Source: Chloroflexota bacterium (GTDB taxonomy: Bacteria > Chloroflexota > UBA11872 > VXOZ01). From it: a DNA stretch of 64,000 bases. The position numbers and the translations under genes were made by a program. Positions within the stretch are counted from its first letter, which is position 1, and every line of letters starts with the position of its first letter. This document shows positions 1-64,000 of the stretch, in pieces. The DNA lies in NCBI GenBank assembly GCA_958295775.1, contig CATQHC010000005.1, forward strand, positions 1 to 64,000, read 5' to 3'. Under the pieces are notes generated by a model, which saw nothing but the letters and a program-made list of their open reading frames with translations, did no database searches and was not told where the DNA came from.

Positions 1-156
1 GTGAGCAGCTTGATGGTGGTGGACTTGCCCGCGCCGTTCGGGTCCCAGGAAACCCAACACCTCACCCTGGGCGACACTAAAGCTGACGTTGTCCACCGCC
101 TTCACGTCGCCATAGGCATAGCTGACACCGTTAACGCGAATGGCTTCCTCGCTCAT
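1..156 (-). pseudogene. ABC transporter ATPase, 5' part, frameshifted in Walker A
   Basis: Only the N-terminus is inside the window. The ATG at 156-154 is preceded by an AGGAGA-type ribosome site. The first 39 codons read as a typical ABC ATPase start (MSEEAIRVNGVSYAYGDVKA, then VDNVSFSVAQGEVLGFLGP). The frame breaks inside Walker A: the expected NGAGKSTTIKLL is present but one base out of register, because there is one extra base near position 39. As written, the protein would be non-functional. Either the gene is broken or this is a base error close to the window edge. The substrate cannot be told; the GFLGPNGAGKSTTIK pattern is typical of ABC-2-type drug or polysaccharide exporters. Confidence 0.7.
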
Positions 157-198
157 GAGGTTCTTCTCCTTTGCCCCAAATAGAACGGTGTCTTCATC

Positions 199-334
199 CG
201 TCATTCCCCGCGCAAGCGGAATCCATCTTCTCTATTCAGCCGCCAATAGAGAGGATTAGGTCGCGTCGAAAGTGCCTTTCGGCTACCAGGGACGTCCGAC
301 CCCTCACCCTAACCCTCTCCCCGAGGAGAAGGAA
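199..334. repeat. Dispersed palindromes, families A and B
   Basis: Two short dispersed elements lie upstream of the ABC gene and downstream of tmk. Family A (199-230) has the pattern TCATTCC...GGAATCCATCTTC with a hairpin of the type GCGcaagcGC. Family B (301-334) has CCCTCACCCTAACCCTCTCC followed by the complementary GAGGAGAAGG. Both families recur many times elsewhere in the window, always as short imperfect palindromes. Confidence 0.7.
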
Positions 335-374
335 CAGCCGCCATGAGTCTCGGAACCCTCCTGCGTTGACTCTA

Positions 375-1025
375 TCACGAAATATTCAAAAACTGGGCAG
401 TAATCCCCCAAATTGCTGCGGCTAAGTCCTCGATACCAAGGGTCGCGTCCACTACGCGCCAGCGGTCGGGTTCCGCTTGAGCGAGAGAGTGAAAGCCGGC
501 GGCAACTCGTTGATGAAACGCCAGGTCGAGGCGGTCCATGCGGTTGGACGCTGTGGCCGCGCTGCCCGGTCCCAGGCGCCGTTCCAACCCCATCTCCGCA
601 GGCAGATCGAGCAGGAGCGTGAGGTCAGGCACGAGGCCGCCGGTGGCGAAATGATTGAGCGTACGCAGCGTCGCCAGGTCTTGACCGCGGCCATAGCCCT
701 GATACGCAAAGGTCGAATCGCTGTAGCGATCGCAGATGACTACCTCTCCACGTGCGAGAGAGGGTCGAATGACCTCATTAACGAGTTGGGCGCGGGCGGC
801 GCACATGAGCAGCGCCTCGGTATGCGGATGGATCTCTACGTTTTCCCGGTCGAGCACCACGGCGCGAATGCGGTCGCTGATGCGTGTGCCCCCCGGCTCG
901 CGCGTGGTTGCCACCGTGCGTCCGGACGCTTGCAGGCTACCGGCCAGCCGCTCTACCTGAGTGGTCTTGCCGGAGCCCTCCACGCCCTCAAGCGTTATGA
1001 AGTAGCCCTGCGGGGTGTCTGCCAT
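375..1025 (-). CDS. tmk: Thymidylate kinase
   Basis: Phosphorylates dTMP to dTDP with ATP in dTTP synthesis (cytosolic). The protein is 216 aa from the chosen ATG at 1025, normal for the family. That start has GGAG six bases upstream; the next start upstream, at 1043, has no ribosome site. The P-loop EGVEGSGKTTQ is at about residues 13-23, followed by TREPGGT and the DRYSDSTFAYQGYGRG dTMP/LID region characteristic of bacterial Tmk. It is followed on the same strand by the frameshifted ABC gene and preceded by a phosphohexomutase. Confidence is high from motif content. Confidence 0.95.
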   Translation of the reverse strand: MADTPQGYFITLEGVEGSGKTTQVERLAGSLQASGRTVATTREPGGTRISDRIRAVVLDRENVEIHPHTEALLMCAARAQLVNEVIRPSLARGEVVICDRYSDSTFAYQGYGRGQDLATLRTLNHFATGGLVPDLTLLLDLPAEMGLERRLGPGSAATASNRMDRLDLAFHQRVAAGFHSLAQAEPDRWRVVDATLGIEDLAAAIWGITAQFLNIS

Positions 1026-1054
1026 ACGATCTCCATCCCACATACGCCTTGGAC

Positions 1055-1097
1055 TGTCATTCCGAGCGAAGCGTCGAACAATGTTCGCGGAATCTAG
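1055..1097 (+). repeat. Dispersed repeat family G, copy 1
   Basis: The sequence starts TGTCATTCCGAGCGAAGCGT and ends TGTTCGCGGAATCTAG. An almost identical copy lies in the opposite orientation at 47714-47756. It contains the inner palindrome TCGAAC..GTTCGC and outer TTCCG/CGGAA arms. Confidence 0.75.
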
Positions 1098-1163
1098 AGT
1101 GCCGGCACTTGAGATTCCTCGTCGCTTTGCTCCTCGAATTGACTTGGCTCCGACGCCTACCTC

Positions 1164-2597
1164 TCACACTCCCGCCAGCGCCCGCGCGGCTTGGATGAGG
1201 GCCTGCACCTGTTCGTCACTGCCGGCCTCGGCGTAAATGCGCATGATCGGTTCCGTGCCGGAGAAGCGCACGCACACCCAGGCGCCGCCCTGCAGGGTGT
1301 AATGAAACCCGTCTTGCGTGCGGCTTTCTACGACCTCGCTAGCAGCGAGTTTGGTAGGCGCGTGCGTGTGCATGCGCGCCGTAATGGGCGCACGCTCTTC
1401 AGGCGGAAAGTCCAGGTCAAGGCGGTCATAAAAATGCGGCCCCACTTTGTCGAACAAGCGCTCCACCAACTCCGTGGGCGTGCGGCCGGATTGCACCACG
1501 TAGTCCAGCAGGAAGAGCCCCGCCAAAATGCCGTCGCGCTCGGGCACATGGCCGCGAAAGGCGTAGCCGCCGCTCTCCTCGCCCCCCAGCAGCGCATTGG
1601 TTTCCAGCATCTTTGGCGCGACGTACTTGAAGCCCACCGGCGTTTCGTGCACCGGCACGTCGAAGATTTCGCCAAGGCGGTTGAGCATGGTGCTGGAGGT
1701 GAAGGTTTTGACTAGCGGCCCGCGCTGGCCGCGCACCTCCAACAGATAGAGCGCCAGCAGCGAAATGACAGTGAGCTGATTGAGAAATTCGCCGTTCTCG
1801 TCGCACGCGCCCAGGCGGTCGGCGTCGCCGTCGTTGGCCAGACCCAACTGCGCACCCAATTGGCGCACGATACCGAAGAGGTTGTACAGGTTGCCGGGAA
1901 TGGGCTCAGGATTGTGCAAACCGGGGAACATGGGATTGCGCTCATTGTGAATATCGTAGACGAGCAGGGAGCCGCCCTGGAGTATGTTGCTGAACCAGTC
2001 CCGGCCGGCCCCGTACATGGCGTCCACCACCAGCGTGCCATCCCAGGCGCGCAGCCCCTCGAGATCGAGCAACCGGCCAATGTGCGCTAGATACGCCGGC
2101 GCGGGATCGAACTGCTCGCACAGCCCCTGCTGCTGCGCCTGCGCGAGAGAGAGGGCACGCACGTCGCGGGAGTGCAGGTCGTCGAGAATCGTCTCTATCT
2201 CTGCCAGTTCTTCCGGCGGCGTCGCGCCGCCGTAGCCGGACCGTACCTTATACCCCTGGTAGTCGAAGGGGTTATGGCTCGCCGTCAGCGTGATGCCGCC
2301 GCCGGCCTGCCGGTTGACGATGGCATGAGAGAAGACCGGCGTGGGCGTGGGCACGGCGGTAAGCGCGACGGGAATGCCGTTGCCGGCCAGCACCTCGGCT
2401 GCCGCCGCGGCAAACATCTCGGCGTTGTAGCGGGTGTCGTAGGCGACGACAAAGCCGCGTTCCGCCTCTGCCGGGTGTGCTGCCAGCCAGTATTGCGCTA
2501 CCGCCTGGGTGAGCAGGCGTACGTTGGCGACAGTGTAGTCGGCGCCGACAATCGCGCGCCAACCGTCGGTGCCGAACTTTATCGGTGAGGAATCCAT
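1164..2597 (-). CDS. Phosphoglucomutase/phosphomannomutase family protein
   Basis: An alpha-D-phosphohexomutase (477 aa) interconverting the 1- and 6-phosphates of glucose, mannose or glucosamine. All four family signatures are visible: the catalytic phosphoserine loop TASHNP (Ser about 107), the metal loop DGDADR (256-261), the sugar-binding loop GGEESGG (338-344) and the phosphate-binding loop RFSGTEP (444-450). It is probably cytosolic. The GDP-deoxymannose reductase-like gene directly upstream on the same strand fits supply of GDP-mannose or another activated hexose for glycan synthesis (inference). GlmM, PMM and PGM cannot be separated by eye. Confidence 0.9.
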   Translation of the reverse strand: MDSSPIKFGTDGWRAIVGADYTVANVRLLTQAVAQYWLAAHPAEAERGFVVAYDTRYNAEMFAAAAAEVLAGNGIPVALTAVPTPTPVFSHAIVNRQAGGGITLTASHNPFDYQGYKVRSGYGGATPPEELAEIETILDDLHSRDVRALSLAQAQQQGLCEQFDPAPAYLAHIGRLLDLEGLRAWDGTLVVDAMYGAGRDWFSNILQGGSLLVYDIHNERNPMFPGLHNPEPIPGNLYNLFGIVRQLGAQLGLANDGDADRLGACDENGEFLNQLTVISLLALYLLEVRGQRGPLVKTFTSSTMLNRLGEIFDVPVHETPVGFKYVAPKMLETNALLGGEESGGYAFRGHVPERDGILAGLFLLDYVVQSGRTPTELVERLFDKVGPHFYDRLDLDFPPEERAPITARMHTHAPTKLAASEVVESRTQDGFHYTLQGGAWVCVRFSGTEPIMRIYAEAGSDEQVQALIQAARALAGV

Positions 2598-2700
2598 GCC
2601 GGTTTGGTTGCTCCTTGTCAGCGGCAGCGTAGTTATCAGGATACTGCGGTAGTGCCGGGCGAGTTCCCGCTCACCTAAATGTTACACGGATGAAGAGTCG

Positions 2701-2757
2701 CCCTCACCCCCGCATCACGTACGGGGCAGGCTCTAACCCTCGCCCCCAGGAGAGGGA
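2701..2757. repeat. Family B palindrome interrupted by family H hairpin
   Basis: The B pattern CCCTCACCC...CTAACCCTCGCCCCCAGGAG is split by an H element at about 2707-2730, with CCCCGCATC and GTACGGGG arms followed by CAGG. H also appears inside a family A copy near 16037 and alone near 61540, so it behaves as a unit that enters other repeats. Confidence 0.6.
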
Positions 2758-2800
2758 AAGACGCGGAGTTCGGTAATTCGCCAAACCCAATTGCATGCTG

Positions 2801-3763
2801 CTAGCATGCGGCGCGTATCTGGCCCCGCCAGTAGTCCAGGGTATCCTCTAAGGTCTGTTCCAAGGGAATGGCGGCCCGCCACCCCGTCTGCGCTTGGACG
2901 GCGCTTGGGTCCGCTTGGAGGACCGGCAGGTCGCCCGGGCGCAAAAGCGCCGGATCGGATTCTACTGTTATGTCCACTTGAGTAAGACTCAACATGATCT
3001 GCAGCATCTCGTCAATGGAGCGGGCGGCGCCGGAACCGATAGTGTACACTGCGCCGGGCGTCCCTTTTTCCAACGCAAGCCAATAAGCCCGCGCTACGTC
3101 GCGCACGTCGGTGAAGTCGCGCTTGGCGCTCATATTGCCCACCTTCAGCAGCGGTGGGACAATGCCCGCCTCCATCCGCGCCAATTCCCGCGCAAAGCGG
3201 GCAATCACGAAGTCCGGTGTTTGGCGGGGCCCGATGTGGTTGAACGGCCGCACCCGCACGATGTGGAGGCCGTGACTTTGCCAATACTGCAACGCCAGCA
3301 TGTCCTGCCCGACCTTGCTCACCGCGTAAGGGTCGGCCGGACGGAACGGCGCCGTTTCGTTTACGGGCAGGTCTTTCTCCTCCACCATACCGTAGACGTT
3401 GCTCGAACTTACTGCGAGCAGCCGCGCCTCCGGTACGTGCTGCTGCAGCGCCAAGATTACGTTCAATTGACCCAGGATATTGGTGGTGAGGGTCCCGGCC
3501 GGATTGCTCCACGCGGTCGGCACATGCGCCTGGGCCGCGAGATGAAAGATACGATCGGGTTTAATCGCCGCAAGCGCGGCGTGCATGCCGGCTTCATCGG
3601 TGATATTCGCGGTAAAGAGACTGATGCGCTCGCCGAGATGCGCGAGATTTGGCTGCGGCCCCGGCGTCTGCGTTAAACCCCACACCTCAGCGCCCTGTGC
3701 CACACACGTATCCGCCAAGTGGCTGCCCGCAAAGCCGGAAATTCCGGTAATGAGTACGCGCAT
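2801..3763 (-). CDS. NAD(P)-dependent epimerase/dehydratase, GDP-6-deoxy-mannose reductase-like
   Basis: Extended short-chain dehydrogenase of 320 aa with an N-terminal Rossmann motif (GISGFAGSHL, residues 7-16) and the catalytic pair Tyr146/Lys150 in YAVSK. The block RVRPFNHIGPRQ and the C-terminal QTGWRAAIPLEQTLEDTLDYWR resemble Rmd/GMD-type enzymes that make or reduce GDP-4-keto-6-deoxymannose. Together with the neighbouring phosphohexomutase it suggests activated deoxyhexose formation for cell-surface glycans. The exact substrate is inferred only. No strong ribosome site precedes the ATG. Confidence 0.8.
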   Translation of the reverse strand: MRVLITGISGFAGSHLADTCVAQGAEVWGLTQTPGPQPNLAHLGERISLFTANITDEAGMHAALAAIKPDRIFHLAAQAHVPTAWSNPAGTLTTNILGQLNVILALQQHVPEARLLAVSSSNVYGMVEEKDLPVNETAPFRPADPYAVSKVGQDMLALQYWQSHGLHIVRVRPFNHIGPRQTPDFVIARFARELARMEAGIVPPLLKVGNMSAKRDFTDVRDVARAYWLALEKGTPGAVYTIGSGAARSIDEMLQIMLSLTQVDITVESDPALLRPGDLPVLQADPSAVQAQTGWRAAIPLEQTLEDTLDYWRGQIRAAC

Positions 3764-4037
3764 GGGAAGCGGCTTTTCAAGTCACGTGAAGGGGTGGGGT
3801 TCCTGTGGCGATTATACGCGGGACTCCTGAGCAGCGGCAAACGCAAACTAAGCCAGTTGCTGCATATCACAAGTGCTTACGGCGGGTTGGCGGCAGTGGA
3901 GGTAGCGGCGATTAGTCAGACAATGTGCTTCAGTTGCACTTGTGTGGCTGCGGACGAGGAATTTCGACCTCCTTTGGCGGCACGATAGCCTCTTGCTTGT
4001 GCCGTAGTTTGCAAAATGACTTGACACGCTAAGCAGT

Positions 4038-5192
4038 CTAAATGCTCGCTGGCAGAGTGGCACCCCATCCATCAGTTAGAGCGTATTCTGAGATGTCATT
4101 GCGAACCCTTACTAGCATTTCCCGATTGGCGGAATACCCTATTTCTCCTCTGTGCTGAAGTTGGCCGACTACGATGCCTGGGTGAACACTAATTGATTCT
4201 GCAAATTTTCTGAGTCGCAATTTAGAGTAGCGTGGCCTAATTCGCTTTATGAATTCCTCCAGTTCGACTTGTGGCACCAGCCAGTTCACAGCCAATGAGT
4301 CCGCTGCAATTTCGTGCTTGGGCCTCTGTTCAACTGAATCAGGCTGGTTGCCAACTAAGTCCACATCTAGAGTAGTGAATTGGTTCCTAATGCCGTCACC
4401 TCTCTTGATGTGCCCAAGTTCGTGCATAATGGTGTGCCAAAAGTAATCGATGCGGTCGTAACGAAGAGACAGCGCTATCACGGGAGACTCTTGATTCAGC
4501 CAAAAGCAAGCGCCGTCAATTCGTGTTCCAGGCAAGACCTCTATTATGAGAAACCGTATGCCGGAGTCATTTAGCACTTTCGGAACATGTCGGACCTCTT
4601 CACTACTGTGGGCGAGACCACGCAGGGAATTGATTGCCTTGCTCACCTGGCTACAATCGAAGAGACCTACGTCCATGGCTTTGGCGAGGTGCTTTGCCCG
4701 AAAGAGCCATGCCAGTTGCCCTGCCGAGATGTCTCTGTATGAGCTGGACTTCCTTGCCGCATGGTCAAAAAATAAGGGGTCATGATCCATCGTTGAGATT
4801 TCCAGGAAGTCGCAGACGTTACTCTCGAGTACGTCTAGATTGCTGGAGCCCTTAATCCAATTGCGCTTCACGATTTGATTTATGGGAGCCTTGGACAACA
4901 GTCTTGCCCGGCGGGGAACATTGTCCTCGTCGTCTCCTGACTGCGCAAGTCTATAGAGTCGATAGGATGATTCTAAGTTCAGCCAAAACTGCGCGTCTGT
5001 ACCGAATGCTTCCCCTAGCTCATTTGCAGTCTGTGGTGAAACGCTCCGCTTTCCGGCGACGACTTCACTTACTACTCGAGCAGGACGCCCCATGATGTAC
5101 GCCAAGTCAGCCTGCGTCCAACCGCGAGCCTCCAACTCTTCCCGTACAAACTCTCCGGGGGGAAATGCCTCCGCTACCATTCCTTTAGGCAT
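4038..5192 (-). CDS. higA: HigA-type antitoxin fused to ImmA/IrrE-like metallopeptidase
   Basis: A 384-aa protein with two parts. Residues about 8-90 are a HigA-type XRE helix-turn-helix (FVREELEARGWTQADLAYIM, then VVAGKRSVSPQTANELGEAFGT). The C-terminal half contains HELGH at 257-261 in an IrrE/ImmA zinc-peptidase context (IMHELGHIKRGD, later EIAADSLAVNWLVP). It should neutralise and autorepress the HigB-like toxin encoded 30 bp upstream; the peptidase part may clip a regulator or itself (inference). Its ATG has AAGGAG six bases upstream. The length far exceeds a classical HigA of about 100 aa, but such fusions are a known variant. The palindromic operator lies upstream of higB. Confidence 0.88.
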   Translation of the reverse strand: MPKGMVAEAFPPGEFVREELEARGWTQADLAYIMGRPARVVSEVVAGKRSVSPQTANELGEAFGTDAQFWLNLESSYRLYRLAQSGDDEDNVPRRARLLSKAPINQIVKRNWIKGSSNLDVLESNVCDFLEISTMDHDPLFFDHAARKSSSYRDISAGQLAWLFRAKHLAKAMDVGLFDCSQVSKAINSLRGLAHSSEEVRHVPKVLNDSGIRFLIIEVLPGTRIDGACFWLNQESPVIALSLRYDRIDYFWHTIMHELGHIKRGDGIRNQFTTLDVDLVGNQPDSVEQRPKHEIAADSLAVNWLVPQVELEEFIKRIRPRYSKLRLRKFAESISVHPGIVVGQLQHRGEIGYSANREMLVRVRNDISEYALTDGWGATLPASI

Positions 5193-5222
5193 CTCGCTCT
5201 CCTTCCGTTTCTCAATTCACGC

Positions 5223-5519
5223 TCAGTGATAATCTTCGATTGATATAACCACGATGGTTTTATTTGGCGACTCGCCCTCGTACTCCACTATGAGCCTGAA
5301 TTGGTTATTCAATCTCATTGAGTGCTGGTGTCTGCGTGCACCTCTTAGTCTCTCGAAGTGAAATGACTTCATCTGGTAGAATACGCGCTCGTCAGTTGCT
5401 GCTCTAATGGCTTGCATGCGCTTACGAAACGCCTTAACAACGGCCTGAGACCATCTTCCTTTGAAGGATGGCTCAAACTCCAGTCTTTCCAATTCGCTGT
5501 CTTCATAGCGCACATCCAT
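5223..5519 (-). CDS. higB: HigB-like toxin of the RelE superfamily
   Basis: A 98-aa protein, first gene of the pair higB-higA (toxin upstream, the usual HigBA order). The segment SFHFERLRGARRHQHSMRLN and the terminal VVISIEDYH match the HigB/plasmid-maintenance killer family, ribosome-dependent mRNA endonucleases. The start is preceded by GGTGAG. Transcription probably starts inside the palindrome at 5555-5591, giving a leader of about 48 nt. The toxin activity itself is family inference. Confidence 0.88.
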   Translation of the reverse strand: MDVRYEDSELERLEFEPSFKGRWSQAVVKAFRKRMQAIRAATDERVFYQMKSFHFERLRGARRHQHSMRLNNQFRLIVEYEGESPNKTIVVISIEDYH

Positions 5520-5554
5520 CTCTCACCAACTATATCTTAGAAGTGTAGAATCTG

Positions 5555-5591
5555 TCTATACATCATTACACTTAGTGTAATGATGTATAGA
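5555..5591. promoter_or_regulatory. 37-bp perfect palindrome, probable HigA operator
   Basis: Two exact 17-bp arms (5555-5571 and 5575-5591, TCTATACATCATTACAC and its complement) flank a 3-base centre. It lies 35 bp upstream of the higB start and covers the predicted -10 box and spacer, the expected position for antitoxin autorepression. Confidence 0.85.
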
Positions 5592-5603
5592 TGATACTTT
5601 CAA
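5574..5603 (-). promoter_or_regulatory. Predicted promoter of higBA
   Basis: Reading the minus strand: -35 TTGAAA (5603-5598), an 18-bp spacer, and -10 TACACT (5579-5574). The -10 lies in the centre of the palindrome, so repressor binding would block RNA polymerase directly. Confidence 0.6.
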
Positions 5604-5786
5604 CATTACCGTGTCAAACAGGAGTTTGCTTCAGAGTATTACGAAGAATACTCTCTAGTCTTTGACTTGCAGCGAGTCCGCTGGTACCTGGAGACTAGCC
5701 CCTACTACATATCCTTGCAGTTGAGACCTCACATCCTTCACTGGTACTCAGTGAAAGTCAGGAGATTTTGGGTTGCTTCTCGGCCT

Positions 5787-7712
5787 TCACAGCTTCTGCG
5801 CCTCGTAGAGATCGCGAAAGAGGCCCGGTTGCGCGAGCAGCGCTTGGGGACTGCCTTCTTGCACCAGTCTCCCCTGATCGAGCACCAAAATCTTGTCGGC
5901 ATGTATCACCGTGATCAGTCTGTGCGCCACCACCATTGTGGTGCGTCCGCGCCGCGCCGTCTCCAGGGCGGCACGTACTTTCTGATCGGTGAGCGCGTCC
6001 AGGGCGGACGTTGCCTCGTCCAGCAAGAGGATGCGCGGCTGTTCCAGGATGGCCCGGCACAGCGCCAGACGTTGGCGTTCTCCACCCGAAAGCGCCACGC
6101 CGCGCTCGCCGACACGCGTGTCGTAGCCCTCCGGCAGCGTTTCTACGAATTCGTGAAGCTGCGCCGCTGTGGCTGCCTCGGTAACTGCTTCTCGCGGTAA
6201 CTCACGGTTGGGGTACACGAGATTTGCATAGATGCTGTCGTTCCAGAGGAAAACGTCCTGCGGCACAAGGCCGATCATCCCGCGCAGGTGCGGGAGCGGC
6301 AGCGACGTAATGTCCCCACCGTCAACGCGGATCACGCCGGAGTGAGGTTCGTAGAAGCGGAGCAGGAGATCGATAATGGTACTCTTGCCGCCGCCGCTCG
6401 GCCCCACGATGCCGATGAATGAACCGGGCTCGACCCGGAATGACACTCTCTCCAGACCAAATCCCTCGCGGCCATAGTCAAACGAGACATCCGCGAATTC
6501 GATGGCAGCGCCGCTGGGGCTAGATACACCGTTGTCTGTCTCTGCTGCGCCAGCGTCCGTTTGTGCTGAGCTAGTCGAAGTACGAACGGTTTCGCCAGTT
6601 ATCAGTGACGACTTCAATTGGGGCTCTGTAAACGACCCAGCTAGCCCAAATCGTCTCGCGCTGTGCGCATTCCCTCGCTCCGCCTGTCCTACGGCTAGTG
6701 GCAAGCCGCGAACGGCGTCTTGCGCTATCGGGGGGGTCTCTTCGCACGGGATACTGAGAAGGGCATCGATACGTTCGGCCGCAGCCTTTGCCCGGCCGGT
6801 ATTGATGTGGCCGGAGAGGATGACTTCCAGCGCCACGTAGGCACGCTGCACAAGCATGATGAAGGCCACCAGGCCACCGATTCCCAGCCGCCCGTTGACA
6901 ACCTCGTATGCCCCGTAGCCATACACCAACCCAACACCGACGTTCTGCATCAAGTCCAGCGGTAGCGTCAACACCAGGTTATGGAAGGTGATGTTCTTTG
7001 CCTTGTTGCGCCAATGGAGCTTGAGCCATTCCAGCCACCGCGCGGCTTCATAAGGCGCGGCGGTGTGGGTGCGCACGGTGCGCATGCCGGGTATTGCATC
7101 TTGCAAGTAGTTCTCGCCTTGCTCTCTGATCTGAATGTACTCTCGGTCGAGACTTTCCGCATACTTGCGCATCCGATGCGCGAAGAGATAGAAGAACGGA
7201 ACGGCGACCAAGCTTGCCACCAACAGGTGGCTGTTGAGGAAGAACATGACGCCCAGCGTACCCAGCAGGAGCACGGCGTTGGTGAACACCGGCAGCAACT
7301 CGTTGGACACGTACACTTCGCCGATCTCGCCGCAGACCCGGGTGATCGTGTGGATAATGCGCCCGCTTGTAATTCGCTCCAACTCATGCATACGTACGTA
7401 CAACATGCGATTAAAAAGTGCCTGCCTAAGCGATTTCGAGACCGCTTCGCCAATGCCGGCGCGCAGATAATTCTGCACGGCCCCGAGCGCCATCGTGATC
7501 AGCGGAAAAGCAATGATGCCGACAAGCAGCAGCGCGATGAGCAGAATGTCCTGCGCAGGGATGGCGTCGTCGATCAGACGCTTGACCAGCAGCGGCGACA
7601 CCAGGCTCACGCCGGTGCTCACAATAACGAGCGCGATGATGCCCGCGATGAGATGCAGGTGCGCGCGCAGTTGCCGCTTAACGACGCGGTAGGTCGTGTG
7701 ATTTCGCTCGAT
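5787..7712 (-). CDS. ABC transporter, fused membrane and ATPase domains (exporter type)
   Basis: Half-transporter (MsbA/multidrug type). The membrane domain occupies about the first 310 residues, followed by a nucleotide-binding domain with Walker A GPSGGGKST, Q-loop PQDVFLWNDSI, signature LSGGERQRLALCRAI, Walker B ILLLDEATSALD and switch His in VAHRL. The first canonical start (GTG at 7622) would delete most of the first helix. The reading frame is open to 7752, and a perfect AGGAGG (7725-7720) sits seven bases before an in-frame ATC at 7712; the extra 30 residues (ERNHTTYRVVKRQLRAHLHL...) are what this family normally has. I therefore extend to 7712. The linker between the domains carries about 70 unusual residues, including a translated dispersed repeat (see 6562-6589). 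Confidence 0.9.
   Translation of the reverse strand: MERNHTTYRVVKRQLRAHLHLIAGIIALVIVSTGVSLVSPLLVKRLIDDAIPAQDILLIALLLVGIIAFPLITMALGAVQNYLRAGIGEAVSKSLRQALFNRMLYVRMHELERITSGRIIHTITRVCGEIGEVYVSNELLPVFTNAVLLLGTLGVMFFLNSHLLVASLVAVPFFYLFAHRMRKYAESLDREYIQIREQGENYLQDAIPGMRTVRTHTAAPYEAARWLEWLKLHWRNKAKNITFHNLVLTLPLDLMQNVGVGLVYGYGAYEVVNGRLGIGGLVAFIMLVQRAYVALEVILSGHINTGRAKAAAERIDALLSIPCEETPPIAQDAVRGLPLAVGQAERGNAHSARRFGLAGSFTEPQLKSSLITGETVRTSTSSAQTDAGAAETDNGVSSPSGAAIEFADVSFDYGREGFGLERVSFRVEPGSFIGIVGPSGGGKSTIIDLLLRFYEPHSGVIRVDGGDITSLPLPHLRGMIGLVPQDVFLWNDSIYANLVYPNRELPREAVTEAATAAQLHEFVETLPEGYDTRVGERGVALSGGERQRLALCRAILEQPRILLLDEATSALDALTDQKVRAALETARRGRTTMVVAHRLITVIHADKILVLDQGRLVQEGSPQALLAQPGLFRDLYEAQKL
6562..6589 (+). 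repeat. Family D repeat inside the ABC transporter coding region
   Basis: TGTGCTGAGCTAGTCGAAG followed by TACGAACGG matches the intergenic D family (CTTCGACAAGCTCAGCACGA and its complement; copies near 43186, 61634 and 33782). It falls in the low-complexity linker between membrane and ATPase domains, where an in-frame insertion would be tolerated. Confidence 0.6.
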
Positions 7713-8093
7713 AGTAATACCTCCTGAATTTGGTTTGCTACCCTCCGTATGTCAGCCCTCCTTCCTCGATACACTAGCGGTGACATCGGATTGGCGACGC
7801 CGACCGCTGCGATCAGAGTGTGTCTAGGCGGTCGCAGCCTTACTCACCTGCGCAGTTGTGGATGTTCCTTGGTATCGCCCTCTTACACCCTCTCCCTTGA
7901 TGGGAGAGGGCCGGGGTGAGGGTGTTCCGCGCCACCACACGCCTCACGGCCGCCCGTCTTCAACATACGATTGGTGAGCCTTACACGTGAATTCAGGCCA
8001 CAAAACGCCCAGTATACGTCGCAGGCGAAATTCGCAAAAAACTCGACCGAAACACCCCGAATAAAGGGCAAATGTGCGCGTGTACCGTCAAGG

Positions 8094-8102
8094 TGGTATA
8101 CT
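8094..8102 (+). promoter_or_regulatory. Extended -10 promoter, TGGTATACT
   Basis: A TGn-TATACT extended -10 element with no good -35 hexamer. Predicted transcription start is about 8109, four bases before the ATG of a 13-codon reading frame. Confidence 0.4.
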
Positions 8103-8112
8103 ATTAACGTGG

Positions 8113-8154
8113 ATGAAGCAGGCTGCGGATTGGTTATTGCCTAGAAAAGTGTAG
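8113..8154 (+). CDS. Possible 13-aa leader peptide
   Basis: ATG to TAG encoding MKQAADWLLPRKV. It begins almost at the predicted transcript start, so it would be nearly leaderless, and its stop codon touches the first base of a strong hairpin. The layout (promoter, tiny ORF, hairpin) resembles an attenuator leader, but no plus-strand gene follows. Could be chance. Confidence 0.25.
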   Translation: MKQAADWLLPRKV

Positions 8155-8184
8155 ACACCCGGGTTATGAGCCCGGGTGTCCTTT
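8154..8184 (+). terminator. Strong hairpin with short T-run
   Basis: Ten-bp perfect stem GACACCCGGG/CCCGGGTGTC (8154-8163 and 8171-8180) with loop TTATGAG, followed by CTTT on the plus strand. On the minus strand it also lies just downstream of the HEPN/MNT genes and could end both transcripts. Confidence 0.6.
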
Positions 8185-8224
8185 GGTTAAGTGCGAGACG
8201 GAGTCTCTGGTATTCAGTTCGCCA

Positions 8225-8569
8225 TCACGTATCGGAGCTAGCCGGCACCTCTTCCTGCAATTCGAGATACATCGCCTCGGCCAACACGCGCTCTCTCATG
8301 TGGGGTTTGATGCTGCGGAAGGTCGAGACGTCCACCCGTCGCCCGAATAGCTCCTCCAAGAAAAAGCAGACGTCCATGTAGCCGGTCAGCGTCAAGTAAT
8401 CGTCGGCCAGTTGGACCAACACGTCCACGTCGCTCTTTTCCGTGGCCTCATTCCGTGCCACAGATCCATAGAGCGCGATTTCTTCTACGCCTAAGTGTTG
8501 GAGCTGCTCGCGATTCTCTTCGAGTATGTTCAGAGCGTGTGTTCTTGTCAGCGTTTGTGTCGGCGTCAT
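8225..8569 (-). CDS. mntA: MNT-family nucleotidyltransferase antitoxin
   Basis: A 114-aa minimal nucleotidyltransferase with GSVARNEATEKSDVDVLVQL, the GSX10DXD signature of MntA antitoxins, which AMPylate their HEPN partner. The start chosen at 8569 overlaps the stop of the upstream HEPN gene by four bases (ATGA), indicating translational coupling; longer versions would run into the HEPN gene. Probably cytosolic. A hairpin terminator follows at 8154-8184. Confidence 0.88.
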   Translation of the reverse strand: MTPTQTLTRTHALNILEENREQLQHLGVEEIALYGSVARNEATEKSDVDVLVQLADDYLTLTGYMDVCFFLEELFGRRVDVSTFRSIKPHMRERVLAEAMYLELQEEVPASSDT

Positions 8570-8910
8570 GGCTTTTCCTCTCGCAGCATAGTCTTCACTG
8601 CGGCGGCCAATTCCGGCACGCTGACTGTTGCTGCTCGCCAAACAATCTCAACATCAACCGTAGCATATTCATGTACCAAACGGTCACGCATGCCTGCAAT
8701 TTGCTTCCACGGAATGTTAGGGTGTTGGTCTGTTAACTTCGCTGGCAACCGCTTTACTGCTTCACCAATGTGAGCGAGTGCAAGACGAACCGCATATTGA
8801 GTCTTTATATCACTAAGAAACTCAGAAGATGCCTTGTCTTGGACAAATGCTTGAATCTGCTCCGCTTCTCTGCGAATGTCCGCAAGATAGACATCAGGCT
8901 GTGCAGCCAT
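8566..8910 (-). CDS. hepT: HEPN-domain toxin
   Basis: A 114-aa all-helical HEPN (DUF86/HepT) protein. The R-X4-H-X-Y motif RDRLVHEY is visible near the C-terminal half; in characterised HepT toxins it is the ribonuclease site and the Tyr is the AMPylation target. It is encoded directly upstream of, and overlapping, the MNT gene, the standard HEPN/MNT toxin-antitoxin arrangement. The mfd gene lies just upstream on the same strand, only 6 bp away, so read-through from mfd is possible. Confidence 0.88.
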   Translation of the reverse strand: MAAQPDVYLADIRREAEQIQAFVQDKASSEFLSDIKTQYAVRLALAHIGEAVKRLPAKLTDQHPNIPWKQIAGMRDRLVHEYATVDVEIVWRAATVSVPELAAAVKTMLREEKP

Positions 8911-8916
8911 CGTGCG

Positions 8917-11900
8917 TTACCTTCCCGACCCTACCAGCACCTTTGATTCCAACAGCACTTCTAAGAGCGTCTCCAGGCCGTCGCGCCACTTCTCTTCCTG
9001 ACGGCCCACGCGCCAGCGCACCACGTTGCGGGTCAGGCGCACGTCGGAACCGAATTCCTTGAAGATGCGCATGCGGTCGAACACGCGTTCGTCGCGGAAG
9101 CGGATTACCAGGAATTCGTCCTCGAACGCCAGCGAGAGGATGCCGTTTTCCGCGGCGCGGGCGCGCAGCCGCAGCAGCGCGAGCAAATTCTTCACCGACG
9201 GCGGCGGCGGGCCGAAACGGTCGCGCAGTTCTTCGGCAAAGGCCTCCGTATCCTCCCTGCCCTTCAGCGCAGCCGCCCGTTGATAGAGCTTCATCTTGGT
9301 GCCGACGCCGCCCACGTATTCGTCGGGTATGTAGGCGGCAAGCGGCAGGTCCACCACGGTCTCCAGGGCCTGCTCCGGCGGCAGGTCCTCTTCGGGTTGT
9401 TGGCCAAGCATGGACTGCACCGTTTGCTGGAGCATCTTGGTGTAGAGGTTGAGGCCCACGGCGTTCACGTAGCCGTGCTGCTCTGAACCCAGCAGGTTGC
9501 CTGCGCCGCGAATTTCCAGGTCGCGCAGCGCGATCTTGAAGCCCGCGCCCAACTCCGTGGCTTCCATGATGGCGTCCAGCCGCTTCTCGGCTTCTTCCGA
9601 AAGCTGCTTTACCGGGTTGTAGAGAAAATAGGAATAGGCCTGCACGTCGGCGCGGCCGACCCTGCCGCGCAGTTGGTAGAGTTGCGCCAGCCCAAAGCGC
9701 CAGGCGTCGTTGACGATGAGCGTATTCACCCGCGGGATATCCAAACCGTTCTCGATGATGGTCGTGCTCACCAGAATGTCATACTCGCCCTGCACGAATG
9801 AGTGCATCACCTTCTCCAGGCGGTCGGACTCCATCTGGCCGTGGCCCACGGTGACGCGCGCCGTCGGCGCCAGCTCGCGGACGTGGTACGCCAGCGAGTA
9901 AATTGTCTCGATGTCGTTGTGCACCAGGAAAACTTGCCCGCCGCGATTGAGCTCCCGCTGGATGGCGTCGCGCACGAGGTCGTCGTGAAAGGCGGTGACG
10001 TAGGTCTTCACGGCCAGGCGGTTGGGCGGCGGCGTTTCGATGACGCTGAGGTCGCGGATGCCCGCCAGCGCCATGTGCAGCGTGCGCGGAATGGGCGTAG
10101 CGGAAAGCGCCAGCACGTCCACCTGCTTGCGCAATTGCTTGAAGTGTTCCTTCTGGGCCACGCCGAAGCGTTGCTCCTCGTCGACAATCACAAGCCCCAG
10201 GTCTTTGAAGTCCACGTCCTTTGAGAGCAGGCGGTGGGTGCCGACGGCAATGTCGAGCCTGCCTGTGCTGAGGTCTGCCAGATGCTTTTGGATTTCCTTT
10301 GGCGTGCGAAAGCGGCTGATAAGACCTACGCGCACCGGATACGGCCGCAGGCGGCTGCTCAGTGTTTCGTAGTGCTGCAACGCGAGCACGGTTGTGGGCA
10401 CCAGCACGGCGACTTGCTTACCGTCCATCACCGCTTTGAACGCAGCGCGGATCGCAACCTCGGTCTTGCCGAAGCCTACGTCGCCGCAGATGAGGCGGTC
10501 CGTTGGCTTCGACTGCTCCATGTCTGCCTTCACGTCGGTAATCGCTTTGTCTTGATCAGGTGTTTCCGCGTAAGGAAAGGCCTGTTCCAGTTGCCGCTGC
10601 CAGTCGGTGTCGGCGGCAAAGGCGTGGCCGGGTTCGGACTCGCGGGCGACGGCGACGTCCACCAGGTCTTGTGCCATGTCCACCACCGACTGCTGCGCCC
10701 GCTGCTTGGCGCGCTGCCACTCCTGGGTTCCCAGGCGTGAGAGGTTCGGCACCCGCTCGCCCATGCCAACGTACTTTTCCACCCGGTCCATGTGGTCGGT
10801 GGGCACGTAGATGCGGTCGTCGCGGGCAAACTCCAGCACCAGGTACTCGCGCTCGCCGGAGGGGCCGGGCATGCGACTGATACCGGCAAATCTCCCGATG
10901 CCGTGGTCTACGTGGACTACGTGATCGCCGACTTGGAGTTCGTCCAAGAGGCGCTGGCCGCGCACGGAGGGCCGCAAGCGCGCGGCCGTTGGCGGCCGCT
11001 TCCAACCGAAGATCTCCGCATCCGAGAGCACCAACAAAGCCGCTCGCTCGCAGCGGAGACCTTCCGCCAATGAAAGCGAGACCACGCTAACGCTGCCAGG
11101 TGGCGGCGCGCTTGTGAGAGTCTCGAGCACAGTGGGCGCTAGGTCGTATTCCAGGAGAATCTCGGTGACACGCTCCACCTGGGTGGTTGCCAGCACCACG
11201 CGCATGCCCTGCGCGCTGAAGCCGCCAATGCCTTTCGCCAGCCGTCCCGGCCGGCCGGCGTAGACCGGCAGCACGTCGAGACCGTCGCTTTCTTCTTCGC
11301 TGTGGTCGCGCACGTCCAGCACGGCGTACGTGTCCACCTGCTTCTGCACTGCAGCCGCGGCATGGTAGGCATCCGGCCAAGCGGCGGAGAGTTCGCCGCC
11401 CGCGATCAGGCGCCGTTTGCGCTCGGCGGTCTGGGCCTCGAGGCCGTAAGCCGCGTCCTGCAAATTCGCGGCGTCCTCCGCCAGCAGCAGGCCGTCCGGC
11501 AGGTAGTGAAGCAGGTTGTGACCGAGAAAAGGCATGGTGTAGAACGACGCGTGCTCAAAGTACACGCCCTCTTCCAGCAAGCGCATGTGCCGCTGCCACT
11601 GCTCACGCACTTCCGGACGCAGGCCGCTGTGGTCGAGCGCACGGACGGCGGCGGCAAACTCCTCGCTGCGCCAGGTCGGCACTTCATTGGCGGGCAGAAT
11701 CGAGAGCGCGGTGTGCTGGGCCGTGCTCCGTTGGGTCGAGACGTTGAAGGGGCGCACCGAATCGATCTCGTCACCAAAGAACTCGACGCGAATGGGTTGG
11801 TCTTGCGACGGCGGGAAAATGTCCACAATGCCACCGCGACCGGTAAAGGTGCCGGGGTCTTCCACCTGTGGCATGGGCTCGTACCCGAAGCGAATAAGAC

Positions 11901-12402
11901 GGTTCTTGAGCGCCGCTGGATCAGTCCGCTGGCCCGGCGCGAGCACGAGCACGTGTTCGCCAAGTTCCGCCGGCGACGGCAGCCGCTCGAACAAGGCGCG
12001 TACAGAAGTCACTACCACAGGGTACTTACCGGCCGGCAGGTTCGCGCTCTGCCCGGCCAGCAACGCGCCGAGCACCGCAATGCGCGCGCTGAGCGTGCTG
12101 GAGAAGTGGGGCAGGTTTTCGTAAGGCAGGTAGTCGAGCTCCGGGTAGAAGAGCACGTTCGCCGCCTGCGGCGACCACGAGCGAAGCTCCTGGTAGAAGC
12201 GGTGGGCGCGGTCGCGGTCGTTGCAGAGGATGAGCAGCGGCCTTGTGGCGTGCTGCTGGGCAAGGGCAGCCAAGACCGGTCGCGCTCCCGCGCGCACCGC
12301 TACCCGCTGCATGCCCTGCGTTCTTAGCCAGCGCTGTGCTGACTCTACCCAAGGCAAAGGGTTGAGCAGCGCGCGAATGCCGTCAAGATTCATGGACGTC
12401 AT
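8917..12402 (-). CDS. mfd: Transcription-repair coupling factor
   Basis: Removes RNA polymerase stalled at DNA lesions and recruits UvrA. At 1161 aa it has the usual length. The N-terminal UvrB-like region (RPLLILCNDRDRAHRFYQEL) is followed by the polymerase-interacting CarD-like domain (LQVGDHVVHVDHGIGRFAGI), then the RecG-like translocase with Walker A GDVGFGKTEVAIRAA, DEEQRFG, SATPIPRTLHMAL and the TRG-type region (STTIIENGLDIPRVNTLIV), and a C-terminal UvrA-blocking domain. The hepT gene follows after 6 bp. Start MTSMNLDG is likely; M4 is an alternative. Confidence 0.97.
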   Translation of the reverse strand: MTSMNLDGIRALLNPLPWVESAQRWLRTQGMQRVAVRAGARPVLAALAQQHATRPLLILCNDRDRAHRFYQELRSWSPQAANVLFYPELDYLPYENLPHFSSTLSARIAVLGALLAGQSANLPAGKYPVVVTSVRALFERLPSPAELGEHVLVLAPGQRTDPAALKNRLIRFGYEPMPQVEDPGTFTGRGGIVDIFPPSQDQPIRVEFFGDEIDSVRPFNVSTQRSTAQHTALSILPANEVPTWRSEEFAAAVRALDHSGLRPEVREQWQRHMRLLEEGVYFEHASFYTMPFLGHNLLHYLPDGLLLAEDAANLQDAAYGLEAQTAERKRRLIAGGELSAAWPDAYHAAAAVQKQVDTYAVLDVRDHSEEESDGLDVLPVYAGRPGRLAKGIGGFSAQGMRVVLATTQVERVTEILLEYDLAPTVLETLTSAPPPGSVSVVSLSLAEGLRCERAALLVLSDAEIFGWKRPPTAARLRPSVRGQRLLDELQVGDHVVHVDHGIGRFAGISRMPGPSGEREYLVLEFARDDRIYVPTDHMDRVEKYVGMGERVPNLSRLGTQEWQRAKQRAQQSVVDMAQDLVDVAVARESEPGHAFAADTDWQRQLEQAFPYAETPDQDKAITDVKADMEQSKPTDRLICGDVGFGKTEVAIRAAFKAVMDGKQVAVLVPTTVLALQHYETLSSRLRPYPVRVGLISRFRTPKEIQKHLADLSTGRLDIAVGTHRLLSKDVDFKDLGLVIVDEEQRFGVAQKEHFKQLRKQVDVLALSATPIPRTLHMALAGIRDLSVIETPPPNRLAVKTYVTAFHDDLVRDAIQRELNRGGQVFLVHNDIETIYSLAYHVRELAPTARVTVGHGQMESDRLEKVMHSFVQGEYDILVSTTIIENGLDIPRVNTLIVNDAWRFGLAQLYQLRGRVGRADVQAYSYFLYNPVKQLSEEAEKRLDAIMEATELGAGFKIALRDLEIRGAGNLLGSEQHGYVNAVGLNLYTKMLQQTVQSMLGQQPEEDLPPEQALETVVDLPLAAYIPDEYVGGVGTKMKLYQRAAALKGREDTEAFAEELRDRFGPPPPSVKNLLALLRLRARAAENGILSLAFEDEFLVIRFRDERVFDRMRIFKEFGSDVRLTRNVVRWRVGRQEEKWRDGLETLLEVLLESKVLVGSGR

Positions 12403-12442
12403 TGTCTACCAACACCTACGTGAGACCAAAGTGTTCTCTATG

Positions 12443-12475
12443 TCGTCATTCCGGCGCAAGCCGGAACCCATCTTC
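12443..12475. repeat. Family A palindrome
   Basis: TCATTCCGGCGCAAGCCGGA followed by ACCCATCTTCA; perfect TTCCGGC/GCCGGAA arms. It sits between pth and mfd. Confidence 0.7.
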
Positions 12476-12553
12476 ATTGCCCGAGAACCGCGAGAAGCCA
12501 GGCTGGGCAGTGCTGGTTGTTGGCTCGGGTCAAGCAAACAAAGTCGCCAAGCG

Positions 12554-13237
12554 CTAACTGGAACGGCATGCGGCTGAGGCTGAATCCGGAGCCACCGGCT
12601 GCGTCTCTTTACTCTCGCAAGAATTCGGTTGCCCGGCCGCTGGAGTGGCGCGGCTGTTGAAGCGGGTCATCGTCTTGTCCAGTCCTGCCGTAACCAGGCT
12701 GAGCGCCGCCGCCACGGCCTGTTCAATCGTCTTTTCGATGTCCGGTTGCTCTGCCGGCAAGAAGTCACTGAGCACGTGGGCAATAGGATCGATGCCCGCC
12801 GGCGGCCGTCCCACGCCGATGCGCACGCGCGGGAACGTGCGGGCGCCAAGCGCGTCGATGACCGATTCTACCCCGCGATGTCCGCCGTGGCTACCCCCTG
12901 CCCGGAGGCGCAGCCGCGCGAATTCCAGGTCAATGTCGTCGTAGACAACTGCGACACGGTCAGGGGCGATCTTATAGAAGCGCGCCGCTGCCGCCACGGC
13001 GCCGCCGCTGGCGTTCATAAACGTGGTCGGCTTAAGGAGCAGCATTGTGTGCTGGTCCACCGTGGCCTTGCCAAACCAACCCTGGAAGCGTCGGTCGGCA
13101 ATGGACACACCGGTCTTCGCCGCGAGCCGGTCGAGCACGTGAAAGCCGACGTTGTGGCGGTTCGCGGCGTACTTATTCTCTGGATTGCCCAGCCCGACAA
13201 TCAGCCAGCGGGTGGGTTCTTCTGAATTCAGTGTCAT
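12554..13237 (-). CDS. pth: Peptidyl-tRNA hydrolase
   Basis: Releases peptides from peptidyl-tRNA dropped by ribosomes. WLIVGLGNPENKYAANRHNVGFHVLD at the N-terminus contains the conserved Asn and catalytic His (RHNVGF). KPTTFMNASGGAV, VVYDDIDLEFARLRLRAGGS with catalytic Asp, and GSHGGHRGVESVI are all present. The 227 aa include a roughly 35-residue C-terminal tail beyond the usual end. It lies between mfd and rsmA on the same strand, a housekeeping cluster. Confidence 0.96.
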   Translation of the reverse strand: MTLNSEEPTRWLIVGLGNPENKYAANRHNVGFHVLDRLAAKTGVSIADRRFQGWFGKATVDQHTMLLLKPTTFMNASGGAVAAAARFYKIAPDRVAVVYDDIDLEFARLRLRAGGSHGGHRGVESVIDALGARTFPRVRIGVGRPPAGIDPIAHVLSDFLPAEQPDIEKTIEQAVAAALSLVTAGLDKTMTRFNSRATPAAGQPNSCESKETQPVAPDSASAACRSS

Positions 13238-13301
13238 CTGAGCACCTGGACTAAGTTATTAATGTCCTCTTGCCGGAGCATCATCAATTCTCGTCTACCA
13301 G

Positions 13302-13330
13302 CCGTAGCGCGGGGGCTTTGTCCACCGCTC
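13302..13330. repeat. Family E palindrome (degenerate)
   Basis: CGTAGCGCGGGGGCTTTGTC then CACCGCTC; a decayed copy of the AGCGGGGGACAAGCCCCCGC element found five more times. Confidence 0.6.
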
Positions 13331-13368
13331 CTAAGCGGCAAGGGGCAACAACCTTCCCGGCAAGGCAT

Positions 13369-14262
13369 TCAGCCTCCAATGAGCAGGCCGTCTGCCTGCA
13401 CGACTTGATACAGCGCAAGCCATTCGTCGAGCGAAAGCTCTTGTGGGCGGCACTGCGGCGCGATGCCTACTTCTGCCAGGAGCCAGCGCATGTGATCGTC
13501 GTCAATCCGCAGGAGCGAGCGCACGGAATTGTGCACCTGCTTCCGCCGCTGGGAAAAGCCCGCCCGGGCCAGGCGGAGTACGTCGTCAACTGCTTCCGCG
13601 GGAAAGTACGGCTGCGGGCGCTTGACCACCTCCAGCACGGCGGAGTCCACCTTTGGCGGTGGAAAGAACGCCTGGGCCGGTATGCTGAAGAGGTGCTGGG
13701 GTTCCGCATAGGCCTGGATGAGCAACGACAAATAGCTCATGTCGCCGGGCGCGGCGCAGATGCGCTCAGCCACCTCGCGTTGCAACATCACCACCATGCG
13801 CTGCGGGCCGGCGGGATGCGCCGCAAGACGCCGCAGCACCGGAGTCGCGACGCTGTAGGGCAAGTTCGCCGCCAGCAGGTACGGCTCCTCGCCAAAGTAC
13901 GGGTAAGGATCAAACGCCACGGCATCCTCGTGGACCGTTTCGACGTTCGTATTGAACGCGAGCGTGGCATCCAACACGGCCAGCATACGGGCATCGATTT
14001 CGACAGTTACGACGCGCTGCGCCACCGCCGCCAAACAGACGGTCAAACTACCGAGGCCGGGTCCGATCTCCAGGATTAGGTCGTGGTCGGCCCGTTGTAT
14101 GTGGCGCATAATCGCGCGCAGCACGCCGGGATCGGCTAACAAATGCTGCCCGAGTTTGCGGCTCAGGCGCAAGTCCACCTGGCGCAGCAGCGTGCGCATG
14201 GTGCGCGGCCGGCACAGATCACGCGCTTGCGTAGGGATTGTTTCAACTTTGGAATCAAGCAT
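13369..14262 (-). CDS. rsmA: 16S rRNA dimethyladenosine transferase
   Basis: KsgA/RsmA, which dimethylates the two adjacent adenines near the 3' end of 16S rRNA in the late 30S subunit. RLSRKLGQHLLADPGVLRAI is the family N-terminus, EIGPGLGSLT the SAM-binding motif I and NLPYSVATP the catalytic motif IV. At 297 aa it is slightly longer than usual because of about 20 extra N-terminal residues; an internal ATG (MRTLLRQ) is an alternative start. Located upstream of pth. Confidence 0.95.
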   Translation of the reverse strand: MLDSKVETIPTQARDLCRPRTMRTLLRQVDLRLSRKLGQHLLADPGVLRAIMRHIQRADHDLILEIGPGLGSLTVCLAAVAQRVVTVEIDARMLAVLDATLAFNTNVETVHEDAVAFDPYPYFGEEPYLLAANLPYSVATPVLRRLAAHPAGPQRMVVMLQREVAERICAAPGDMSYLSLLIQAYAEPQHLFSIPAQAFFPPPKVDSAVLEVVKRPQPYFPAEAVDDVLRLARAGFSQRRKQVHNSVRSLLRIDDDHMRWLLAEVGIAPQCRPQELSLDEWLALYQVVQADGLLIGG

Positions 14263-14290
14263 CTCTCGACTCTACGTGGAAAGTCGCGCC

Positions 14291-14316
14291 CGGTAGCGCA
14301 GGTTTGTAACCTGCGT
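14291..14316. repeat. Family C palindrome
   Basis: GGTAGCGCAGGTTTGTAACC then TGCG; CGCAGGTT/AACCTGCG arms. Between rsmA and the PIG-L gene. Confidence 0.7.
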
Positions 14317-14423
14317 CGTGATAGTCTTGCGGCAGCACGTGGCGCCTATAGTGCAGAACGCCTCTAGTTCTTATAATACCGTAGAGAGCGTTACTCCATG
14401 ACAGACAGATAAGGAGCGAAACT

Positions 14424-15146
14424 ATGCGGGTGCAGGCAATCGGCGCGCATCCTGACGATATCGAGCTGCTTTGCGCGGGCACGCTGGCGAAGTATGCGCA
14501 GCAGGGACACCACGTAACGATGTGCTACGTGTGCAACGGCGGGCTGGGTCACGTGGAGATCATGCCGCCGGAGTTGAAAGAGGTGCGCAAGCAGGAGTCG
14601 CAGAACAGCGCCGACGTGATCGGCGCGGACTTTCAGTGGCTCGACATCGACGACGCCGACGTGCGCCAGAGTACGAATGAGGCGCTGGCGGGCTTGGTCG
14701 ACGCGGTGCGCGCGGCTCAACCGGACGTGATCATCACTCATTCGCCCAACGACTACATGGACGATCACCGCCTGGTGGGCGAACTGGTGCTGAAGGCGAG
14801 CTTTGATGCCACGATACCGCATCTGGTTTCCAAGCAGGAAAACCCCGCGCAGCTCGTGCCCATCTTCCACATGGATACCCTGATGGGCGTGGACTTTCTG
14901 CCGGAAATGTGGGTGGACATCAGCGAAACGATCGAGACCAAACGGCAGATGCTCGCGTGCCACGAGAGCCAGTACGCCTGGCTCAAAGAGCACGACAACA
15001 TCGACTATATCGATTCCATGGTGACGGTCGCGAAGTACCGCGGCTTGCAGGTCGGCACGCCCTACGCGGAAGGGTTCCGCCAAGTGCGCGTCTGGGGCCG
15101 CACCACCACCGTGCCGCTGCTGCCGACGGACATGGCGCGGGGTTAG
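14424..15146 (+). CDS. PIG-L/LmbE family deacetylase
   Basis: A 240-aa zinc-dependent N-acetylglucosaminyl deacetylase-like protein. GAHPDDIE (residues 7-14) carries the AHPDD metal motif, and HSPNDYMDDHR supplies the second metal His. The family removes acetyl groups from GlcNAc-containing thiols, lipids or other small glycosides; the substrate here is unknown. AAGGAG lies eight bases before the ATG. It is a single-gene unit ending in a 12-bp hairpin at 15157-15187. Confidence 0.9.
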   Translation: MRVQAIGAHPDDIELLCAGTLAKYAQQGHHVTMCYVCNGGLGHVEIMPPELKEVRKQESQNSADVIGADFQWLDIDDADVRQSTNEALAGLVDAVRAAQPDVIITHSPNDYMDDHRLVGELVLKASFDATIPHLVSKQENPAQLVPIFHMDTLMGVDFLPEMWVDISETIETKRQMLACHESQYAWLKEHDNIDYIDSMVTVAKYRGLQVGTPYAEGFRQVRVWGRTTTVPLLPTDMARG

Positions 15147-15156
15147 AATTGGGCTA

Positions 15157-15187
15157 GGCCCTAGCTACAAATGACGTAGCTAGGGCC
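15157..15187 (+). terminator. Hairpin terminator after PIG-L gene
   Basis: Twelve-bp perfect stem GGCCCTAGCTAC/GTAGCTAGGGCC with 7-base loop AAATGAC, ten bases after the stop codon. No long T-run follows. Confidence 0.6.
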
Positions 15188-15333
15188 ATCCTAGAACTTG
15201 AATTGCAGTTACTATCACAAGCGAAACTGAAGTTTCGAATGCTACCGGTGATTGGTGGTCAAGATGAGCTGTCTCGTATGGGGTCAGGATTATTGCGCTT
15301 ACAGCACTATTGCAGTTGTAGCCGGGGCGATCA

Positions 15334-15588
15334 TCACGGTTCGACAGGACTAGCCAAGGCCTCCACCCTGTTTGCGATGTCACAGCCGGACGTAGCTGGC
15401 GGGAGTGGCTTGCCATCAACCTGATAGAGGTGAATCACTTCGTCTACGATATTGCAAAGCTCTGCAAACACTTGCAGTTCGTCGTCGCCGTGGCACCCGC
15501 CGTAAACGAGGCCCGGCGCGCTGCCCACGTAGCATTGATCGTTCTCGGACCATGCGACGATCTTGGCGTATCGAGCGCTATCTTTCAT
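15334..15588 (-). CDS. HicB-like antitoxin domain protein
   Basis: An 84-aa protein matching the HicB partial-RNase-H fold (KIVAWSENDQCYVGSAPGL, then YGGCHGDDELQVFAELCNIV). It lacks the usual C-terminal DNA-binding tail of HicB, and no HicA of about 60 aa with a dsRBD-like fold is next to it. Its start codon overlaps by 11 bases the end of a 34-codon frame (15578-15682), suggesting coupled translation. It may be a decayed or minimal hicAB unit. Confidence 0.7.
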   Translation of the reverse strand: MKDSARYAKIVAWSENDQCYVGSAPGLVYGGCHGDDELQVFAELCNIVDEVIHLYQVDGKPLPPATSGCDIANRVEALASPVEP

Positions 15589-15682
15589 TCTTCGATTCCT
15601 TGATAGCTTCTCTCACGGCGCGGACTTGGTAGCTCTTCGCATCACTGTCCAGATTGTCCAATTTTGAAATTGGTTTCTCCAC
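15578..15682 (-). CDS. Possible 34-aa protein upstream of HicB-like gene
   Basis: GTG-started frame reading EKPISKLDNLDSDAKSYQVR, then AVREAIKESKNER. Longer upstream versions overlap tRNA-Gln and are not credible. The overlap with the HicB-like start (ATGAAAGATAG) and its charged, soluble composition are the only evidence. Not recognised as HicA. Confidence 0.35.
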   Translation of the reverse strand: MEKPISKLDNLDSDAKSYQVRAVREAIKESKNER

Positions 15683-15788
15683 GCTAGGGTGGTCAAAATT
15701 GCGATGGCTGCCGCGGCCTCCCCTGTTGGCAAAGCCTGCACGCACCAGGCTAGCGCTCGTGCTTGATACATGGGGAAAGATTCGAGAT

Positions 15789-15813
15789 CCCCTTTCGCGA
15801 ACTACGAAAGGGG
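15789..15813 (-). terminator. Hairpin downstream of tRNA-Gln
   Basis: Nine-bp perfect stem CCCCTTTCG/CGAAAGGGG with a 7-base loop, starting nine bases after the tRNA CCA end on the minus strand. Likely ends the tRNA transcript. Confidence 0.55.
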
Positions 15814-15822
15814 ACTTGACTG

Positions 15823-15896
15823 TGGCTGGGGAACCAGGATTCGAACCTGGACTTATGGATCCAGAATCCACTGTCCTACCATTAGACGATTCCCCA
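15823..15896 (-). tRNA. tRNA-Gln(CTG)
   Basis: 74 nt with CCA encoded. The acceptor TGGGGAA pairs with TTCCCCA, the D-loop contains AATGGTAGGA, the anticodon stem is GTGGA/TCCAT with loop TTCTGGA (anticodon CTG) and the T-arm contains TTCGAAT. Discriminator G is as expected for tRNA-Gln. Confidence 0.95.
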
Positions 15897-16014
15897 AAGC
15901 GGCCGCCGCATGTGCGACCCATTTCATGGTACTAAGCGGCTTTGGCTCGCGTCAACAGGATGGCTTGTTTCCCACCGCCCACCGGTATGCAGGAACGAGA
16001 GAATCGCTTCCATC

Positions 16015-16249
16015 CGTCATTCCGGCGAAAAGCCTGCCCCGTATCAAGTACGGGGCAGGAATCCATCTTCCTCTAGCGCATTGCCGTCCACTCGGTTGCA
16101 GGCCTATGACACACTTCCCTCACGCCATCCCCTGGACTCCGGCTTCCGCCGGAGTGACGGAGCGGCAACGTCAAATGGGTAGGGGCACGACACGTCGTGC
16201 CCTTTGCCGCGTCCGGTCCTTCCGGTAGCGCAGGTTTGAAACCTGCGTC
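16015..16249. repeat. Cluster of four dispersed palindromes
   Basis: In order: family A (16015-16070) whose loop is replaced by an H hairpin (CCCCGTATC...GTACGGGG); an inverted family A core (16130-16160, CTCCGGCTTCCGCCGGAG); family F (16179-16203, AGGGGCACGACACGTCGTGC); and family C (16223-16249). Together with a degenerate D-like stretch near 16395-16425 they fill most of the roughly 740 bp between tRNA-Gln and the SDR gene, which otherwise shows nothing coding. Confidence 0.7.
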
Positions 16250-16639
16250 CGCCGGCGTGCTGACCCTTTTCGTCGATTTACGTGACAATTACCAGACATG
16301 AACTCGGCGCCACGCCAAGATGGGTCCGATCACGACACGCACAAATCTGCGACCGTCATCGCTGCGACCCTGCGCCGGTCTCAGGACAGGCAAGGGCTTC
16401 GCGCAGCACTTAGCACGAACGGACTTCCCGGTCTGTGGAGTCTTGGAGATGCCGCTCCCTAAGCAAGACGATACCCCGTTGGCCAGCCATGCCTCTGAGT
16501 CGGATTCATGGGTAAATGTGGGAAGCGTTCGCCCGCCTTCGCTACAATAGGGGACGGAAGGCGGGCCGCAAGACATGCCGTGGATCAGACGACGTTGAAA
16601 GCGGAGCAAGCAAGAGCTTACAAGAGAAGGGTGTAATTC

Positions 16640-17389
16640 GTGCGGCGTTTTAAAGACCAGGTTGCAATAGTCACCGGCGCCGGCAGCGGCATTGGTCTGG
16701 GCATTGCCGAGCGGCTGGGGAGTGAAGGGGCAAAGGTGCTCATCACTGACATTGACGAACCCACGGCGGACAAAGCAGTGGCAGCGCTCGCGGCGCAAGG
16801 CATTACCGCGCTGGCGGTGAGCGGCGACACGGCTGCAGAGGCGACGGCTCAGCGCGCCGTGGCGCAGGTCATGACAGCGTGGGGACGCATCGACATACTC
16901 GTAAACAACACCGGCATCATCGGCGCCACCGCGCCGCTGTGGGAACTGCCGGTGAGCGAATTGGACCGCGTCTATGCCGTCAACCTGCGCGGCACGTACC
17001 TCTTCTGCCAGCAGGCGATTCCTCACATGCTCGCCCGCGATTACGGCCGCATCGTGAACATGGCGTCGATTGCGGGCAAAGAGGGCAATCCCAACATGGT
17101 GCCCTACTCCGCTACCAAAGCCGCCATCATCTGCCTCACCAAATCACTCGGCAAGGAACTGGCGGAGACCGGCGTCCGCGTGAACTGCCTCACGCCCGCG
17201 GTGGTGCGTACGCCAATCTGGGAGCAGACCACGGCGGCGCAGATGGAGATGCTCCTTGCCCGCATTCCCATGAAGCGCAGCGGCGAGATTGCCGAGGTAG
17301 CGGCGCTGGCGGCCTGGCTGGCGTCAGCCGAGTGTTCGTTCAGTACCGGCGCCGTGTTCGACCTCAGCGGCGGCAGAGCGACGTACTAG
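16640..17389 (+). CDS. Short-chain dehydrogenase/reductase
   Basis: A classical SDR of 249 aa resembling 3-oxoacyl-ACP reductase or glucose/sugar dehydrogenases. Cofactor motif TGAGSGIGLGIA (12-23), NNTG (89-92, usually NNAG), Ser143, and the Tyr156/Lys160 pair in YSATK. Asp37 after beta-strand 2 (ITDID) suggests preference for NAD(H). The start is GTG with AGAAGGG upstream. It stands alone in the region and its substrate is unknown. Confidence 0.9.
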   Translation: MRRFKDQVAIVTGAGSGIGLGIAERLGSEGAKVLITDIDEPTADKAVAALAAQGITALAVSGDTAAEATAQRAVAQVMTAWGRIDILVNNTGIIGATAPLWELPVSELDRVYAVNLRGTYLFCQQAIPHMLARDYGRIVNMASIAGKEGNPNMVPYSATKAAIICLTKSLGKELAETGVRVNCLTPAVVRTPIWEQTTAAQMEMLLARIPMKRSGEIAEVAALAAWLASAECSFSTGAVFDLSGGRATY

Positions 17390-17494
17390 CGGGTGGTCTT
17401 GCTACCGTACTCACGAACACGGAATGCGGGTGCATTGCATAGGTAAACGATACCCCTTAGGTGGGGCACTAATCTAAGCGGTCGAACGGACACT

Positions 17495-17836
17495 TCACGG
17501 AGACTCCGTTGCCGCAATAATCGTGCCGTCGGGAAGCCGCAGCCATTTCGGGTCCGGCCGGCCACTACCGCCGATTTTCCCATCCGGCTGCAAGTACTGA
17601 TGGACGAGCGCAACCGGACGAAGACTTTCACTTTGTCGGTCGTCGTAGTAGATTACCATCTGAGCAACAGTGCCAGCAGGTTGACGAGCGGCACTTGGCG
17701 CCAGATACTCATCTCGCACTATCGCGACCAATTCACCTGTTGCGGATTTCTGGTACAAGAGCATAGAATTAAAGTGATGTCGGATTTCAGACTTTGACAC
17801 GAAACGGTCGGGTTCATCCAGGCGGGTAGAAGGCAT
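17495..17836 (-). CDS. Hypothetical protein, 113 aa
   Basis: Not recognised. The sequence is soluble and mixed (LYQKSATGELVAIVRDEYLA, VIYYDDRQSESLRPVALVHQ, ending KWLRLPDGTIIAATE) and suggests a small beta-rich fold. Its start codon overlaps that of the plus-strand gene at 17835: the CAT at 17834-17836 and ATG at 17835-17837 share two bases. The two genes therefore diverge from one point with no spacer. Confidence 0.5.
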   Translation of the reverse strand: MPSTRLDEPDRFVSKSEIRHHFNSMLLYQKSATGELVAIVRDEYLAPSAARQPAGTVAQMVIYYDDRQSESLRPVALVHQYLQPDGKIGGSGRPDPKWLRLPDGTIIAATESP

Positions 17837-18113
17837 GAATGCAAATTCACTTGAGACAGTTGGCGAACGGGTAGAAGCCTATCTTGACGAGGCGCTCTCA
17901 TTACAGGCGTTGTCTGCGTGGCTGCTATCCAAGACTGCGTACTTCGCCGATGCGCCGCGCCAGTCTCATGATGCCAGACTGTGGGCGCGAGCGTGTAACC
18001 TGATCGCGCTCTTTGGTGATAGTGCACTATCGGAAGATGAGGTCAGGACCGCGCTTCGTGAATGGCTTGCAGAAAATCCACGTGTACTCGCCCACGCAGC
18101 AACCCCGCGGTAG
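17835..18113 (+). CDS. Hypothetical protein, 92 aa
   Basis: Not recognised. Predicted largely helical (VGERVEAYLDEALSLQALSA, LWARACNLIALFGDSALSED, VRTALREWLAENP). Its ATG overlaps the start of the minus-strand 113-aa gene. The ribosome site is poor (AGAAGG two bases before ATG). The size and helical character would suit a small partner or regulatory protein, but that is speculation. Confidence 0.5.
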   Translation: MNANSLETVGERVEAYLDEALSLQALSAWLLSKTAYFADAPRQSHDARLWARACNLIALFGDSALSEDEVRTALREWLAENPRVLAHAATPR

Positions 18114-18168
18114 ATTTCCTTTCCCGATTGGGTGCTGACCTCTCCCCGCACAGTGTTCGCAAGCCCAA

Positions 18169-19311
18169 CTAGATAAACGCCGCTGAACCGTCGGGGTTTA
18201 CGTCGAACGGCCGGTGCCAGGAGCGGATGGGCTGGCCGCGCACGTAGTCCTCGTTGAGCTCGATGCCCCAGCCGGGCTTCTCGGGAATCTCCAGGTAACC
18301 GTCCTTGAGTTTGACCGGCTCCTCTAGCATGTCGCGGCGCGGCGATTCGTCGTCGGCGTGGTACTCCAGGATGATGAAGTTATGGGTGGCCGCGGCAAAG
18401 TGGACGTTCACCGCCGTCGCCACCGGTCCCAGTGGATTGTGCGGCGCAACCTTGACGTAGTGCGCTTCTGCTAACGCAGCAATCTTGCGCATCTCGGTCA
18501 GGCCGCCGCAGACGCAAATGTCCGGCTGGATGATGGTCGCGGCCTGCTTTTCCAACAGCTCGCGGAAGCCGAACGACATGTAGAGCATTTCGCCGGTGGC
18601 GACGGGAACCGGCGACTTCCGCGCGAACCACGCCAGGGCATCGATGTTCTCCGGACGCAGCGGCTCTTCGAAGAAGAACGGCTGGGAGGGCGCGACCGCT
18701 GCCGCCATCTCCAGGGCCCGCGCGGGCTCGAAAATGCGGGCATGAGGATCGAGCCCAATGTCTACGTCCGGGCCGACGGCCTCCCGCACCGCCGCGATGC
18801 GCTCGCCGGCCGCGGCCACCACGGCATTCCACGACATCTGGCTGGCATTCGGCGGATGCGGCGACATCTTGAGGGCGGTGTAGCCGTACTTGGCAACAAG
18901 CGCTTTGGCGCTCTCCGCACAGTCCTCCGGCGTAGCGCCGCCGCAACCCTGGTAGACGCGGATGCGATCGCGGCACTTACCGCCGAGCATGCGGTACACC
19001 GGCTGTCCGGCCGCCTTGCCGCTGATGTCCCACAGGGCGTGGTCGATACCGCTGATGGCGGCGTTGATAACCGACCCGCCGGGAAACCGCGAATGCACGT
19101 ACATGTGATACCAGATGCCGTTGATATCGCGGGGATCTTTGCCCACGATCCAATCGGCAAAGTCTTCAATGGCAGCCGCTACCGCCCGGTTCGGCCCCAC
19201 AGGATAGGCCTCACCGATCCCGCTTATGCCCTCGGATGTGTTGATCTTAACGATTAGTACATCGCGCGAAACGATCGGCGCGGCGAAAGTCTCTACTGAG
19301 GTGATCTTCAT
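18169..19311 (-). CDS. Mandelate racemase/enolase-superfamily dehydratase, galactonate dehydratase-like
   Basis: A 380-aa TIM-barrel enzyme of the enolase superfamily. The N-terminal capping domain is followed by GLDPHARIFEPARALEMA with the Asp-x-His pair typical of D-galactonate/D-gluconate-type dehydratases, then FFFEEPLRPEN (Glu metal ligand), TGEM (Glu) and APHNPLGPVATA (catalytic His). Probable reaction: Mg-dependent dehydration of a sugar acid to a 2-keto-3-deoxy acid. AGGAG lies nine bases before the ATG. It is next to two PhyH genes on the same strand but separated by repeats, so probably transcribed alone. Confidence 0.88.
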   Translation of the reverse strand: MKITSVETFAAPIVSRDVLIVKINTSEGISGIGEAYPVGPNRAVAAAIEDFADWIVGKDPRDINGIWYHMYVHSRFPGGSVINAAISGIDHALWDISGKAAGQPVYRMLGGKCRDRIRVYQGCGGATPEDCAESAKALVAKYGYTALKMSPHPPNASQMSWNAVVAAAGERIAAVREAVGPDVDIGLDPHARIFEPARALEMAAAVAPSQPFFFEEPLRPENIDALAWFARKSPVPVATGEMLYMSFGFRELLEKQAATIIQPDICVCGGLTEMRKIAALAEAHYVKVAPHNPLGPVATAVNVHFAAATHNFIILEYHADDESPRRDMLEEPVKLKDGYLEIPEKPGWGIELNEDYVRGQPIRSWHRPFDVNPDGSAAFI

Positions 19312-19372
19312 GGCGCGTTACTCCTGTGACGAGCTTTGGATGGAGAGTGGAGGGGCACGTTAGGATGTCCTT

Positions 19373-19515
19373 GCCCTCACCCTAGCCCTCTCCCACGGGG
19401 AGAGGGCTTACTCTTGCTACCCAGAGTCTATACTATGGCTTCCCTAGACCCGGAATCCAAAGACTTTGCGCAACATGGGAAGTTTGCAGAGCGGGGGACA
19501 AGCCCCCGCGCTACG
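19373..19515. repeat. Family B and family E palindromes
   Basis: Family B at 19373-19408 (CCCTCACCCTAGCCCTCTCC / GGGGAGAGGG) and family E at 19490-19515 (AGCGGGGGACAAGCCCCCGC then GCTAC) lie in the gap between the dehydratase and the first PhyH gene. Confidence 0.7.
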
Positions 19516-19600
19516 GGAAGATAAGAGTGCCTACCCTTTTGGTCCAGGGAGCAACTGTCAAGCTGTCGAATGGTTCGGCTCGTTGGGCAGAAACTATTCG

Positions 19601-20572
19601 TCAGGCGCACACGGGATGGTCGGCGGACCAGCGATTGAAGTTCTCGGTGGAGGAGGCGGCCAGTTTGGGACGGGCGTCTTCCCACATTTGGGTCCACGTT
19701 GTGGAATCACGGAGTTCTGACTCAGGATTGGCGCGGCTGCGGGCCACAAAGTCAGGAAAGACGGGGCGGCCGGTTGGTTGGCCAATCGGCTGGTAACGCA
19801 GGTCGAAACTCCAGCGCACCTGGTCTTTGGTCTGGTTGTCGTAGGAGCAGTGCATTGTCTTGCGGTGCATGAGCAGGATGCTGCCGGCCTTCATGGGCAG
19901 CGGCACGGCGTTTTCTATGTCAATGAGCTTTTCCGGTATCCAGACGCCGCCGACGCCCGGACAGTGCACGGCGAGTTCTTCCTCCCGGTGCGAGTAAGGC
20001 ACGGCGTACATGCAGCTATTCTCGATGGTGGCATCGTTCAAGGGCAGCCACACCGTGAGCATGTGGGTCTCGTCCGCCTCTTCCACCACCACGCCGTTGT
20101 CTTGGTGCCAGGGCACGGCTACGGAGAGGTTAGAAGGATTTTCCACGTGAACAACGTGCCGCGGCAGCTTCATGCGGACGTGTTGCACGGGATTGGAGAG
20201 GATTTCAGGCCCAACGATACTCTCGGCGCAGTCGAGCAGGCGTGGATTCACGAGGAGATTGAAGACTGCCGGTCCGGTGTGCATGGGCGCGTCGGCCCCT
20301 ATGGCTTTCTGCGGCAGTGAAATGTCGAAAGGCTGAGCGAAAATCTGGCCGCTCTCGTCGCAGACTTGAATAAGCCGCTGGTCGAACGGCAAGTCGTCGT
20401 AGGTCGAAGAAAGGATACCCTCGGCGAAGAGGTCGCGTGCGATGCCGTCCAGCACGTCGGCATACTCCGCCATCACCGGCGCCAGGTCCTCCTCCGGGTC
20501 AAGGACGTCTTCTACAACCACGTAGCCCTTATCGTCAAGATGATCGAGTTGCGCTTGCGTCAGGCCGGCCAT
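19601..20572 (-). CDS. Phytanoyl-CoA dioxygenase family protein, paralogue 1
   Basis: A 323-aa Fe(II)/2-oxoglutarate-dependent oxygenase. Metal ligands are His156 and Asp158 (PWHQDNG), with a distal His in MHRKTMHCSYDN (probably His241) and Arg253 for 2-oxoglutarate. The substrate is unknown; bacterial PhyH proteins often hydroxylate secondary metabolites or alkyl chains. AGGAG lies nine bases before the ATG. A closely related copy lies directly upstream at 20968-21936 with the same N-terminus (MAGLTQAQLD) and identical C-terminal NRWSADHPVCA, so the pair arose by tandem duplication. Confidence 0.9.
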   Translation of the reverse strand: MAGLTQAQLDHLDDKGYVVVEDVLDPEEDLAPVMAEYADVLDGIARDLFAEGILSSTYDDLPFDQRLIQVCDESGQIFAQPFDISLPQKAIGADAPMHTGPAVFNLLVNPRLLDCAESIVGPEILSNPVQHVRMKLPRHVVHVENPSNLSVAVPWHQDNGVVVEEADETHMLTVWLPLNDATIENSCMYAVPYSHREEELAVHCPGVGGVWIPEKLIDIENAVPLPMKAGSILLMHRKTMHCSYDNQTKDQVRWSFDLRYQPIGQPTGRPVFPDFVARSRANPESELRDSTTWTQMWEDARPKLAASSTENFNRWSADHPVCA

Positions 20573-20809
20573 TTCTTGCTGCTCCTAATTCTCCAAAGTG
20601 AAACGTAGGCACATTCGATTGCAAAAAGACTACAATGCCGATTCTCTCTACACAATCTTATCTGTCTTGTACCAAAATAATACATCCAGAGCATTCTAGG
20701 CAAGCCTTCAAGCGATTCTTGGGATCGGGCAAAAAGCTTCCGTGCTACGACAAGAGCAATTTGAGACAAGAGGCAGCGACATCCAAGAGACGGACCGGGC
20801 CAATAGTAG

Positions 20810-20909
20810 CGTCATTCCCGCGAAAGCTTGCCCCCGCACGGGGGCGCAGAATCCATCTTCGTGTGCCACAGGACAACCCATGAAACGGGGGACAAGCCCC
20901 CGCGCTACG
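20810..20909. repeat. Family A and family E palindromes between PhyH paralogues
   Basis: Family A at 20810-20860 has an enlarged loop containing its own hairpin (GCCCCCGCACGGGGGC). Family E at 20884-20909 is a good copy. The remaining bases between the two PhyH genes show nothing coding. Confidence 0.65.
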
Positions 20910-20967
20910 ATAAGACCGGGTGGACTGGACACCATTATTCAGAATGTCAGGGCTCCAGGCAAAATGC

Positions 20968-21936
20968 CTAAGCGCACACGGGATGATCGGCGGACCAGCG
21001 GTTGAACTTCTGTTTAGCGGAAGCTGCCAGACGAGTCCGTGTCTCTTCCCAGAGCTGTGCCCACGCGGCTGCGTCACGGAGCTCCGACTCGGGATTGGCA
21101 CGGCTGCGGGCGACAAAGTCGGGGAAGAGCGGGCGGCCGCTGGTCTGTCCGACCGGGTGGTAGCGCAGGTCGAAACTCCAGCGCACCTCGTCCTGAGTTG
21201 TATTGTCGTAGGAGCAGTGCATGGTCCTGCGGTGCATAAAGAGCACGCTGCCGGCTTGCATGGGCAGCGGCACGGCCTTGGCCTCATCCATCAGCTTTTC
21301 CGGAATGCTCAGGCCGCCCACGCCCGGGCAGTGGACGGCGAGGCCGTCCCGGTGCGAGTAGGGCACTACGTTCAAGCAGCTATTCTCAATGGTGGCATCG
21401 TTCAGCGGCAGCCACACCGTGAGCATCTCAGTGTCGTCCGCCTCTTCCACCACCACGCCGTTGTCCTGGTGCCAGGGAGTGGGTTGAGCAAGGCCGTTCC
21501 GCCCCTCCGTATGCACCGCGTGGCGGGGCAACTTCATCCGCACGTGCTGTATCGGATTGTTGAGGATTTCCGGCCCCATAATGCTCTCGACGCAGTCGAG
21601 CAGGCGAGCGTTGACGAGCAGACTGAATACGGCCGGACCGGTATGCATGGGCGCATCGGCGCGCTCGGCACTCTGTGGCAGCGAGATGTCGAACGGCTGG
21701 GTGAAGAGTTGGCGGCTTTCGTCACAGATGTGAATGAGCCGCTGATCGAACGGCAGTTCGGCGTACGTTGAGGAAATGACGCCCTCGGCGTGGAGGTCGC
21801 GGGCGATGCAGTCCAGCACCTCACCGTATTCCGCCATCACCGGCGCCAGGTCTTCTTCAGGATCGAGCACGTTGTCTGCGACCACGTACCCTTGTTCGGC
21901 GAATTGATCGAGTTGCGCTTGCGTCAGACCGGCCAT
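20968..21936 (-). CDS. Phytanoyl-CoA dioxygenase family protein, paralogue 2
   Basis: A 322-aa protein from the ATG at 21936 (AAAGGA upstream); a longer start at 21966 is less likely because paralogue 1 begins at the same MAGLTQAQLD. Same ligand set: PWHQDNGVV, HRRTMHCSYDN and the following Arg. Differences from paralogue 1 cluster in the 140-150 and 190-220 regions near the active-site entrance, which may mean different substrates (inference). Both genes run in the same direction, but a repeat-rich gap of about 395 bp separates them. Confidence 0.9.
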   Translation of the reverse strand: MAGLTQAQLDQFAEQGYVVADNVLDPEEDLAPVMAEYGEVLDCIARDLHAEGVISSTYAELPFDQRLIHICDESRQLFTQPFDISLPQSAERADAPMHTGPAVFSLLVNARLLDCVESIMGPEILNNPIQHVRMKLPRHAVHTEGRNGLAQPTPWHQDNGVVVEEADDTEMLTVWLPLNDATIENSCLNVVPYSHRDGLAVHCPGVGGLSIPEKLMDEAKAVPLPMQAGSVLFMHRRTMHCSYDNTTQDEVRWSFDLRYHPVGQTSGRPLFPDFVARSRANPESELRDAAAWAQLWEETRTRLAASAKQKFNRWSADHPVCA

Positions 21937-22390
21937 TATGAAAGTATCCTTTTGCTTCCATGACAACTCGCTTGCTTAGCGAAATGGACTGCGTTGGCGA
22001 TTGGGAGTTTGTGCGTTTCCCACCTATGAGCTACCGAAGTATTGTATTACGCACGCCTTTGGCAAAACACCCGTGGCTAACCATATTGCCATCAACAGTC
22101 GCGCCGCTGTGACGCCGGGATCTCTATCGGTCTTCTCTGGCAATGCGCCATTCTCAGGCGGTACCGCGAGCCCTGCTTGCAATGTGAGCGACTCACGAGT
22201 ACAGGGCTCTTGCGCACACCCCAAATCATACCACCATTGCGCAAGGTTGTCTGGCGCTTTGATTACGGTTGCTTCAAAGCGATGTGCTATTTCACTTGCA
22301 GGTATGAGTGCTTCCTGTGCATCCGGAAGGGCGCGCGCGGGCTTAGTTGTGCCGGTCTACAATGGAGGAGTGAGTAATGGGAGGAATGCT
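21937..22390. other. Divergent intergenic region
   Basis: Roughly 450 bp between the minus-strand PhyH gene and the plus-strand lipoprotein. It presumably carries both promoters. No convincing hexamer pair, repeat copy or RNA structure was found. The frame open through it has no coding character until the GTG at 22391. Confidence 0.4.
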
Positions 22391-22870
22391 GTGCAAAGTG
22401 CAGGCCGTTCTATGACCCGCGTCCTTGGCTGCCTATTGGTTCTCGTGCTGCTCGTTGCGTGCGGGGATGCTGTGGACGCTCCGGCATCCGGGGCTGGTAG
22501 CGACTATACCGCGCGCTACGGGACCGGTAGTTCAGTTGAAACGCAAGTGGCGGCAATTGCGGCGGTGCGGGAACACCTCTTTCTCATCACCTCATGCCAA
22601 TCAGCCCGCGACCGCATAGAGCAGGACCTTGCCGAGGACAGGTTTACTGCGCGGCAGGTCTTTGCCTATCAGGCGCAGAATCCCGTATGGGAGGTGGAAG
22701 TGGCGGGCAACATGCACCTCCCATTCGTAATCTGGTTCGTCGAACAGAGCGACGGCACGGTGGTGCCGAGCATCAGCGCGGCGACGTATTACGAATCGCC
22801 GCTCCTGCACATGTGCGGCCAAATCTATGCCGCAACTGGCGGCGGATTCTTGCTCGCTTCGCACTCTTGA
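22391..22870 (+). CDS. Putative lipoprotein, unknown function
   Basis: Start chosen at GTG 22391, which has GGAGG six bases upstream, although the frame is open from 22001. The protein (159 aa) begins MQSAGRSMTRVLGCLLVLVL followed by the lipobox LVAC, so it should be lipidated on Cys after signal peptidase II. The mature part contains two further Cys (TSCQSARD and LLHMCGQ) that could form a disulfide. The segment VWEVEVAGNMHLPFVIWFVE is well conserved in appearance, but I do not recognise the family. Confidence 0.65.
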   Translation: MQSAGRSMTRVLGCLLVLVLLVACGDAVDAPASGAGSDYTARYGTGSSVETQVAAIAAVREHLFLITSCQSARDRIEQDLAEDRFTARQVFAYQAQNPVWEVEVAGNMHLPFVIWFVEQSDGTVVPSISAATYYESPLLHMCGQIYAATGGGFLLASHS

Positions 22871-23114
22871 GGCTGGCTGCTGTGCCCGGGCTCGCGTCCG
22901 TGTCATGCACGAGGCGCCAACTGCGCCGAGAGCGCATCCCCCCACCTGGGCAGCGGCCAACCCCGCCTGCGTACAACCACATGCTCGACCACTGCGAAGA
23001 GGCGCACGAGCTGAGATGGCACGATAATTCGGCATAGCGAAGAGCGAGGACATTTCGTGTGCAGTATGCTGTGAGTGACAAAGTCTGTAGTGAATGGTGT
23101 GAGGAAAACACTCA

Positions 23115-23729
23115 ATGGAGAAACCGGCTGTTACAGAACATCCGATTCATGATCTCATCCGGCGGCGGTGGAGTCCGCGCGCTTTTACGCCAACCCCGGT
23201 GGAAGCGGAGAAGCTTGCCAGTCTGTTTGAGGCCGCGCGCTGGGCGCCGTCGTCGTTCAATGGACAGCCCTGGCACTACATCGTGGCTACCAAAGACGAT
23301 CACGCAGCTTTCGAGCGGCTGCTGAACTGTTTGCGCCCACAGAATGTCCAGTGGGCCCAGCACGCGCCGGTACTCATCATTGCAGTTGCGCAGCTCGCCA
23401 TGTCGCCGGAGCGTGGGCCCAACCGCCACGCGTTTCACGACGTGGGACTGGCAAACGAGAACCTTGTGCTCCAGGCGGTGGCACTGGGGCTTGCGGCGCA
23501 CCAGATGGCGGGTTTCTTTCCCGACAAAGCGCGAGCAACGTTCAACATCCCAGAGGGCTATGAAGCGCTCACCGCGATTGCGGTAGGCTATCCGGGCGAC
23601 CCGGAGAATATGCCGGAAGAGACTAAGGCGCGGGAACTCCAACCCCGTGAGCGCAGGCCGCTGAGCGCGTTTGTGTTTTCCGATAGGTGGGGTCAGCAGT
23701 GGACGACAGAGGGAGGCGAGGAGGAGTAG
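23115..23729 (+). CDS. Nitroreductase family protein
   Basis: A 204-aa FMN-dependent NAD(P)H oxidoreductase of the nitroreductase fold. The N-terminal IHDLIRRRWSPRAFTPTPV with FMN-phosphate-binding RRRWSPR, ARWAPSSFNGQPWHYIV, and the later LALAAHQMAGF-like helix (ALGLAAHQMAGFFPDKAR) and AVGYPGDP are diagnostic. The physiological substrate is unknown. The spacing and composition suggest a single-gene unit. Confidence 0.9.
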   Translation: MEKPAVTEHPIHDLIRRRWSPRAFTPTPVEAEKLASLFEAARWAPSSFNGQPWHYIVATKDDHAAFERLLNCLRPQNVQWAQHAPVLIIAVAQLAMSPERGPNRHAFHDVGLANENLVLQAVALGLAAHQMAGFFPDKARATFNIPEGYEALTAIAVGYPGDPENMPEETKARELQPRERRPLSAFVFSDRWGQQWTTEGGEEE

Positions 23730-23785
23730 CTACTCGCCAAGCGCAGCCTCGCATACCCTAAGTTCCCACCGAGTGCTCTCATCAT

Positions 23786-23810
23786 TGGTAGCGCAGGTTT
23801 GTAACCTGCG
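23786..23810. repeat. Family C palindrome
   Basis: GGTAGCGCAGGTTTGTAACC then TGCG, nearly identical to the copy at 14291. Confidence 0.7.
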
Positions 23811-23939
23811 ACCGCTGGCTGCGGCCAGAGACTTGGCGCTACCGCCATCAAGTGACCAAAGAAGTGTGGCGCCATCAAGGGTATGAAGTTTAGCACCGAA
23901 GAACGGGCTATGGAAACGAAAAAGGGAGAGGGCTTTTCA

Positions 23940-24083
23940 ATGCCCAAGCGCGACCGTCTCTATCCAACAAAGAGAGAATCAGACCGAATGCGGGAACTGA
24001 AGAAACAGTACGGGATTCGAGATGAGGTGGTCGTAAAGAGCCGAGAGACGCCTAGTAAAAGGAATCCGAAGAGACAGGCCTGA
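23940..24083 (+). CDS. Small highly basic protein, 47 aa
   Basis: Begins MPKRDRLYPTKRESDRMREL and is rich in Lys/Arg. The ATG at 23940 has GAGAGGG about eight bases upstream; two in-frame upstream ATGs (23883, 23910) lack good sites. The charge would suit RNA or DNA binding, but the family is not recognised. Confidence 0.45.
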   Translation: MPKRDRLYPTKRESDRMRELKKQYGIRDEVVVKSRETPSKRNPKRQA

Positions 24084-24152
24084 CAAGATTGCATGTTGCT
24101 AGGGCAGTACATCGTCTTGCGGATCTTGGCTAATATACGCATTTTTCCTGCG

Positions 24153-25334
24153 CTAATGATGGAACAGACGCAGATTGGCGAACGCCATCACCATGCCGTA
24201 GTCGTCAGCCGCCTGGATCACCTCGTCATCGCGGTTGGAGCCGCCGGCCTGCGCCACGTAGCGCACCCCGCTGCGCGACGCGCGATCGACGTTGTCGCGA
24301 AACGGGAAGTATGCATCGGAGCTGAGCGCGACGTCGTCTAGCGTATCCAGCCACTCGCGCTTTTCGTCGGCCGTAAGACGAACAGGCGGCGCCGTGAACG
24401 CCTGGAGCCAGGCCTGCGTTTCGGCCGGCGTGAGTTCCTCCAGGAGAAAGCGGTCGATGGCGTTGTTTCTTTCGGCGCGTGACAACTTTGGTCGCAGGGC
24501 AAGCCCCAGCACAGTCGGATGCTGGCGCAGGCGCCACAGGTCCGCTTTGGCGGCGGCGAGCCGCGTGCAGTGAATGCGGGACTGCTGGCCGGCGCCCAAG
24601 CCGATCACCTGGCCGTCGCGAGCAAGGCAGACTGAGTTCGATTGGGTGTACTTCACCGCCAGGGTTGCCACCAGCAGGTCGCGCACCGCCGCATCGGGTA
24701 GCTCTGTCTCGGCGGTGACAATCTCTTGAAAGAGTTCGCGGCCCGGCATCCGGTCGTTGCGGCGCTGTTCGAACGTGATGCCGAACACCTCGCGCCGCTC
24801 GAGCAGCGGCGGCGCATAGTCCGGGTCGATTTGCAGCACTAAGTAGCCGCCGCCCTTCTTGCGGCGGAGCATCTCCAGCGCCTCCGGCTCGTAGCCGGGA
24901 GCAATCACCCCGTCGGAGACCTCTCGCCGGAGCAATTGCGCAGTCGGCGCGTCCACCACGTCGCTGAGCGCGGCCATGTCGCCAAACGAGGAAACGCTAT
25001 CGCCGCCGCGCGCGCGCGCATACGCCGTGGCGAGAGGAGACAGCGCAACCTTGCCCACCGCATAGACCTGATGCAAAGAGTCTTCCAGCGGGACGCCTAC
25101 GGCGGCGCCCGCCGGGCTGACGTGCTTGAAGGAGGCAGCCGCCGGCAGTCCCAGGGTCTCGCGGAGTTCCTTCACGAGTTGCCACGCATTGAGGGCATCG
25201 AGGAGATTGATATACCCGGGCGCGCCATTCAGCACGGTGAAGGGCAGCGGATTGCTGCCTTCGCCGCGCAAGACGCGCGCCGGTGTCTGATGTGGATTTA
25301 CGCCATAGCGTAGCGGCAAATCGTTGCTGCGCAT
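24153..25334 (-). CDS. Stand-alone AICAR transformylase (PurH C-terminal domain)
   Basis: Resembles the transformylase half of PurH, which formylates AICAR with 10-formyl-THF in purine synthesis. [31 protein letters not shown] (catalytic Lys-His), [25 protein letters not shown] and the terminal [20 protein letters not shown] are diagnostic. The N-terminal IMP cyclohydrolase domain is absent and the frame starts directly at the transformylase, so another protein must close the ring. An insertion of about 70 residues ([21 protein letters not shown] region) precedes the last motif. I use the ATG at 25334 with AAGGA upstream rather than the TTG at 25355. Confidence 0.87.
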
Positions 25335-25545
25335 TTCATGCCGGTCCTTCCGCAAGAGTGTGCATTCTGCTCCGTGTGTGGTCTTCTGTCGGTGCTCGGA
25401 CGCCGGTAAGCCTCACAGGTGAGAGGCTGTATTCCGTTGTTTCTCTAACTGCAGGATCGCAGAATAGTCTCGACCATGCATGTTTCAAGAGATCGATTTC
25501 GGTCTCTCCCGGGTCGTCACTGTCTTAGATTACGCTTTACCAGGT

Positions 25546-28389
25546 TTATTGCAGAGTCAGGTTCAGTTGCGGGGTGGTGGTCTGATTCCCTGCCTGATCG
25601 AATGCAACGACAAACAGAGTGTGCGTGCCGCCTTCGCCGCGGGGATCCCAATTCACCTCGAACGGCGGTTGGCGGCGTTGGGCAATCGGCTGACCGTTTA
25701 TGAAAAACGCCACCGCGCTAAGTGATTGGTCGTCAGATGCATTGGCCTGGATCAACAATCGCTCAACTGGGAAGGTGCCGTCCGCTTGCGGCGCAAGTAG
25801 CTCAACGCTAGGTGACGTGTTGTCAATCGTTACCGTCACCCGGACTTCATGCTCTTGGTTCCCCGTGTCCCGGGCAATCACACGAATAGTATAGATTCCG
25901 TTGAAGGGAACGGTCTCCCACCCAATGAGCACGCCATTGACGACCGGCGTCGTCTGTTGCCCGATCTGCGACCAACGTGTTGGCTCAGGACCGGCGCCGT
26001 ACTCCACCCGGTACCAGGTGAGATTCGGAATATTCACGTTACCCCGAACCTCCACGATGCTGCGCACGTGGTCTCCCGGTTGCGGCCAGGATATCGCGAG
26101 GGGCGCCACCGGCGCCGGGATATGCACCTCGGTGGGCGGCTGCGGTATCCCTTCCTGCTGAGCCCAGTCTTGGGCTTCCAACGGCACCTCAAAGAATACT
26201 CTCTCTTCTATTTGGTCCCGTGGCGTGAGGGCGGAGGCGCGGCGCCCTGTCTCGCGATGGACTTCGTAAGGGACGAAGAAGGTGTCTTCCTCTGTGGGTT
26301 CCGTGCCGCGAATGAAGTATTCGAAATAGGTCCCGCCGCAATAGGGAATGTCTTGGTAGCCGGAGACCAGAGAGCAGAGCTCGGCCAACGCTTCCTGTTC
26401 GCGTGTTTCGTCACAGTACGGCGTTGCCACCAGGCCCGTTGCGCGGCACACTTCAACTTGCACGAGACCGGGCGGTTGCACAAACTCCTCAACAGGCAGC
26501 GACTTCAGCGCTTCCTCCATGAACGCCTGCCAAATGGGCGCCGCGCCGGAGAGACCGCTGGTCTTCTTCATGGGGCGGCCGTCCGAATTCCCTACCCACA
26601 CGCCGGCGACGAGGTTGGGCGTGTAGCCAAGTGTCCAGTTGTCCTTGGAGTTATCCGTGGTGCCGGTTTTTGCGGCGGCTGCGCGCGTGAGCTTTAGTGC
26701 GCTATCCGGCCCAAACATAGGGATGCGGGCGTCATTGTCCGAGAGTATGCTCGTGATGAGAAACGCGATCTGCGAGGTTAGCGCTTTGACGCCACTTGGC
26801 GGTTCGTACTCGTAGCGCACGTTGCCGGCGGAGTCGGTTACTTTCAAAATGGCTTCCGGCGGACGGTAGGTGCCGCCTGTGGCGAAGACGCTATACGCGC
26901 TCGCGAGTTCCAGCAGTTGCACCTCGGCGCCGCCAAGCACAACCGCGGGACCATAGTAGGTCTCATCGGCAAAGGACGAAATACCCAGGCGCCGCGCCAT
27001 GGCGACGCCGTCGTTCACGCCCACGTATTGTACAGTCCGCACTGCGGGAATGTTATAAGAGTTCGCCAGGGCCGCGCGCACCGGCGCCGGGCCGTGAAAC
27101 TTGCTGTCGTAGTTCTTTGGCGCGTAGACCGGGGATCCCGGAATAGTGATGGCGATAGGTATGTCCCAGATCAGGGTGGCCGGCGTCCAGCCTTTCTCAA
27201 ACGCTGCCGCGTAGAAAATCGGCTTGATGGCCGAACCGGGCTGACGCAAAGAGGTCGCAACGTTCACCTCGCCATCGATGGACTGATCGTAGTAGTCCAC
27301 GCTCCCAAGCATGGTCAAGATTTCACCGGTTTTGGGATTCAGCGCGATGAGCGCAGCATTGCTGGCATCGTTCGCCGCGAGTTTTGTTATCTGTTCCCGC
27401 GCCACTCGTTCAGCAACTGAATGCAGCGTCAGGTCCAGGGTTGTGGTGACGTGGAGACCGCCGCGATAGAGCGTATCGGCGCCATACCGTTCTTCCAGCA
27501 ACTTGCGTACGTAGAAAACGAAGTGGGGGGCGAGCAGAGGTTGGCTGCGCTGGTTATATATGGGCTCGTTCGCGTAGGCATTGGCGGCTTCCTGCGGGGT
27601 AATAAACTCGTTGTCCACCATCTGATTCAGCACGTAGAGCTGCCGCTCGCGGGCGCCGGCTTTATTCACGAACGGGTTCAGCCGGCTCGGCGCCTGCACG
27701 ATGCCGGCCAGCATCGAGGCTTCTGATAGGGTGAGTTCCTGCGCCGACTTATCGAAGTAGACAACCGAGGCGGCTTCGATGCCGTAGGCGAGGTTGCCAA
27801 AGGCAATTTGGTTCAAGTAGAGGGCGAGGATTTCGTCTTTGCTGAACCTCTCCGAGATTTGGACCGCCAAGAGGATTTCCCTTAGTTTTCGTTCCACGCT
27901 GAATTCGGGGGTGAGAAAGACGGCGCGCGCGAGCTGTTGCGTTATGGTGCTGCCGCCGCCCGCATAGCGGCCCGTGACCACGCCAAGCACCGCGCGGGCG
28001 ATACCGCGTAGGTCGAAACCGGGATTGGAGTAGAAGTTTCTGTCTTCGGCGGCGATGATAGCCTGTTTCATGACAGGCGAGATTTCGTCGAAGGAAAGCA
28101 TGGTGCGCTGACCTTCGGTCGGATCATTTACCGTGTAGAGCAGAGTGCCGTGCCGATCGTAGATCTTGGTGCTCTGGGCCAGCGAGTAGTCCTGGAGCTC
28201 TGCCGGATCAGGCAAGTCCTGCGACAAATATGCATACACGCCTCCGACGGCGGCGCCAACACCAACGACTGCAAAAAATATGAGGCCGAAAAAGGCCGCC
28301 ACTACGATGAGAAACGACCGCGATGCCGGTGACGGTTCGGTACGACGCCGCAGTCGCCGGCGGCGTCGCGCGGAAGCCGGTGTAGCCAA
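25546..28389 (-). CDS. Class A penicillin-binding protein with C-terminal Ig-like domains
   Basis: Bifunctional peptidoglycan synthase, 947 aa. A basic cytoplasmic tail is followed by one membrane anchor (residues about 24-48), a GT51 glycosyltransferase (EDRNFYSNPGFDLRG, GGSTITQQLARAVF, KLREILLAVQ), and a transpeptidase with PGSAIKP (nucleophile Ser), SYN (NSYNIPAV) and KTGTT. The last 200 or so residues contain Ig-like modules (SPSVELLAPQADGTFPVERL ... HTLFVVAFDQAGNQTTTP), as in PbpC-like and Chloroflexota/Firmicutes PBPs. The start appears to be TTG. It is the last gene of the ftsE1-ftsX-ftsE2-envC-like cluster, coupling synthesis to controlled hydrolysis (inference). Confidence 0.92.
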   Translation of the reverse strand: MATPASARRRRRLRRRTEPSPASRSFLIVVAAFFGLIFFAVVGVGAAVGGVYAYLSQDLPDPAELQDYSLAQSTKIYDRHGTLLYTVNDPTEGQRTMLSFDEISPVMKQAIIAAEDRNFYSNPGFDLRGIARAVLGVVTGRYAGGGSTITQQLARAVFLTPEFSVERKLREILLAVQISERFSKDEILALYLNQIAFGNLAYGIEAASVVYFDKSAQELTLSEASMLAGIVQAPSRLNPFVNKAGARERQLYVLNQMVDNEFITPQEAANAYANEPIYNQRSQPLLAPHFVFYVRKLLEERYGADTLYRGGLHVTTTLDLTLHSVAERVAREQITKLAANDASNAALIALNPKTGEILTMLGSVDYYDQSIDGEVNVATSLRQPGSAIKPIFYAAAFEKGWTPATLIWDIPIAITIPGSPVYAPKNYDSKFHGPAPVRAALANSYNIPAVRTVQYVGVNDGVAMARRLGISSFADETYYGPAVVLGGAEVQLLELASAYSVFATGGTYRPPEAILKVTDSAGNVRYEYEPPSGVKALTSQIAFLITSILSDNDARIPMFGPDSALKLTRAAAAKTGTTDNSKDNWTLGYTPNLVAGVWVGNSDGRPMKKTSGLSGAAPIWQAFMEEALKSLPVEEFVQPPGLVQVEVCRATGLVATPYCDETREQEALAELCSLVSGYQDIPYCGGTYFEYFIRGTEPTEEDTFFVPYEVHRETGRRASALTPRDQIEERVFFEVPLEAQDWAQQEGIPQPPTEVHIPAPVAPLAISWPQPGDHVRSIVEVRGNVNIPNLTWYRVEYGAGPEPTRWSQIGQQTTPVVNGVLIGWETVPFNGIYTIRVIARDTGNQEHEVRVTVTIDNTSPSVELLAPQADGTFPVERLLIQANASDDQSLSAVAFFINGQPIAQRRQPPFEVNWDPRGEGGTHTLFVVAFDQAGNQTTTPQLNLTLQ

Positions 28390-28549
28390 GGGAGCGTACC
28401 TTCAAGTGTGTGCGCGATTTTCGTTCTTTAACTGTACCACCAAGCCCTCACGCATGCGGTTGGCGACGAACGCAAAAATGCGCGGAGCCCAATAGCCTCC
28501 GCGCACTGCCTGTGTATGTCTTGGGTCTAGAGCACTAGGTCCTTTGTGG

Positions 28550-29788
28550 CTAGTCCAACCATCTTGCAGGATTGTCGGTCAAACCATCGACACGTATTTC
28601 AAAATGGGTATGAGGACCGCTGGTGAAGCCGGTCATGCCCACAAAGCCGATCACATCGCCTCTATTTACTGCATCGCCCACCTGCACCACCGGCGCGCTG
28701 TGGCCGTCGTCCAGGTGAGCGTAGAGCGATGTCTCGTGCAGGCTGTGGGCCACGATCACCATCATGCCGTAAGAGCTCCACGGGTTGCCGGGAATCGCAT
28801 AATCAACGTGGACAACCTGCCCTTTCTGGCTCGCCACTACCGGTGAAAACTGGGCAACTGCATAGTCAATTCCCGTATGAAAGGGTTGCAGCCACGTGCG
28901 CACGCCGTACGCCGCGCTGACATAGCCGGCGGCCGGGCGGAGCCAACCGGAATCCGGCGCGTATTCCGGCAACGAGAAGTTCCTACCCTCTCGCCTTAAG
29001 CGTTCAATTTCCGCCTTGATTAGCGCCTGGGAACGTTGGATAAGGGATTTTACCGCCCGCTCTTCTTCCTCCCTGCGCCATACTTCCGCCTGCAAGGACT
29101 GCGTTTGTTGCGTCCTTTGCGTCAGGATTGCTTCCGCCTGGGCCTTGAGCCCCTCTATTTCGACTCTTTCACCGGCAAGCCGACGGTTGAGGTCTTCCAT
29201 CTGCGCCTGTTTTTGCGCAAGCACGGCATACTTCGCATTCAAATCAACTTGCCGTGACTGCGTCGCGCGGATGTGACGGACGTCGTCGCCCAAAATCCGT
29301 TGGAATACCGTGATCCGGTTGAGGGCATCGGAGAAATTGGATGCGGTGAGGATGATTTCCAGAGGGGAGACACGGCTCAGCTTGTACAGCGCGCGCAACC
29401 GGCCGCTCGCGATCTCTCGCTCATCTGTGAGGATAGTCTCCTGGCGGGTGATCTCCTGGGTAAGGCTGTGGATTTCGACCTGCAAGCGGTTGATCTGGAA
29501 TTGCGTGGTGTTAACTTCGTCTATCTTAGCGTAGAGCGTATCCTCGACCTCCTGCAATTCAGCGGAAGCCGCAGCTCGCACTTCTCGTGCCCGGGCCAAT
29601 TCTTGACGCGCTTGCTCGGTGAGATTTTCAATGCTGCCAAGCTGTTGTTCGCTCTGCTCTTGCTGCTCACGCAGCTTGCGCAGGAGATCGCTCTCGAAGC
29701 TAACGTCTGAATCTTCTGCGGCGAAGATAGCTTTGGGCGCCGCTGCCAGTAAGGCCAGCAGTGAGCCAAGTACACTACGCCGTCGCAT
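28550..29788 (-). CDS. Murein hydrolase activator, EnvC-like coiled coil with M23 domain
   Basis: A 412-aa exported protein. The signal peptide (MRRRSVLGSLLALLAAAPKA) is followed by about 230 residues of coiled coil and a C-terminal LytM/M23 domain with HTGIDYA, YAHLDDG and GPHTHFEIRV. Unlike E. coli EnvC, the Zn-ligand residues look intact, so it may cut peptidoglycan itself. Start at 29788 (before the twin basic residues) overlaps the preceding ftsE2 by 14 bases, indicating coupling. The coiled coil is the expected docking arm for the extracellular loop of FtsX (family knowledge). Confidence 0.9.
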   Translation of the reverse strand: MRRRSVLGSLLALLAAAPKAIFAAEDSDVSFESDLLRKLREQQEQSEQQLGSIENLTEQARQELARAREVRAAASAELQEVEDTLYAKIDEVNTTQFQINRLQVEIHSLTQEITRQETILTDEREIASGRLRALYKLSRVSPLEIILTASNFSDALNRITVFQRILGDDVRHIRATQSRQVDLNAKYAVLAQKQAQMEDLNRRLAGERVEIEGLKAQAEAILTQRTQQTQSLQAEVWRREEEERAVKSLIQRSQALIKAEIERLRREGRNFSLPEYAPDSGWLRPAAGYVSAAYGVRTWLQPFHTGIDYAVAQFSPVVASQKGQVVHVDYAIPGNPWSSYGMMVIVAHSLHETSLYAHLDDGHSAPVVQVGDAVNRGDVIGFVGMTGFTSGPHTHFEIRVDGLTDNPARWLD

Positions 29789-30476
29789 TGCTAAAGTTCT
29801 CCTGGAATTTGCCGACCTGAACGTCGCGCACAATTCGACCACCATCCAAAGCTACCACACGCCGAGAGAACCCATCAACCACGTCTCTATCATGGGTTGA
29901 AACGATGGTAGTAATGCCAAGTTGATTGATTTGCATCAGGAGCGAGGTTATCTCCCAGGACACTTCGGGAGAAAGGCTGGCGGTAGGCTCATCGGCAATG
30001 AAGATCTCAGGTTGATGAACGATAGCGCGTGCGATGGCCGCCTTGCGCCGCTCTCCGCCGGAGATGTTTCCTGGGAGGAATGTTGCTCTGTGTTCGAGGC
30101 CAACCAACGCCAACGCCTCTGCCGCGCGGCTGCGCGCGCGCTTGCCTGTGCAGCCCTGAACCTGCATCGCCAATTCGACGTTTTCCGCTACTGTCTTGCT
30201 GGGAAAGAGCTTCAAGTCCTGAAATACAATGCCAAAACGGCGCCGCAGTAAGGGTATCTCAGAACCCTTCAGCAGCGCAAGATCTTGGCCGCCTATGAGC
30301 ACCACGCCGGAAGTGGCTTGGTCGGCGCGTACGAGCAGGCTGAGCAAAGTGGTCTTGCCCGCCCCATTGTGCCCGACGAGAAAGATGAAGTCACCCTGCG
30401 GGATGCTAAGCGTGACATCGTCGAGAGCGGTTATATGTGGGTCGAAGACCTTGGAGACGTTGCGGAGAACAATCAT
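29775..30476 (-). CDS. Second FtsE-like ABC ATPase
   Basis: A 233-aa ATPase resembling FtsE but distinct from the copy at 31423-32112. Walker A is GHNGAGKTT, Q-loop VFQDLKLFPSKTV and switch His STHDRD. The signature reads ISGGERRKAAIARAI and the D-loop after Walker B reads ADEPTASLSP rather than ADEPTGNLDP. It lies between ftsX and the envC-like gene, so a heteromeric FtsE1/FtsE2-FtsX complex or two alternative complexes are possible. The D-loop change could weaken one ATP site (inference). Confidence 0.85.
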   Translation of the reverse strand: MIVLRNVSKVFDPHITALDDVTLSIPQGDFIFLVGHNGAGKTTLLSLLVRADQATSGVVLIGGQDLALLKGSEIPLLRRRFGIVFQDLKLFPSKTVAENVELAMQVQGCTGKRARSRAAEALALVGLEHRATFLPGNISGGERRKAAIARAIVHQPEIFIADEPTASLSPEVSWEITSLLMQINQLGITTIVSTHDRDVVDGFSRRVVALDGGRIVRDVQVGKFQENFSNATA

Positions 30477-30548
30477 GCGTAGTTGACGAGCCCGAGAGCA
30501 AGGCGTGGCTACATTGGCGATACTAAGATCAAAAAATAGCCAGCGGAA

Positions 30549-31436
30549 TTAAATCGTCAGGAACCTGCGAACAGAGAGGTAACTCCCCAGGCTGCCAATT
30601 GCGATACCAAAGAGAGTCAAGGTTAAGAATAGACGAAGAATGTAGGTCGCGTCAAGCGAGACGGGGAAGAAACTAAGCGTCTGCTGCAGGAGCTCATGGA
30701 CCCAAATGTACGACGCGCCAACCAATACAAAAGATACAAGCGCACCGACCAGGCCAAAGAAGATGCCTTCCAAGAGGAACGGCAAGCGAATGAAATGATC
30801 GGAAGCGCCCATGAGCCGCAAGACCTCAATCTCTCCGCGCCGCGCATAGACAGTCAAGCGGATGGCGCTGCCAATGACAAAGAGAGCCACAAGGCCCAGG
30901 CCGCCGCCAAGCGCAAAGCCAAGGAAGCGTACTATCTGAATCACCTGCAAGAGGTTCTCGACCAGGTCCTGTGGCAGGTCCACGTCTTCTACGATTCGTT
31001 TGGCCGCGAGGTAGTCCACCTGCGTGAGGAGGTAGTCCGGGTCGTCTGAGCGCACTTCTAAGCTGGCTTGCAGGGGATTATCCAGCAAGGGCTGCAGGAG
31101 GTCCGGGTCATCTTCAAGATACGTCCGCAAGCGTTCCAAGGCCTCTTCCTTCGTGATGTATTCCACCGTGTTGACGCGAGAATCGGCCAGCAATTCTTCC
31201 CGCAATGCCAAAACGTCTGTCGGCGGTGCATCGTCTTCCAGGTAGATTATGAGGTTAACGCGTTTGCCGACACTGGCGACCATGAGCGACAGCTCATTCT
31301 CAATGACGAGGAACATGCCTAGCGTGGTCATCATGAGCGAGACGATCAAGACAGTAATCACCGACATGGTGCGGTGACGCCAGGCGTTTACGACCGCACT
31401 GGTGAACAAGGTTGCGGTGTAACTAAGAGCGGCCAT
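30549..31436 (-). CDS. ftsX: Cell division protein FtsX
   Basis: A 295-aa integral membrane protein. TM1 at about residues 23-45 is followed by a large extracellular domain (about 50-165, with the helical SNP-type region VEYITKEEALERLRTYLEDD) and three C-terminal TMs, including GLVALFVIGSAIRLTVYARR and LMGASDHFIRLPFLLEG, the FtsX signature. It transmits FtsE ATPase cycles to a periplasmic/extracellular hydrolase. The start overlaps the upstream ftsE by 14 bases. The expected hydrolase partner is encoded two genes downstream. Confidence 0.93.
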   Translation of the reverse strand: MAALSYTATLFTSAVVNAWRHRTMSVITVLIVSLMMTTLGMFLVIENELSLMVASVGKRVNLIIYLEDDAPPTDVLALREELLADSRVNTVEYITKEEALERLRTYLEDDPDLLQPLLDNPLQASLEVRSDDPDYLLTQVDYLAAKRIVEDVDLPQDLVENLLQVIQIVRFLGFALGGGLGLVALFVIGSAIRLTVYARRGEIEVLRLMGASDHFIRLPFLLEGIFFGLVGALVSFVLVGASYIWVHELLQQTLSFFPVSLDATYILRLFLTLTLFGIAIGSLGSYLSVRRFLTI

Positions 31437-32112
31437 ATTGGTAGGTGCCTCGTGCTTCGTCTCGCACTATTTTGCCCCTGACTAGCTCGACCACCCGGCG
31501 GCGCGCTCGATTCACCATTTCCTTGTCATGGGTGGCCATGATTACTGTGGTGCCAAGATCATTGATGCGCACCAGCAAGTCAACAATTTCGGCTGAGGTC
31601 ACGGGGTCCAGGTTGCCGGTCGGTTCATCGGCAATGAGCACTTCAGGTTTGCGCACTACCGCGCGGGCAATGGCAACGCGTTGCTGCTCCCCACCGGAGA
31701 GTGTGAGTGGAAACGTGTCGGCGAACGGTGTGAGACCCACCAATGCCAGGGTTTCCGGCACCAGCTTCTCGATGTCGTTGCGAGAGCGATTCGCCACGCG
31801 CAGCGCCATGGCAACATTTTCTGTCACAGTCTTGTTGGGGAGCAGCCGAAAGTCTTGAAAGATCATGCTCACTTTGCGCCGATAGAGATGCAGGTGGCGT
31901 TTGGACAACCGCAGCACGTTGTGCCCGGCAACCATGATGTCGCCCGTTGATGGCAACTCTTCGCGAATCAACAAGCGGATGAGGGTTGATTTGCCAGCGC
32001 CGCTTACGCCGACGAGAAACACAAACTCTTGACGCGCGATCTCTAGGTTTATATCTCTGAGCGCATAGATGCCGTTTGCATAGACCTTGGAGACGTCCTG
32101 CAAGAGAATCAT
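31423..32112 (-). CDS. ftsE: Cell division ATP-binding protein FtsE
   Basis: A 229-aa ABC ATPase with canonical FtsE features: MILLQDVSKVYANGIYALRD start, Walker A GVSGAGKST, Q-loop IFQDFRLLPNKTV, signature LSGGEQQRVAIARAV, Walker B/D-loop VLIADEPTGNLDP and ATHDKE. First gene of the operon; a good promoter (GTGACT-17-TATAAT) lies about 95 bp upstream. It overlaps ftsX by 14 bases. Confidence 0.94.
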   Translation of the reverse strand: MILLQDVSKVYANGIYALRDINLEIARQEFVFLVGVSGAGKSTLIRLLIREELPSTGDIMVAGHNVLRLSKRHLHLYRRKVSMIFQDFRLLPNKTVTENVAMALRVANRSRNDIEKLVPETLALVGLTPFADTFPLTLSGGEQQRVAIARAVVRKPEVLIADEPTGNLDPVTSAEIVDLLVRINDLGTTVIMATHDKEMVNRARRRVVELVRGKIVRDEARGTYQYGRS

Positions 32113-32433
32113 GGTGGGTCTAGTCTGCCGCGTGTGTGCAAGGCGCTAGCGCTTGCGGGGTGAAGGGTGCATGCCACCGCGCGTGCACCCGAGGTTAACT
32201 CCCATTATACGAAGTGAATCGCACGTAGTCACTAGGCGGGTTACCGATTCATACGATTTTGCGCATGATAGAGCCTTGGTAAAATGCGTTGATCACGTCT
32301 GATGCAGCCATTTGAGGCTGCCCCCTCGCGACAGGCGACTGACGTATGTGCCGCAACTAGTCTTGCACTCTATAGGGGCTCGGCCTACGGCATTCTTGCT
32401 TCTAACGACTCTTGCCGGCAAGAGCCATGCCCC
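32113..32433. other. Intergenic region upstream of ftsE
   Basis: About 320 bp between the end of the MFS gene and ftsE, both on the minus strand. It carries the ftsE promoter (32204-32232) and, in the leader, an imperfect hairpin GGGTGCA...TGCACCC at about 32164-32189. Nothing else was seen. Confidence 0.5.
32204..32232 (-). promoter_or_regulatory. Predicted promoter of the ftsE-X operon
   Basis: Minus strand: -35 GTGACT (32232-32227), exactly 17 bp, -10 TATAAT (32209-32204), a perfect -10 consensus. Predicted start near 32197. Confidence 0.7.
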
Positions 32434-33651
32434 CTAAACGGTTGGCGATGAGCGCACTGCCATACGGGCGCGGTACTTGCCGTCTCTCCGCATGAGCCGC
32501 ATGTAGAGGAGAGTGAGGGCGAGCGGCAGCAGCGGCGCCAGCATGAGCACGTTGAATGCCGCGGGCAGACCGAAGTTGTCTGCGAAGATCCCCACGAACG
32601 GTGTCCCCATGCCGCTGATTCCCCACGCAAAGCCAACCATCATTCCCGATGCCATCGCGCGCTGCTTTGGCAAGAGTTCGTGGCTCATCACCACGGTAAC
32701 GGCAAACGTTGAAACGGTGAATGCGCCGATAAGAACCAGCATAAGAGGCAGCCACAGGCCGCCGGTGTTCAAGAAGACGTAGACGAACAGCGGTACCGGC
32801 GCCAGCGACCAGAGCAGCAGACCCTCTTTGCTCGTGCGGTCGGCCACATAGCCCCCAATGAGCGTGCCGATTGCGCCGCTAAAGAGCAGGAAAGGGAGCA
32901 GGCCCGCCGCCGCTTCCGGTACGGTCATATCCAGTTCTGCCACGGCATAGAGCGGAATGAAGGTCCCCAAACTGACCCAGAAGAAGGAACGCAATATGAC
33001 TATAACCAGCAGGAGGACAAAGGGTTTTAGCACCGGCCGGATATCGAGAAAAGCCGCCTTGAAGTCCGGCGGCGCTATCTCGGTGCCCGTCTCGATGCGG
33101 GGCAAGAGCCGCCAAAGCACCAGCGCCATCAGGATGCCCGGTAGCAACATGAGGATGAGCCCGCGTTGCGCTTGCCAAGCATAGAGTACGGCGACCACCA
33201 CCGGTCCCGCGGCGACGCCGATGTTGCCGCCGACGGAGAATATCGAGGTGCCGGTGTTCTGTTGGTCGCCGCTGTAGTAACCGGCCGCCTTATAGCCTTC
33301 AGGATGGTAGGCGGCGATGCCCAAACCGCCGATGGCGACCGCGATTAGGACCAGTCCGTAGACCGGTGCTTGGGTGGCAACCGTGACGCCCACGGCGGCT
33401 ACGAGCGGTGCGAGCGGCAGCACCAGCTTCCCGTTGATGCGGTCGCTCACGTAGCCGAGAATTGGCTGAATGGCGCTGGCGGAAAAACTGTGCGATGCGG
33501 ACACAAGCGCCACGGCGAAATAGGAGAGTCCGAATGTGCTCACAAAGATAGGGAGCATGGCGGGCAACATGCCGCCGTAGACATCGGCGATGACGTGCCC
33601 CAGGCTCAATGTCAGGAGCATGGGCTTGTTCATGGGACGAGTGGATTTCAC
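32434..33651 (-). CDS. MFS transporter, fosmidomycin-resistance (Fsr) type
   Basis: A 405-aa protein with about 12 membrane segments. The N-terminal SLGHVIADVYGGMLPAMLPI and the loop GIAAYHPEGYKAAGYYSG match the Fsr/MFS drug-exporter group (family knowledge), with GYVSDRINGKLVLP as the A-motif between TM2 and TM3. Likely a proton-driven exporter in the cytoplasmic membrane; substrate unknown. M7 (33633) is an alternative start. Confidence 0.87.
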   Translation of the reverse strand: MKSTRPMNKPMLLTLSLGHVIADVYGGMLPAMLPIFVSTFGLSYFAVALVSASHSFSASAIQPILGYVSDRINGKLVLPLAPLVAAVGVTVATQAPVYGLVLIAVAIGGLGIAAYHPEGYKAAGYYSGDQQNTGTSIFSVGGNIGVAAGPVVVAVLYAWQAQRGLILMLLPGILMALVLWRLLPRIETGTEIAPPDFKAAFLDIRPVLKPFVLLLVIVILRSFFWVSLGTFIPLYAVAELDMTVPEAAAGLLPFLLFSGAIGTLIGGYVADRTSKEGLLLWSLAPVPLFVYVFLNTGGLWLPLMLVLIGAFTVSTFAVTVVMSHELLPKQRAMASGMMVGFAWGISGMGTPFVGIFADNFGLPAAFNVLMLAPLLPLALTLLYMRLMRRDGKYRARMAVRSSPTV

Positions 33652-33770
33652 GGTGGCTCGCGCCCTTTCACGCCATATGCCTTGATCGCCGACTCCCTCT
33701 CCTCTGTGTGAAGTAACACGATTCCTGCGGAAATCGCAATGAGAAGAGATGGTCTAGGCGGTTTCGCTCC

Positions 33771-33932
33771 GGTAGCGTAGGCCCTTCGACAGGCTCAGGA
33801 CACGTTTGCAACCTGCGTCTGCGCCCCATTATTGCCATGAAAGTAGCCCGCGCCCGCTTCCGTCATTCCCGCTTTCGCGGGAATCCATCTGCATCGCGCT
33901 CACCCTGGATTCCGGCTTGTGCCGGAATGACG
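33771..33932. repeat. Family C interrupted by family D, plus two family A copies
   Basis: At 33771-33819 a C element (GGTAGCGTAGG ... TTTGCAACCTGCGTC) is split by a 23-base D sequence (33782-33804, CCCTTCGACAGGCTCAGGAC then ACG). Family A follows at 33861-33891 (TCATTCCCGCTTTCGCGGGA) and inverted at 33903-33932 (TTCCGGCTTGTGCCGGAA). The rest of the 490-bp gap upstream of the MFS gene shows nothing coding. Confidence 0.75.
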
Positions 33933-34078
33933 ATCAGACAGCCGGCCGCCGTTTTCGTCCATGTCAGTCGGCCTGCGCCAGGCCATGGCAATACCGGATT
34001 CTACTAGCTTCACGTGTGTATGTTTCAGCAGTACTCATACAGCGCTCACTCCAATTGGATGCGCGCTTTCAAACGAAA

Positions 34079-34105
34079 AGCCACACCAGCAAGACAGGTG
34101 TGGCT
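34079..34105 (-). terminator. Rho-independent terminator after DUF4242 gene
   Basis: Nine-bp perfect stem AGCCACACC/GGTGTGGCT with 9-base loop; on the minus strand it is followed directly by TTTTCGTTTG. It lies 33 bases after the stop codon. Confidence 0.8.
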
Positions 34106-34137
34106 CGGCTCGTTCTTTGCCAGGATCGAGGCCGTCG

Positions 34138-34407
34138 TTACTCGCGGTAGTCCGTTTCCGTCAGTTCGTCAACCAAGACAATCTTGTCTACCTTGGCGTT
34201 CACGGCGTCGCGCGCCTCGAGCACTGCCTCTTCGCTCTCAGCCTCGTATAGACAGTAGCACTTGCTCATATCGTCGGAAAGATAGGTGCTGATCCACTCG
34301 CAGTTTGGCAACTGCGCGTAAATGTCCAGTGACTTCTTCTTGTTATTGTCATACTTGTCGCGCGTCAACTCCGGCGGCAGGTTCCACTCAACGAGAAACT
34401 TGGGCAT
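34138..34407 (-). CDS. DUF4242 (SCO4226-like) small protein
   Basis: An 89-aa protein with a ferredoxin-like alpha-beta fold pattern: MPKFLVEWNLPPELT, IYAQLPNCEWISTYLSDDMS, KCYCLYEAESEEAVLEARDA. It matches the DUF4242 family, one member of which (SCO4226) binds nickel; function otherwise unknown. It is monocistronic, with GGAGAA before the ATG and a clear terminator after. Confidence 0.8.
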   Translation of the reverse strand: MPKFLVEWNLPPELTRDKYDNNKKKSLDIYAQLPNCEWISTYLSDDMSKCYCLYEAESEEAVLEARDAVNAKVDKIVLVDELTETDYRE

Positions 34408-34538
34408 TCTCAGTTCTCCGTGTACATTGTTGACTTTTCAGCTAGTCTATTTTTAGCAGGTGAGACGCGTGTTTGTCAAACGAGGTCTAACCAAAATTTG
34501 GTGAATTCTGACTCTTTGGGCGTGCGAATCGCCCCGGT

Positions 34539-35902
34539 CTAATAGGTCCTGGACTCACAGTTCTTCTTCCAAGCTGGAACTGCTTCGGGATTCTCAGCGC
34601 GAGCCAGAAGGTACTGCCACTTGCCCAAGACATTGCCATAGAACTCATTTACCCACTTAATCTGCCATCGCACGGCGTCAGATTCGCCAGCGAAACAGTC
34701 TGCGAGCGATCTCCTGTGTAGATGCGACCAGATGGCGTGATTGAATTCATGTACGAGCAAGACAGCTATCGATGCCGAATCGGTTCCCTCAAAATACGCC
34801 CTTCTGACAATCACCGCTTGCTTCGCATGGGAGTAGATTCCAGCAGCCCCACCGGTGCCGACAATGCGGTGAATGCTCTCAAAGCAGCTATCGTCACAAA
34901 TGTACACGCTCTTGCCGGATTCGAGAAACTGTTGCCACGCTTGTCTGCCGAATTCTGTTGAGCGCATCGTATCAATGGCCGGCCCCAGTTCGGGGTCTAT
35001 GGTTGGCGTGGGTACCGGGGTTGGTTGGGGCGTGGGTTCAGGAGTTGGCGATGGCGCCAAGCTCCCCTCGAAGTGCGTGGTGCACCATTCTCTCGTGCTG
35101 ATATCTGAATTCAATCGGTCACCTAGCGTGCCGGCGACGTACAGTCTCAGCAGGTTGTTCATCCTGGCTTGCGCCGCATTGGGACTCACCTTGCCGTCTG
35201 AGCCGAATCGTTCCCACCACCATTGCGCACCCGTGAGCTGGCTTTGAACCAACTTCACTAAGCACTCAGTCGCGGTGCGCGGGTAAGTTCCTCCGAGCCA
35301 ATATGCATCTGAAACCAGCTTGGCCGCAAGAACATCCTGGTCGTATTCGCTAAAGGTTTGGGTATTGAGGACGAAATTACCGTCAGAGTACTGAGAATTG
35401 ACACCGTCATCTAACTCACCAAAGGCTAAGCGTATGCCATTGTCTACAAACCACTGATATACGTCCATCCCTGTCGCAGTGGTACGCATTACCTGGAGGA
35501 CAGAAGCAATCAGGGGATCTGCGGAGGGGCCGGCGATGCCGCCGCCGGGCGCGTAGTCGGGTTCCCATGGGAAGCGTTCGGAATTCAGGCGCTGTTCCAG
35601 ACCGTTGGGCCCGTTGATCCAGGTGCGGTAGCCGTCCGTAAAGGCGGTCCAATTGTCGGCCTTGCGCCACACGAGCAGGCCGCCGGTAGTCTGTTGTTCG
35701 CTGTCGCCTATGGCGTTATAGTGTTCGTTCTCCAGGCAGTCCCCCCACGGTCTCGTGGCCGATCAGATCCCGGAGGGTCATGAACCCAAGCACGAACTGG
35801 CAACCTGACCCGAGCGGAGACGATGGTTTTGCCGCGTGCGCGGGCGAGGCTAAAGAAAGCCGCAAGGAGCAGCAGTAGGACAGATTGGAACAGTGGTCGC
35901 AA
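34539..35902 (-). pseudogene. Secreted duplicated metalloprotease-like protein with two frameshifts
   Basis: Three reading frames join into one protein. From TTG 35902 a signal peptide reads MRPLFQSVLLLLLAAF. One extra T in TTCTTTAGCC moves the frame to LASPAHA/AKPSSPLGSG, then CQFVLGFMTLRDLIGHETVG. One extra G in a run of six (near 35745) moves it again to DCLENEHYNAIGDSEQQTTG, then GLLVWRKADNWTAFTDGYRT and the long frame ending at 34539. The long part (377 aa from GTG 35672) contains a tandem domain duplication: MRTTATGMDVYQWFV... and, after a Pro/Thr-rich linker (PTPEPTPQPTPVPTPT), MRSTEFGRQAWQQFL.... Only the second copy has a zinc motif (HEFNH). Either a decaying gene or two homopolymer errors. 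Confidence 0.75.
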
Positions 35903-35986
35903 AGCGGAGCTCTTCCCGCCATGAATGGAAGTTGAACTGTGCCTCGCAGTCTCTCATGACTGTCAACCGGAGAGGGCTGCGTTCCG

Positions 35987-36700
35987 CTACGCCGCCGCTG
36001 CCAGCAACTGCTGCATCTGAGCCGGGTCAAGCTTAATGGAAGGCCCCATGGTGGCACATATGTGAATGGACTGAATGTACGTGCCTTTGGTGCTCTCCGG
36101 TTTGGCTTGCATGACGGCGGAATACAGCGCGGTTAGATTTGTCAGCAGGTTTTCCACGGTGAATGAGGCCTTGCCGATGGGGACGTGCAGATTGGCGGTG
36201 CGGTCCACCCGAAACTCCACGCGACCGGCTTTCGCTTCGCTCACCGCGCGGCCGACCTCAAACGTGACGGTGCCGGTCCGATTATTGGGCATCAGGCCGC
36301 GGGGGCCCAGGATGCGGCCCAGGCGTCCCACTGCGCTCATCATATCCGGTGCGGCGATAGCCACGTCGAAATCCAACCAGCCGCCCTCGATCTTCTTGGC
36401 AAGCTCGGCGCCGCCGACGAAATCCGCGCCGGCCTCTTCCGCTTCGCGTACCTTCTCCCCTTGGGCAAAGACGAGCACACGCTGCGCCTTGCCAAGTCCG
36501 GCCGGCAGCACCACAGACCCGCGCACTGCTTGGTCCGCTTGGCGCGGGTCCACACCCAGGCGCATGTGCAGCTCGATGGAAGCGTCGAAATTGGTGGTAG
36601 CGGTCTCTTTGACGATCTCGGACGCGGCTTGGGGATCGTAAAGCCGCCCTTCCTCGATGCGTTCCAGTGCCTGGCGATATTTCTTGCTGCGCTTTGCCAT
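35987..36700 (-). CDS. rplA: 50S ribosomal protein L1
   Basis: A 237-aa protein beginning [20 protein letters not shown], with the L1 signature near [22 protein letters not shown]. Binds 23S rRNA at the L1 stalk and in many bacteria represses its own operon. It follows rplK after one base. It is the last gene of the operon here; rplJ and rplL do not follow. Confidence 0.97.
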
Positions 36701-36701
36701 G

Positions 36702-37127
36702 TTAACTGACTACCTCCAAGCCCATGCTGCGGGCGGTGCCCGCCACGATCTTCATTGCCGCCTCCACGTCGTTAGCGTTGAGATCCGGCATTTTCATTTC
36801 TGCAATCTCGCGCACTTGCTCTTGGGTGACCCTGCCAACCTTCTCGGTATTAGGGGTACCGGAGCCTTTGTCAACCTTGGCGGCCCGGCGCAAGAGGTCG
36901 GCGGCCGGCGGGGTCTTGGTGATGAACGTAAACGACCGATCTTCGAAGATGGTCATGTCAACCGGTACAATGTATCCGGCCTGGCTCCCCGTGCGCTCGT
37001 TGAATTCCTTGACGAAGGCCATGATGTTAACGCCGTGTTGACCCAATGCGGGGCCAACCGGCGGCGCCGGCGTGGCTTTTCCACCCGGCACCTGAAGTTT
37101 TATGACTGCCCGTACTTTCTTTGCCAC
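36702..37127 (-). CDS. rplK: 50S ribosomal protein L11
   Basis: A 141-aa protein of normal length ([20 protein letters not shown], then [19 protein letters not shown]-terminal RNA-binding domain ending [10 protein letters not shown]). Part of the GTPase-associated centre. It is 49 bp downstream of nusG on the same strand. Confidence 0.97.
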
Positions 37128-37176
37128 GCTAGTTCTTCATCCTTGCACAGTTCGCACTACAACACTGTCGATTGAG

Positions 37177-37767
37177 CTAAATCCGTTCCACCTGCAGAAA
37201 ATCGAGTTCCACCGGTGTCTCGCGTCCGAAAAACGAGACCATGACGCGCACGCGGCCGCGCTCTTGGTTGGCATCGTCCACGGTGCCGTAAAACTCGGCA
37301 AACGGCCCGTCGATGATCTTGACGCGGTCGCCCTTGCGCAGCACCATCCTGGTTTGCGGGGTCTCTTCCTTGCCGCGCTTGAGTACCTTATCCACTTCCT
37401 CGTCGGCAAGCGGCACCGGCTGGTGGTCGTCCCGCCCGGAACTCACGAAGCCGGTCACCCCCGGCGTGTTGCGGACGATAAACCAGGACTGGTCGGTCTG
37501 CTGCATGCGCACCAACACGTAGCCGGGAAAGAGCTTGCGCTCCACGTCGCGGCGCTGGCCCTGCTTGATCTCCACCTCTTTCTGCGTCGGCACCACCACG
37601 TCGAAGATCATGTCTTTCGCGTCCATCGACTCGATGCGCTTCAGCAGGTTCTCACGAACTTTGTTTTCATAACCGGAGTAAGTGTGTACCACGTACCAGC
37701 GGGGCGGTTGCTCTGCCTGCGGTTGCGTGTCTTCGCCTTCGGCGTAGGTTCCGGTTTCCAATGCCAT
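37177..37767 (-). CDS. nusG: Transcription elongation/antitermination factor NusG
   Basis: A 196-aa protein: RWYVVHTYSGYENKVRENL (NGN domain), KLFPGYVLVRMQQTDQSWFI, NTPGVTGFVSS, and a KOW motif (RKGDRVKIIDGPFAEFYGTV). It has an acidic N-terminal tail of about 20 residues. AAGGA lies upstream of the ATG. It is 15 bp downstream of secE. Confidence 0.97.
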   Translation of the reverse strand: MALETGTYAEGEDTQPQAEQPPRWYVVHTYSGYENKVRENLLKRIESMDAKDMIFDVVVPTQKEVEIKQGQRRDVERKLFPGYVLVRMQQTDQSWFIVRNTPGVTGFVSSGRDDHQPVPLADEEVDKVLKRGKEETPQTRMVLRKGDRVKIIDGPFAEFYGTVDDANQERGRVRVMVSFFGRETPVELDFLQVERI

Positions 37768-37782
37768 AATGTCGTAGTCCTT

Positions 37783-38079
37783 TTAGAGGCCCTGTTGGAC
37801 GAGCAGAGCAAAGAGCTTTGCAAAGATATAGTCTACACCACTGAGAAACATGCCGGTCACAATACTCACCGCAATTACTACCAGGGTGAGATTGAGTGCA
37901 GTCTCCCGGGTGGGCCAATGGGCTTTCTTAAGCTCGCCCCATGCTTCCTGCAAGAATGTAACGGGCGGCTGCAGAAAGCGAGGCAACCGGCTTTGCGGCG
38001 CTTGCTTGCGACTGCGCGTATGCTGCCGCGTGGCGGCGCGAGCGCGTCCCCGGCTGGGTCCCGACCAGGGAATTCTCAT
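37783..38079 (-). CDS. secE: Preprotein translocase subunit SecE
   Basis: A 98-aa protein from the ATG at 38079. The basic N-terminal tail is followed by [20 protein letters not shown] (SecE amphipathic helix) and one membrane span ([20 protein letters not shown]). The start overlaps the rpmG stop by four bases (ATGA). A longer frame reading into rpmG exists but is only the shifted rpmG sequence. Confidence 0.94.
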
Positions 38080-38246
38080 CTTGTTTCCCGGTGTGCGAGG
38101 TGCTTCTGGCAATAGCGGCAGTACTTGCGCAACTCCAAGCGGTCGGTATTCGTCCGCCGGTTCTTGCTCGTTGCGTAGTTGCGCCGCCGGCATTCCACAC
38201 ATGCCAGTGCAATCACACTGCGGTCTTCTCGTCCTTTGCGTGCCAT
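38076..38246 (-). CDS. rpmG: 50S ribosomal protein L33
   Basis: A 56-aa protein too short for most gene tracks: [20 protein letters not shown], then [20 protein letters not shown] and [16 protein letters not shown]. It has both CxxC zinc pairs (CVEC, CRYC), so it is the zinc-binding form. It sits between tuf and secE, the usual place, and its TGA overlaps the secE ATG. Confidence 0.95.
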
Positions 38247-38280
38247 GACCCTATGCTACTCCTAATTTCGCGACGGATGC

Positions 38281-39483
<1,203 letters not shown>

Positions 39484-39626
39484 CGTTTCCTTCCTCAAAC
39501 CTTATGAAACTTCACTCTATGCTATGTTTTGCTGCCAAGGACCGGGGGCTGCGCCCGCTGATTGCCTTGAACATTCCGGCGTTGGGTGTTCCAACCACTG
39601 GGATAGATACGTCCCCAACCCTGCAA

Positions 39627-39703
39627 CCGCATTCTTGCGGCAGATTTCCGCATTTATGCGGGAGACATCCGCATTTGTGCGGGGGGCCTCCGCATTCATG
39701 CGG
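39627..39703. repeat. Four palindromes at exact 21-bp spacing
   Basis: CCGCATTCTTGCGG (39627), CCGCATTTATGCGG (39648), CCGCATTTGTGCGG (39669) and CCGCATTCATGCGG (39690). Each unit has conserved CCGCA/TGCGG arms with a variable 4-base centre and a variable 7-base spacer. The array lies between tRNA-Thr and tuf, within the presumed tRNA-tuf transcript, starting two bases after the tRNA discriminator. Confidence 0.85.
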
Positions 39704-39704
39704 G

Positions 39705-39777
39705 AGCCCACAACCGGATTTGAACCGGTGACCTCGATCTTACCAAGATCGCGCTCTACCGACTGAGCTATGTGGGC
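39705..39777 (-). tRNA. tRNA-Thr(GGT)
   Basis: 73 nt without CCA. GCCCACA/TGTGGGC acceptor, AGCTCAGTCGGTAGAGC D-arm, anticodon stem CGATC/GATCG with loop TTGGTAA (anticodon GGT), T-arm with TTCAAAT, discriminator T. It lies upstream of tuf on the same strand. Confidence 0.95.
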
Positions 39778-40548
39778 AATACGCTACACGCGAACCTTGG
39801 TCAAATACTCGCCTTCCGTGTCGGTCGAGACTCCTCGGCGTTGCCAAACACGGCATTCCCGCCCGGCTCGCACTGATTAGTCCGCTCGGCGCCCCGAACA
39901 AGGGTCTTGAGATAGAGAAGGCACGGTAACAGTCGTCCGTGCCGTTTACCGCAATCCCTGCCCGTCTGCCGCCTATCCACATTCGCTGCGATTCGCAGAG
40001 TAGTCCCACCTGCTCGCCTACGCCAATCCGGTGGACGTTGCCGACTTCGTGCCGGCACAAATCGCAACAGCTACTACCGTGCTATGCGGATGGGACCTTA
40101 CCGTGAATCCCACACCTCTCTAAGCCTAGTACTGACCGCAAAGGCAAAATCAATAGTAACAGAACTACGCTTGCCTGTCACGCATTTCACAGTTGAGAAT
40201 CGCGAACGGCGGGAGAATGAGGCCGCGATCGACTCATTGCGGAGTACGGTTCAGCCCGTCGCTACTGCCTGGCAAGGACACTAGCCGGTTTCCACATGAC
40301 ACCTTCTGGACTCCCAACACAGTTACTCTCGCGCAAGCGGGAATCCAGCTTCTCTTCACTGCTGATAGAAATGCCGAAGAACGGCGGTCAAGGCAAGTTT
40401 TCAGCCACGCAACTACCCGCGGCGAAACTATCGCCGCACTTCACCTGCGAGCGGGTGGCCGGTTATGGAATTCTCCTCGCCCTACGGAGGCGCAGGGCGA
40501 GGAGGACTCTTGTGCGTAGTCAAATGAACTACGGAATGCGGATTCCGC
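39778..40548. other. Intergenic region upstream of tRNA-Thr/tuf
   Basis: About 770 bp. It must hold the tRNA-Thr-tuf promoter, but I see no convincing hexamer pair (TTGACC occurs about 30 bp upstream of the tRNA without a good -10). It holds a family A copy (40325-40354, GCGCAAGCGGGAATCC) and a hairpin at 40473-40504. No coding frame is credible. Confidence 0.4.
40473..40504 (-). terminator. Hairpin downstream of the solute-binding protein gene
   Basis: Eleven-bp perfect stem CTCCTCGCCCT/AGGGCGAGGAG with a 10-base loop, 45 bp after the stop codon at 40549 on the minus strand. No T-run, so termination is uncertain. Confidence 0.45.
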
Positions 40549-41907
40549 TTACAGTTCACCGTCTACGATGGTATCCATCGCGGCCGTGGCCTCTTCGACG
40601 CTCGCTTCACCCGACCAGATTTGGCCGAGATACGTACCGTAGGCCGGACCATAGATGGCGATCATGTTCGGATTCTTCGGTAATGCGCGCAGATAGGTGA
40701 GGAAGTTGAGCACGTTGTCGATGCCGTCGGGCTGGCCGTCGGCATTGCGATACTCATTCGCCGCGACCGGTTGATACACCGGCACAGAGAGAGAAGCACT
40801 CAGCATGGCGAGGGCGCCAGGACGACCCGTAGCGTGCTTGAGCAATCCCCATGCCGCATCCTTCGTGCTGCTTTCGCTATAGAGCGCTTGGGCATAACTG
40901 CCGGCAAAGGTGGTCCTGCCGTTCGGCCCCGCCGGAATACCGATCACGTCCCAGGCGAAGGACACGCGGTCGCCGCGATAGCGGGACATGGCCGCGCCGG
41001 TAGTAACGATGAGCGGAGCGACCCCGCCGCTGAAGAGATCGCCTTCCACCTCGCCGGGTCTCGGGGTTACTTGATGCTTGTGGTAGAGGTCGGCTCGCCA
41101 TTGCAGTCCCGCCCGCGTCTCGATGGACGACATGGTGGACTTGGTCGGATTCTCTTCGTCGTCGTAGGTGCTGCCGCCGGCCATCCAGATCCACGGCGTA
41201 TTGGGGTTGAAGCCCCCCGGCACCGTGGCGACGCCGAATTGCTTCTGCGCGCCCGCGCCCGTCGTCAGCCTGCGTGCGAGCGTCAGGAAGTCGTCCCACG
41301 TCCACGAGTCCACAGGCACTTCCTCACCGAGCGTGTTCATCAAGTCTTTGTTGTAAACGACGATGAGACTGTTGACGTAGTGGGGAAGTGCCACGAGATT
41401 GCCCTGCAAGCGGTGGGCATTTATAGCCAATTCGGCATATTCAGTTAAGTCCACTTGGTCGCGGGCGATCAGGCTGTCGAGTTCCGCTGCCAAGCCGGCG
41501 GCGCCAATGTTCGCCAACCAGATGGGGCTGCAGTTGAAAATGCCGATGTCGCGCTCGCCGGCCGCCAAGCCGGTGCGGACTTTTTCGATGCAGGCCTGCT
41601 GGTTGCCGGGCACGATGACGTACTCGGCCTGCAACGTTTCGTCCAACTCGTTGAAGCTGTCTACGATCCCTTGCTGCACTGGGTCAAAGCTGCCGCCGCC
41701 ATACGAGGCTGAGAACCACTTTGCCACCTGCACTTCGGGCGCTTGCGTTGCTTCCGCAGCGGGCGCGGCTTCCTCTTCCATCTTTTCTTCCGGCTCTGCG
41801 GCGGGGGTTGCTACTGTGCCGCAGGCAGCCAGCGGCAGCAGGGCACCGGCGCCGGCCAACCCGGCCAGTATGCGCCGTCGGCTGAATGTGATCGCTGTTG
41901 CTTTCAT
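40549..41907 (-). CDS. ABC sugar transporter solute-binding lipoprotein
   Basis: A 452-aa family 1 extracellular solute-binding protein. The signal begins FSRRRILAGLAGAGALLPLAAC: twin-arginine motif plus lipobox LAAC, followed by an acidic Pro/Ala/Glu linker. The mature part has family features such as VVYNKDLMNTLGEEVPVDSW, TWDDFLTLARRL and the terminal WSGEASVEEATAAMDTIVDG. It presumably captures a sugar or oligosaccharide at the membrane. No permease or ATPase genes are adjacent, so it must use components encoded elsewhere. GGGAG precedes the ATG. Confidence 0.9.
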   Translation of the reverse strand: MKATAITFSRRRILAGLAGAGALLPLAACGTVATPAAEPEEKMEEEAAPAAEATQAPEVQVAKWFSASYGGGSFDPVQQGIVDSFNELDETLQAEYVIVPGNQQACIEKVRTGLAAGERDIGIFNCSPIWLANIGAAGLAAELDSLIARDQVDLTEYAELAINAHRLQGNLVALPHYVNSLIVVYNKDLMNTLGEEVPVDSWTWDDFLTLARRLTTGAGAQKQFGVATVPGGFNPNTPWIWMAGGSTYDDEENPTKSTMSSIETRAGLQWRADLYHKHQVTPRPGEVEGDLFSGGVAPLIVTTGAAMSRYRGDRVSFAWDVIGIPAGPNGRTTFAGSYAQALYSESSTKDAAWGLLKHATGRPGALAMLSASLSVPVYQPVAANEYRNADGQPDGIDNVLNFLTYLRALPKNPNMIAIYGPAYGTYLGQIWSGEASVEEATAAMDTIVDGEL

Positions 41908-42429
41908 GTGAAGTCTCCCTTGTTTGTCTTTACAGATTCACGGAGTACGTGCCAGGAATACTCGCTTGGCAGGCATGCGTGGGGAGGCGCAGTCTTGGGT
42001 TCAGTAGTTTGGAATGGAGTAGCAGATTGTGGAGCAAGTGCGGGAATGCGTTGGTCGAACCCGCGCTGACCCTCTCACGCTGCACAAGCCATCAAGCTGA
42101 ACCTACTTGCCATGCCTCCTTCCTGCAAGTATGCGGTACGCTAAAGTTGTACTCACTAACACAGAGAGGCAATATGATTGACTGGAGTCTAACGCGAGTC
42201 TAAAGTCTTGTCCAGCCTTTTGTGAGCGAATTGTCGAGGAATTTTCAATAGCCGCCCGCATTCACCAAAGGCGGGGTCAAGCACGTGTTACGCGGTCTGT
42301 GCGGTGCTATCATGACACCGAGTGCGGCAATTGGTGGTGGCTGCGGTGAGGGCTGGGTACATTACGATACGCACACTTCTCAAAGGAAAAAACTCTTGTG
42401 CCTATTTGCTATGAGATCGGCAAGCTATT
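41908..42429. other. Divergent intergenic region
   Basis: About 520 bp between the minus-strand solute-binding protein and plus-strand DUF1643 genes, presumably with both promoters. I see no repeat family member, hairpin or confident hexamers; slightly AT-richer toward 42370-42430. Confidence 0.35.
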
Positions 42430-42927
42430 GTGAACAGCACAATTCCCATAGATTTTGTGCAGAGTGGCGCGGAGTTCTCGGCGTGCGGGCGCTACCGCTA
42501 TAAGCTCTGGCGCACGTGGGACGACTCCTGCCCGCCGGTCATGTTCATCATGCTCAATCCGTCCACGGCAGACGCCACGCAGAATGATCCGACGATCCGG
42601 CGCTGCATCGGCTTTGCCCGGGACTGGGGTTACGGTGGGGTGAGGGTCGGAAACCTGTTTGCCTGGCGCACGCCCTACCCCGGCGCACTGCGCTCCGCGC
42701 CTGATCCTATAGGTGAAGCAAACGACACCGCCCTGCGCGAACTGGCTGAGGGTGCGGCGCTCGTGGTCGCGGCCTGGGGTGTGCACGGTGTGTGGCAGAA
42801 ACGCGCCCAGGCCTTCTGCCACGAGTTTTCGCAACCCCTCCACGCGCTCGGCATTACGAAGTCCGGTGAACCGGCCCATCCGCTCCGTCTGCGGCGCACT
42901 TGCTCGCCTTTTCCGCTAGAGAACTGA
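42430..42927 (+). CDS. DUF1643 domain protein
   Basis: A 165-aa protein. GRYRYKLWRTWDDSCPPVMF, IMLNPSTADATQNDPTIRRC and GYGGVRVGNLFAWRTPYP are typical of DUF1643, whose members occur in mobile or defence-associated contexts without a settled function. GTG start. The terminal residues (GEPAHPLRLRRTCSPFPLE) correspond to the family's conserved GxPxHPLyL motif, so the protein is complete. Confidence 0.85.
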   Translation: MNSTIPIDFVQSGAEFSACGRYRYKLWRTWDDSCPPVMFIMLNPSTADATQNDPTIRRCIGFARDWGYGGVRVGNLFAWRTPYPGALRSAPDPIGEANDTALRELAEGAALVVAAWGVHGVWQKRAQAFCHEFSQPLHALGITKSGEPAHPLRLRRTCSPFPLEN

Positions 42928-43262
42928 GGCCCTGAGCCCAGGCTACTACCTGGCCCTGCTGGTTGACTGATGTTTCTCTTTTGGTTGCACGGGCAGTGCG
43001 ACCGCGCTGCTGCGCTACAATTACTAAGGTGAGAGGCAATTGGTAGCGTGAGGTGCGCGAGCGGAGAAATCCATTCGTGCCGAGCCCGCCGGTCCAGAGC
43101 TTGGCCAAGGGTTGAAGCACGAGAAGCACTGACCCGTGAGGGCAGACGATGAGAATCCGATCGCGCTGAGCCTGCCGATCCTGAGCCCTTCGACAAGCTC
43201 AGCACAGGCCTGTCGAAGGGTCGAAGCACAAGAGCCATCCCAGTTTATGCGAATAGAGGCGA
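42928..43262. repeat. Intergenic region with family D palindrome
   Basis: A perfect 10-bp inverted repeat CCCTTCGACA/TGTCGAAGGG at 43186-43220 encloses AGCTCAGCACAGGCC; a decayed relative lies near 43100-43135. The remainder of this 335-bp gap shows nothing coding. murE begins at 43263. Confidence 0.7.
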
Positions 43263-44762
43263 ATGCAACTCTCTGAACTCCTTGCCGCCATGCCGGAGGC
43301 GCGGATAATTTCCGGTGCGCAAGACCGCATCATTTTGCAGCTCTGCTATGATTCGCGCGCGGCGCGGGCCGGAGCGCTCTTTGTCGCTCTGCAAGGCTTG
43401 CACCGCGACGGGCACGATTACGCTGCAGCCGCTGTGGAGGGTGGCGCGACCGCCGTGCTCGTCACGCGTCCCTTATCTTTGCAGGAGCAAGTTACCCAGG
43501 TGCTCGTGCCGGATACGTGGACTGCGCTGGGACAGGCCGCTGCGGCATTCTACGGCGATCCCTCTCAGGAAATGTGCGTCATCGGCGTCACCGGCACCGA
43601 CGGCAAGAGCACCACGACGACTTTGATCGGTCACATTCTGCGTCAGTGCGGGCATCCCACCGGCGTTATCACCACCGTTGCCTTTCACGACAGCCGGCGG
43701 GAGCATCCTAACGAGACGCGCCTCACCACCCAGCACGCGTCCGACCTCCAGCGCATGCTGCGCGCGATCCGGTCGCAAGGCGGCACCCATGCGGTGGTCG
43801 AGGCGAGCTCACACGGCTTGGCGCTCCACAAGCTCGATGCCGTGCAAATCGATGCCGCCGTGCTCACGAACCTTACCCACGAACACCTTGACTTTCATAA
43901 GACTTTGGAATCTTACCGGGAGGCCAAAGGAAGACTCTTTCAGCGGGTGAAAGCGCGTGCGCCGAAGCCGTTTCCCCACGTAAGTGTGCTCAACGCCGAT
44001 GATGAGCATTTTTCATATTTCGCCTCAGTCGAATCGCCCGGCCTACGCTCGTTTGGCTTTGCCGCGCAGGCTGACGTGCGTGCTATAGACGTTGCACTTG
44101 GCGCGGACCACACCGCCTTTACGGTGATTACGCCTGAAGGTAAGGCGCGCGTGCGCTCGCCGTTGGTCTGTCATTTCAACGTGGCGAATACGCTGGCGGC
44201 GCTGGCCGTCGTCACCGGGCTCGGCGTGCCGCTCGCCGCAGCGGCGACGGCAGTGGGTTCGTTTCCGGGCGTGCCCGGCCGCATGCAGGTTGTCGCTGCC
44301 GGCCAGCCGTTTGCGGTGATCGTGGACTACGCGCATACGCCCAATAGCCTGCGCCTGGTGCTCGATGCGCTGCGCGGCGTGACGCCGGGGCGGCTCATCG
44401 TTGTCTTTGGCAGCGCGGGCGAGCGCGACGTGGAGAAACGGGCGCTCATGGGCAAAGTCGCGGCGCAGCACGCCGACTACTTCGTGATCACCAGCGAGGA
44501 CCCCCGCAGCGAAGACCCCGACGAGATTTGCCGTGCCATCGAGGAGGGCGCGCTGCAGGTCGGCTGCGTCTATGGCCGGGACTACAGCCTGAGCATCGAC
44601 CGCACCCAAGCCTTTCGCATCGCGTTCAAGCAAGCGCGGTCGGGCGACACCGTGCTCCTGGCGGGCAAAGGCCACGAACACTCCATCATCTGGGGCGAGG
44701 AATCGCTGCCCTGGGACGAGGCGGCCATAGCAACGGAAACATTGAAGGACATGTTTGCCTAG
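43263..44762 (+). CDS. murE: UDP-N-acetylmuramoyl-tripeptide synthetase MurE
   Basis: Adds the third amino acid to UDP-MurNAc-L-Ala-D-Glu. 499 aa in three Mur-ligase domains: N-terminal LCYDSRAARAGALFVALQG, central P-loop GTDGKSTT (111-118) with carbamylated Lys222 in YREAKGRLF, C-terminal VDYAHTPNSL. The specificity loop reads EDPRSEDP (412-419) instead of the DNPR of meso-diaminopimelate enzymes; the Arg is kept but Asp-Asn is replaced by Glu-Asp. The third residue may be mDAP or another diamino acid. No other mur genes adjoin. Confidence 0.93.
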   Translation: MQLSELLAAMPEARIISGAQDRIILQLCYDSRAARAGALFVALQGLHRDGHDYAAAAVEGGATAVLVTRPLSLQEQVTQVLVPDTWTALGQAAAAFYGDPSQEMCVIGVTGTDGKSTTTTLIGHILRQCGHPTGVITTVAFHDSRREHPNETRLTTQHASDLQRMLRAIRSQGGTHAVVEASSHGLALHKLDAVQIDAAVLTNLTHEHLDFHKTLESYREAKGRLFQRVKARAPKPFPHVSVLNADDEHFSYFASVESPGLRSFGFAAQADVRAIDVALGADHTAFTVITPEGKARVRSPLVCHFNVANTLAALAVVTGLGVPLAAAATAVGSFPGVPGRMQVVAAGQPFAVIVDYAHTPNSLRLVLDALRGVTPGRLIVVFGSAGERDVEKRALMGKVAAQHADYFVITSEDPRSEDPDEICRAIEEGALQVGCVYGRDYSLSIDRTQAFRIAFKQARSGDTVLLAGKGHEHSIIWGEESLPWDEAAIATETLKDMFA

Positions 44763-45073
44763 ATCCAAGATCGTGTGAATGTGCTGGAAGCGTGCGCAGT
44801 TACTTTAATCGGGTAGCCCAATGAGCTCAGTTGGATAGCCCTATGGAGCAGAATTGTATCTGGAAATTGAGCGGCAGGTTGTCACTGCAGTATATGTAGA
44901 CTGCGCCTTGGGTGCCTTTCCCGCGCACGCGGGAATCCATCTCTTCCACGCCTTATACGAACAGCCTGGAGCGGGGGACAATCCCCCGCGCTACACTAAC
45001 CATTCCGATTCGCGACTGTGTCTTCACGATTTACGTCCACTGGAACACCAATTCCCGCACGCTTCAGCCCCAC
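44763..45073. repeat. Intergenic region with family A and E palindromes
   Basis: Family A-like at 44916-44945 (CCCGCGCACGCGGGAATCCA) and family E at 44970-44995 (AGCGGGGGACAATCCCCCGC). Near 44820 the string GAGCTCAGTTGGATAG resembles a tRNA D-arm, but no complete tRNA can be folded around it. Confidence 0.6.
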
Positions 45074-46027
45074 CTACCAGAATTCCACCTGGCCCGGCTC
45101 GGCACGTCGCTCCGTTGTACCACCGGCTTGAATGTGCACGACGTCGTTGGTAACGTCATACCGGATGTCGGAATTCATGATCTCGTCCTTGAACATAGCA
45201 TATTCCGTGTGACCCCAAGACGATTTCACGCCGTCGCCCACCGGCCGCTTGAGAGAGACGCGCCAGGTCGGAATGTCGATTGGCCGGATCCGCTGCCCGT
45301 AGATCTCCATGGTGCTGTACACGGGCGCCTGAATCACGGCTTTGCCGTCTTGGAGCGGAAACTTGAGCGAACCGATCCAGGTGGTGACATCCGTGCTCAT
45401 GTCCGTGATCCAGAGCCCGAACCACACACCGTCGGAGTCTTTGGGTTCAGTTTCGTCGGGCGCGAGCCGCACGCGGTAGTCTCCCGCGCCCCAGGCGTAG
45501 GAGCGCCTGACCCCGATGAAGTCCCCCTCGTGGCCGGATGATTGCGTCCAGCCGTCTTCTGCCGCGTAGCGCGCGTTTGCCAGGTCGCGGGTCTCCCAGC
45601 GGGAGAAGATCAGGCCCTTGCCGCGCCAATGCGGAGGTTCAGGGGCGTACACGTCAGTCTGCAACCCAAAGTAGAATCGCACACTCGAGATTGTGCTGTA
45701 GGCAAGCATCAAGTAAAGGCCGTTGTTGCCTCCCAGCGGCGCAACGTCGTTATGGAGCGTGAACTCTATGACCAACTCTTCGAATTCGTCAAGCCTATTG
45801 CCCTTGGCATCTTGGGCTTGAATCCACTCCCACCAGATGTATGCCATGTGCTCCGGCGTAGAAACCGACTCGTAGAGATCAGCGCGACCCGGAATCTGCG
45901 TTGGCGTGGGGACGGCAGCGGCTGTCGCCGGCGTGGCGGTTGGCGGAGTGGAAGCAGGCGCGGCCTGCGCGCACGATACGGCCAGGAAGAGCGCGATGAA
46001 CCGGCAGAGGAGACATAAGCGCTTCAT
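45074..46027 (-). CDS. Putative secreted protein, unknown function
   Basis: A 317-aa protein from ATG 46027 (first residues MKRLCLLCRFIALFLAVSCA), so signal peptide or lipobox VSCA. A Pro/Thr/Ala-rich linker follows. The mature part has Trp-rich beta segments (HMAYIWWEWIQAQ, GVWFGLWITDMS, TTWIGSLKFP, TWRVSLKRP) suggesting a jelly-roll or Ig-like surface protein with carbohydrate-binding character (inference). I do not recognise a named family. Transcription runs away from the 46.1 kb micro-transcript. Confidence 0.7.
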   Translation of the reverse strand: MKRLCLLCRFIALFLAVSCAQAAPASTPPTATPATAAAVPTPTQIPGRADLYESVSTPEHMAYIWWEWIQAQDAKGNRLDEFEELVIEFTLHNDVAPLGGNNGLYLMLAYSTISSVRFYFGLQTDVYAPEPPHWRGKGLIFSRWETRDLANARYAAEDGWTQSSGHEGDFIGVRRSYAWGAGDYRVRLAPDETEPKDSDGVWFGLWITDMSTDVTTWIGSLKFPLQDGKAVIQAPVYSTMEIYGQRIRPIDIPTWRVSLKRPVGDGVKSSWGHTEYAMFKDEIMNSDIRYDVTNDVVHIQAGGTTERRAEPGQVEFW

Positions 46028-46087
46028 TTGGGACCCCTTCACAGATCAGGATCTATACCACAAGTTGTCCCAGCGCCCCGAGCGCGG

Positions 46088-46117
46088 TAGACAGCGTGGC
46101 CGCCCGTATAGTATGAT
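46088..46117 (+). promoter_or_regulatory. Promoter of the 46.1 kb micro-transcript
   Basis: -35 TAGACA (46088-46093), 18-bp spacer, -10 TATGAT (46112-46117). Predicted start near 46124, just before the long Shine-Dalgarno stretch. Confidence 0.55.
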
Positions 46118-46145
46118 GGTGTGCAAGAGAAAGGAGGTGATGCCC

Positions 46146-46193
46146 ATGGATGTTAGTTGTAAATCCAGGGCCGCCTCCGTCAGGTCTCGCTAA
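46146..46193 (+). CDS. 15-aa peptide with full-length anti-SD complement
   Basis: ATG to TAA encoding MDVSCKSRAASVRSR. AAAGGAGGTGAT (46130-46141) matches the complement of the 3' tail of 16S rRNA over 12 bases, with AGGAGG eight bases from the ATG, much stronger than any other gene here. The TAA stop falls exactly in the 4-base loop of the hairpin formed by the last codons and downstream bases. The peptide is basic with one Cys. I do not recognise it; a leader peptide or a small regulatory mRNA is plausible. Confidence 0.5.
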   Translation: MDVSCKSRAASVRSR

Positions 46194-46222
46194 CGAGACC
46201 ACGGAGCGGCCTTAGGGAATTG

Positions 46223-46262
46223 AAGGAGCGCCAGCGGTGCACAGGCACCGGGCGCTCCTTTT
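46223..46262 (+). terminator. Terminator of the micro-transcript
   Basis: Stem AAGGAGCGCC/GGCGCTCCTT (46223-46232, 46251-46260) with an inner GGTGC/GCACC stem, running into TTTT. Confidence 0.75.
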
Positions 46263-46295
46263 GATTCTTTGTGTGGAGAATCGGGAAACGGTGAT

Positions 46296-46523
46296 TTACC
46301 GTGCAAGCAACTTGCCAACTTTGCGGTTCTTCTCAAGGCTCGCCTGGAAATGCGCCATGACGGCCGCGCGGGGCTTCTCTTGTGCGCGCGATGCTATATA
46401 GACGCGCATGGCGTCCTCAAGAACCTTTTGGAAGTGCCGCCCATCCTGCTTGGCCAGCGCCCGCAGTGCAGCCAGAAGATCGGCGTCAGCTTGGCAGGTG
46501 AATTCTTCACGTTTTGTCGTCAT
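46296..46523 (-). CDS. Ribbon-helix-helix-like small protein
   Basis: A 75-aa protein. EFTCQADADLLAALRALAKQ, then GRHFQKVLEDAMRVYIASR, follows the beta-helix-helix pattern of Arc/CopG-type DNA-binding antitoxins. A basic helical tail follows. No toxin gene is adjacent: the upstream neighbour is an M55 peptidase and the downstream side is the micro-transcript. It could be an orphan antitoxin or a transcription regulator. Confidence 0.6.
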   Translation of the reverse strand: MTTKREEFTCQADADLLAALRALAKQDGRHFQKVLEDAMRVYIASRAQEKPRAAVMAHFQASLEKNRKVGKLLAR

Positions 46524-46546
46524 AGTGCGTTAGCCTTGAGTACTCA

Positions 46547-47461
46547 CTACCTTGCCGGGGGCGGATAGGTCGGCTTGCTCTCGTAGGGTTCGCCGCCGGT
46601 GCGGGTGAAGAAGCCGGTGGTCTGGCTGAAGCCGGAGTCCTCGGCGTAGATTTCCATCTCCGGCGCGCGCAGGTTGCCCAGGTTGTCGCGCACCGCCGTG
46701 ATGCTCGGATACGTGGCGGCGACGGTGTGCTCGTCGATGCGAAACGCGTTCGCCACCGTGCTCATGGCGTCGGTGGCGCGTTCGGCAAAGGTGTACTTGA
46801 CCTTGAGCGTCACCGGGCCTACCAGCTTCAGGGGCTGCACAACGCCGATCTTGCCCAGCGCCCGTACCGCGCCTTCAGCAGCCGCCTCTGCCGCGGCCTG
46901 GGGCGTCATGGAGATGGCGCTAAAGTGGCTGGTGCCTTTCTTCACGGCCACCGTCTCGATGCCGGGCACCAGGTCTTCCGCTTCCAGGCAGGCCCAGTAG
47001 TCGCCGGTATTGAGCACCGCCGGCACGTTGTGAATGCCGGCGAACGCCACGAAGATGCCGATTTCGCCGACGAGCAGATCGTTCAGCCAGATGCCTTCCA
47101 CCGCGCTATACGCGCGCGTGATTGGGTGGGGCAGAATAGAGTGCCGCCAGCAGCCCTTCTCGCGGTTGCCGGCCATTTCATGAAAGCCGACGAGCATGCC
47201 GGCGTCGAAGCTCTCATCGAGGAGTTCGGTGAAGATGTCGTGCCGGGGCAGGCCGTGAATGACTTGCACCGGTTTTGGCAGCTTGTGGTACTCCATGATG
47301 TGGATGGTGTTCAGGACGATCTCAGTGACGCCGTTATTCAGAAGCGCCTCGCAGATCGCCGCGAGCTCCATGGTGGCGTATTCGCTCGCGTTCAGATAGC
47401 CCTCGCGGCGGTTGAAGACGCCCGCCACGCCCTCTTGGTCGGCAAAGATGTAGATTTTCAC
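46547..47461 (-). CDS. M55 family D-aminopeptidase (DppA-like)
   Basis: A 304-aa zinc peptidase-like protein. The N-terminal YIFADQEGVAGV gives the Asp8/Glu10 metal pair; NTIHIMEYHKLP and LVGFHEMAGN supply His ligands and FAGIHNVPAVLNTGDYWACLEAE continues the fold. Family members cleave D-Ala-D-Ala or related D-amino peptides, or beta-peptides, and form toroidal decamers. The role may be recycling of cell-wall peptides or uptake of unusual peptides. It lies 23 bp upstream of the RHH gene, so they may be cotranscribed. Confidence 0.88.
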   Translation of the reverse strand: MKIYIFADQEGVAGVFNRREGYLNASEYATMELAAICEALLNNGVTEIVLNTIHIMEYHKLPKPVQVIHGLPRHDIFTELLDESFDAGMLVGFHEMAGNREKGCWRHSILPHPITRAYSAVEGIWLNDLLVGEIGIFVAFAGIHNVPAVLNTGDYWACLEAEDLVPGIETVAVKKGTSHFSAISMTPQAAAEAAAEGAVRALGKIGVVQPLKLVGPVTLKVKYTFAERATDAMSTVANAFRIDEHTVAATYPSITAVRDNLGNLRAPEMEIYAEDSGFSQTTGFFTRTGGEPYESKPTYPPPAR

Positions 47462-47521
47462 GTTTGACTCGCTTTCTCCCGCTGGGCAATTGCCAGTGTG
47501 TGTCCGGCTCTCCTTAGCGGA

Positions 47522-47756
47522 ACGTAGCGCGGGGGCTTGTCCCCCGCCTCTTGGCGCAACCGATGCCCCTACCTAGTTATTCAACTCGTCAATATAGACG
47601 GCATTGGCACCAACGTCCTGCCCCTGGAACCCCGCTCTCACAGGAACGACGGTCAAGGGCGCTCACCTCTCAGCAATTTAGAGCAAGCGAAATCAAATTA
47701 CTTGGCAAGGTGCCTAGATTCCGCGAACAGGGTTCGACGCTTCGCTCGGAATGACA
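47522..47756. repeat. Inverted family E and family G copies
   Basis: Family E (reverse) at 47522-47548 (GTAGCGCGGGGGCTTGTCCC) and family G copy 2 (minus strand) at 47714-47756, nearly identical to 1055-1097. The remaining bases of this 360-bp gap upstream of the M55 gene show nothing coding. Confidence 0.75.
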
Positions 47757-47821
47757 ACAAATGCAACCCAGTGTTTGCAACATCCAAGAGTTCCCGCGTG
47801 CCAAGAACCTTACTGATCCCC

Positions 47822-49084
47822 CTACTTGGCGTAGTGGGTGAACACCTTGCGAATGGCGCGTGCCATGTCGTGGACCATTTCCTCGGTGCACTTCTCGTTG
47901 ATGTGCCGCACGAGCATGCGCTTGAGGATGCCTTCGGCGTTCGGGCACATGCCGGTGTAGTAGCGCACGTCGCGGCCGTTCGCCGGATCGTGGAGCGGGT
48001 AGCCCGATTCGCCAAAGAAGCGGCGGTTCTTCAGCACGTCGTACTCGTAGATGGGCGTGCGGGTATAGCCCGCGCCAAAACCCACGCCCTCATGCGCAAA
48101 CGCCTGCGACAAGTCATCCAGCCCGACGGATAGTTCTTCCAGCTTGGCCAGCGGGCACCAATTCCAGAAGACGTGGGTGCTTTCCGGCGTCGGCGCGCGC
48201 GGCGGGATGATGCCGGGCACGTCATCTACCAGATCGCTCAACAGATTGCCCCATTTCGTGCGCAGGCCCGTAATCGTCGGCAGCTTGCGCAACTGCGCCA
48301 GGCCCACGGCGCCTTGCAATTCCGTCATGCGGTAGTTGGGCGCCAGGAAGGGCGGCTGGCTTTCGCGGCCGCTGCGCCCGCGGCCCTTGTTGTGCGCCAG
48401 CATGATGCGCTCGCCCAGGTAGTCGTTATTTGTGACGGTCATGCCGCCGTCGCCGGTGGTCATGTGCTTGCTCTGCTGGAAGGAGTAGCAGCCAATGTCG
48501 CCGATGGTGCCGGCGTAGCGGCCGTTGTACGCTGCCATGTGCGCCTGGGAGCAATCCTCGATTACGAGCAGGTTGTGCTTGCGGGCCAGTTCCACGATGG
48601 GGTCCATGACCGCCGCGTTGCCCTGCAGGTGCACCACCATAATGGCGACGGTGCGCTCGGTGATGCACGGCTCGATGGTCTCGGCGGTAATGATGCCCGA
48701 GATTGGGTCCACGTCGGCGAATATCGGTACCGCAAGCTGGTAGAGGATGGCAATGATGCTGCCGATATCCGTGATCGGCGCGACGATGATTTCGTCCCCC
48801 GGATTGGGGCCGACGGCCAATACACCCACGTGCAGCGCCGAAGTGCCGGAGGTGCTGGTGACCGCATGCTTGACGCCAAAGGTCTTCTTCCACTCTTCTT
48901 CGAATTGCTGCACCTTGGGGCCGCCCAGCACGTTCAGATTGCCCGACCGGATCACGTCCGTTAGTTCAGCGATCTCTTCATCGCCGAACATGCGGCCGCT
49001 GATGTCGCTGTTGGTGGGGAATTTGTAGTCAACGGTTCGGGGTCCGCCCTCGATGGCGAGTTGCTCTTGCTCTACGGTTTGCAT
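47822..49084 (-). CDS. DegT/DnrJ/EryC1/StrS aminotransferase family protein
   Basis: A 420-aa PLP-dependent aminotransferase. VTSTSGTSALHVGVLAVGPN, LLVIEDCSQAHMAAY with PLP Asp, and SFQQSKHMTTGDGGMTVTNN with the Schiff-base Lys are diagnostic. These enzymes transaminate keto-sugars for surface glycans or secondary metabolites, or act as PLP dehydratases. GGAGGAG is nine bases before the ATG. No nucleotide-sugar enzymes are adjacent, so the substrate is open. Confidence 0.92.
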   Translation of the reverse strand: MQTVEQEQLAIEGGPRTVDYKFPTNSDISGRMFGDEEIAELTDVIRSGNLNVLGGPKVQQFEEEWKKTFGVKHAVTSTSGTSALHVGVLAVGPNPGDEIIVAPITDIGSIIAILYQLAVPIFADVDPISGIITAETIEPCITERTVAIMVVHLQGNAAVMDPIVELARKHNLLVIEDCSQAHMAAYNGRYAGTIGDIGCYSFQQSKHMTTGDGGMTVTNNDYLGERIMLAHNKGRGRSGRESQPPFLAPNYRMTELQGAVGLAQLRKLPTITGLRTKWGNLLSDLVDDVPGIIPPRAPTPESTHVFWNWCPLAKLEELSVGLDDLSQAFAHEGVGFGAGYTRTPIYEYDVLKNRRFFGESGYPLHDPANGRDVRYYTGMCPNAEGILKRMLVRHINEKCTEEMVHDMARAIRKVFTHYAK

Positions 49085-49415
49085 GGGTTCTAGCTCCTCC
49101 GGTTGCTGCAGGGGGTTAACCTAAAAAGGATACGTGGGCTCGGTGCGATACGTGTATTGCCGCTTTCATTGTGGACAAACGACAAGGGGAGCGCAAGTAA
49201 ACTTGCAGAAGCGCGGTTGCCAGGTAAACACTTCGGTGCATTCTGTGAAGCAGGCGCGCTAGGCTGAAATCGCCCCAGAGTTCCCCTCACCCTGACTATC
49301 TCCCCGGTAAGAAGGAGCAATTCTCCCGATCCCGTATGACTACGCAAGTGTCTCCTGCTAAGAGAGAGGATAGGGACAGAGCAAGGGTATCTATCGCGTC
49401 CAATTGGAGTCTGTG
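49085..49415. repeat. Intergenic region with a decayed family B copy
   Basis: About 330 bp. A degenerate family B element at 49283-49318 (CCCCTCACCCTGACTATCTC...AAGAAGGAG) is the only recognisable feature; nothing coding was seen. Confidence 0.5.
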
Positions 49416-49832
49416 CTAACGAGTTAGAAACACAATGCCCAAAACTGCAAAGAGGATACCCAACGCTCGCGTAAATGATATCTGTTCACCGAGAAATATC
49501 ACCGCTAGTATCGCCGTCAGGACCGGATAGGTGCCGCTGGCGGGCGTCACGAGCGAAGCGTCGCCGAGGCGCAGGCCGTTGTAGAAGCCGATGACGGCGC
49601 TGGCCGTGAACGCCGTAACAAGGACGACGAGCACCCAGGTCTGCCAGGTTGGCGTTATCGAGATCGAGTTGTGGCGCTGGGCCCAAACGAGTGGCAGAAG
49701 GAGAAAGACGGTGATGATGCTTCGCACCCAGACCAGGTAGGGCGCGCCAAAGTAGGGGGCGACCATCTTGCCGAAGAATGATGCCAAGCCCCACGAAACA
49801 AACGCTACGCCAATCCAAAACCACAGCCCCAT
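49416..49832 (-). CDS. Half-size EamA/DMT-superfamily transporter
   Basis: A 138-aa protein from ATG 49832 (AGGAG five bases upstream) with about five membrane segments in one EamA domain (ending ILAVIFLGEQISFTRALGIL, FAVLGIVFLTR). Most EamA proteins carry two such domains in about 300 aa; this single-domain form must dimerise, like SMR and BacE-type transporters. It is preceded by repeat-rich DNA and probably monocistronic. Substrate unknown. Confidence 0.8.
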   Translation of the reverse strand: MGLWFWIGVAFVSWGLASFFGKMVAPYFGAPYLVWVRSIITVFLLLPLVWAQRHNSISITPTWQTWVLVVLVTAFTASAVIGFYNGLRLGDASLVTPASGTYPVLTAILAVIFLGEQISFTRALGILFAVLGIVFLTR

Positions 49833-50399
49833 AGCTGCTCCTAAGTAACTTGCTGTAATCTTCACAATACATGCTGGCGGCTATGTGCGCCGCTCTCACC
49901 GCAGAAGCTACCGCGGGGTTTGCGTTGCCACCAACAGTGGGTTGCTCAAAGCCGGCATCACCCTCACCCCGGCCCTCTCCCTTGACGGGAGAGGGAGTCT
50001 CACCGCTGCTCCGTCGAATCGCCGCCACCGAAACATGACGACCAATTCGTACACAAATTCAGATAGTGAAAACTCCTAAATGAAGAGGAGTTCCCCACGT
50101 CCGCATTGGACAATGCATTGGTCTCTACCGGCAGATCTCGAGTGACTGACAAGCTTCCCCTGCAACTATAGCAAACCTGTCCTTGTGCTGCGGGAGCCGC
50201 CTACGCCGCAGCACACTTTGCCAATCCGCTTCTTCGCTATACTAAAGGCACGCAAAAGCGGTCAGCAGGCCACAACCGTCATGGCAGGCGGCGCACTGCA
50301 CGCGGACTGCGCCACAGGGACAACGCGCTGCGGCGCGCACGCATTAGCGGCCCGCATACTACGGCAAACTCTACTTAGGATTTGGAGGCACGTACAGCA
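49833..50399. repeat. Intergenic region with a family B palindrome
   Basis: About 570 bp. A good family B copy at 49961-49995 (CCCTCACCCCGGCCCTCTCC/GGGAGAGGG). The promoters of the divergent EamA and MocA genes must lie here, but no confident hexamers were found. Confidence 0.5.
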
Positions 50400-51494
50400 A
50401 TGGACCTAACCGTCGGCATATTGGGCACCGGACGCATGGCGCAACTACACAGCACGGCGCTGCGCTCAATTCAAGAGAAGGGATTAGTTGTCGATGGCGA
50501 ACGCCACAATGTCGCCGTGGCGCTCTATGGGCGCGATCCGGCGAAAGTCGCGCCGCTGGCGGAGGCGTGCGGCGCGGCCAAGACGAGTAACGATCTGGAG
50601 GGCTTTGTCGACGATCCCGACCTACACGTAATCGATAACTGCCTCGTGAACCGCCTGCACTTCACGCCGCTCTTGCAAGCAATCCAGAACGGCAAGCACG
50701 TGTACACCGATAAGCCCTTGACAAATACAGCCTCAGAAGGCCGCCATCTCCTGCGCGCGGCGCGTCAGGCCGGCGTGCACCACGGCATCGTGCAGAATAT
50801 GCGCTTTCAGGCGGGACCGGCCAAAGCCAAGGAGATCATCGCGTCGGGCGCGCTCGGTCGTATCATCCACGTGCGCGGGGTTTTTGGCTATTACGTGCCC
50901 CAGCGGGTGGAAAATCGACCGGCATGGTTCTATCAGAAGGCCGAGGCGGGCGGCGGCATCGTGCACGACATGATGGCGCACTTCTTTGATCTGCTGGGGT
51001 GGATGATCGGACCTATCCAGCGCGTCTCGTGTGACATGACGACCGTCTTTCCGGAACGCGAAACGCCTGACGGCGAGCGCTTTCGCGCCGAGGTGGAAGA
51101 CGCGGCAACGGTGCAGATGCGATTTGCCAACGGCGCGCTGGGCGACGTGTTCGTCTCCTGGGCGCGGCGCAAGCACGAAGAGGTGCCGTATTTCGAGATC
51201 GACGGTGAGGACGGCAGCCTGATCTTCAGCTTCAACGCCATGCACCAGCAGCTTCAGTCCGACACCCCCGGCTTCCGCTATGATCCCACCCAACTCCAGG
51301 CCGACCCCATGACCGGCTGGGAACCGGTAGCCCTGGAAGGCGAGGATCCGTTTGAGGTCCAACTGCGGGCGTTTCTGGAGGGGATCGTTACCGGCACGCC
51401 CGCCAAACCCGATTGGGAAGACGGCGTGCGCGCGTTGGAGCTCGTGGAAGCGGCGTATGAATCCGCGGAGCACGGCAGGAGAGTGATCGTGTGA
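50400..51494 (+). CDS. Gfo/Idh/MocA family oxidoreductase
   Basis: A 364-aa NAD(P)-dependent dehydrogenase. Rossmann motif GILGTGRMAQLH at the N-terminus, catalytic YTDKPLTN (the EKP-type Lys), then the C-terminal alpha/beta domain with GGGIVHDMMAHFFDLLGWM. Likely oxidises a cyclitol or sugar. I start at the ATG 50400 (GGAGG 11 bases upstream) rather than TTG 50382. Downstream is a toxin-antitoxin pair on the same strand. Confidence 0.92.
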   Translation: MDLTVGILGTGRMAQLHSTALRSIQEKGLVVDGERHNVAVALYGRDPAKVAPLAEACGAAKTSNDLEGFVDDPDLHVIDNCLVNRLHFTPLLQAIQNGKHVYTDKPLTNTASEGRHLLRAARQAGVHHGIVQNMRFQAGPAKAKEIIASGALGRIIHVRGVFGYYVPQRVENRPAWFYQKAEAGGGIVHDMMAHFFDLLGWMIGPIQRVSCDMTTVFPERETPDGERFRAEVEDAATVQMRFANGALGDVFVSWARRKHEEVPYFEIDGEDGSLIFSFNAMHQQLQSDTPGFRYDPTQLQADPMTGWEPVALEGEDPFEVQLRAFLEGIVTGTPAKPDWEDGVRALELVEAAYESAEHGRRVIV

Positions 51495-51543
51495 GTGCTC
51501 TAGTCTAATCAGAATAGTGGCCAATGACTCTGCAGAAGGCACC

Positions 51544-51578
51544 TTGTGTCCTTAGTATCCTGTGGACTACAATGTAGT
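51544..51578 (+). promoter_or_regulatory. Toxin-antitoxin promoter with operator over the -10
   Basis: -35 TTGTGT (51544-51549), 18-bp spacer, -10 TACAAT (51568-51573). The -10 is inside the palindrome ACTACA-A-TGTAGT (51566-51578). The predicted transcript start coincides with the ATG at 51580, giving a leaderless mRNA. Confidence 0.55.
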
Positions 51579-51579
51579 G

Positions 51580-51870
51580 ATGGTCGAGATTCGCCAAACC
51601 GAGGACTACGCCCGCTGGTTCAGACGGCTTAGGGACAGGCAAGCCAGAGTGAGAATCGACAGCCGCATCCGGCGGCTTTCCCTGGGCAACCCCGGCGACG
51701 TAAGGCCGGTGGGAGCGGGAGTATCCGAGATACGGATCGACTACGGACCCGGCTACCGGGTGTACTTTGTGCAAAGAGGTGAGGCCCTGGTCGTCCTTCC
51801 GGCCGGCGGCGACAAGGACAGCCAAGCACGGGACATACGAAGGGCGCTGGAACTCGCCAGAGGACTCTAG
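51580..51870 (+). CDS. RelE/HigB-type toxin
   Basis: A 96-aa protein (from MVEIRQTEDYARWFRRLRDR) with the phage Gp49/HigB killer pattern: RIDSRIRRLSLGNPGDVRPV, GVSEIRIDYGPGYRVYFVQR, and LPAGGDKDSQARDIRRALEL. First gene of a two-gene operon with a HigA-like antitoxin nine bases downstream. The start at 51580 is favoured over 51562 because the promoter -10 ends at 51573. Confidence 0.87.
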   Translation: MVEIRQTEDYARWFRRLRDRQARVRIDSRIRRLSLGNPGDVRPVGAGVSEIRIDYGPGYRVYFVQRGEALVVLPAGGDKDSQARDIRRALELARGL

Positions 51871-51879
51871 GAGGCAGCT

Positions 51880-52188
51880 ATGGCAAAGACGCAGACAAGG
51901 CCGTGGGACCCGGCGGAGCATCTGGAGACCGAGGAGGACATGGCGGCATACCTGAACGTCGCGCTGGAAGAGGGTGATCTGAGCCTGATCATGGCAACCC
52001 TTGGAGACATCGCCCGCGCCCAGCGAATGGCGGTTGTGGCACAGGAGACGGGACTGGGCAGGGAGAGCTTGTACAAGTCTCTTTCAGCCAACGGCAACCC
52101 GGAGTTCGCCACCGTGCTGAAGGTGGTGCGCGCCTTGGGACTCAGACTTCAGGCCGCAGTTGGGCCTGGAGTGAACGACGCAGTTTGA
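51880..52188 (+). CDS. HigA-2-type antitoxin
   Basis: A 102-aa protein with an XRE-like helix-turn-helix (VVAQETGLGRESLYKSLSAN, then GNPEFATVLKVVRALGLRLQ) and the N-terminal PWDPAEHLETEEDMAAYLNV typical of the addiction-module antidote family. AGGAGG four bases before the ATG. Expected to neutralise the preceding toxin and repress the operon at the palindrome 51566-51578. Confidence 0.88.
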   Translation: MAKTQTRPWDPAEHLETEEDMAAYLNVALEEGDLSLIMATLGDIARAQRMAVVAQETGLGRESLYKSLSANGNPEFATVLKVVRALGLRLQAAVGPGVNDAV

Positions 52189-52273
52189 AGACGTCGCAGC
52201 ATCGGACGATACGACCGCGAGACGAACTATCGCAGAGAATGACAGCATTAAGAAAAAGCACCTAGAGCCGCTT

Positions 52274-52459
52274 ACACCGGCGGCCCTGCTCCCCAGGGTA
52301 TCCAGTGACCGGCACAACGTGGGCCTGGCTGTGTCCGCCCAGTTGACGGCGCTCAAGGACTACGCGAAATCCAGCGGCTACTCCGTGGCCCGAGAGTACA
52401 TCGACGAGGCCGAGAGCGGTTGCGTCGCCGACAGGTCTCAGTTCAGGGAGATGATCGCC
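52274..52459 (+). pseudogene. Remnant of a serine recombinase (resolvase N-terminal domain)
   Basis: In-frame translation TPAALLPRVSSDRHNVGLAV, then SAQLTALKDYAKSSGYSVAR and EYIDEAESGCVADRSQFREM, matches the catalytic domain start of large serine recombinases (normally ALYARVSSDRQ...). There is no start codon upstream in frame, and the match stops at about 52459, followed by GH32 sequence. A truncated recombinase next to a toxin-antitoxin pair marks an old mobile-element boundary. Confidence 0.7.
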
Positions 52460-52514
52460 GTCGGTTCTGGGATCTTGGCGCCGCCTGGCCACCAAGCGAG
52501 CACAAGGACACGCC

Positions 52515-54143
52515 ATGACCGCTTCCGATCGCGCATCCCGCGCTCTCAGGTACACCTTTGCCAACACCCTCGACGAGCAGGAAAACCAGCTTCGCGACAA
52601 CCCGCTGGTGCGGCGGATGGCCGCATCCCGCAAGGCGCTGGCGGGCGATCCCCACCGCCCGCTGTACCACTTCGTCAGTCCCGAGAACAGACTGAACGAC
52701 CCCAACGGCCTCTGCTTCTGGCAGGGACGCTGGCACCTCTTCTACCAGGGCTACCCACCGGAAGACCCCCGGCCCCACTGGGGGCACGCCGTCAGCGACG
52801 ACCTCATCCACTGGCGCGACCTGCCGTATGCCATCTACCCCGACCCGGAGGAGAGCTGCTTCTCCGGCGGTACCCTCGTCGAGGACGACCGGATCATAGC
52901 CATCTACCACGGGACACAGGTTGGCAACATGGTCGCCGTCTCCAGCGACCCGCTCCTCCTCAACTGGGAGAAGGTCACGGGCCAGGCGATCATCCCCATT
53001 CCGGAACACGACGGCTCACCCAGGGAGTACACGGTTTACGACCCCTGTATCTGGAAGCGCGACGGCGTTTACTACTCCCTCTCCGGCGGCGCGCTGACCG
53101 ACGGCCCCGGCGGCCGGCGCATTGCCGCCGACTACCTATTCCGCTCGCAGGACCTGGAGACCTGGGAGTACCTGCACCCCCTCACCGAGGATGACAGGTT
53201 CACGCTGGTGGGCGACGACGGCGCCTGCCCCTACTTCTGGCCCATCGGCGACCGCCATATGCTCCTCTTCTTCAGCCACATGAGCGGCGGCCAGTACCTA
53301 CTCGGCGACTACGACGAAGACCGCGACAAGCTGGTCGTCACCTCTCACGGCCTCTTCAACTTCGGTCCGGCTGTCCCGTCAGGCGTCCACGCCCCATCCG
53401 CAATGCCCGACGGACAGGGCGGCATCATCGTCCTGTTCAACATGAACCCCGGGTTCCCCACCAAGGGCTGGAACCAGATCATGACCCTCCCCAGGCGTCT
53501 CACCCTGGCGGGAGACGACGACGTACGTGTCGAGCCTGCCGGCGACATTGCGTCCCTCAGGCATGACCACAGGCACGTCGGGCCGACGGCGCTCCCAGCC
53601 AACGAGGAAGTGGTGCTGGCAGGCATCGAGGGCAGCGCGCTGGAACTGGCGATAGAGCTCGACCCCGGCGCGGCGCCGATGGTCGAGCTGAACGTCCTCC
53701 GGTCCCCGGGCCGGGAGGAGTACACGCGCATCGCCTTCTACAAGGACCGCGGCTTCAAGGTACAGAACCCCTCCGTCCAGCCCGGCGCGGTCCACCACAC
53801 CGGCCAAGTCGCCATCCGCGGCTACAAGCGCCCGAGGCCCGTCGACCGCTTCGCAAGCCTCCTGACCCTCGACTCTTCCTACTCGTCAACCCTGCCGGGC
53901 GCACTCTCCCGCGCTCCCGAGACGGCGCCTATCCTGCTCGACCTGGACGAACCGCTCCGGCTCCGGGTGTTCGTCGACCGCAGCGTGGTAGAGGTCTTCG
54001 CGAACGGCAAGCAATGCGTGGCGGTCCGCGTCTACCCCGGACGGAGCGACAGCACCGGCGTCTCCCTGCGCGCCCAGGGCAGCCCCGCCCAACTCCGCTC
54101 CCTCGACGCCTGGCAGATGCGGAGCATTTACACGCAGCCTTAG
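52515..54143 (+). CDS. Glycoside hydrolase family 32 protein
   Basis: A 542-aa beta-propeller plus beta-sandwich, as in sucrose/levan/inulin hydrolases. RLNDPNGLCFWQGRWHLFYQ has the nucleophile Asp (NDPNG); YDPCIWKRDGVYYS replaces the usual RDP block; the acid/base block reads DDGACPYFWPIG instead of WECPD, so the usual catalytic Glu is not where expected. The C-terminal sandwich keeps LRVFVDRSVVEVFANGKQ. It may be a variant GH32 clade or not a fructosidase. AAGGAC is before the ATG. It follows a recombinase remnant, and the third codon positions look more C-rich than neighbours, suggesting transfer. Confidence 0.85.
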   Translation: MTASDRASRALRYTFANTLDEQENQLRDNPLVRRMAASRKALAGDPHRPLYHFVSPENRLNDPNGLCFWQGRWHLFYQGYPPEDPRPHWGHAVSDDLIHWRDLPYAIYPDPEESCFSGGTLVEDDRIIAIYHGTQVGNMVAVSSDPLLLNWEKVTGQAIIPIPEHDGSPREYTVYDPCIWKRDGVYYSLSGGALTDGPGGRRIAADYLFRSQDLETWEYLHPLTEDDRFTLVGDDGACPYFWPIGDRHMLLFFSHMSGGQYLLGDYDEDRDKLVVTSHGLFNFGPAVPSGVHAPSAMPDGQGGIIVLFNMNPGFPTKGWNQIMTLPRRLTLAGDDDVRVEPAGDIASLRHDHRHVGPTALPANEEVVLAGIEGSALELAIELDPGAAPMVELNVLRSPGREEYTRIAFYKDRGFKVQNPSVQPGAVHHTGQVAIRGYKRPRPVDRFASLLTLDSSYSSTLPGALSRAPETAPILLDLDEPLRLRVFVDRSVVEVFANGKQCVAVRVYPGRSDSTGVSLRAQGSPAQLRSLDAWQMRSIYTQP

Positions 54144-54256
54144 GGCGGGCCATCGCGGCGAGGTCGTCGCTTGCGGCTTGCCACGTGTTGTACCAGCCTT
54201 CGTCGAAGCATCCGGCTCCCAGCAAGCACGCATGGAGCACCACTTGGAATAGGTGA

Positions 54257-55111
54257 TTAGTCCTGCGTGACCTTTTGCCAGTCGGCGCTGGGTTCCAGGC
54301 CGCCGACGTTGGTGATCTGCTGGCTGAGCCGGTACACTGTGTGGTCGCCGATGCGGGCCTGCAGCGGGTTTTCTCCTTGGAGCCAGATGGGCCACACCTT
54401 GTGCAGGTTGCCGCCGAGTTGGATGCTATCACCGGCTGCTATCTGGTAGACAAGACCGCGCCGCGGCGTGTCGCTGTGGTTTGGGTACGAGGCGTGCAGC
54501 ATGCAGCAGTGGTGAATGGTCATGGAACCGGCCGGCACGACGAGATCGACCACGTTACCGCGCGCTACGTCGTCCTCGTACTCGCGGGGTTCGGTGCAAC
54601 GGCCGGTAAATCTGCCGCTCTCAGCATCGTAGTGGTCGACTGGACCCCGCAGGTGGCTGCCGGGAATCATGCGCATGCAGCCGTTCTCCGGCACGGCGTC
54701 GTCCAACAGGAACATGCATGCCAGCAGGTCGTAGTTCGTGTGCGGAAAGAAGGGGAAGTCCTGGTGCCAGCCCACCTCGCCTTTGCCTTTGGCGGGCGGT
54801 TTCCAGTTCAGCTTGCAGTGTTGGAGGCGCAAATTCTCGCCGATGAGCTGCGTGACCGCGCCCAACATCACCGGATGCTTCGCGGCCATCATGAAAGCGT
54901 CGTCGAAGAGCGCCACGTTTTGAATGACGGCCAAGCTGTCGTCGCCGGCCAGCCGGGCGCGCTCCTCTTGCAGTCGCTCTGAAGCCGCTTGCAGCCCTTC
55001 CAATTCAGTCGCCGACAGCACGTTCTCCAGGATGAGAAAGCCGTGCCGCTGATAGAAAGCCACCTGGTCGTCGCTTAGGACCTTTTCCTGGGTTGCGGGA
55101 GTGGTTGCCAT
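54257..55111 (-). CDS. Phytanoyl-CoA dioxygenase family protein, third copy
   Basis: A 284-aa Fe(II)/2-oxoglutarate oxygenase. EVGWHQDFPFFPHTNYDLLA has the His-x-Asp pair; MTIHHCCMLHASYPNHSDTP carries the distal His, followed by RRGLVYQI with the 2-oxoglutarate Arg. It is clearly divergent from the two tandem copies at 19.6-21.9 kb (different ends and loop lengths), so not part of that duplication. AAGGAG precedes the ATG. Substrate unknown. Confidence 0.88.
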   Translation of the reverse strand: MATTPATQEKVLSDDQVAFYQRHGFLILENVLSATELEGLQAASERLQEERARLAGDDSLAVIQNVALFDDAFMMAAKHPVMLGAVTQLIGENLRLQHCKLNWKPPAKGKGEVGWHQDFPFFPHTNYDLLACMFLLDDAVPENGCMRMIPGSHLRGPVDHYDAESGRFTGRCTEPREYEDDVARGNVVDLVVPAGSMTIHHCCMLHASYPNHSDTPRRGLVYQIAAGDSIQLGGNLHKVWPIWLQGENPLQARIGDHTVYRLSQQITNVGGLEPSADWQKVTQD

Positions 55112-55683
55112 GGGCTTATCTGCTCCTTATATTCCCAATTGTGGAAGTGATCGATTTTTACATGGTTTCTGGCCTAGGTTGTGTTGATACTGTATCACGT
55201 TCAATACAGTTCGCTGCGGGTCACAAATAGCAAAGGGACAATTCCCAGTTCGCGCTACCAAGCTCAGCTTGCCAGCACCCAATACCGGCAGGGAATCGAG
55301 CCGCACAGTACCTCGCGCCCACCGTACCAGGAGCGGGGGACAAGCCCCCGCGCTACGGCTTTGACTCAAGGCGCAGGCAACTTGCCCTTGACCCGTTCGT
55401 ATTCAGAGATGAGGAAACGCCACTTCTGCATGAGGTTCCGCTCGATGGTCTTGTCACTGCTAGTATCCCGCATCAGTTGCCTCCAGATCTGGTGATTGAC
55501 ACTCATCAACTTTCTACCAGATCTGTCAACGAATTACCTGACACTTACAGGAATGACGGATGCCGCTAACGGCCTCTCATCGGTATGACGGACAAATCGC
55601 CGCCATTTCTTTACCATTGACGAACTACCACCCTTAGAGTCACCATTACCTCAACTACCGAACAACAACCACGGAGGAACGCT
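55112..55683. other. Intergenic region with family E repeat and a gene remnant
   Basis: About 570 bp between divergent genes. It contains a good family E copy (55330-55356, AGCGGGGGACAAGCCCCCGC) and a 46-codon frame (55366-55506) described separately. Nothing else coding. Confidence 0.5.
55366..55506 (-). pseudogene. 46-codon frame, possible transposase N-terminal remnant
   Basis: MSVNHQIWRQLMRDTSSDKT, then RNLMQKWRFLISEYERVKGK. The ISEYERVK-type helix resembles the N-terminal helix-turn-helix of some transposases (QWRFLxxEYexVK), recalled from memory and not checked. It ends in a stop beside a family E repeat, so probably a fragment. Confidence 0.3.
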
Positions 55684-56880
55684 ATGTCTGAAGACGTTGG
55701 TTTCGTCACCATGGGGCAAACGTCCGAGCGTGAGGATGTCCCCGAAATCGGCGTAGGCATGCTGGGTTACGCGTTCATGGGCAAAGCCCACAGCAACGCC
55801 CTGCGCAAGATTCCCTACATGGTAGAACCGCTGCCGGCAGTTCCGGCGCTCGTTTCGATTTGCGGGCGCAACGAGGCTGCGGTGCGGGATGCCGCCGCCC
55901 GCTATGGGTTTCAAAAATACTGCACGGACTGGCGCGACCTCATGCAAGACGACGCCATTCAGCTATTCGATAACGGCGGGCCGAACGACACCCACGCCGA
56001 GCCCTGTATCGCCGCCGCCGAAGCCGGCAAGCACATCATTTGCGAAAAGCCGCTGGCGCGCACGGCCGCAGAAGCCAAGACCATGTTGGAGGCGGTGCAG
56101 AAGGCCGGGGTCAAGCACGCCTGCGCCTTCAACTACCGCTTTATTCCGGCCTTGCGGCTGGCGCGGGAGATGATTGAGCGCGGCGAGTTGGGACAGATCT
56201 TTCATTTTCGAGCGGTGTACTTGCAAGAGTGGATCATGGACCCGCAGTTTCCCATGGTCTGGCGCTTGCAGAAAGACATCGCCGGTAGTGGGTCGCTCGG
56301 CGACTTGGGCGCGCACATCATCGATCTGGCGCGCTTCCTCGTGGGCGAGCCGACTGCCGTCTCCGGTCTGACGCAGACCTTCATTAAAGAGCGTCCCACC
56401 GACGACGGCGGCCGGGACACGGTGGACGTGGACGACGCCTTCGTTTCGCTGGTGCAATTTGCAAACGGTGCCATCGGCACGTTAGAGGCCAGCCGCTACG
56501 CCAATGGCCGCAAGAACCACCAGCGCATCGAGATCAACGGCTCCAAGGGCAGCATCGTCTTCAACTTGGAGCGGCTGAATGAACTTGAAGTCCATCTCAG
56601 CGACAGTGAGCCGGCAAGCCACGCGCAGGGCTTTCGCCAGGTGCTCGTCACCGAGGCCGACCACCCGTTTTGGAAATACTGGTGGCCCCACGGCCACATC
56701 ATCGGCTGGGAGCACACCTTCGTGCACGAACTGACCCACCTGTTGGACGCCATCGTGAACGACACGGCCGTCGCCCCCTACGGCGCTGATTTCGAGGACG
56801 GCTACCGCGCCGCCGTGATCTGCGATGCGGTATTGGAGTCTGCTGCCAACGGCCGTGGGTTGGTGCCAATACAATACTAA
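55684..56880 (+). CDS. Gfo/Idh/MocA family oxidoreductase, second copy
   Basis: A 398-aa NAD(P)-dependent dehydrogenase. GVGMLGYAFMGKAHSNALRK (Rossmann) begins after a 20-residue N-terminal tail; IICEKPLARTAAEAKTML has the catalytic Lys; LGDLGAHIIDLARFLVGEPT follows. GGAGG is six bases before the ATG. Downstream on the same strand are a Phd-like gene (11 bp) and a xylose-isomerase-like gene, forming a sugar-catabolic operon. Confidence 0.93.
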   Translation: MSEDVGFVTMGQTSEREDVPEIGVGMLGYAFMGKAHSNALRKIPYMVEPLPAVPALVSICGRNEAAVRDAAARYGFQKYCTDWRDLMQDDAIQLFDNGGPNDTHAEPCIAAAEAGKHIICEKPLARTAAEAKTMLEAVQKAGVKHACAFNYRFIPALRLAREMIERGELGQIFHFRAVYLQEWIMDPQFPMVWRLQKDIAGSGSLGDLGAHIIDLARFLVGEPTAVSGLTQTFIKERPTDDGGRDTVDVDDAFVSLVQFANGAIGTLEASRYANGRKNHQRIEINGSKGSIVFNLERLNELEVHLSDSEPASHAQGFRQVLVTEADHPFWKYWWPHGHIIGWEHTFVHELTHLLDAIVNDTAVAPYGADFEDGYRAAVICDAVLESAANGRGLVPIQY

Positions 56881-56891
56881 GGGCCTTGGTT

Positions 56892-57143
56892 GTGAAGAAA
56901 ATTGAAGCCTCTGAATTCAAAGAGCAGTGTCTGGAACTGCTAGACAATCTGGATGCGGGCGGTCTGATCATCACGAGAGACGGCGTGCCCGTGGCCCGTG
57001 TCGTGCCACTTCACGGAAGTAGTGCCGAACACGGCGGTGCCCGTGATGCCGATCTCATCGGCAGCCTACGGGGCAAGATTAGCATCAAGGGCGACATTTT
57101 CACCACAGGTTGCCACTGGAAGGCAGACTCTGTAGACAAATAA
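56892..57143 (+). CDS. Phd/YefM-family antitoxin
   Basis: An 83-aa protein from GTG 56892 (AAGGG eight bases upstream; the ribosome site overlaps the MocA stop). KKIEASEFKEQCLELLDNLD, LIITRDGVPVARVVPL and SLRGKISIKGDIFTTGCHWK are typical of Phd antitoxins. No PIN-domain or Doc toxin is beside it: the next gene is a sugar isomerase. It may be an orphan retained in a metabolic operon. Confidence 0.8.
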   Translation: MKKIEASEFKEQCLELLDNLDAGGLIITRDGVPVARVVPLHGSSAEHGGARDADLIGSLRGKISIKGDIFTTGCHWKADSVDK

Positions 57144-57203
57144 GCGAAATGCCAAGGAAACAATCAAACAAACGAAGCTTTACCCAAGCAGGAGGCATTA
57201 ACG

Positions 57204-58172
57204 ATGAAACTCGGTGTATTGACGGTACTCTTGGGCGATTTGCCCTTTGAAGAGGCGTTGGATTACCTGCGCGACCTTGGCGTACAGTCGGTGGAGATCG
57301 GCTGCGGCAATTATCCCGGCAACGCCCACTGCGACCCGGACAAGCTGCTTGGCGACGACAAGGCATGCGACGCCTTTCTCAACGCGGTGCAGAGCCGCGA
57401 TATGGATATTTGCGCGCTATCCGCCCACGGCAATCCGCTGCATCCCAATCCCAAGATCGCGCGCGCCCACGCCGAAACCCAGCGCAAGACCATCCAACTT
57501 GCCCACAAGTTGGGCGTCCAGACCGTGGTGGGCTTCTCCGGCTGCCCCGGCGATTCCGACGGATCAAAGTACCCCAATTGGGTCACCTGTCCCTGGCCGA
57601 CAGACTACTTGGAGATTCTCGAGTGGCAGTGGGAACAAAAGGTCATCCCCTATTGGAAAGCAGAAGCCGACTTCTTGCGGGAGCACAATGCCCGCATCGC
57701 CTTGGAGATGCACCCGGGCTTCGTGGTCTACAATTCCGAGACCTGCCTGCAGTTGCGGGATGCTTGCGGGCCGGAGATCGGCGCGAACCTGGACCCCAGC
57801 CACCTCTTCTGGCAGGGCTGCGACATCGTGGCCGTCATCCGCGAATTGGGCGACGCCGGCGCGCTCTACCACTTCCACGCTAAGGACACCAAGGTGCATC
57901 CCCTAAACGCTGCCAAGCACGGCGTTTTGGATACAAAATCCTACACAGATGAGAAGAACCGCTCCTGGCTCTTCCGCAGCGTCGGCTACGGCCACGACTA
58001 TGGCTATTGGAAGGACATCGTGAGCGAACTGCGCCTCGCCGGCTACGACGGCGTGCTCTCCATCGAGCACGAGGATAGCCTGATGTCATCCAACGAGGGC
58101 CTGGAGAAAGGCGTGAAGTTCCTCAAGGACATCCTCATCTTCGAGCAACCCGGTACCGCCTATTGGGCGTAG
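57204..58172 (+). CDS. Sugar phosphate isomerase/epimerase (xylose isomerase-like TIM barrel)
   Basis: A 322-aa AP endonuclease 2-type barrel. Metal and active-site residues are visible in VEIGCGNYPGN, ALEMHPGFVVYN, NLDPSHLFWQG, YHFHAKDTK and SIEHEDS. AGGAGG lies eight bases before the ATG. Coupled with the MocA oxidoreductase upstream it suggests stepwise oxidation and isomerisation of a cyclitol or sugar. Confidence 0.9.
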   Translation: MKLGVLTVLLGDLPFEEALDYLRDLGVQSVEIGCGNYPGNAHCDPDKLLGDDKACDAFLNAVQSRDMDICALSAHGNPLHPNPKIARAHAETQRKTIQLAHKLGVQTVVGFSGCPGDSDGSKYPNWVTCPWPTDYLEILEWQWEQKVIPYWKAEADFLREHNARIALEMHPGFVVYNSETCLQLRDACGPEIGANLDPSHLFWQGCDIVAVIRELGDAGALYHFHAKDTKVHPLNAAKHGVLDTKSYTDEKNRSWLFRSVGYGHDYGYWKDIVSELRLAGYDGVLSIEHEDSLMSSNEGLEKGVKFLKDILIFEQPGTAYWA

Positions 58173-58229
58173 GCGCCAGCTGGGTCAAGAGAGAGTGCTG
58201 ACTCTTCGGGGACGTTGGACCGAAAACAC

Positions 58230-58316
58230 GTAGGGGCACGACATGTCGTGCCCCTACCGCCTTAACGCAACAGTGTTGGTCGCCCTCACCCTAGCCCTCT
58301 CCCCCAGGAGAGGGAA
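58230..58316. repeat. Family F and family B palindromes
   Basis: Family F at 58230-58258 (GTAGGGGCACGACATGTCGT then GCCCCTAC, an almost perfect palindrome) and family B at 58282-58316 (CCCTCACCCTAGCCCTCTCC/AGGAGAGGG), between the isomerase and the convergent polA locus. Confidence 0.75.
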
Positions 58317-58432
58317 CTATTCGTACCGCCTTGTTGTTTAGATTGCCTTGAGAACAGCCAACTGGATGGCGGTACCGCCAAGGCTGTGGCAACACGGTAG
58401 CTACGCTCCCCCATCCTGGGGGCCTCTATCGC

Positions 58433-58558
58433 CTACTCATCTGCTAATTGCGTGGACACGCCCACCAGGTCCGTCAGCCGCACGCTGTGGTCTTTGTGGA
58501 ATGCTGCCGCCAAGTCTTGTGCCAGCGCGGAGGCCCTGGACGTAATCAGGATATTCAC
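58433..58558 (-). CDS. 41-aa NAD-epimerase N-terminal stub coupled to polA
   Basis: The frame starts at GTG 58558 overlapping the polA stop (GTGA) and reads MNILITSRASALAQDLAAAF, then HKDHSVRLTDLVGV, ending in a stop at 58433. It looks like the beta1-alpha1-beta2 start of an NAD-dependent epimerase whose remainder is missing. The four-base overlap suggests it was once, or still is, translated after polA. Confidence 0.5.
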   Translation of the reverse strand: MNILITSRASALAQDLAAAFHKDHSVRLTDLVGVSTQLADE

Positions 58559-61266
58559 GCGATTGGCTCCATGTCGTCCCAGCTTGCGCCCACTTTCGCG
58601 TCCACCTTCACCGGCACGTCCAGCGTCACGGCGTTTTCCATGAGCGGCACCACCAGGTCGACACAAGCATCGGTCACGGCGGCATCGCATTCGAAAACGA
58701 GCTCATCATGCACTTGGAGCAGCATGCGCACCGGCAGTTCGGCCTTCGCCAACTGATCCGCCACGTGCAGCATGGCAACTTTTATGATGTCGGCGGACGT
58801 GCCCTGCACCGGCATGTTGATCGCCATGCGCTCTGCTGCCTGGCGCACGTTGAAGTTCGAGGCTTGCAGTTCGCGCAAGTAGCGGCGACGCCCCAGCAGG
58901 GTCTCTACGTAACCGTGCTCATGGGCAAACTTCCTTGTCCTTTCGGTATATTCGCGCACGCCGGCATAGGTATTCAGGTAATTCTCGATGAACTCCGCCG
59001 CTTCTTTGAAGTCGAGGTCGGTTCGTTGTTCCAGGCCGTGAGCCGTCACGCCGTAGATAATGCCGAAATTCACCGTCTTCGCCGTGCGGCGCATCCCAGA
59101 GGTTACCTCGTCCATCGCCACGTCGAAGAGTTGGCTGGCGGTAAAGGTATGAATGTCTTCCTCGTTGCGAAACGCCCTGCAGAGTTCCTCGTCCTGGCTC
59201 AGGTGCGCCAGCACGCGCAGGTCGATCTGCGAGTAGTCGGCGGCCAGCAAGACCTGGCCGGCGCCGCCCGCCACGAACGCCTTGCGAATGCGCCGTCCCT
59301 CGTCAGTGCGAATGGGAATGTTCTGCAGGTTGGGATCGTTGGACGAGAGCCGTCCGGTGGCGGCGCCGGTTTGTTCGAATGTCGTGTGGATGCGGTGCGT
59401 CAGCGGGTTTACCTTCGTCGGTAATGCGTCGAGATACGTGGACTTGAGCTTGGCAAGCTGGCGGTATTCCAACACGAGATCAATAACTTCATGTCCCCGC
59501 AGTGGTTCCAAGACTGAGGAATCGGTAGAAAAACCAGTCTTCGTCTTCTTCGTGAGAGGAATGCCAAGCTCGTTGGCGAGAATGTCTCCAAGCTGTTTAG
59601 GTGAATTTATCTTGAATTCATGTCCGACGCTCTTATAGACTTTGCCCTCGATATCCTTGATGCGCGAAGCCATTTCTGCCGTAAGCCGCTGGAGAAGGTC
59701 AACATCCACGGCAATGCCCGCGAATTCCATGTGCGCAATCACAGTCGCCAGCGGCAGCTCAAGCTCATCGTGCAGCTTGCGCACGTTGCGCTCATCGAGG
59801 TCCTCTGCCAGCGCAACTTGAAGCGACAAAAGCACTTCGGCCTCGTGAGCGGCCGCCTGGGCTATCTTTTCGCCATCGGCGCCGGCCAGCGACTTCTTGC
59901 GGTCGCGCAAATCATCCACGCTTTCCATAGTGGTCCCGAGGACGTCGAAGACGACGTCCTTAAGCGTGGTGGAGCGGGCGCCGGTGACGTTTGCCAGATA
60001 GCCGGCCAGGTGGCAGTCGAAGACTACACCGGCCAAGAAGATGCCCTGGGACAGCAACGCCAAACTCAAAGTCTTCGCATCGAACACGACTTTGGGTACA
60101 TTCGAGTCGTTTAGTAAGAGCCTGACGGCCTGCAGGGCGGCAGCATCGGCCACGTCAACGTAAGCGGCCTCACTGGAGCCCCACGCAAATGCGAGGCCGC
60201 GCAGCCGGGGCCAGGCAGGTGGATCGGGATCGAGGACCGGCGCCACGGCAACCTCGCCAACGTCACGCAGCGTAGCGCACAGACCCTCAATCGCGTCCGC
60301 TTGTCCGAGCACTTGCGCCACCGTCTCAGTTGTCGCATTGCCGAAGAGCGCGGCTTGCTCTGAATCCTCTGCAGCGGGTTGCGGCAAACGATCGAGCAGC
60401 GACCGGAAGCTCAGTTCTTTGAACAAAGCGAGCACCTGTTCCCGGTCGAAATCGCCCAGTTCGCTCTCCGCCGGATCGAGGGCAATGTCCATGTCCCGCA
60501 CAATCGTCACCAACTCACGGCTCTGCGCAAGCTGTTCCTTGTCCCCCTCTAGAGCCTTCTGTTGGCGGGCGGGTAGCTCATAGAGGTGCTCGAGAATGCC
60601 CTCGATGTTGCCGTACTTGTTCAAGAGCGTGCCCGCGGTCTTCGCGCCGATGCCGCGCACGCCGGGCACGTTGTCGGAAGTGTCGCCCACCAGCGCTTTG
60701 TAGTCGATTACTTGCGCAGGGGCAAGCCCCTGAAAGCGCCCCGCTACCTCCTCGGGCCCGACCTCTGCCAACTCGCCGGAGCGGGGCCGCGGCACGAGCA
60801 AGTGCACCATATCGTCGACAAGCTGGTATGCATCCGTATCGCCGGTCACGATGAGGGTGGGAATCTGCTGTTCCGCCGCCTGGCGTGACAAAGTGCCGAG
60901 CACGTCATCGGCCTCATAGCCCTCCACCGCAAATATAGGAATGCTGAAGGTCTCGACAACTTGCCGCACCCGGTCCATCTGTTGGTAGAGCAACGGGTCG
61001 CCCTCCGGGCGCGTCGCCTTGTAGTCGGCAAATTGCTCGTGGCGGAAGGTGGGGCCGGGCAGATCGAAGGCAACGATGACGTACTTTGGCCTTATCTTGT
61101 CGATGACGTAGAGGAGCGTGTTCGTGAAGCCAAAGACCGCGTTGGTCGGTTCGCCGGAAGCGCTGGTGAAATCCTTGGGCACCGCAAAAAACGCCCGATG
61201 GACGATGGAGTGGCCGTCAATGAGGACAAGCGGACCGGTGGGGGTTTTAGCGTTGGCAGGGCTCAT
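58555..61266 (-). CDS. polA: DNA polymerase I
   Basis: A 903-aa protein with a 5'-3' exonuclease (LVLIDGHSIVHRAFFAV, DNVPGVRGIGAKTAGTLLNK), a central region, and a family A polymerase: motif A DYSQIDLRVLAHLS, motif B RRTAKTVNFGIIYG (O-helix Phe), motif C LQVHDELVFE. The central 3'-5' exonuclease lacks the DxE metal motif (region GLAFAWGSSEAAYVDVADAA), so proofreading is probably lost, as in Thermus and Bacillus enzymes. Repairs gaps and removes RNA primers. The stop overlaps a 41-codon stub. Confidence 0.97.
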   Translation of the reverse strand: MSPANAKTPTGPLVLIDGHSIVHRAFFAVPKDFTSASGEPTNAVFGFTNTLLYVIDKIRPKYVIVAFDLPGPTFRHEQFADYKATRPEGDPLLYQQMDRVRQVVETFSIPIFAVEGYEADDVLGTLSRQAAEQQIPTLIVTGDTDAYQLVDDMVHLLVPRPRSGELAEVGPEEVAGRFQGLAPAQVIDYKALVGDTSDNVPGVRGIGAKTAGTLLNKYGNIEGILEHLYELPARQQKALEGDKEQLAQSRELVTIVRDMDIALDPAESELGDFDREQVLALFKELSFRSLLDRLPQPAAEDSEQAALFGNATTETVAQVLGQADAIEGLCATLRDVGEVAVAPVLDPDPPAWPRLRGLAFAWGSSEAAYVDVADAAALQAVRLLLNDSNVPKVVFDAKTLSLALLSQGIFLAGVVFDCHLAGYLANVTGARSTTLKDVVFDVLGTTMESVDDLRDRKKSLAGADGEKIAQAAAHEAEVLLSLQVALAEDLDERNVRKLHDELELPLATVIAHMEFAGIAVDVDLLQRLTAEMASRIKDIEGKVYKSVGHEFKINSPKQLGDILANELGIPLTKKTKTGFSTDSSVLEPLRGHEVIDLVLEYRQLAKLKSTYLDALPTKVNPLTHRIHTTFEQTGAATGRLSSNDPNLQNIPIRTDEGRRIRKAFVAGGAGQVLLAADYSQIDLRVLAHLSQDEELCRAFRNEEDIHTFTASQLFDVAMDEVTSGMRRTAKTVNFGIIYGVTAHGLEQRTDLDFKEAAEFIENYLNTYAGVREYTERTRKFAHEHGYVETLLGRRRYLRELQASNFNVRQAAERMAINMPVQGTSADIIKVAMLHVADQLAKAELPVRMLLQVHDELVFECDAAVTDACVDLVVPLMENAVTLDVPVKVDAKVGASWDDMEPIA

Positions 61267-61919
61267 CAGGGGATCTCTATCACTCGTTCAAGCGGCAGGC
61301 GCGCGCCGCTTGCTGTCCTTAAGCATACGCCGTTGCGTGGATCTGAGCAAGAAGGCGTGACCTGAGCGCCTTGTCCAAAACCGTGTTTGCGCTTCTCCAT
61401 CGCCCCCGTGTTGAGGCGCGGGGCAGGGGGCCAATGCTGCCGCATTGAACACGACTGGGAAAGGGCGGAGACCCGCGCGCGCCGATAACCCTTGCATAAC
61501 CCGTCATTACCATGAAAATAGGCGATCCTACCGTTCGCCCCCGTATCCGGTACGGGGCAGGCTCTGAGCATCGTCGAAGGGTGAACGGCAGCGGGAACGG
61601 GTAACTCCATGCGACACTCTCGTCTCCGTTCATACTTCGACAAGCCTGTACTGAGCTTGCCGAAGCGCTCAGCACGAACGGAGAGATCGGAGTTCATTTT
61701 CATTCCCTTGTGCGGCCTGAGCAAGACCATGGTGATTCCGGCTTTCGCCGGAATCCAGAGGTGCTAGTACGGCTTGAGTATCTTACCGTCAATAATTTCA
61801 GTCCCATCCCGGCCTTCCTCCGGCGGGCGACTTGCGCAGATCTTCGTGCTTTGATAAAATTTCTGCCACGTGTGCCCTCGTGGTGGGGCAGTTCAAGAAT
61901 AACCAAGGATAGTGCGCTA
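61267..61919. repeat. Intergenic region with families H, D and A
   Basis: About 650 bp. H at 61537-61568 (CCCCGTATCCGGTACGGGGC), D at 61634-61680 (ACTTCGACAAGC...GCTCAGCACGAACGG) and A at 61732-61762 (GATTCCGGCTTTCGCCGGAA). The promoter for the secreted protein at 61920 must be near 61830-61910. No coding frame is credible. Confidence 0.6.
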
Positions 61920-63353
61920 ATGGTCTCATCTACACAGATTCATCCCCCCACCCCCCGTGACCGCAGTCTCGCTGCGGTAGCCGGCGGGTTTCCCATCTCC
62001 GGCCGGGCCATAGCCTTCGGCCTCGCTGCCCTCGCTCTCTGGTTCCTCTTGACTCTGAGTCTGCTGCCCGGCACGGCCCGCGCCTCTGAGGGCGACACCG
62101 TGCAAAAACAAGAAGCTGAACGCGACGCCGCGCCACAAATAGATCACTCTCTCTTAGACGCCGTGAGCGTGATCCATGGCGATTTCGGCGGTTTATTGAG
62201 AGGCGCCATCTTTGTGAGTTCTCGCCAACCGTTTGGTCCGTTTGGTTGGGTGGAAGTTGGTGTCAATAGTCAACTTAGGGGTACGGCACCCAGTTTGTTC
62301 ATAGAATTGGACAGTAAGGAGCTAGAACCGGACAAATGGGCGACAGGCTTTGCGTACACGATACGGTTGTCCAAAATGCCGGTGGTGGACCCGGGGGTGA
62401 TTGTGCGCGCGCAGGTCATTTCCGACAACTATGATAAGGTGCTTCCTGTCTATGACTATGAATTCGATCGGACCGCAGAAAATTGGGACAAGCGTCAAGA
62501 CATCGATCTTGCCATAATTTCCCCGCCGATCGGCGAATCCGCCGTATATCTCTTGACCCATGTGGTGGAGACGCAGCCGGCCAACTACGATGGGGGGACC
62601 ATCCCTATCACACGTATTGGGAACCCACAGCAGATCAAGATTTCCGTCAAAAACACCAAGCTATTGTTCGACGCGCCTGACGCAACGGCGACGTACACGA
62701 TGGACCTCGATGAGTTTGCTCCTAATGTAGATTTGCCGCGCGTGGTGTACGAAGACTCCGGCAGAGAGATCCGCTATTCGCTCTCTGGAGACCTGCCTTC
62801 GGGGTTTTTATTTGTGTCGACAAGAGACGACCAAGACGTTGGTGGCCCTGTGGATGCAGTACTTGGATCGGCGAGTTTCCCGCTTACGCTCATCGCTGAA
62901 GACGAAACCGGCGATCGGGCTACCAAGCCAATTGAACTCAGGTTCGTCAACCCGTGGCAATTCTTGAGAACAAATGCGCGCACAAGCGGAGCAGCGGAAA
63001 CTACAGCCCTAAAAACAAGTACCATTGAGCCGGCGTTTACGATGACTACTGGCCAGTACGGTGAAATCGTACTGCCGCCGGTATACAATCTATTCACTGG
63101 CAAACGCGTGTCTCCCTTGCTATTCGAAGCCACGGTATACGATAGCCGGGTGGCCTCTCGTATTACTACTAATTATCAGGCTCGCGTTCATACTACTTCC
63201 TCGCCTCTGCCGGGTCTCACCTTAGCGGGGACAGGAGACCTCATCATCACGGGCACGCCTACCGGGCGGACGGGCGGAGACTTCGTCGCGGCCTACATTG
63301 GAGAAGAGAATGTAGCCGTGTATCGGTTCAGGATAAACGTAGCTGCCCAATAG
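61920..63353 (+). CDS. Putative exported beta-sandwich protein, unknown function
   Basis: A 477-aa protein from ATG 61920. A hydrophobic segment (FGLAALALWFLLTLSLLPGT, then ARA) about 30 residues in is a signal peptide with a long n-region or a membrane anchor. The rest is beta-rich: FVNPWQFLRTNARTSG, TMDLDEFAPNVDLPRVVYED, IRYSLSGDLPSGFLFVST, with repeats reminiscent of Ig/cadherin-like folds. It ends TPTGRTGGDFVAAYIGEENV, AVYRFRINVAAQ. Probably surface-exposed. No family recognised. A 15-bp hairpin follows at 63476. Confidence 0.65.
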   Translation: MVSSTQIHPPTPRDRSLAAVAGGFPISGRAIAFGLAALALWFLLTLSLLPGTARASEGDTVQKQEAERDAAPQIDHSLLDAVSVIHGDFGGLLRGAIFVSSRQPFGPFGWVEVGVNSQLRGTAPSLFIELDSKELEPDKWATGFAYTIRLSKMPVVDPGVIVRAQVISDNYDKVLPVYDYEFDRTAENWDKRQDIDLAIISPPIGESAVYLLTHVVETQPANYDGGTIPITRIGNPQQIKISVKNTKLLFDAPDATATYTMDLDEFAPNVDLPRVVYEDSGREIRYSLSGDLPSGFLFVSTRDDQDVGGPVDAVLGSASFPLTLIAEDETGDRATKPIELRFVNPWQFLRTNARTSGAAETTALKTSTIEPAFTMTTGQYGEIVLPPVYNLFTGKRVSPLLFEATVYDSRVASRITTNYQARVHTTSSPLPGLTLAGTGDLIITGTPTGRTGGDFVAAYIGEENVAVYRFRINVAAQ

Positions 63354-63475
63354 GACTGAGCGGGCGAGACGGCGCAAAGCCGGGGCGTCCTCGCCACTCT
63401 CTTCTAAGCAGGCTGAAGCGCGGGTGTGGCTGATTGTTCGTGGTTGCGTCCTGCCGCGACCCTGCGCCGGGCAAA

Positions 63476-63506
63476 CAACCGCCGGTCCGTAACGGACCGG
63501 CGGTTG
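63476..63506. terminator. 31-bp perfect palindrome
   Basis: CAACCGCCGGTCCGT and its exact complement around one central base. It lies between the secreted protein and the next gene. GC-rich without a T-run, so it could be a terminator or a protein-binding site. Confidence 0.5.
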
Positions 63507-63558
63507 CCGCGCGTTCCGGGGTGACGCGGCGGGCGCGGTCCATTCCCTAGGAGGCCCA

Positions 63559-64000
63559 GTGCAACTCAGGCACTTCTTCGTTCGCAACAGCGACGCCCCG
63601 GAACTCATCGAGCTCTTCCTGGTTGCCGGTGTCGCGTCGGTGCTGGCTATTCGCGGCTTTCTTGCCGCCACCGGCTACCCGCAGTTGGGCGGCGACGGCC
63701 TGCACATTGCCCACATGCTCTGGGGCGGGCTCTTCATGTCCGCGGCGCTGCTCCTGCTCTTTGCCGCGTTGGGCCGGGTGGCGCAGCGGCTCGCCGCCAT
63801 CCTCGGCGGCATTGGGTTCGGCACGTTCATCGACGAACTCGGCAAGTTCATCACCAGCGACAACAACTACTTCTACGAACCCACCATCGGCCTGATCTAC
63901 ATCATCTTCATCGCGATCTTTTTGGTGCTCGAGGCCTTTCGGCGACAGGAGCCGGGCCCGTCGGCGGCGCTTGCAAACGCGTTCAACCAATTGGAATTGG
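63559..64000 (+). CDS. Integral membrane protein (3' end beyond the window)
   Basis: GTG start with AGGAGG four bases upstream. The first 147 residues contain about four membrane segments: ELIELFLVAGVASVLAIRGF, HIAHMLWGGLFMSAALLLLF, LAAILGGIGFGTFIDELGKF and TIGLIYIIFIAIFLVLEAF. The conserved-looking ITSDNNYFYEPTIGLIY loop suggests a family of bacterial membrane proteins of unknown function. It continues past the window. Confidence 0.75.
   Translation, partial: MQLRHFFVRNSDAPELIELFLVAGVASVLAIRGFLAATGYPQLGGDGLHIAHMLWGGLFMSAALLLLFAALGRVAQRLAAILGGIGFGTFIDELGKFITSDNNYFYEPTIGLIYIIFIAIFLVLEAFRRQEPGPSAALANAFNQLEL

Follow-up and report, generated by a model that had tools for sequence, protein, structure and literature searches.

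The element in the window and in its genus

The window, by which we mean the whole 64,000-nucleotide stretch of DNA that was analysed (contig CATQHC010000005.1 of a Chloroflexota bacterium, positions 1 to 64,000), carries at 46088-46262 of the plus strand a small element whose parts can all be read directly from the sequence. A sigma-70-type promoter (46088-46117) consists of TAGACA as the -35 box (46088-46093), an 18-nt spacer and TATGAT as the -10 box (46112-46117). After a predicted 5' leader of about 4-8 nt follow the Shine-Dalgarno (SD) region AGAAAGGAGGTGAT (46128-46141) and a mini-ORF of 15 codons, MDVSCKSRAASVRSR, which runs from the ATG at 46146-46148 to a TAA (46146-46193 overall). 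Within the ORF lies the left arm, an internal anti-SD (GGGCCGCCTCC, 46168-46178) that takes part in two helices, both of which covary across the phylum. The stop codon (46191-46193) sits in the CTAA tetraloop of GGTCTCG/CGAGACC, a hairpin that extends to about 20 bp with interruptions; the right arm, CGAGACCACGGAGCGGCCTT (46194-46213), is the partner of the left arm in one of two alternative folds (fold B) and hence an anti-anti-SD. The unit ends in an intrinsic terminator, AAGGAGCGCC...GGCGCTCCTTTT (46223-46262), made up of a hairpin at 46223-46258 and TTTT. Direct reading confirms the promoter, the ATG, the 15-codon ORF and the second hairpin with TTTT that had been proposed in a first-pass annotation, as well as the TAA in a four-base loop, whose stem had been put at roughly 18 bp. 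Rfam gives no match to the window element at the gathering threshold, and ARAGORN places no tRNA-like part there. The best reading of these features is an autonomous mini-mRNA gene with its own promoter and terminator and a predicted transcript.

The same annotation had described a 12-base complement of the 16S tail; the complement is present and perfect, and its length is 14 nt rather than 12, measured against the 3' tail of the organism's own 16S rRNA. A whole-genome search found three copies of AGAAAGGAGGTGAT in the 3.42-Mb genome: the one in the element and two that lie antisense to the 3' ends of its pair of 16S genes (...AGAAAGGAGGTGATCCAGCCGCAGC...). The element is therefore, rRNA aside, the sole place in 3.42 Mb with the full 14-nt complement.

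Five further species of the genus, a lineage of Chloroflexota MAGs, carry one copy each. The transcript region is 89-96% identical across the genus, with surroundings that align poorly or diverge, and the GACA and TATGAT of the promoter are invariant in the six species, separated by a spacer that varies. Differences within the ORF are all synonymous in the genus (18 of 18 in pairwise comparisons, at four variable sites). In the related MAG G003 a 1-nt insertion in the stop loop removes the TAA and extends the ORF to 43 codons; this is possibly an assembly or sequencing error, and the lost stop counts against the explanation that we prefer below.

Recurrence across Chloroflexota and genomic neighbours

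The layout recurs across Chloroflexota in more than 30 families, usually once per genome; sequence, ORF length (12-30 codons) and neighbours vary between families, and the plan is constant. The strict pattern AAGGAGGTGATGCC(C/T)ATG had a single match apiece in 35 of the 301 Chloroflexota genomes searched; its reversed control gave no match in any of the 301. All strict-pattern loci examined have the same plan of AAGGAGGTGATG, a start codon, 13-24 codons, a stop in a hairpin and a terminator. At E <= 0.1 a covariance model found the element in 82 of 400 genomes, with many of the E values between 1e-10 and 1e-37, and a looser pattern found it in 124 of 400; these prevalences are lower bounds, as families lacking a match may carry variants missed by the patterns. 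Among 40 looser-pattern loci fetched, 39 show the layout and one is an ordinary gene. The model designated R1, which was trained on f16-like forms and from which divergent forms elsewhere would escape, gave only partial or chance matches in 149 genomes of the phylum of a Clostridia locus and in 115 genomes of the phylum of a Lentisphaeria locus. Four loci (L029, L168, L169 and L252) were set aside as chance matches. A mobile or phage element was likewise rejected: the strict motif had ten matches in viral contigs, all without the layout, and the element is usually single copy. One genome holds two different copies (G311:C4:333246 and G311:C7:19664; L163 and L164).

Most families keep the SD form AAGGAGGTG(A/G)TG, with AAGGGGGTG in family f48, and -35 and -10 boxes are found upstream of the SD in other families as well. 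A few bases 5' of the SD, families f16 and f54 (L031, L033-L050 and L053) show the motif GCCGnYCAGGC, and families f48, f58, f60 and f76 show CCGnnYAGGG.

Minus-strand ORFs lie on both sides of the element in the window, and a leader of a downstream gene is ruled out there because no plus-strand gene follows. The earlier statement that the element is not a simple leader is supported for the window genome, with its minus-strand neighbours; in other families the element precedes birA or smpB and may have a cis role. By Pfam, birA lies directly downstream on the same strand in seven families (f14, f18, f21, f34, f42, f43 and f57; loci L284, L285, L287, L290, L291, L296 and L298), and smpB does so in three (f13, f24 and f33; loci L286, L288 and L294), the order in f24 being ctp-element-smpB-ssrA. 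In several of these families only some 15-40 nt separate the terminator from the birA or smpB start codon, which is sometimes too short for another promoter. Such an arrangement would suit a cis attenuator, that is, a translation-dependent leader controlling read-through into birA or smpB, of which the stand-alone copies would be relocated or relic. Against this reading, which we consider unlikely, the element is intact and strongly conserved where the next gene lies on the other strand, the two downstream genes are unrelated, and the element has its own promoter and full terminator everywhere. No neighbour is conserved phylum-wide, and the downstream gene is often on the opposite strand. A cis role is excluded as the general function because the window's genus and several other families (f11, several f16 genomes, f51, f54, f58 and f78) have the following gene on the opposite strand; such a role may have been added in some lineages.

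Alternative folds and the short reading frame

Folding of the window transcript gives z = -5.1, with none of 200 shuffles as good, and recovers two near-equal solutions, SD-ORF pairing (fold A) and ORF pairing around the stop (fold B). In silico, the minimum free energy fold pairs the SD with the left arm, and the centroid fold pairs the left with the right arm. In fold A of the window, GGGCCGCCTCC pairs with GGAGGTG (46133-46139) and GCCC (46142-46145), at -21 kcal/mol; in fold B, GGGCCGCCTCCG...GGTCTCG pairs with CGAGACCACGGAGCGGCC, and left arm with right arm reaches -32.7 kcal/mol. The arms were also seen to have several alternative pairing partners.

Both pairings are visible across the phylum. 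In alignment A2 the SD-spacer segment GGTGATGCCC stands opposite a 10-nt ORF segment in which almost all of the variation is wobble-preserving. Of 73 distinct elements, 50 have in their ORF a perfect 10/10 partner of their own SD-spacer 10-mer, as against 0.25% of shuffled ORFs, and from one family to another the spacer varies in step with the left arm (GATGCCC/GGGCATC, GATGCTA/TAGCATC, GATGCGA/TCGCATC and GATGCGG/CCGC). The same ORF segment is also complementary to a segment 3' of the stop. In the curated rows 97.4% of cells are paired in the helix of SD and left arm and 94.8% in that of left and right arm (the stop hairpin); these rows were picked for best complement, which inflates the raw pairing, a bias that the shuffled-ORF control addresses. 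The covariation scores of the two helices were reached by none of 500 shuffles, with slid-partner controls far lower, and the terminator hairpin has covarying pairs across families too. A hairpin encloses the stop in 81 of 82 SD-free folds, computed over a fold window that takes in part of the terminator.

The first-pass annotation had suggested that the RNA can adopt either of two folds, its left arm being able to bind the ribosome site, and had pointed to RNA folding and to conservation and covariation among relatives as the means of judging the element. Both folds are seen in silico, and in the relatives conservation and covariation hold. On this comparative evidence a two-state switch architecture is well supported, and chance or artefact as the origin of the layout is rejected because of the phylum-wide recurrence, the reversed-pattern controls and the covariation.

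The reading frame, too, is kept open. In 75 of 82 elements frame 0 reaches its stop at a distance of 36-69 nt from the start codon; frame +1 does so in 12 and frame +2 in 4, and these two frames usually stop within the first codons. After the start, AGT and other NNT codons abound in the 82 elements, which gives early stops in the other two frames (ATGA, AGTAG). Stop usage (n = 121) is TAG in 73, TAA in 36 and TGA in 12; nearby long ORFs end in TGA in 73 of 156 cases, against the 12 of 121 in the elements, an avoidance that would be as expected if termination matters.

The product behaves differently. The peptides are polar (for example MDVSCKSRAASVRSR and MSSKRMGVTAGEAR). A short functional peptide gene, as in a dual-function RNA, would account for an ORF that is always open, for the purely synonymous differences within the genus and for an N-terminal motif that recurs, M-(S/D)-x-S, in which AGT codons are used. 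Outside the genus, however, the synonymous share (0.21 in f54, 0.31 in f48, 0.37 in f16b and 0.33 in f2) lies near the neutral expectation of 0.25, the peptides are unrelated between families, and the same RNA segment, the anti-SD arm, is read in different codon frames by different families, as GIT, ASP or RAAS. We therefore hold a peptide gene to be very improbable, and the earlier suggestion of a regulatory peptide mRNA is weakened by this drift at a neutral rate and by the changes of frame. Translation and termination seem to be under selection and the product not.

In one natural variant (L044, genome G215) the TAG has become CAG, and the ORF runs on for six more codons until it meets a TGA within the right arm; the TAG is retained in close relatives. 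This read-through variant shows that the exact stop is not indispensable, and it counts against our preferred explanation.

A proposed ribosome-set switch and its relation to known RNAs

Our preferred explanation, to which we give roughly even credence, is that the autonomous mini-mRNA found across Chloroflexota is a two-state RNA switch set by initiating ribosomes, with the peptide as a by-product. What the comparison shows, read from predicted parts, is an own promoter and terminator, a near-maximal 16S-tail complement, and an open ORF of 12-30 codons that lacks a conserved peptide. One ORF segment is complementary to two partners, the SD and start (fold A, start predicted to be closed) and a stretch 3' of the stop (fold B, start predicted to be open); both helices are maintained by compensatory change, and the stop is enclosed in the fold-B hairpin. 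What the switch senses and controls we infer, and the ribosome-sensing or ribosome-sequestering role raised in the first-pass annotation is likewise putative. The 30S subunits and the internal anti-SD would be rivals for the SD. An ample supply of initiating ribosomes would keep the SD occupied, and each ribosome would cover about 15 codons, such that a terminating ribosome would sit on the left arm, block fold A and leave the start site open; when initiating ribosomes are scarce, the RNA would close on itself. Not the peptide but the RNA itself would then carry the output, in its state, in how stable it is or in how far its arms are exposed, and it would therefore report or buffer the free pool of initiating 30S subunits. 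In birA and smpB lineages with little room for a promoter, read-through into the downstream gene may also be governed by the switch.

Two further readings make different use of the same features. The stand-alone sRNA-like gene with a terminator, the several alternative partners of its arms and the annotation of the nearest Rfam family as an sRNA would fit a trans-acting sRNA, an arm or loop of which pairs with target mRNAs while translation of the mini-ORF does no more than select the exposed arm. We find this quite unlikely, given that outside the SD and start there is no invariant single-stranded seed and that the arms are wholly different between families. A ribosome decoy, a transcript whose sole action is to titrate 30S subunits through its hold on the 16S tail, would agree with a 14-nt complement that is unique in the genome outside antisense 16S and has its own promoter; a pure sponge, however, needs no ORF, no stop in a hairpin and no internal anti-SD that closes the site, all three of which are conserved, and we deem it highly improbable.

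The nearest Rfam family just mentioned, CC2171 (RF01867), is the only one to give repeated alignments along the full length of the element, none of which reaches the threshold: its model scores 11.1 bits in the window and about 24 bits for the best Chloroflexota element, against a cut-off of 75, and neither the window nor any Chloroflexota element scored attains membership at 75 bits or more. Many CC2171 matches in Chloroflexota are merely antisense 16S ends. We fetched four CC2171 copies, two above the gathering score (L307:1201-1374 and L308:1201-1381) and two just below it (L309:1201-1371 and L310:1201-1371); Rfam annotates them as sRNA only, and no annotated gene lies under the match at these loci. 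The L310 copy lies just downstream of hflX, and the L307 copy about 0.9 kb upstream of a 16S rRNA gene.

All four loci have a 16S-tail complement AAGGAGGTGATC (form AAGGAGGTG(A/G)TC), a GTG start, an ORF of 24-26 codons starting VSHC, a stop, a structured 3' part and a terminator. CC2171 thus resembles the element in a full 16S-tail complement directly before the start codon of a short ORF, and resembles about half of the longer Chloroflexota forms tested in that the start-proximal ORF pairs with a pre-terminator segment. The latter helix is clear in f6, f14, f21, f34, f38 and f43, where the element's own 3' part beats all 27-29 swaps; in the window this pairing merges with the stop hairpin. 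Longer forms with this long-range helix, which joins the early ORF codons to the pre-terminator segment and outdoes every swapped partner, are L218, L219, L221, L226, L227, L230, L231, L232, L233, L235 and L251. The GGCAA(T/C)G before the CC2171 terminator resembles families f8 and f18. Unlike the element, CC2171 has an SD-to-ORF complement that is not clearly above shuffles, and model R1 did not find the CC2171 copies (E of 0.2 or worse). As the scores do not establish membership and the CC2171 complement does not exceed shuffles, we speak of the same plan rather than the same family; homology, judged from these alignments, is possible. In the open-access literature neither an account of the element nor a function for CC2171 turned up; sRNA surveys do no more than list the expression of CC2171 (PMC5596092; Rfam note PMC11701678). 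The first-pass view of an undescribed element is supported to the extent that this literature describes no function for it.

Several known systems share parts of the plan. Leader-peptide attenuators (trpL/rnTrpL, the speF leader) also have a short ORF, alternative hairpins, an intrinsic terminator and translation-dependent folding; the element differs in that the window and many relatives lack a regulated downstream gene and in having no conserved run of amino-acid codons. A same-strand gene behind the terminator, an attenuator trait, is absent in the window and present in other families. Dual-function sRNAs (Spot 42/SpfP, SgrS/SgrT) are likewise small RNAs with a short ORF, SpfP also having 15 residues, whereas the element has a peptide that is not conserved, an extreme SD and an internal SD/anti-SD switch. 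Type I toxin mRNAs (hok, tisB) combine a short ORF, a sequestered SD and alternative folds, but the element's peptides are hydrophilic and variable rather than hydrophobic and membrane-active. tmRNA has a short ORF with its stop in a hairpin loop, and smpB adjoins the element in three families, but the element has no tRNA-like part and f24 has a separate ssrA gene. The combination of a stand-alone gene, a complement of the 16S tail along with an internal mimic of it, and a conserved ORF that lacks a conserved peptide is not found in any described class.

The recurrence across Chloroflexota suggests that ribosomes are sensed or buffered in a way not yet described. Tentatively, and with more doubt than about the switch itself, we propose a 'ribosome gauge', a stand-alone RNA gene common to Chloroflexota and, as CC2171, to Alphaproteobacteria. 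In it the 16S tail and an internal tail mimic would compete for one ribosome-binding site, the fold would report the free pool of initiating 30S subunits and feed back on translation or ribosome rescue, and the conserved function would be translation, not the peptide. If CC2171 proves homologous, the element would count as a variant rather than a new class. If the proposal is true, CC2171, an orphan alphaproteobacterial sRNA of culturable bacteria, gains a working hypothesis, because it carries the same plan of SD and mini-ORF; and if the element gauges free ribosomes, the sensing of translation capacity outside model species would become directly testable.
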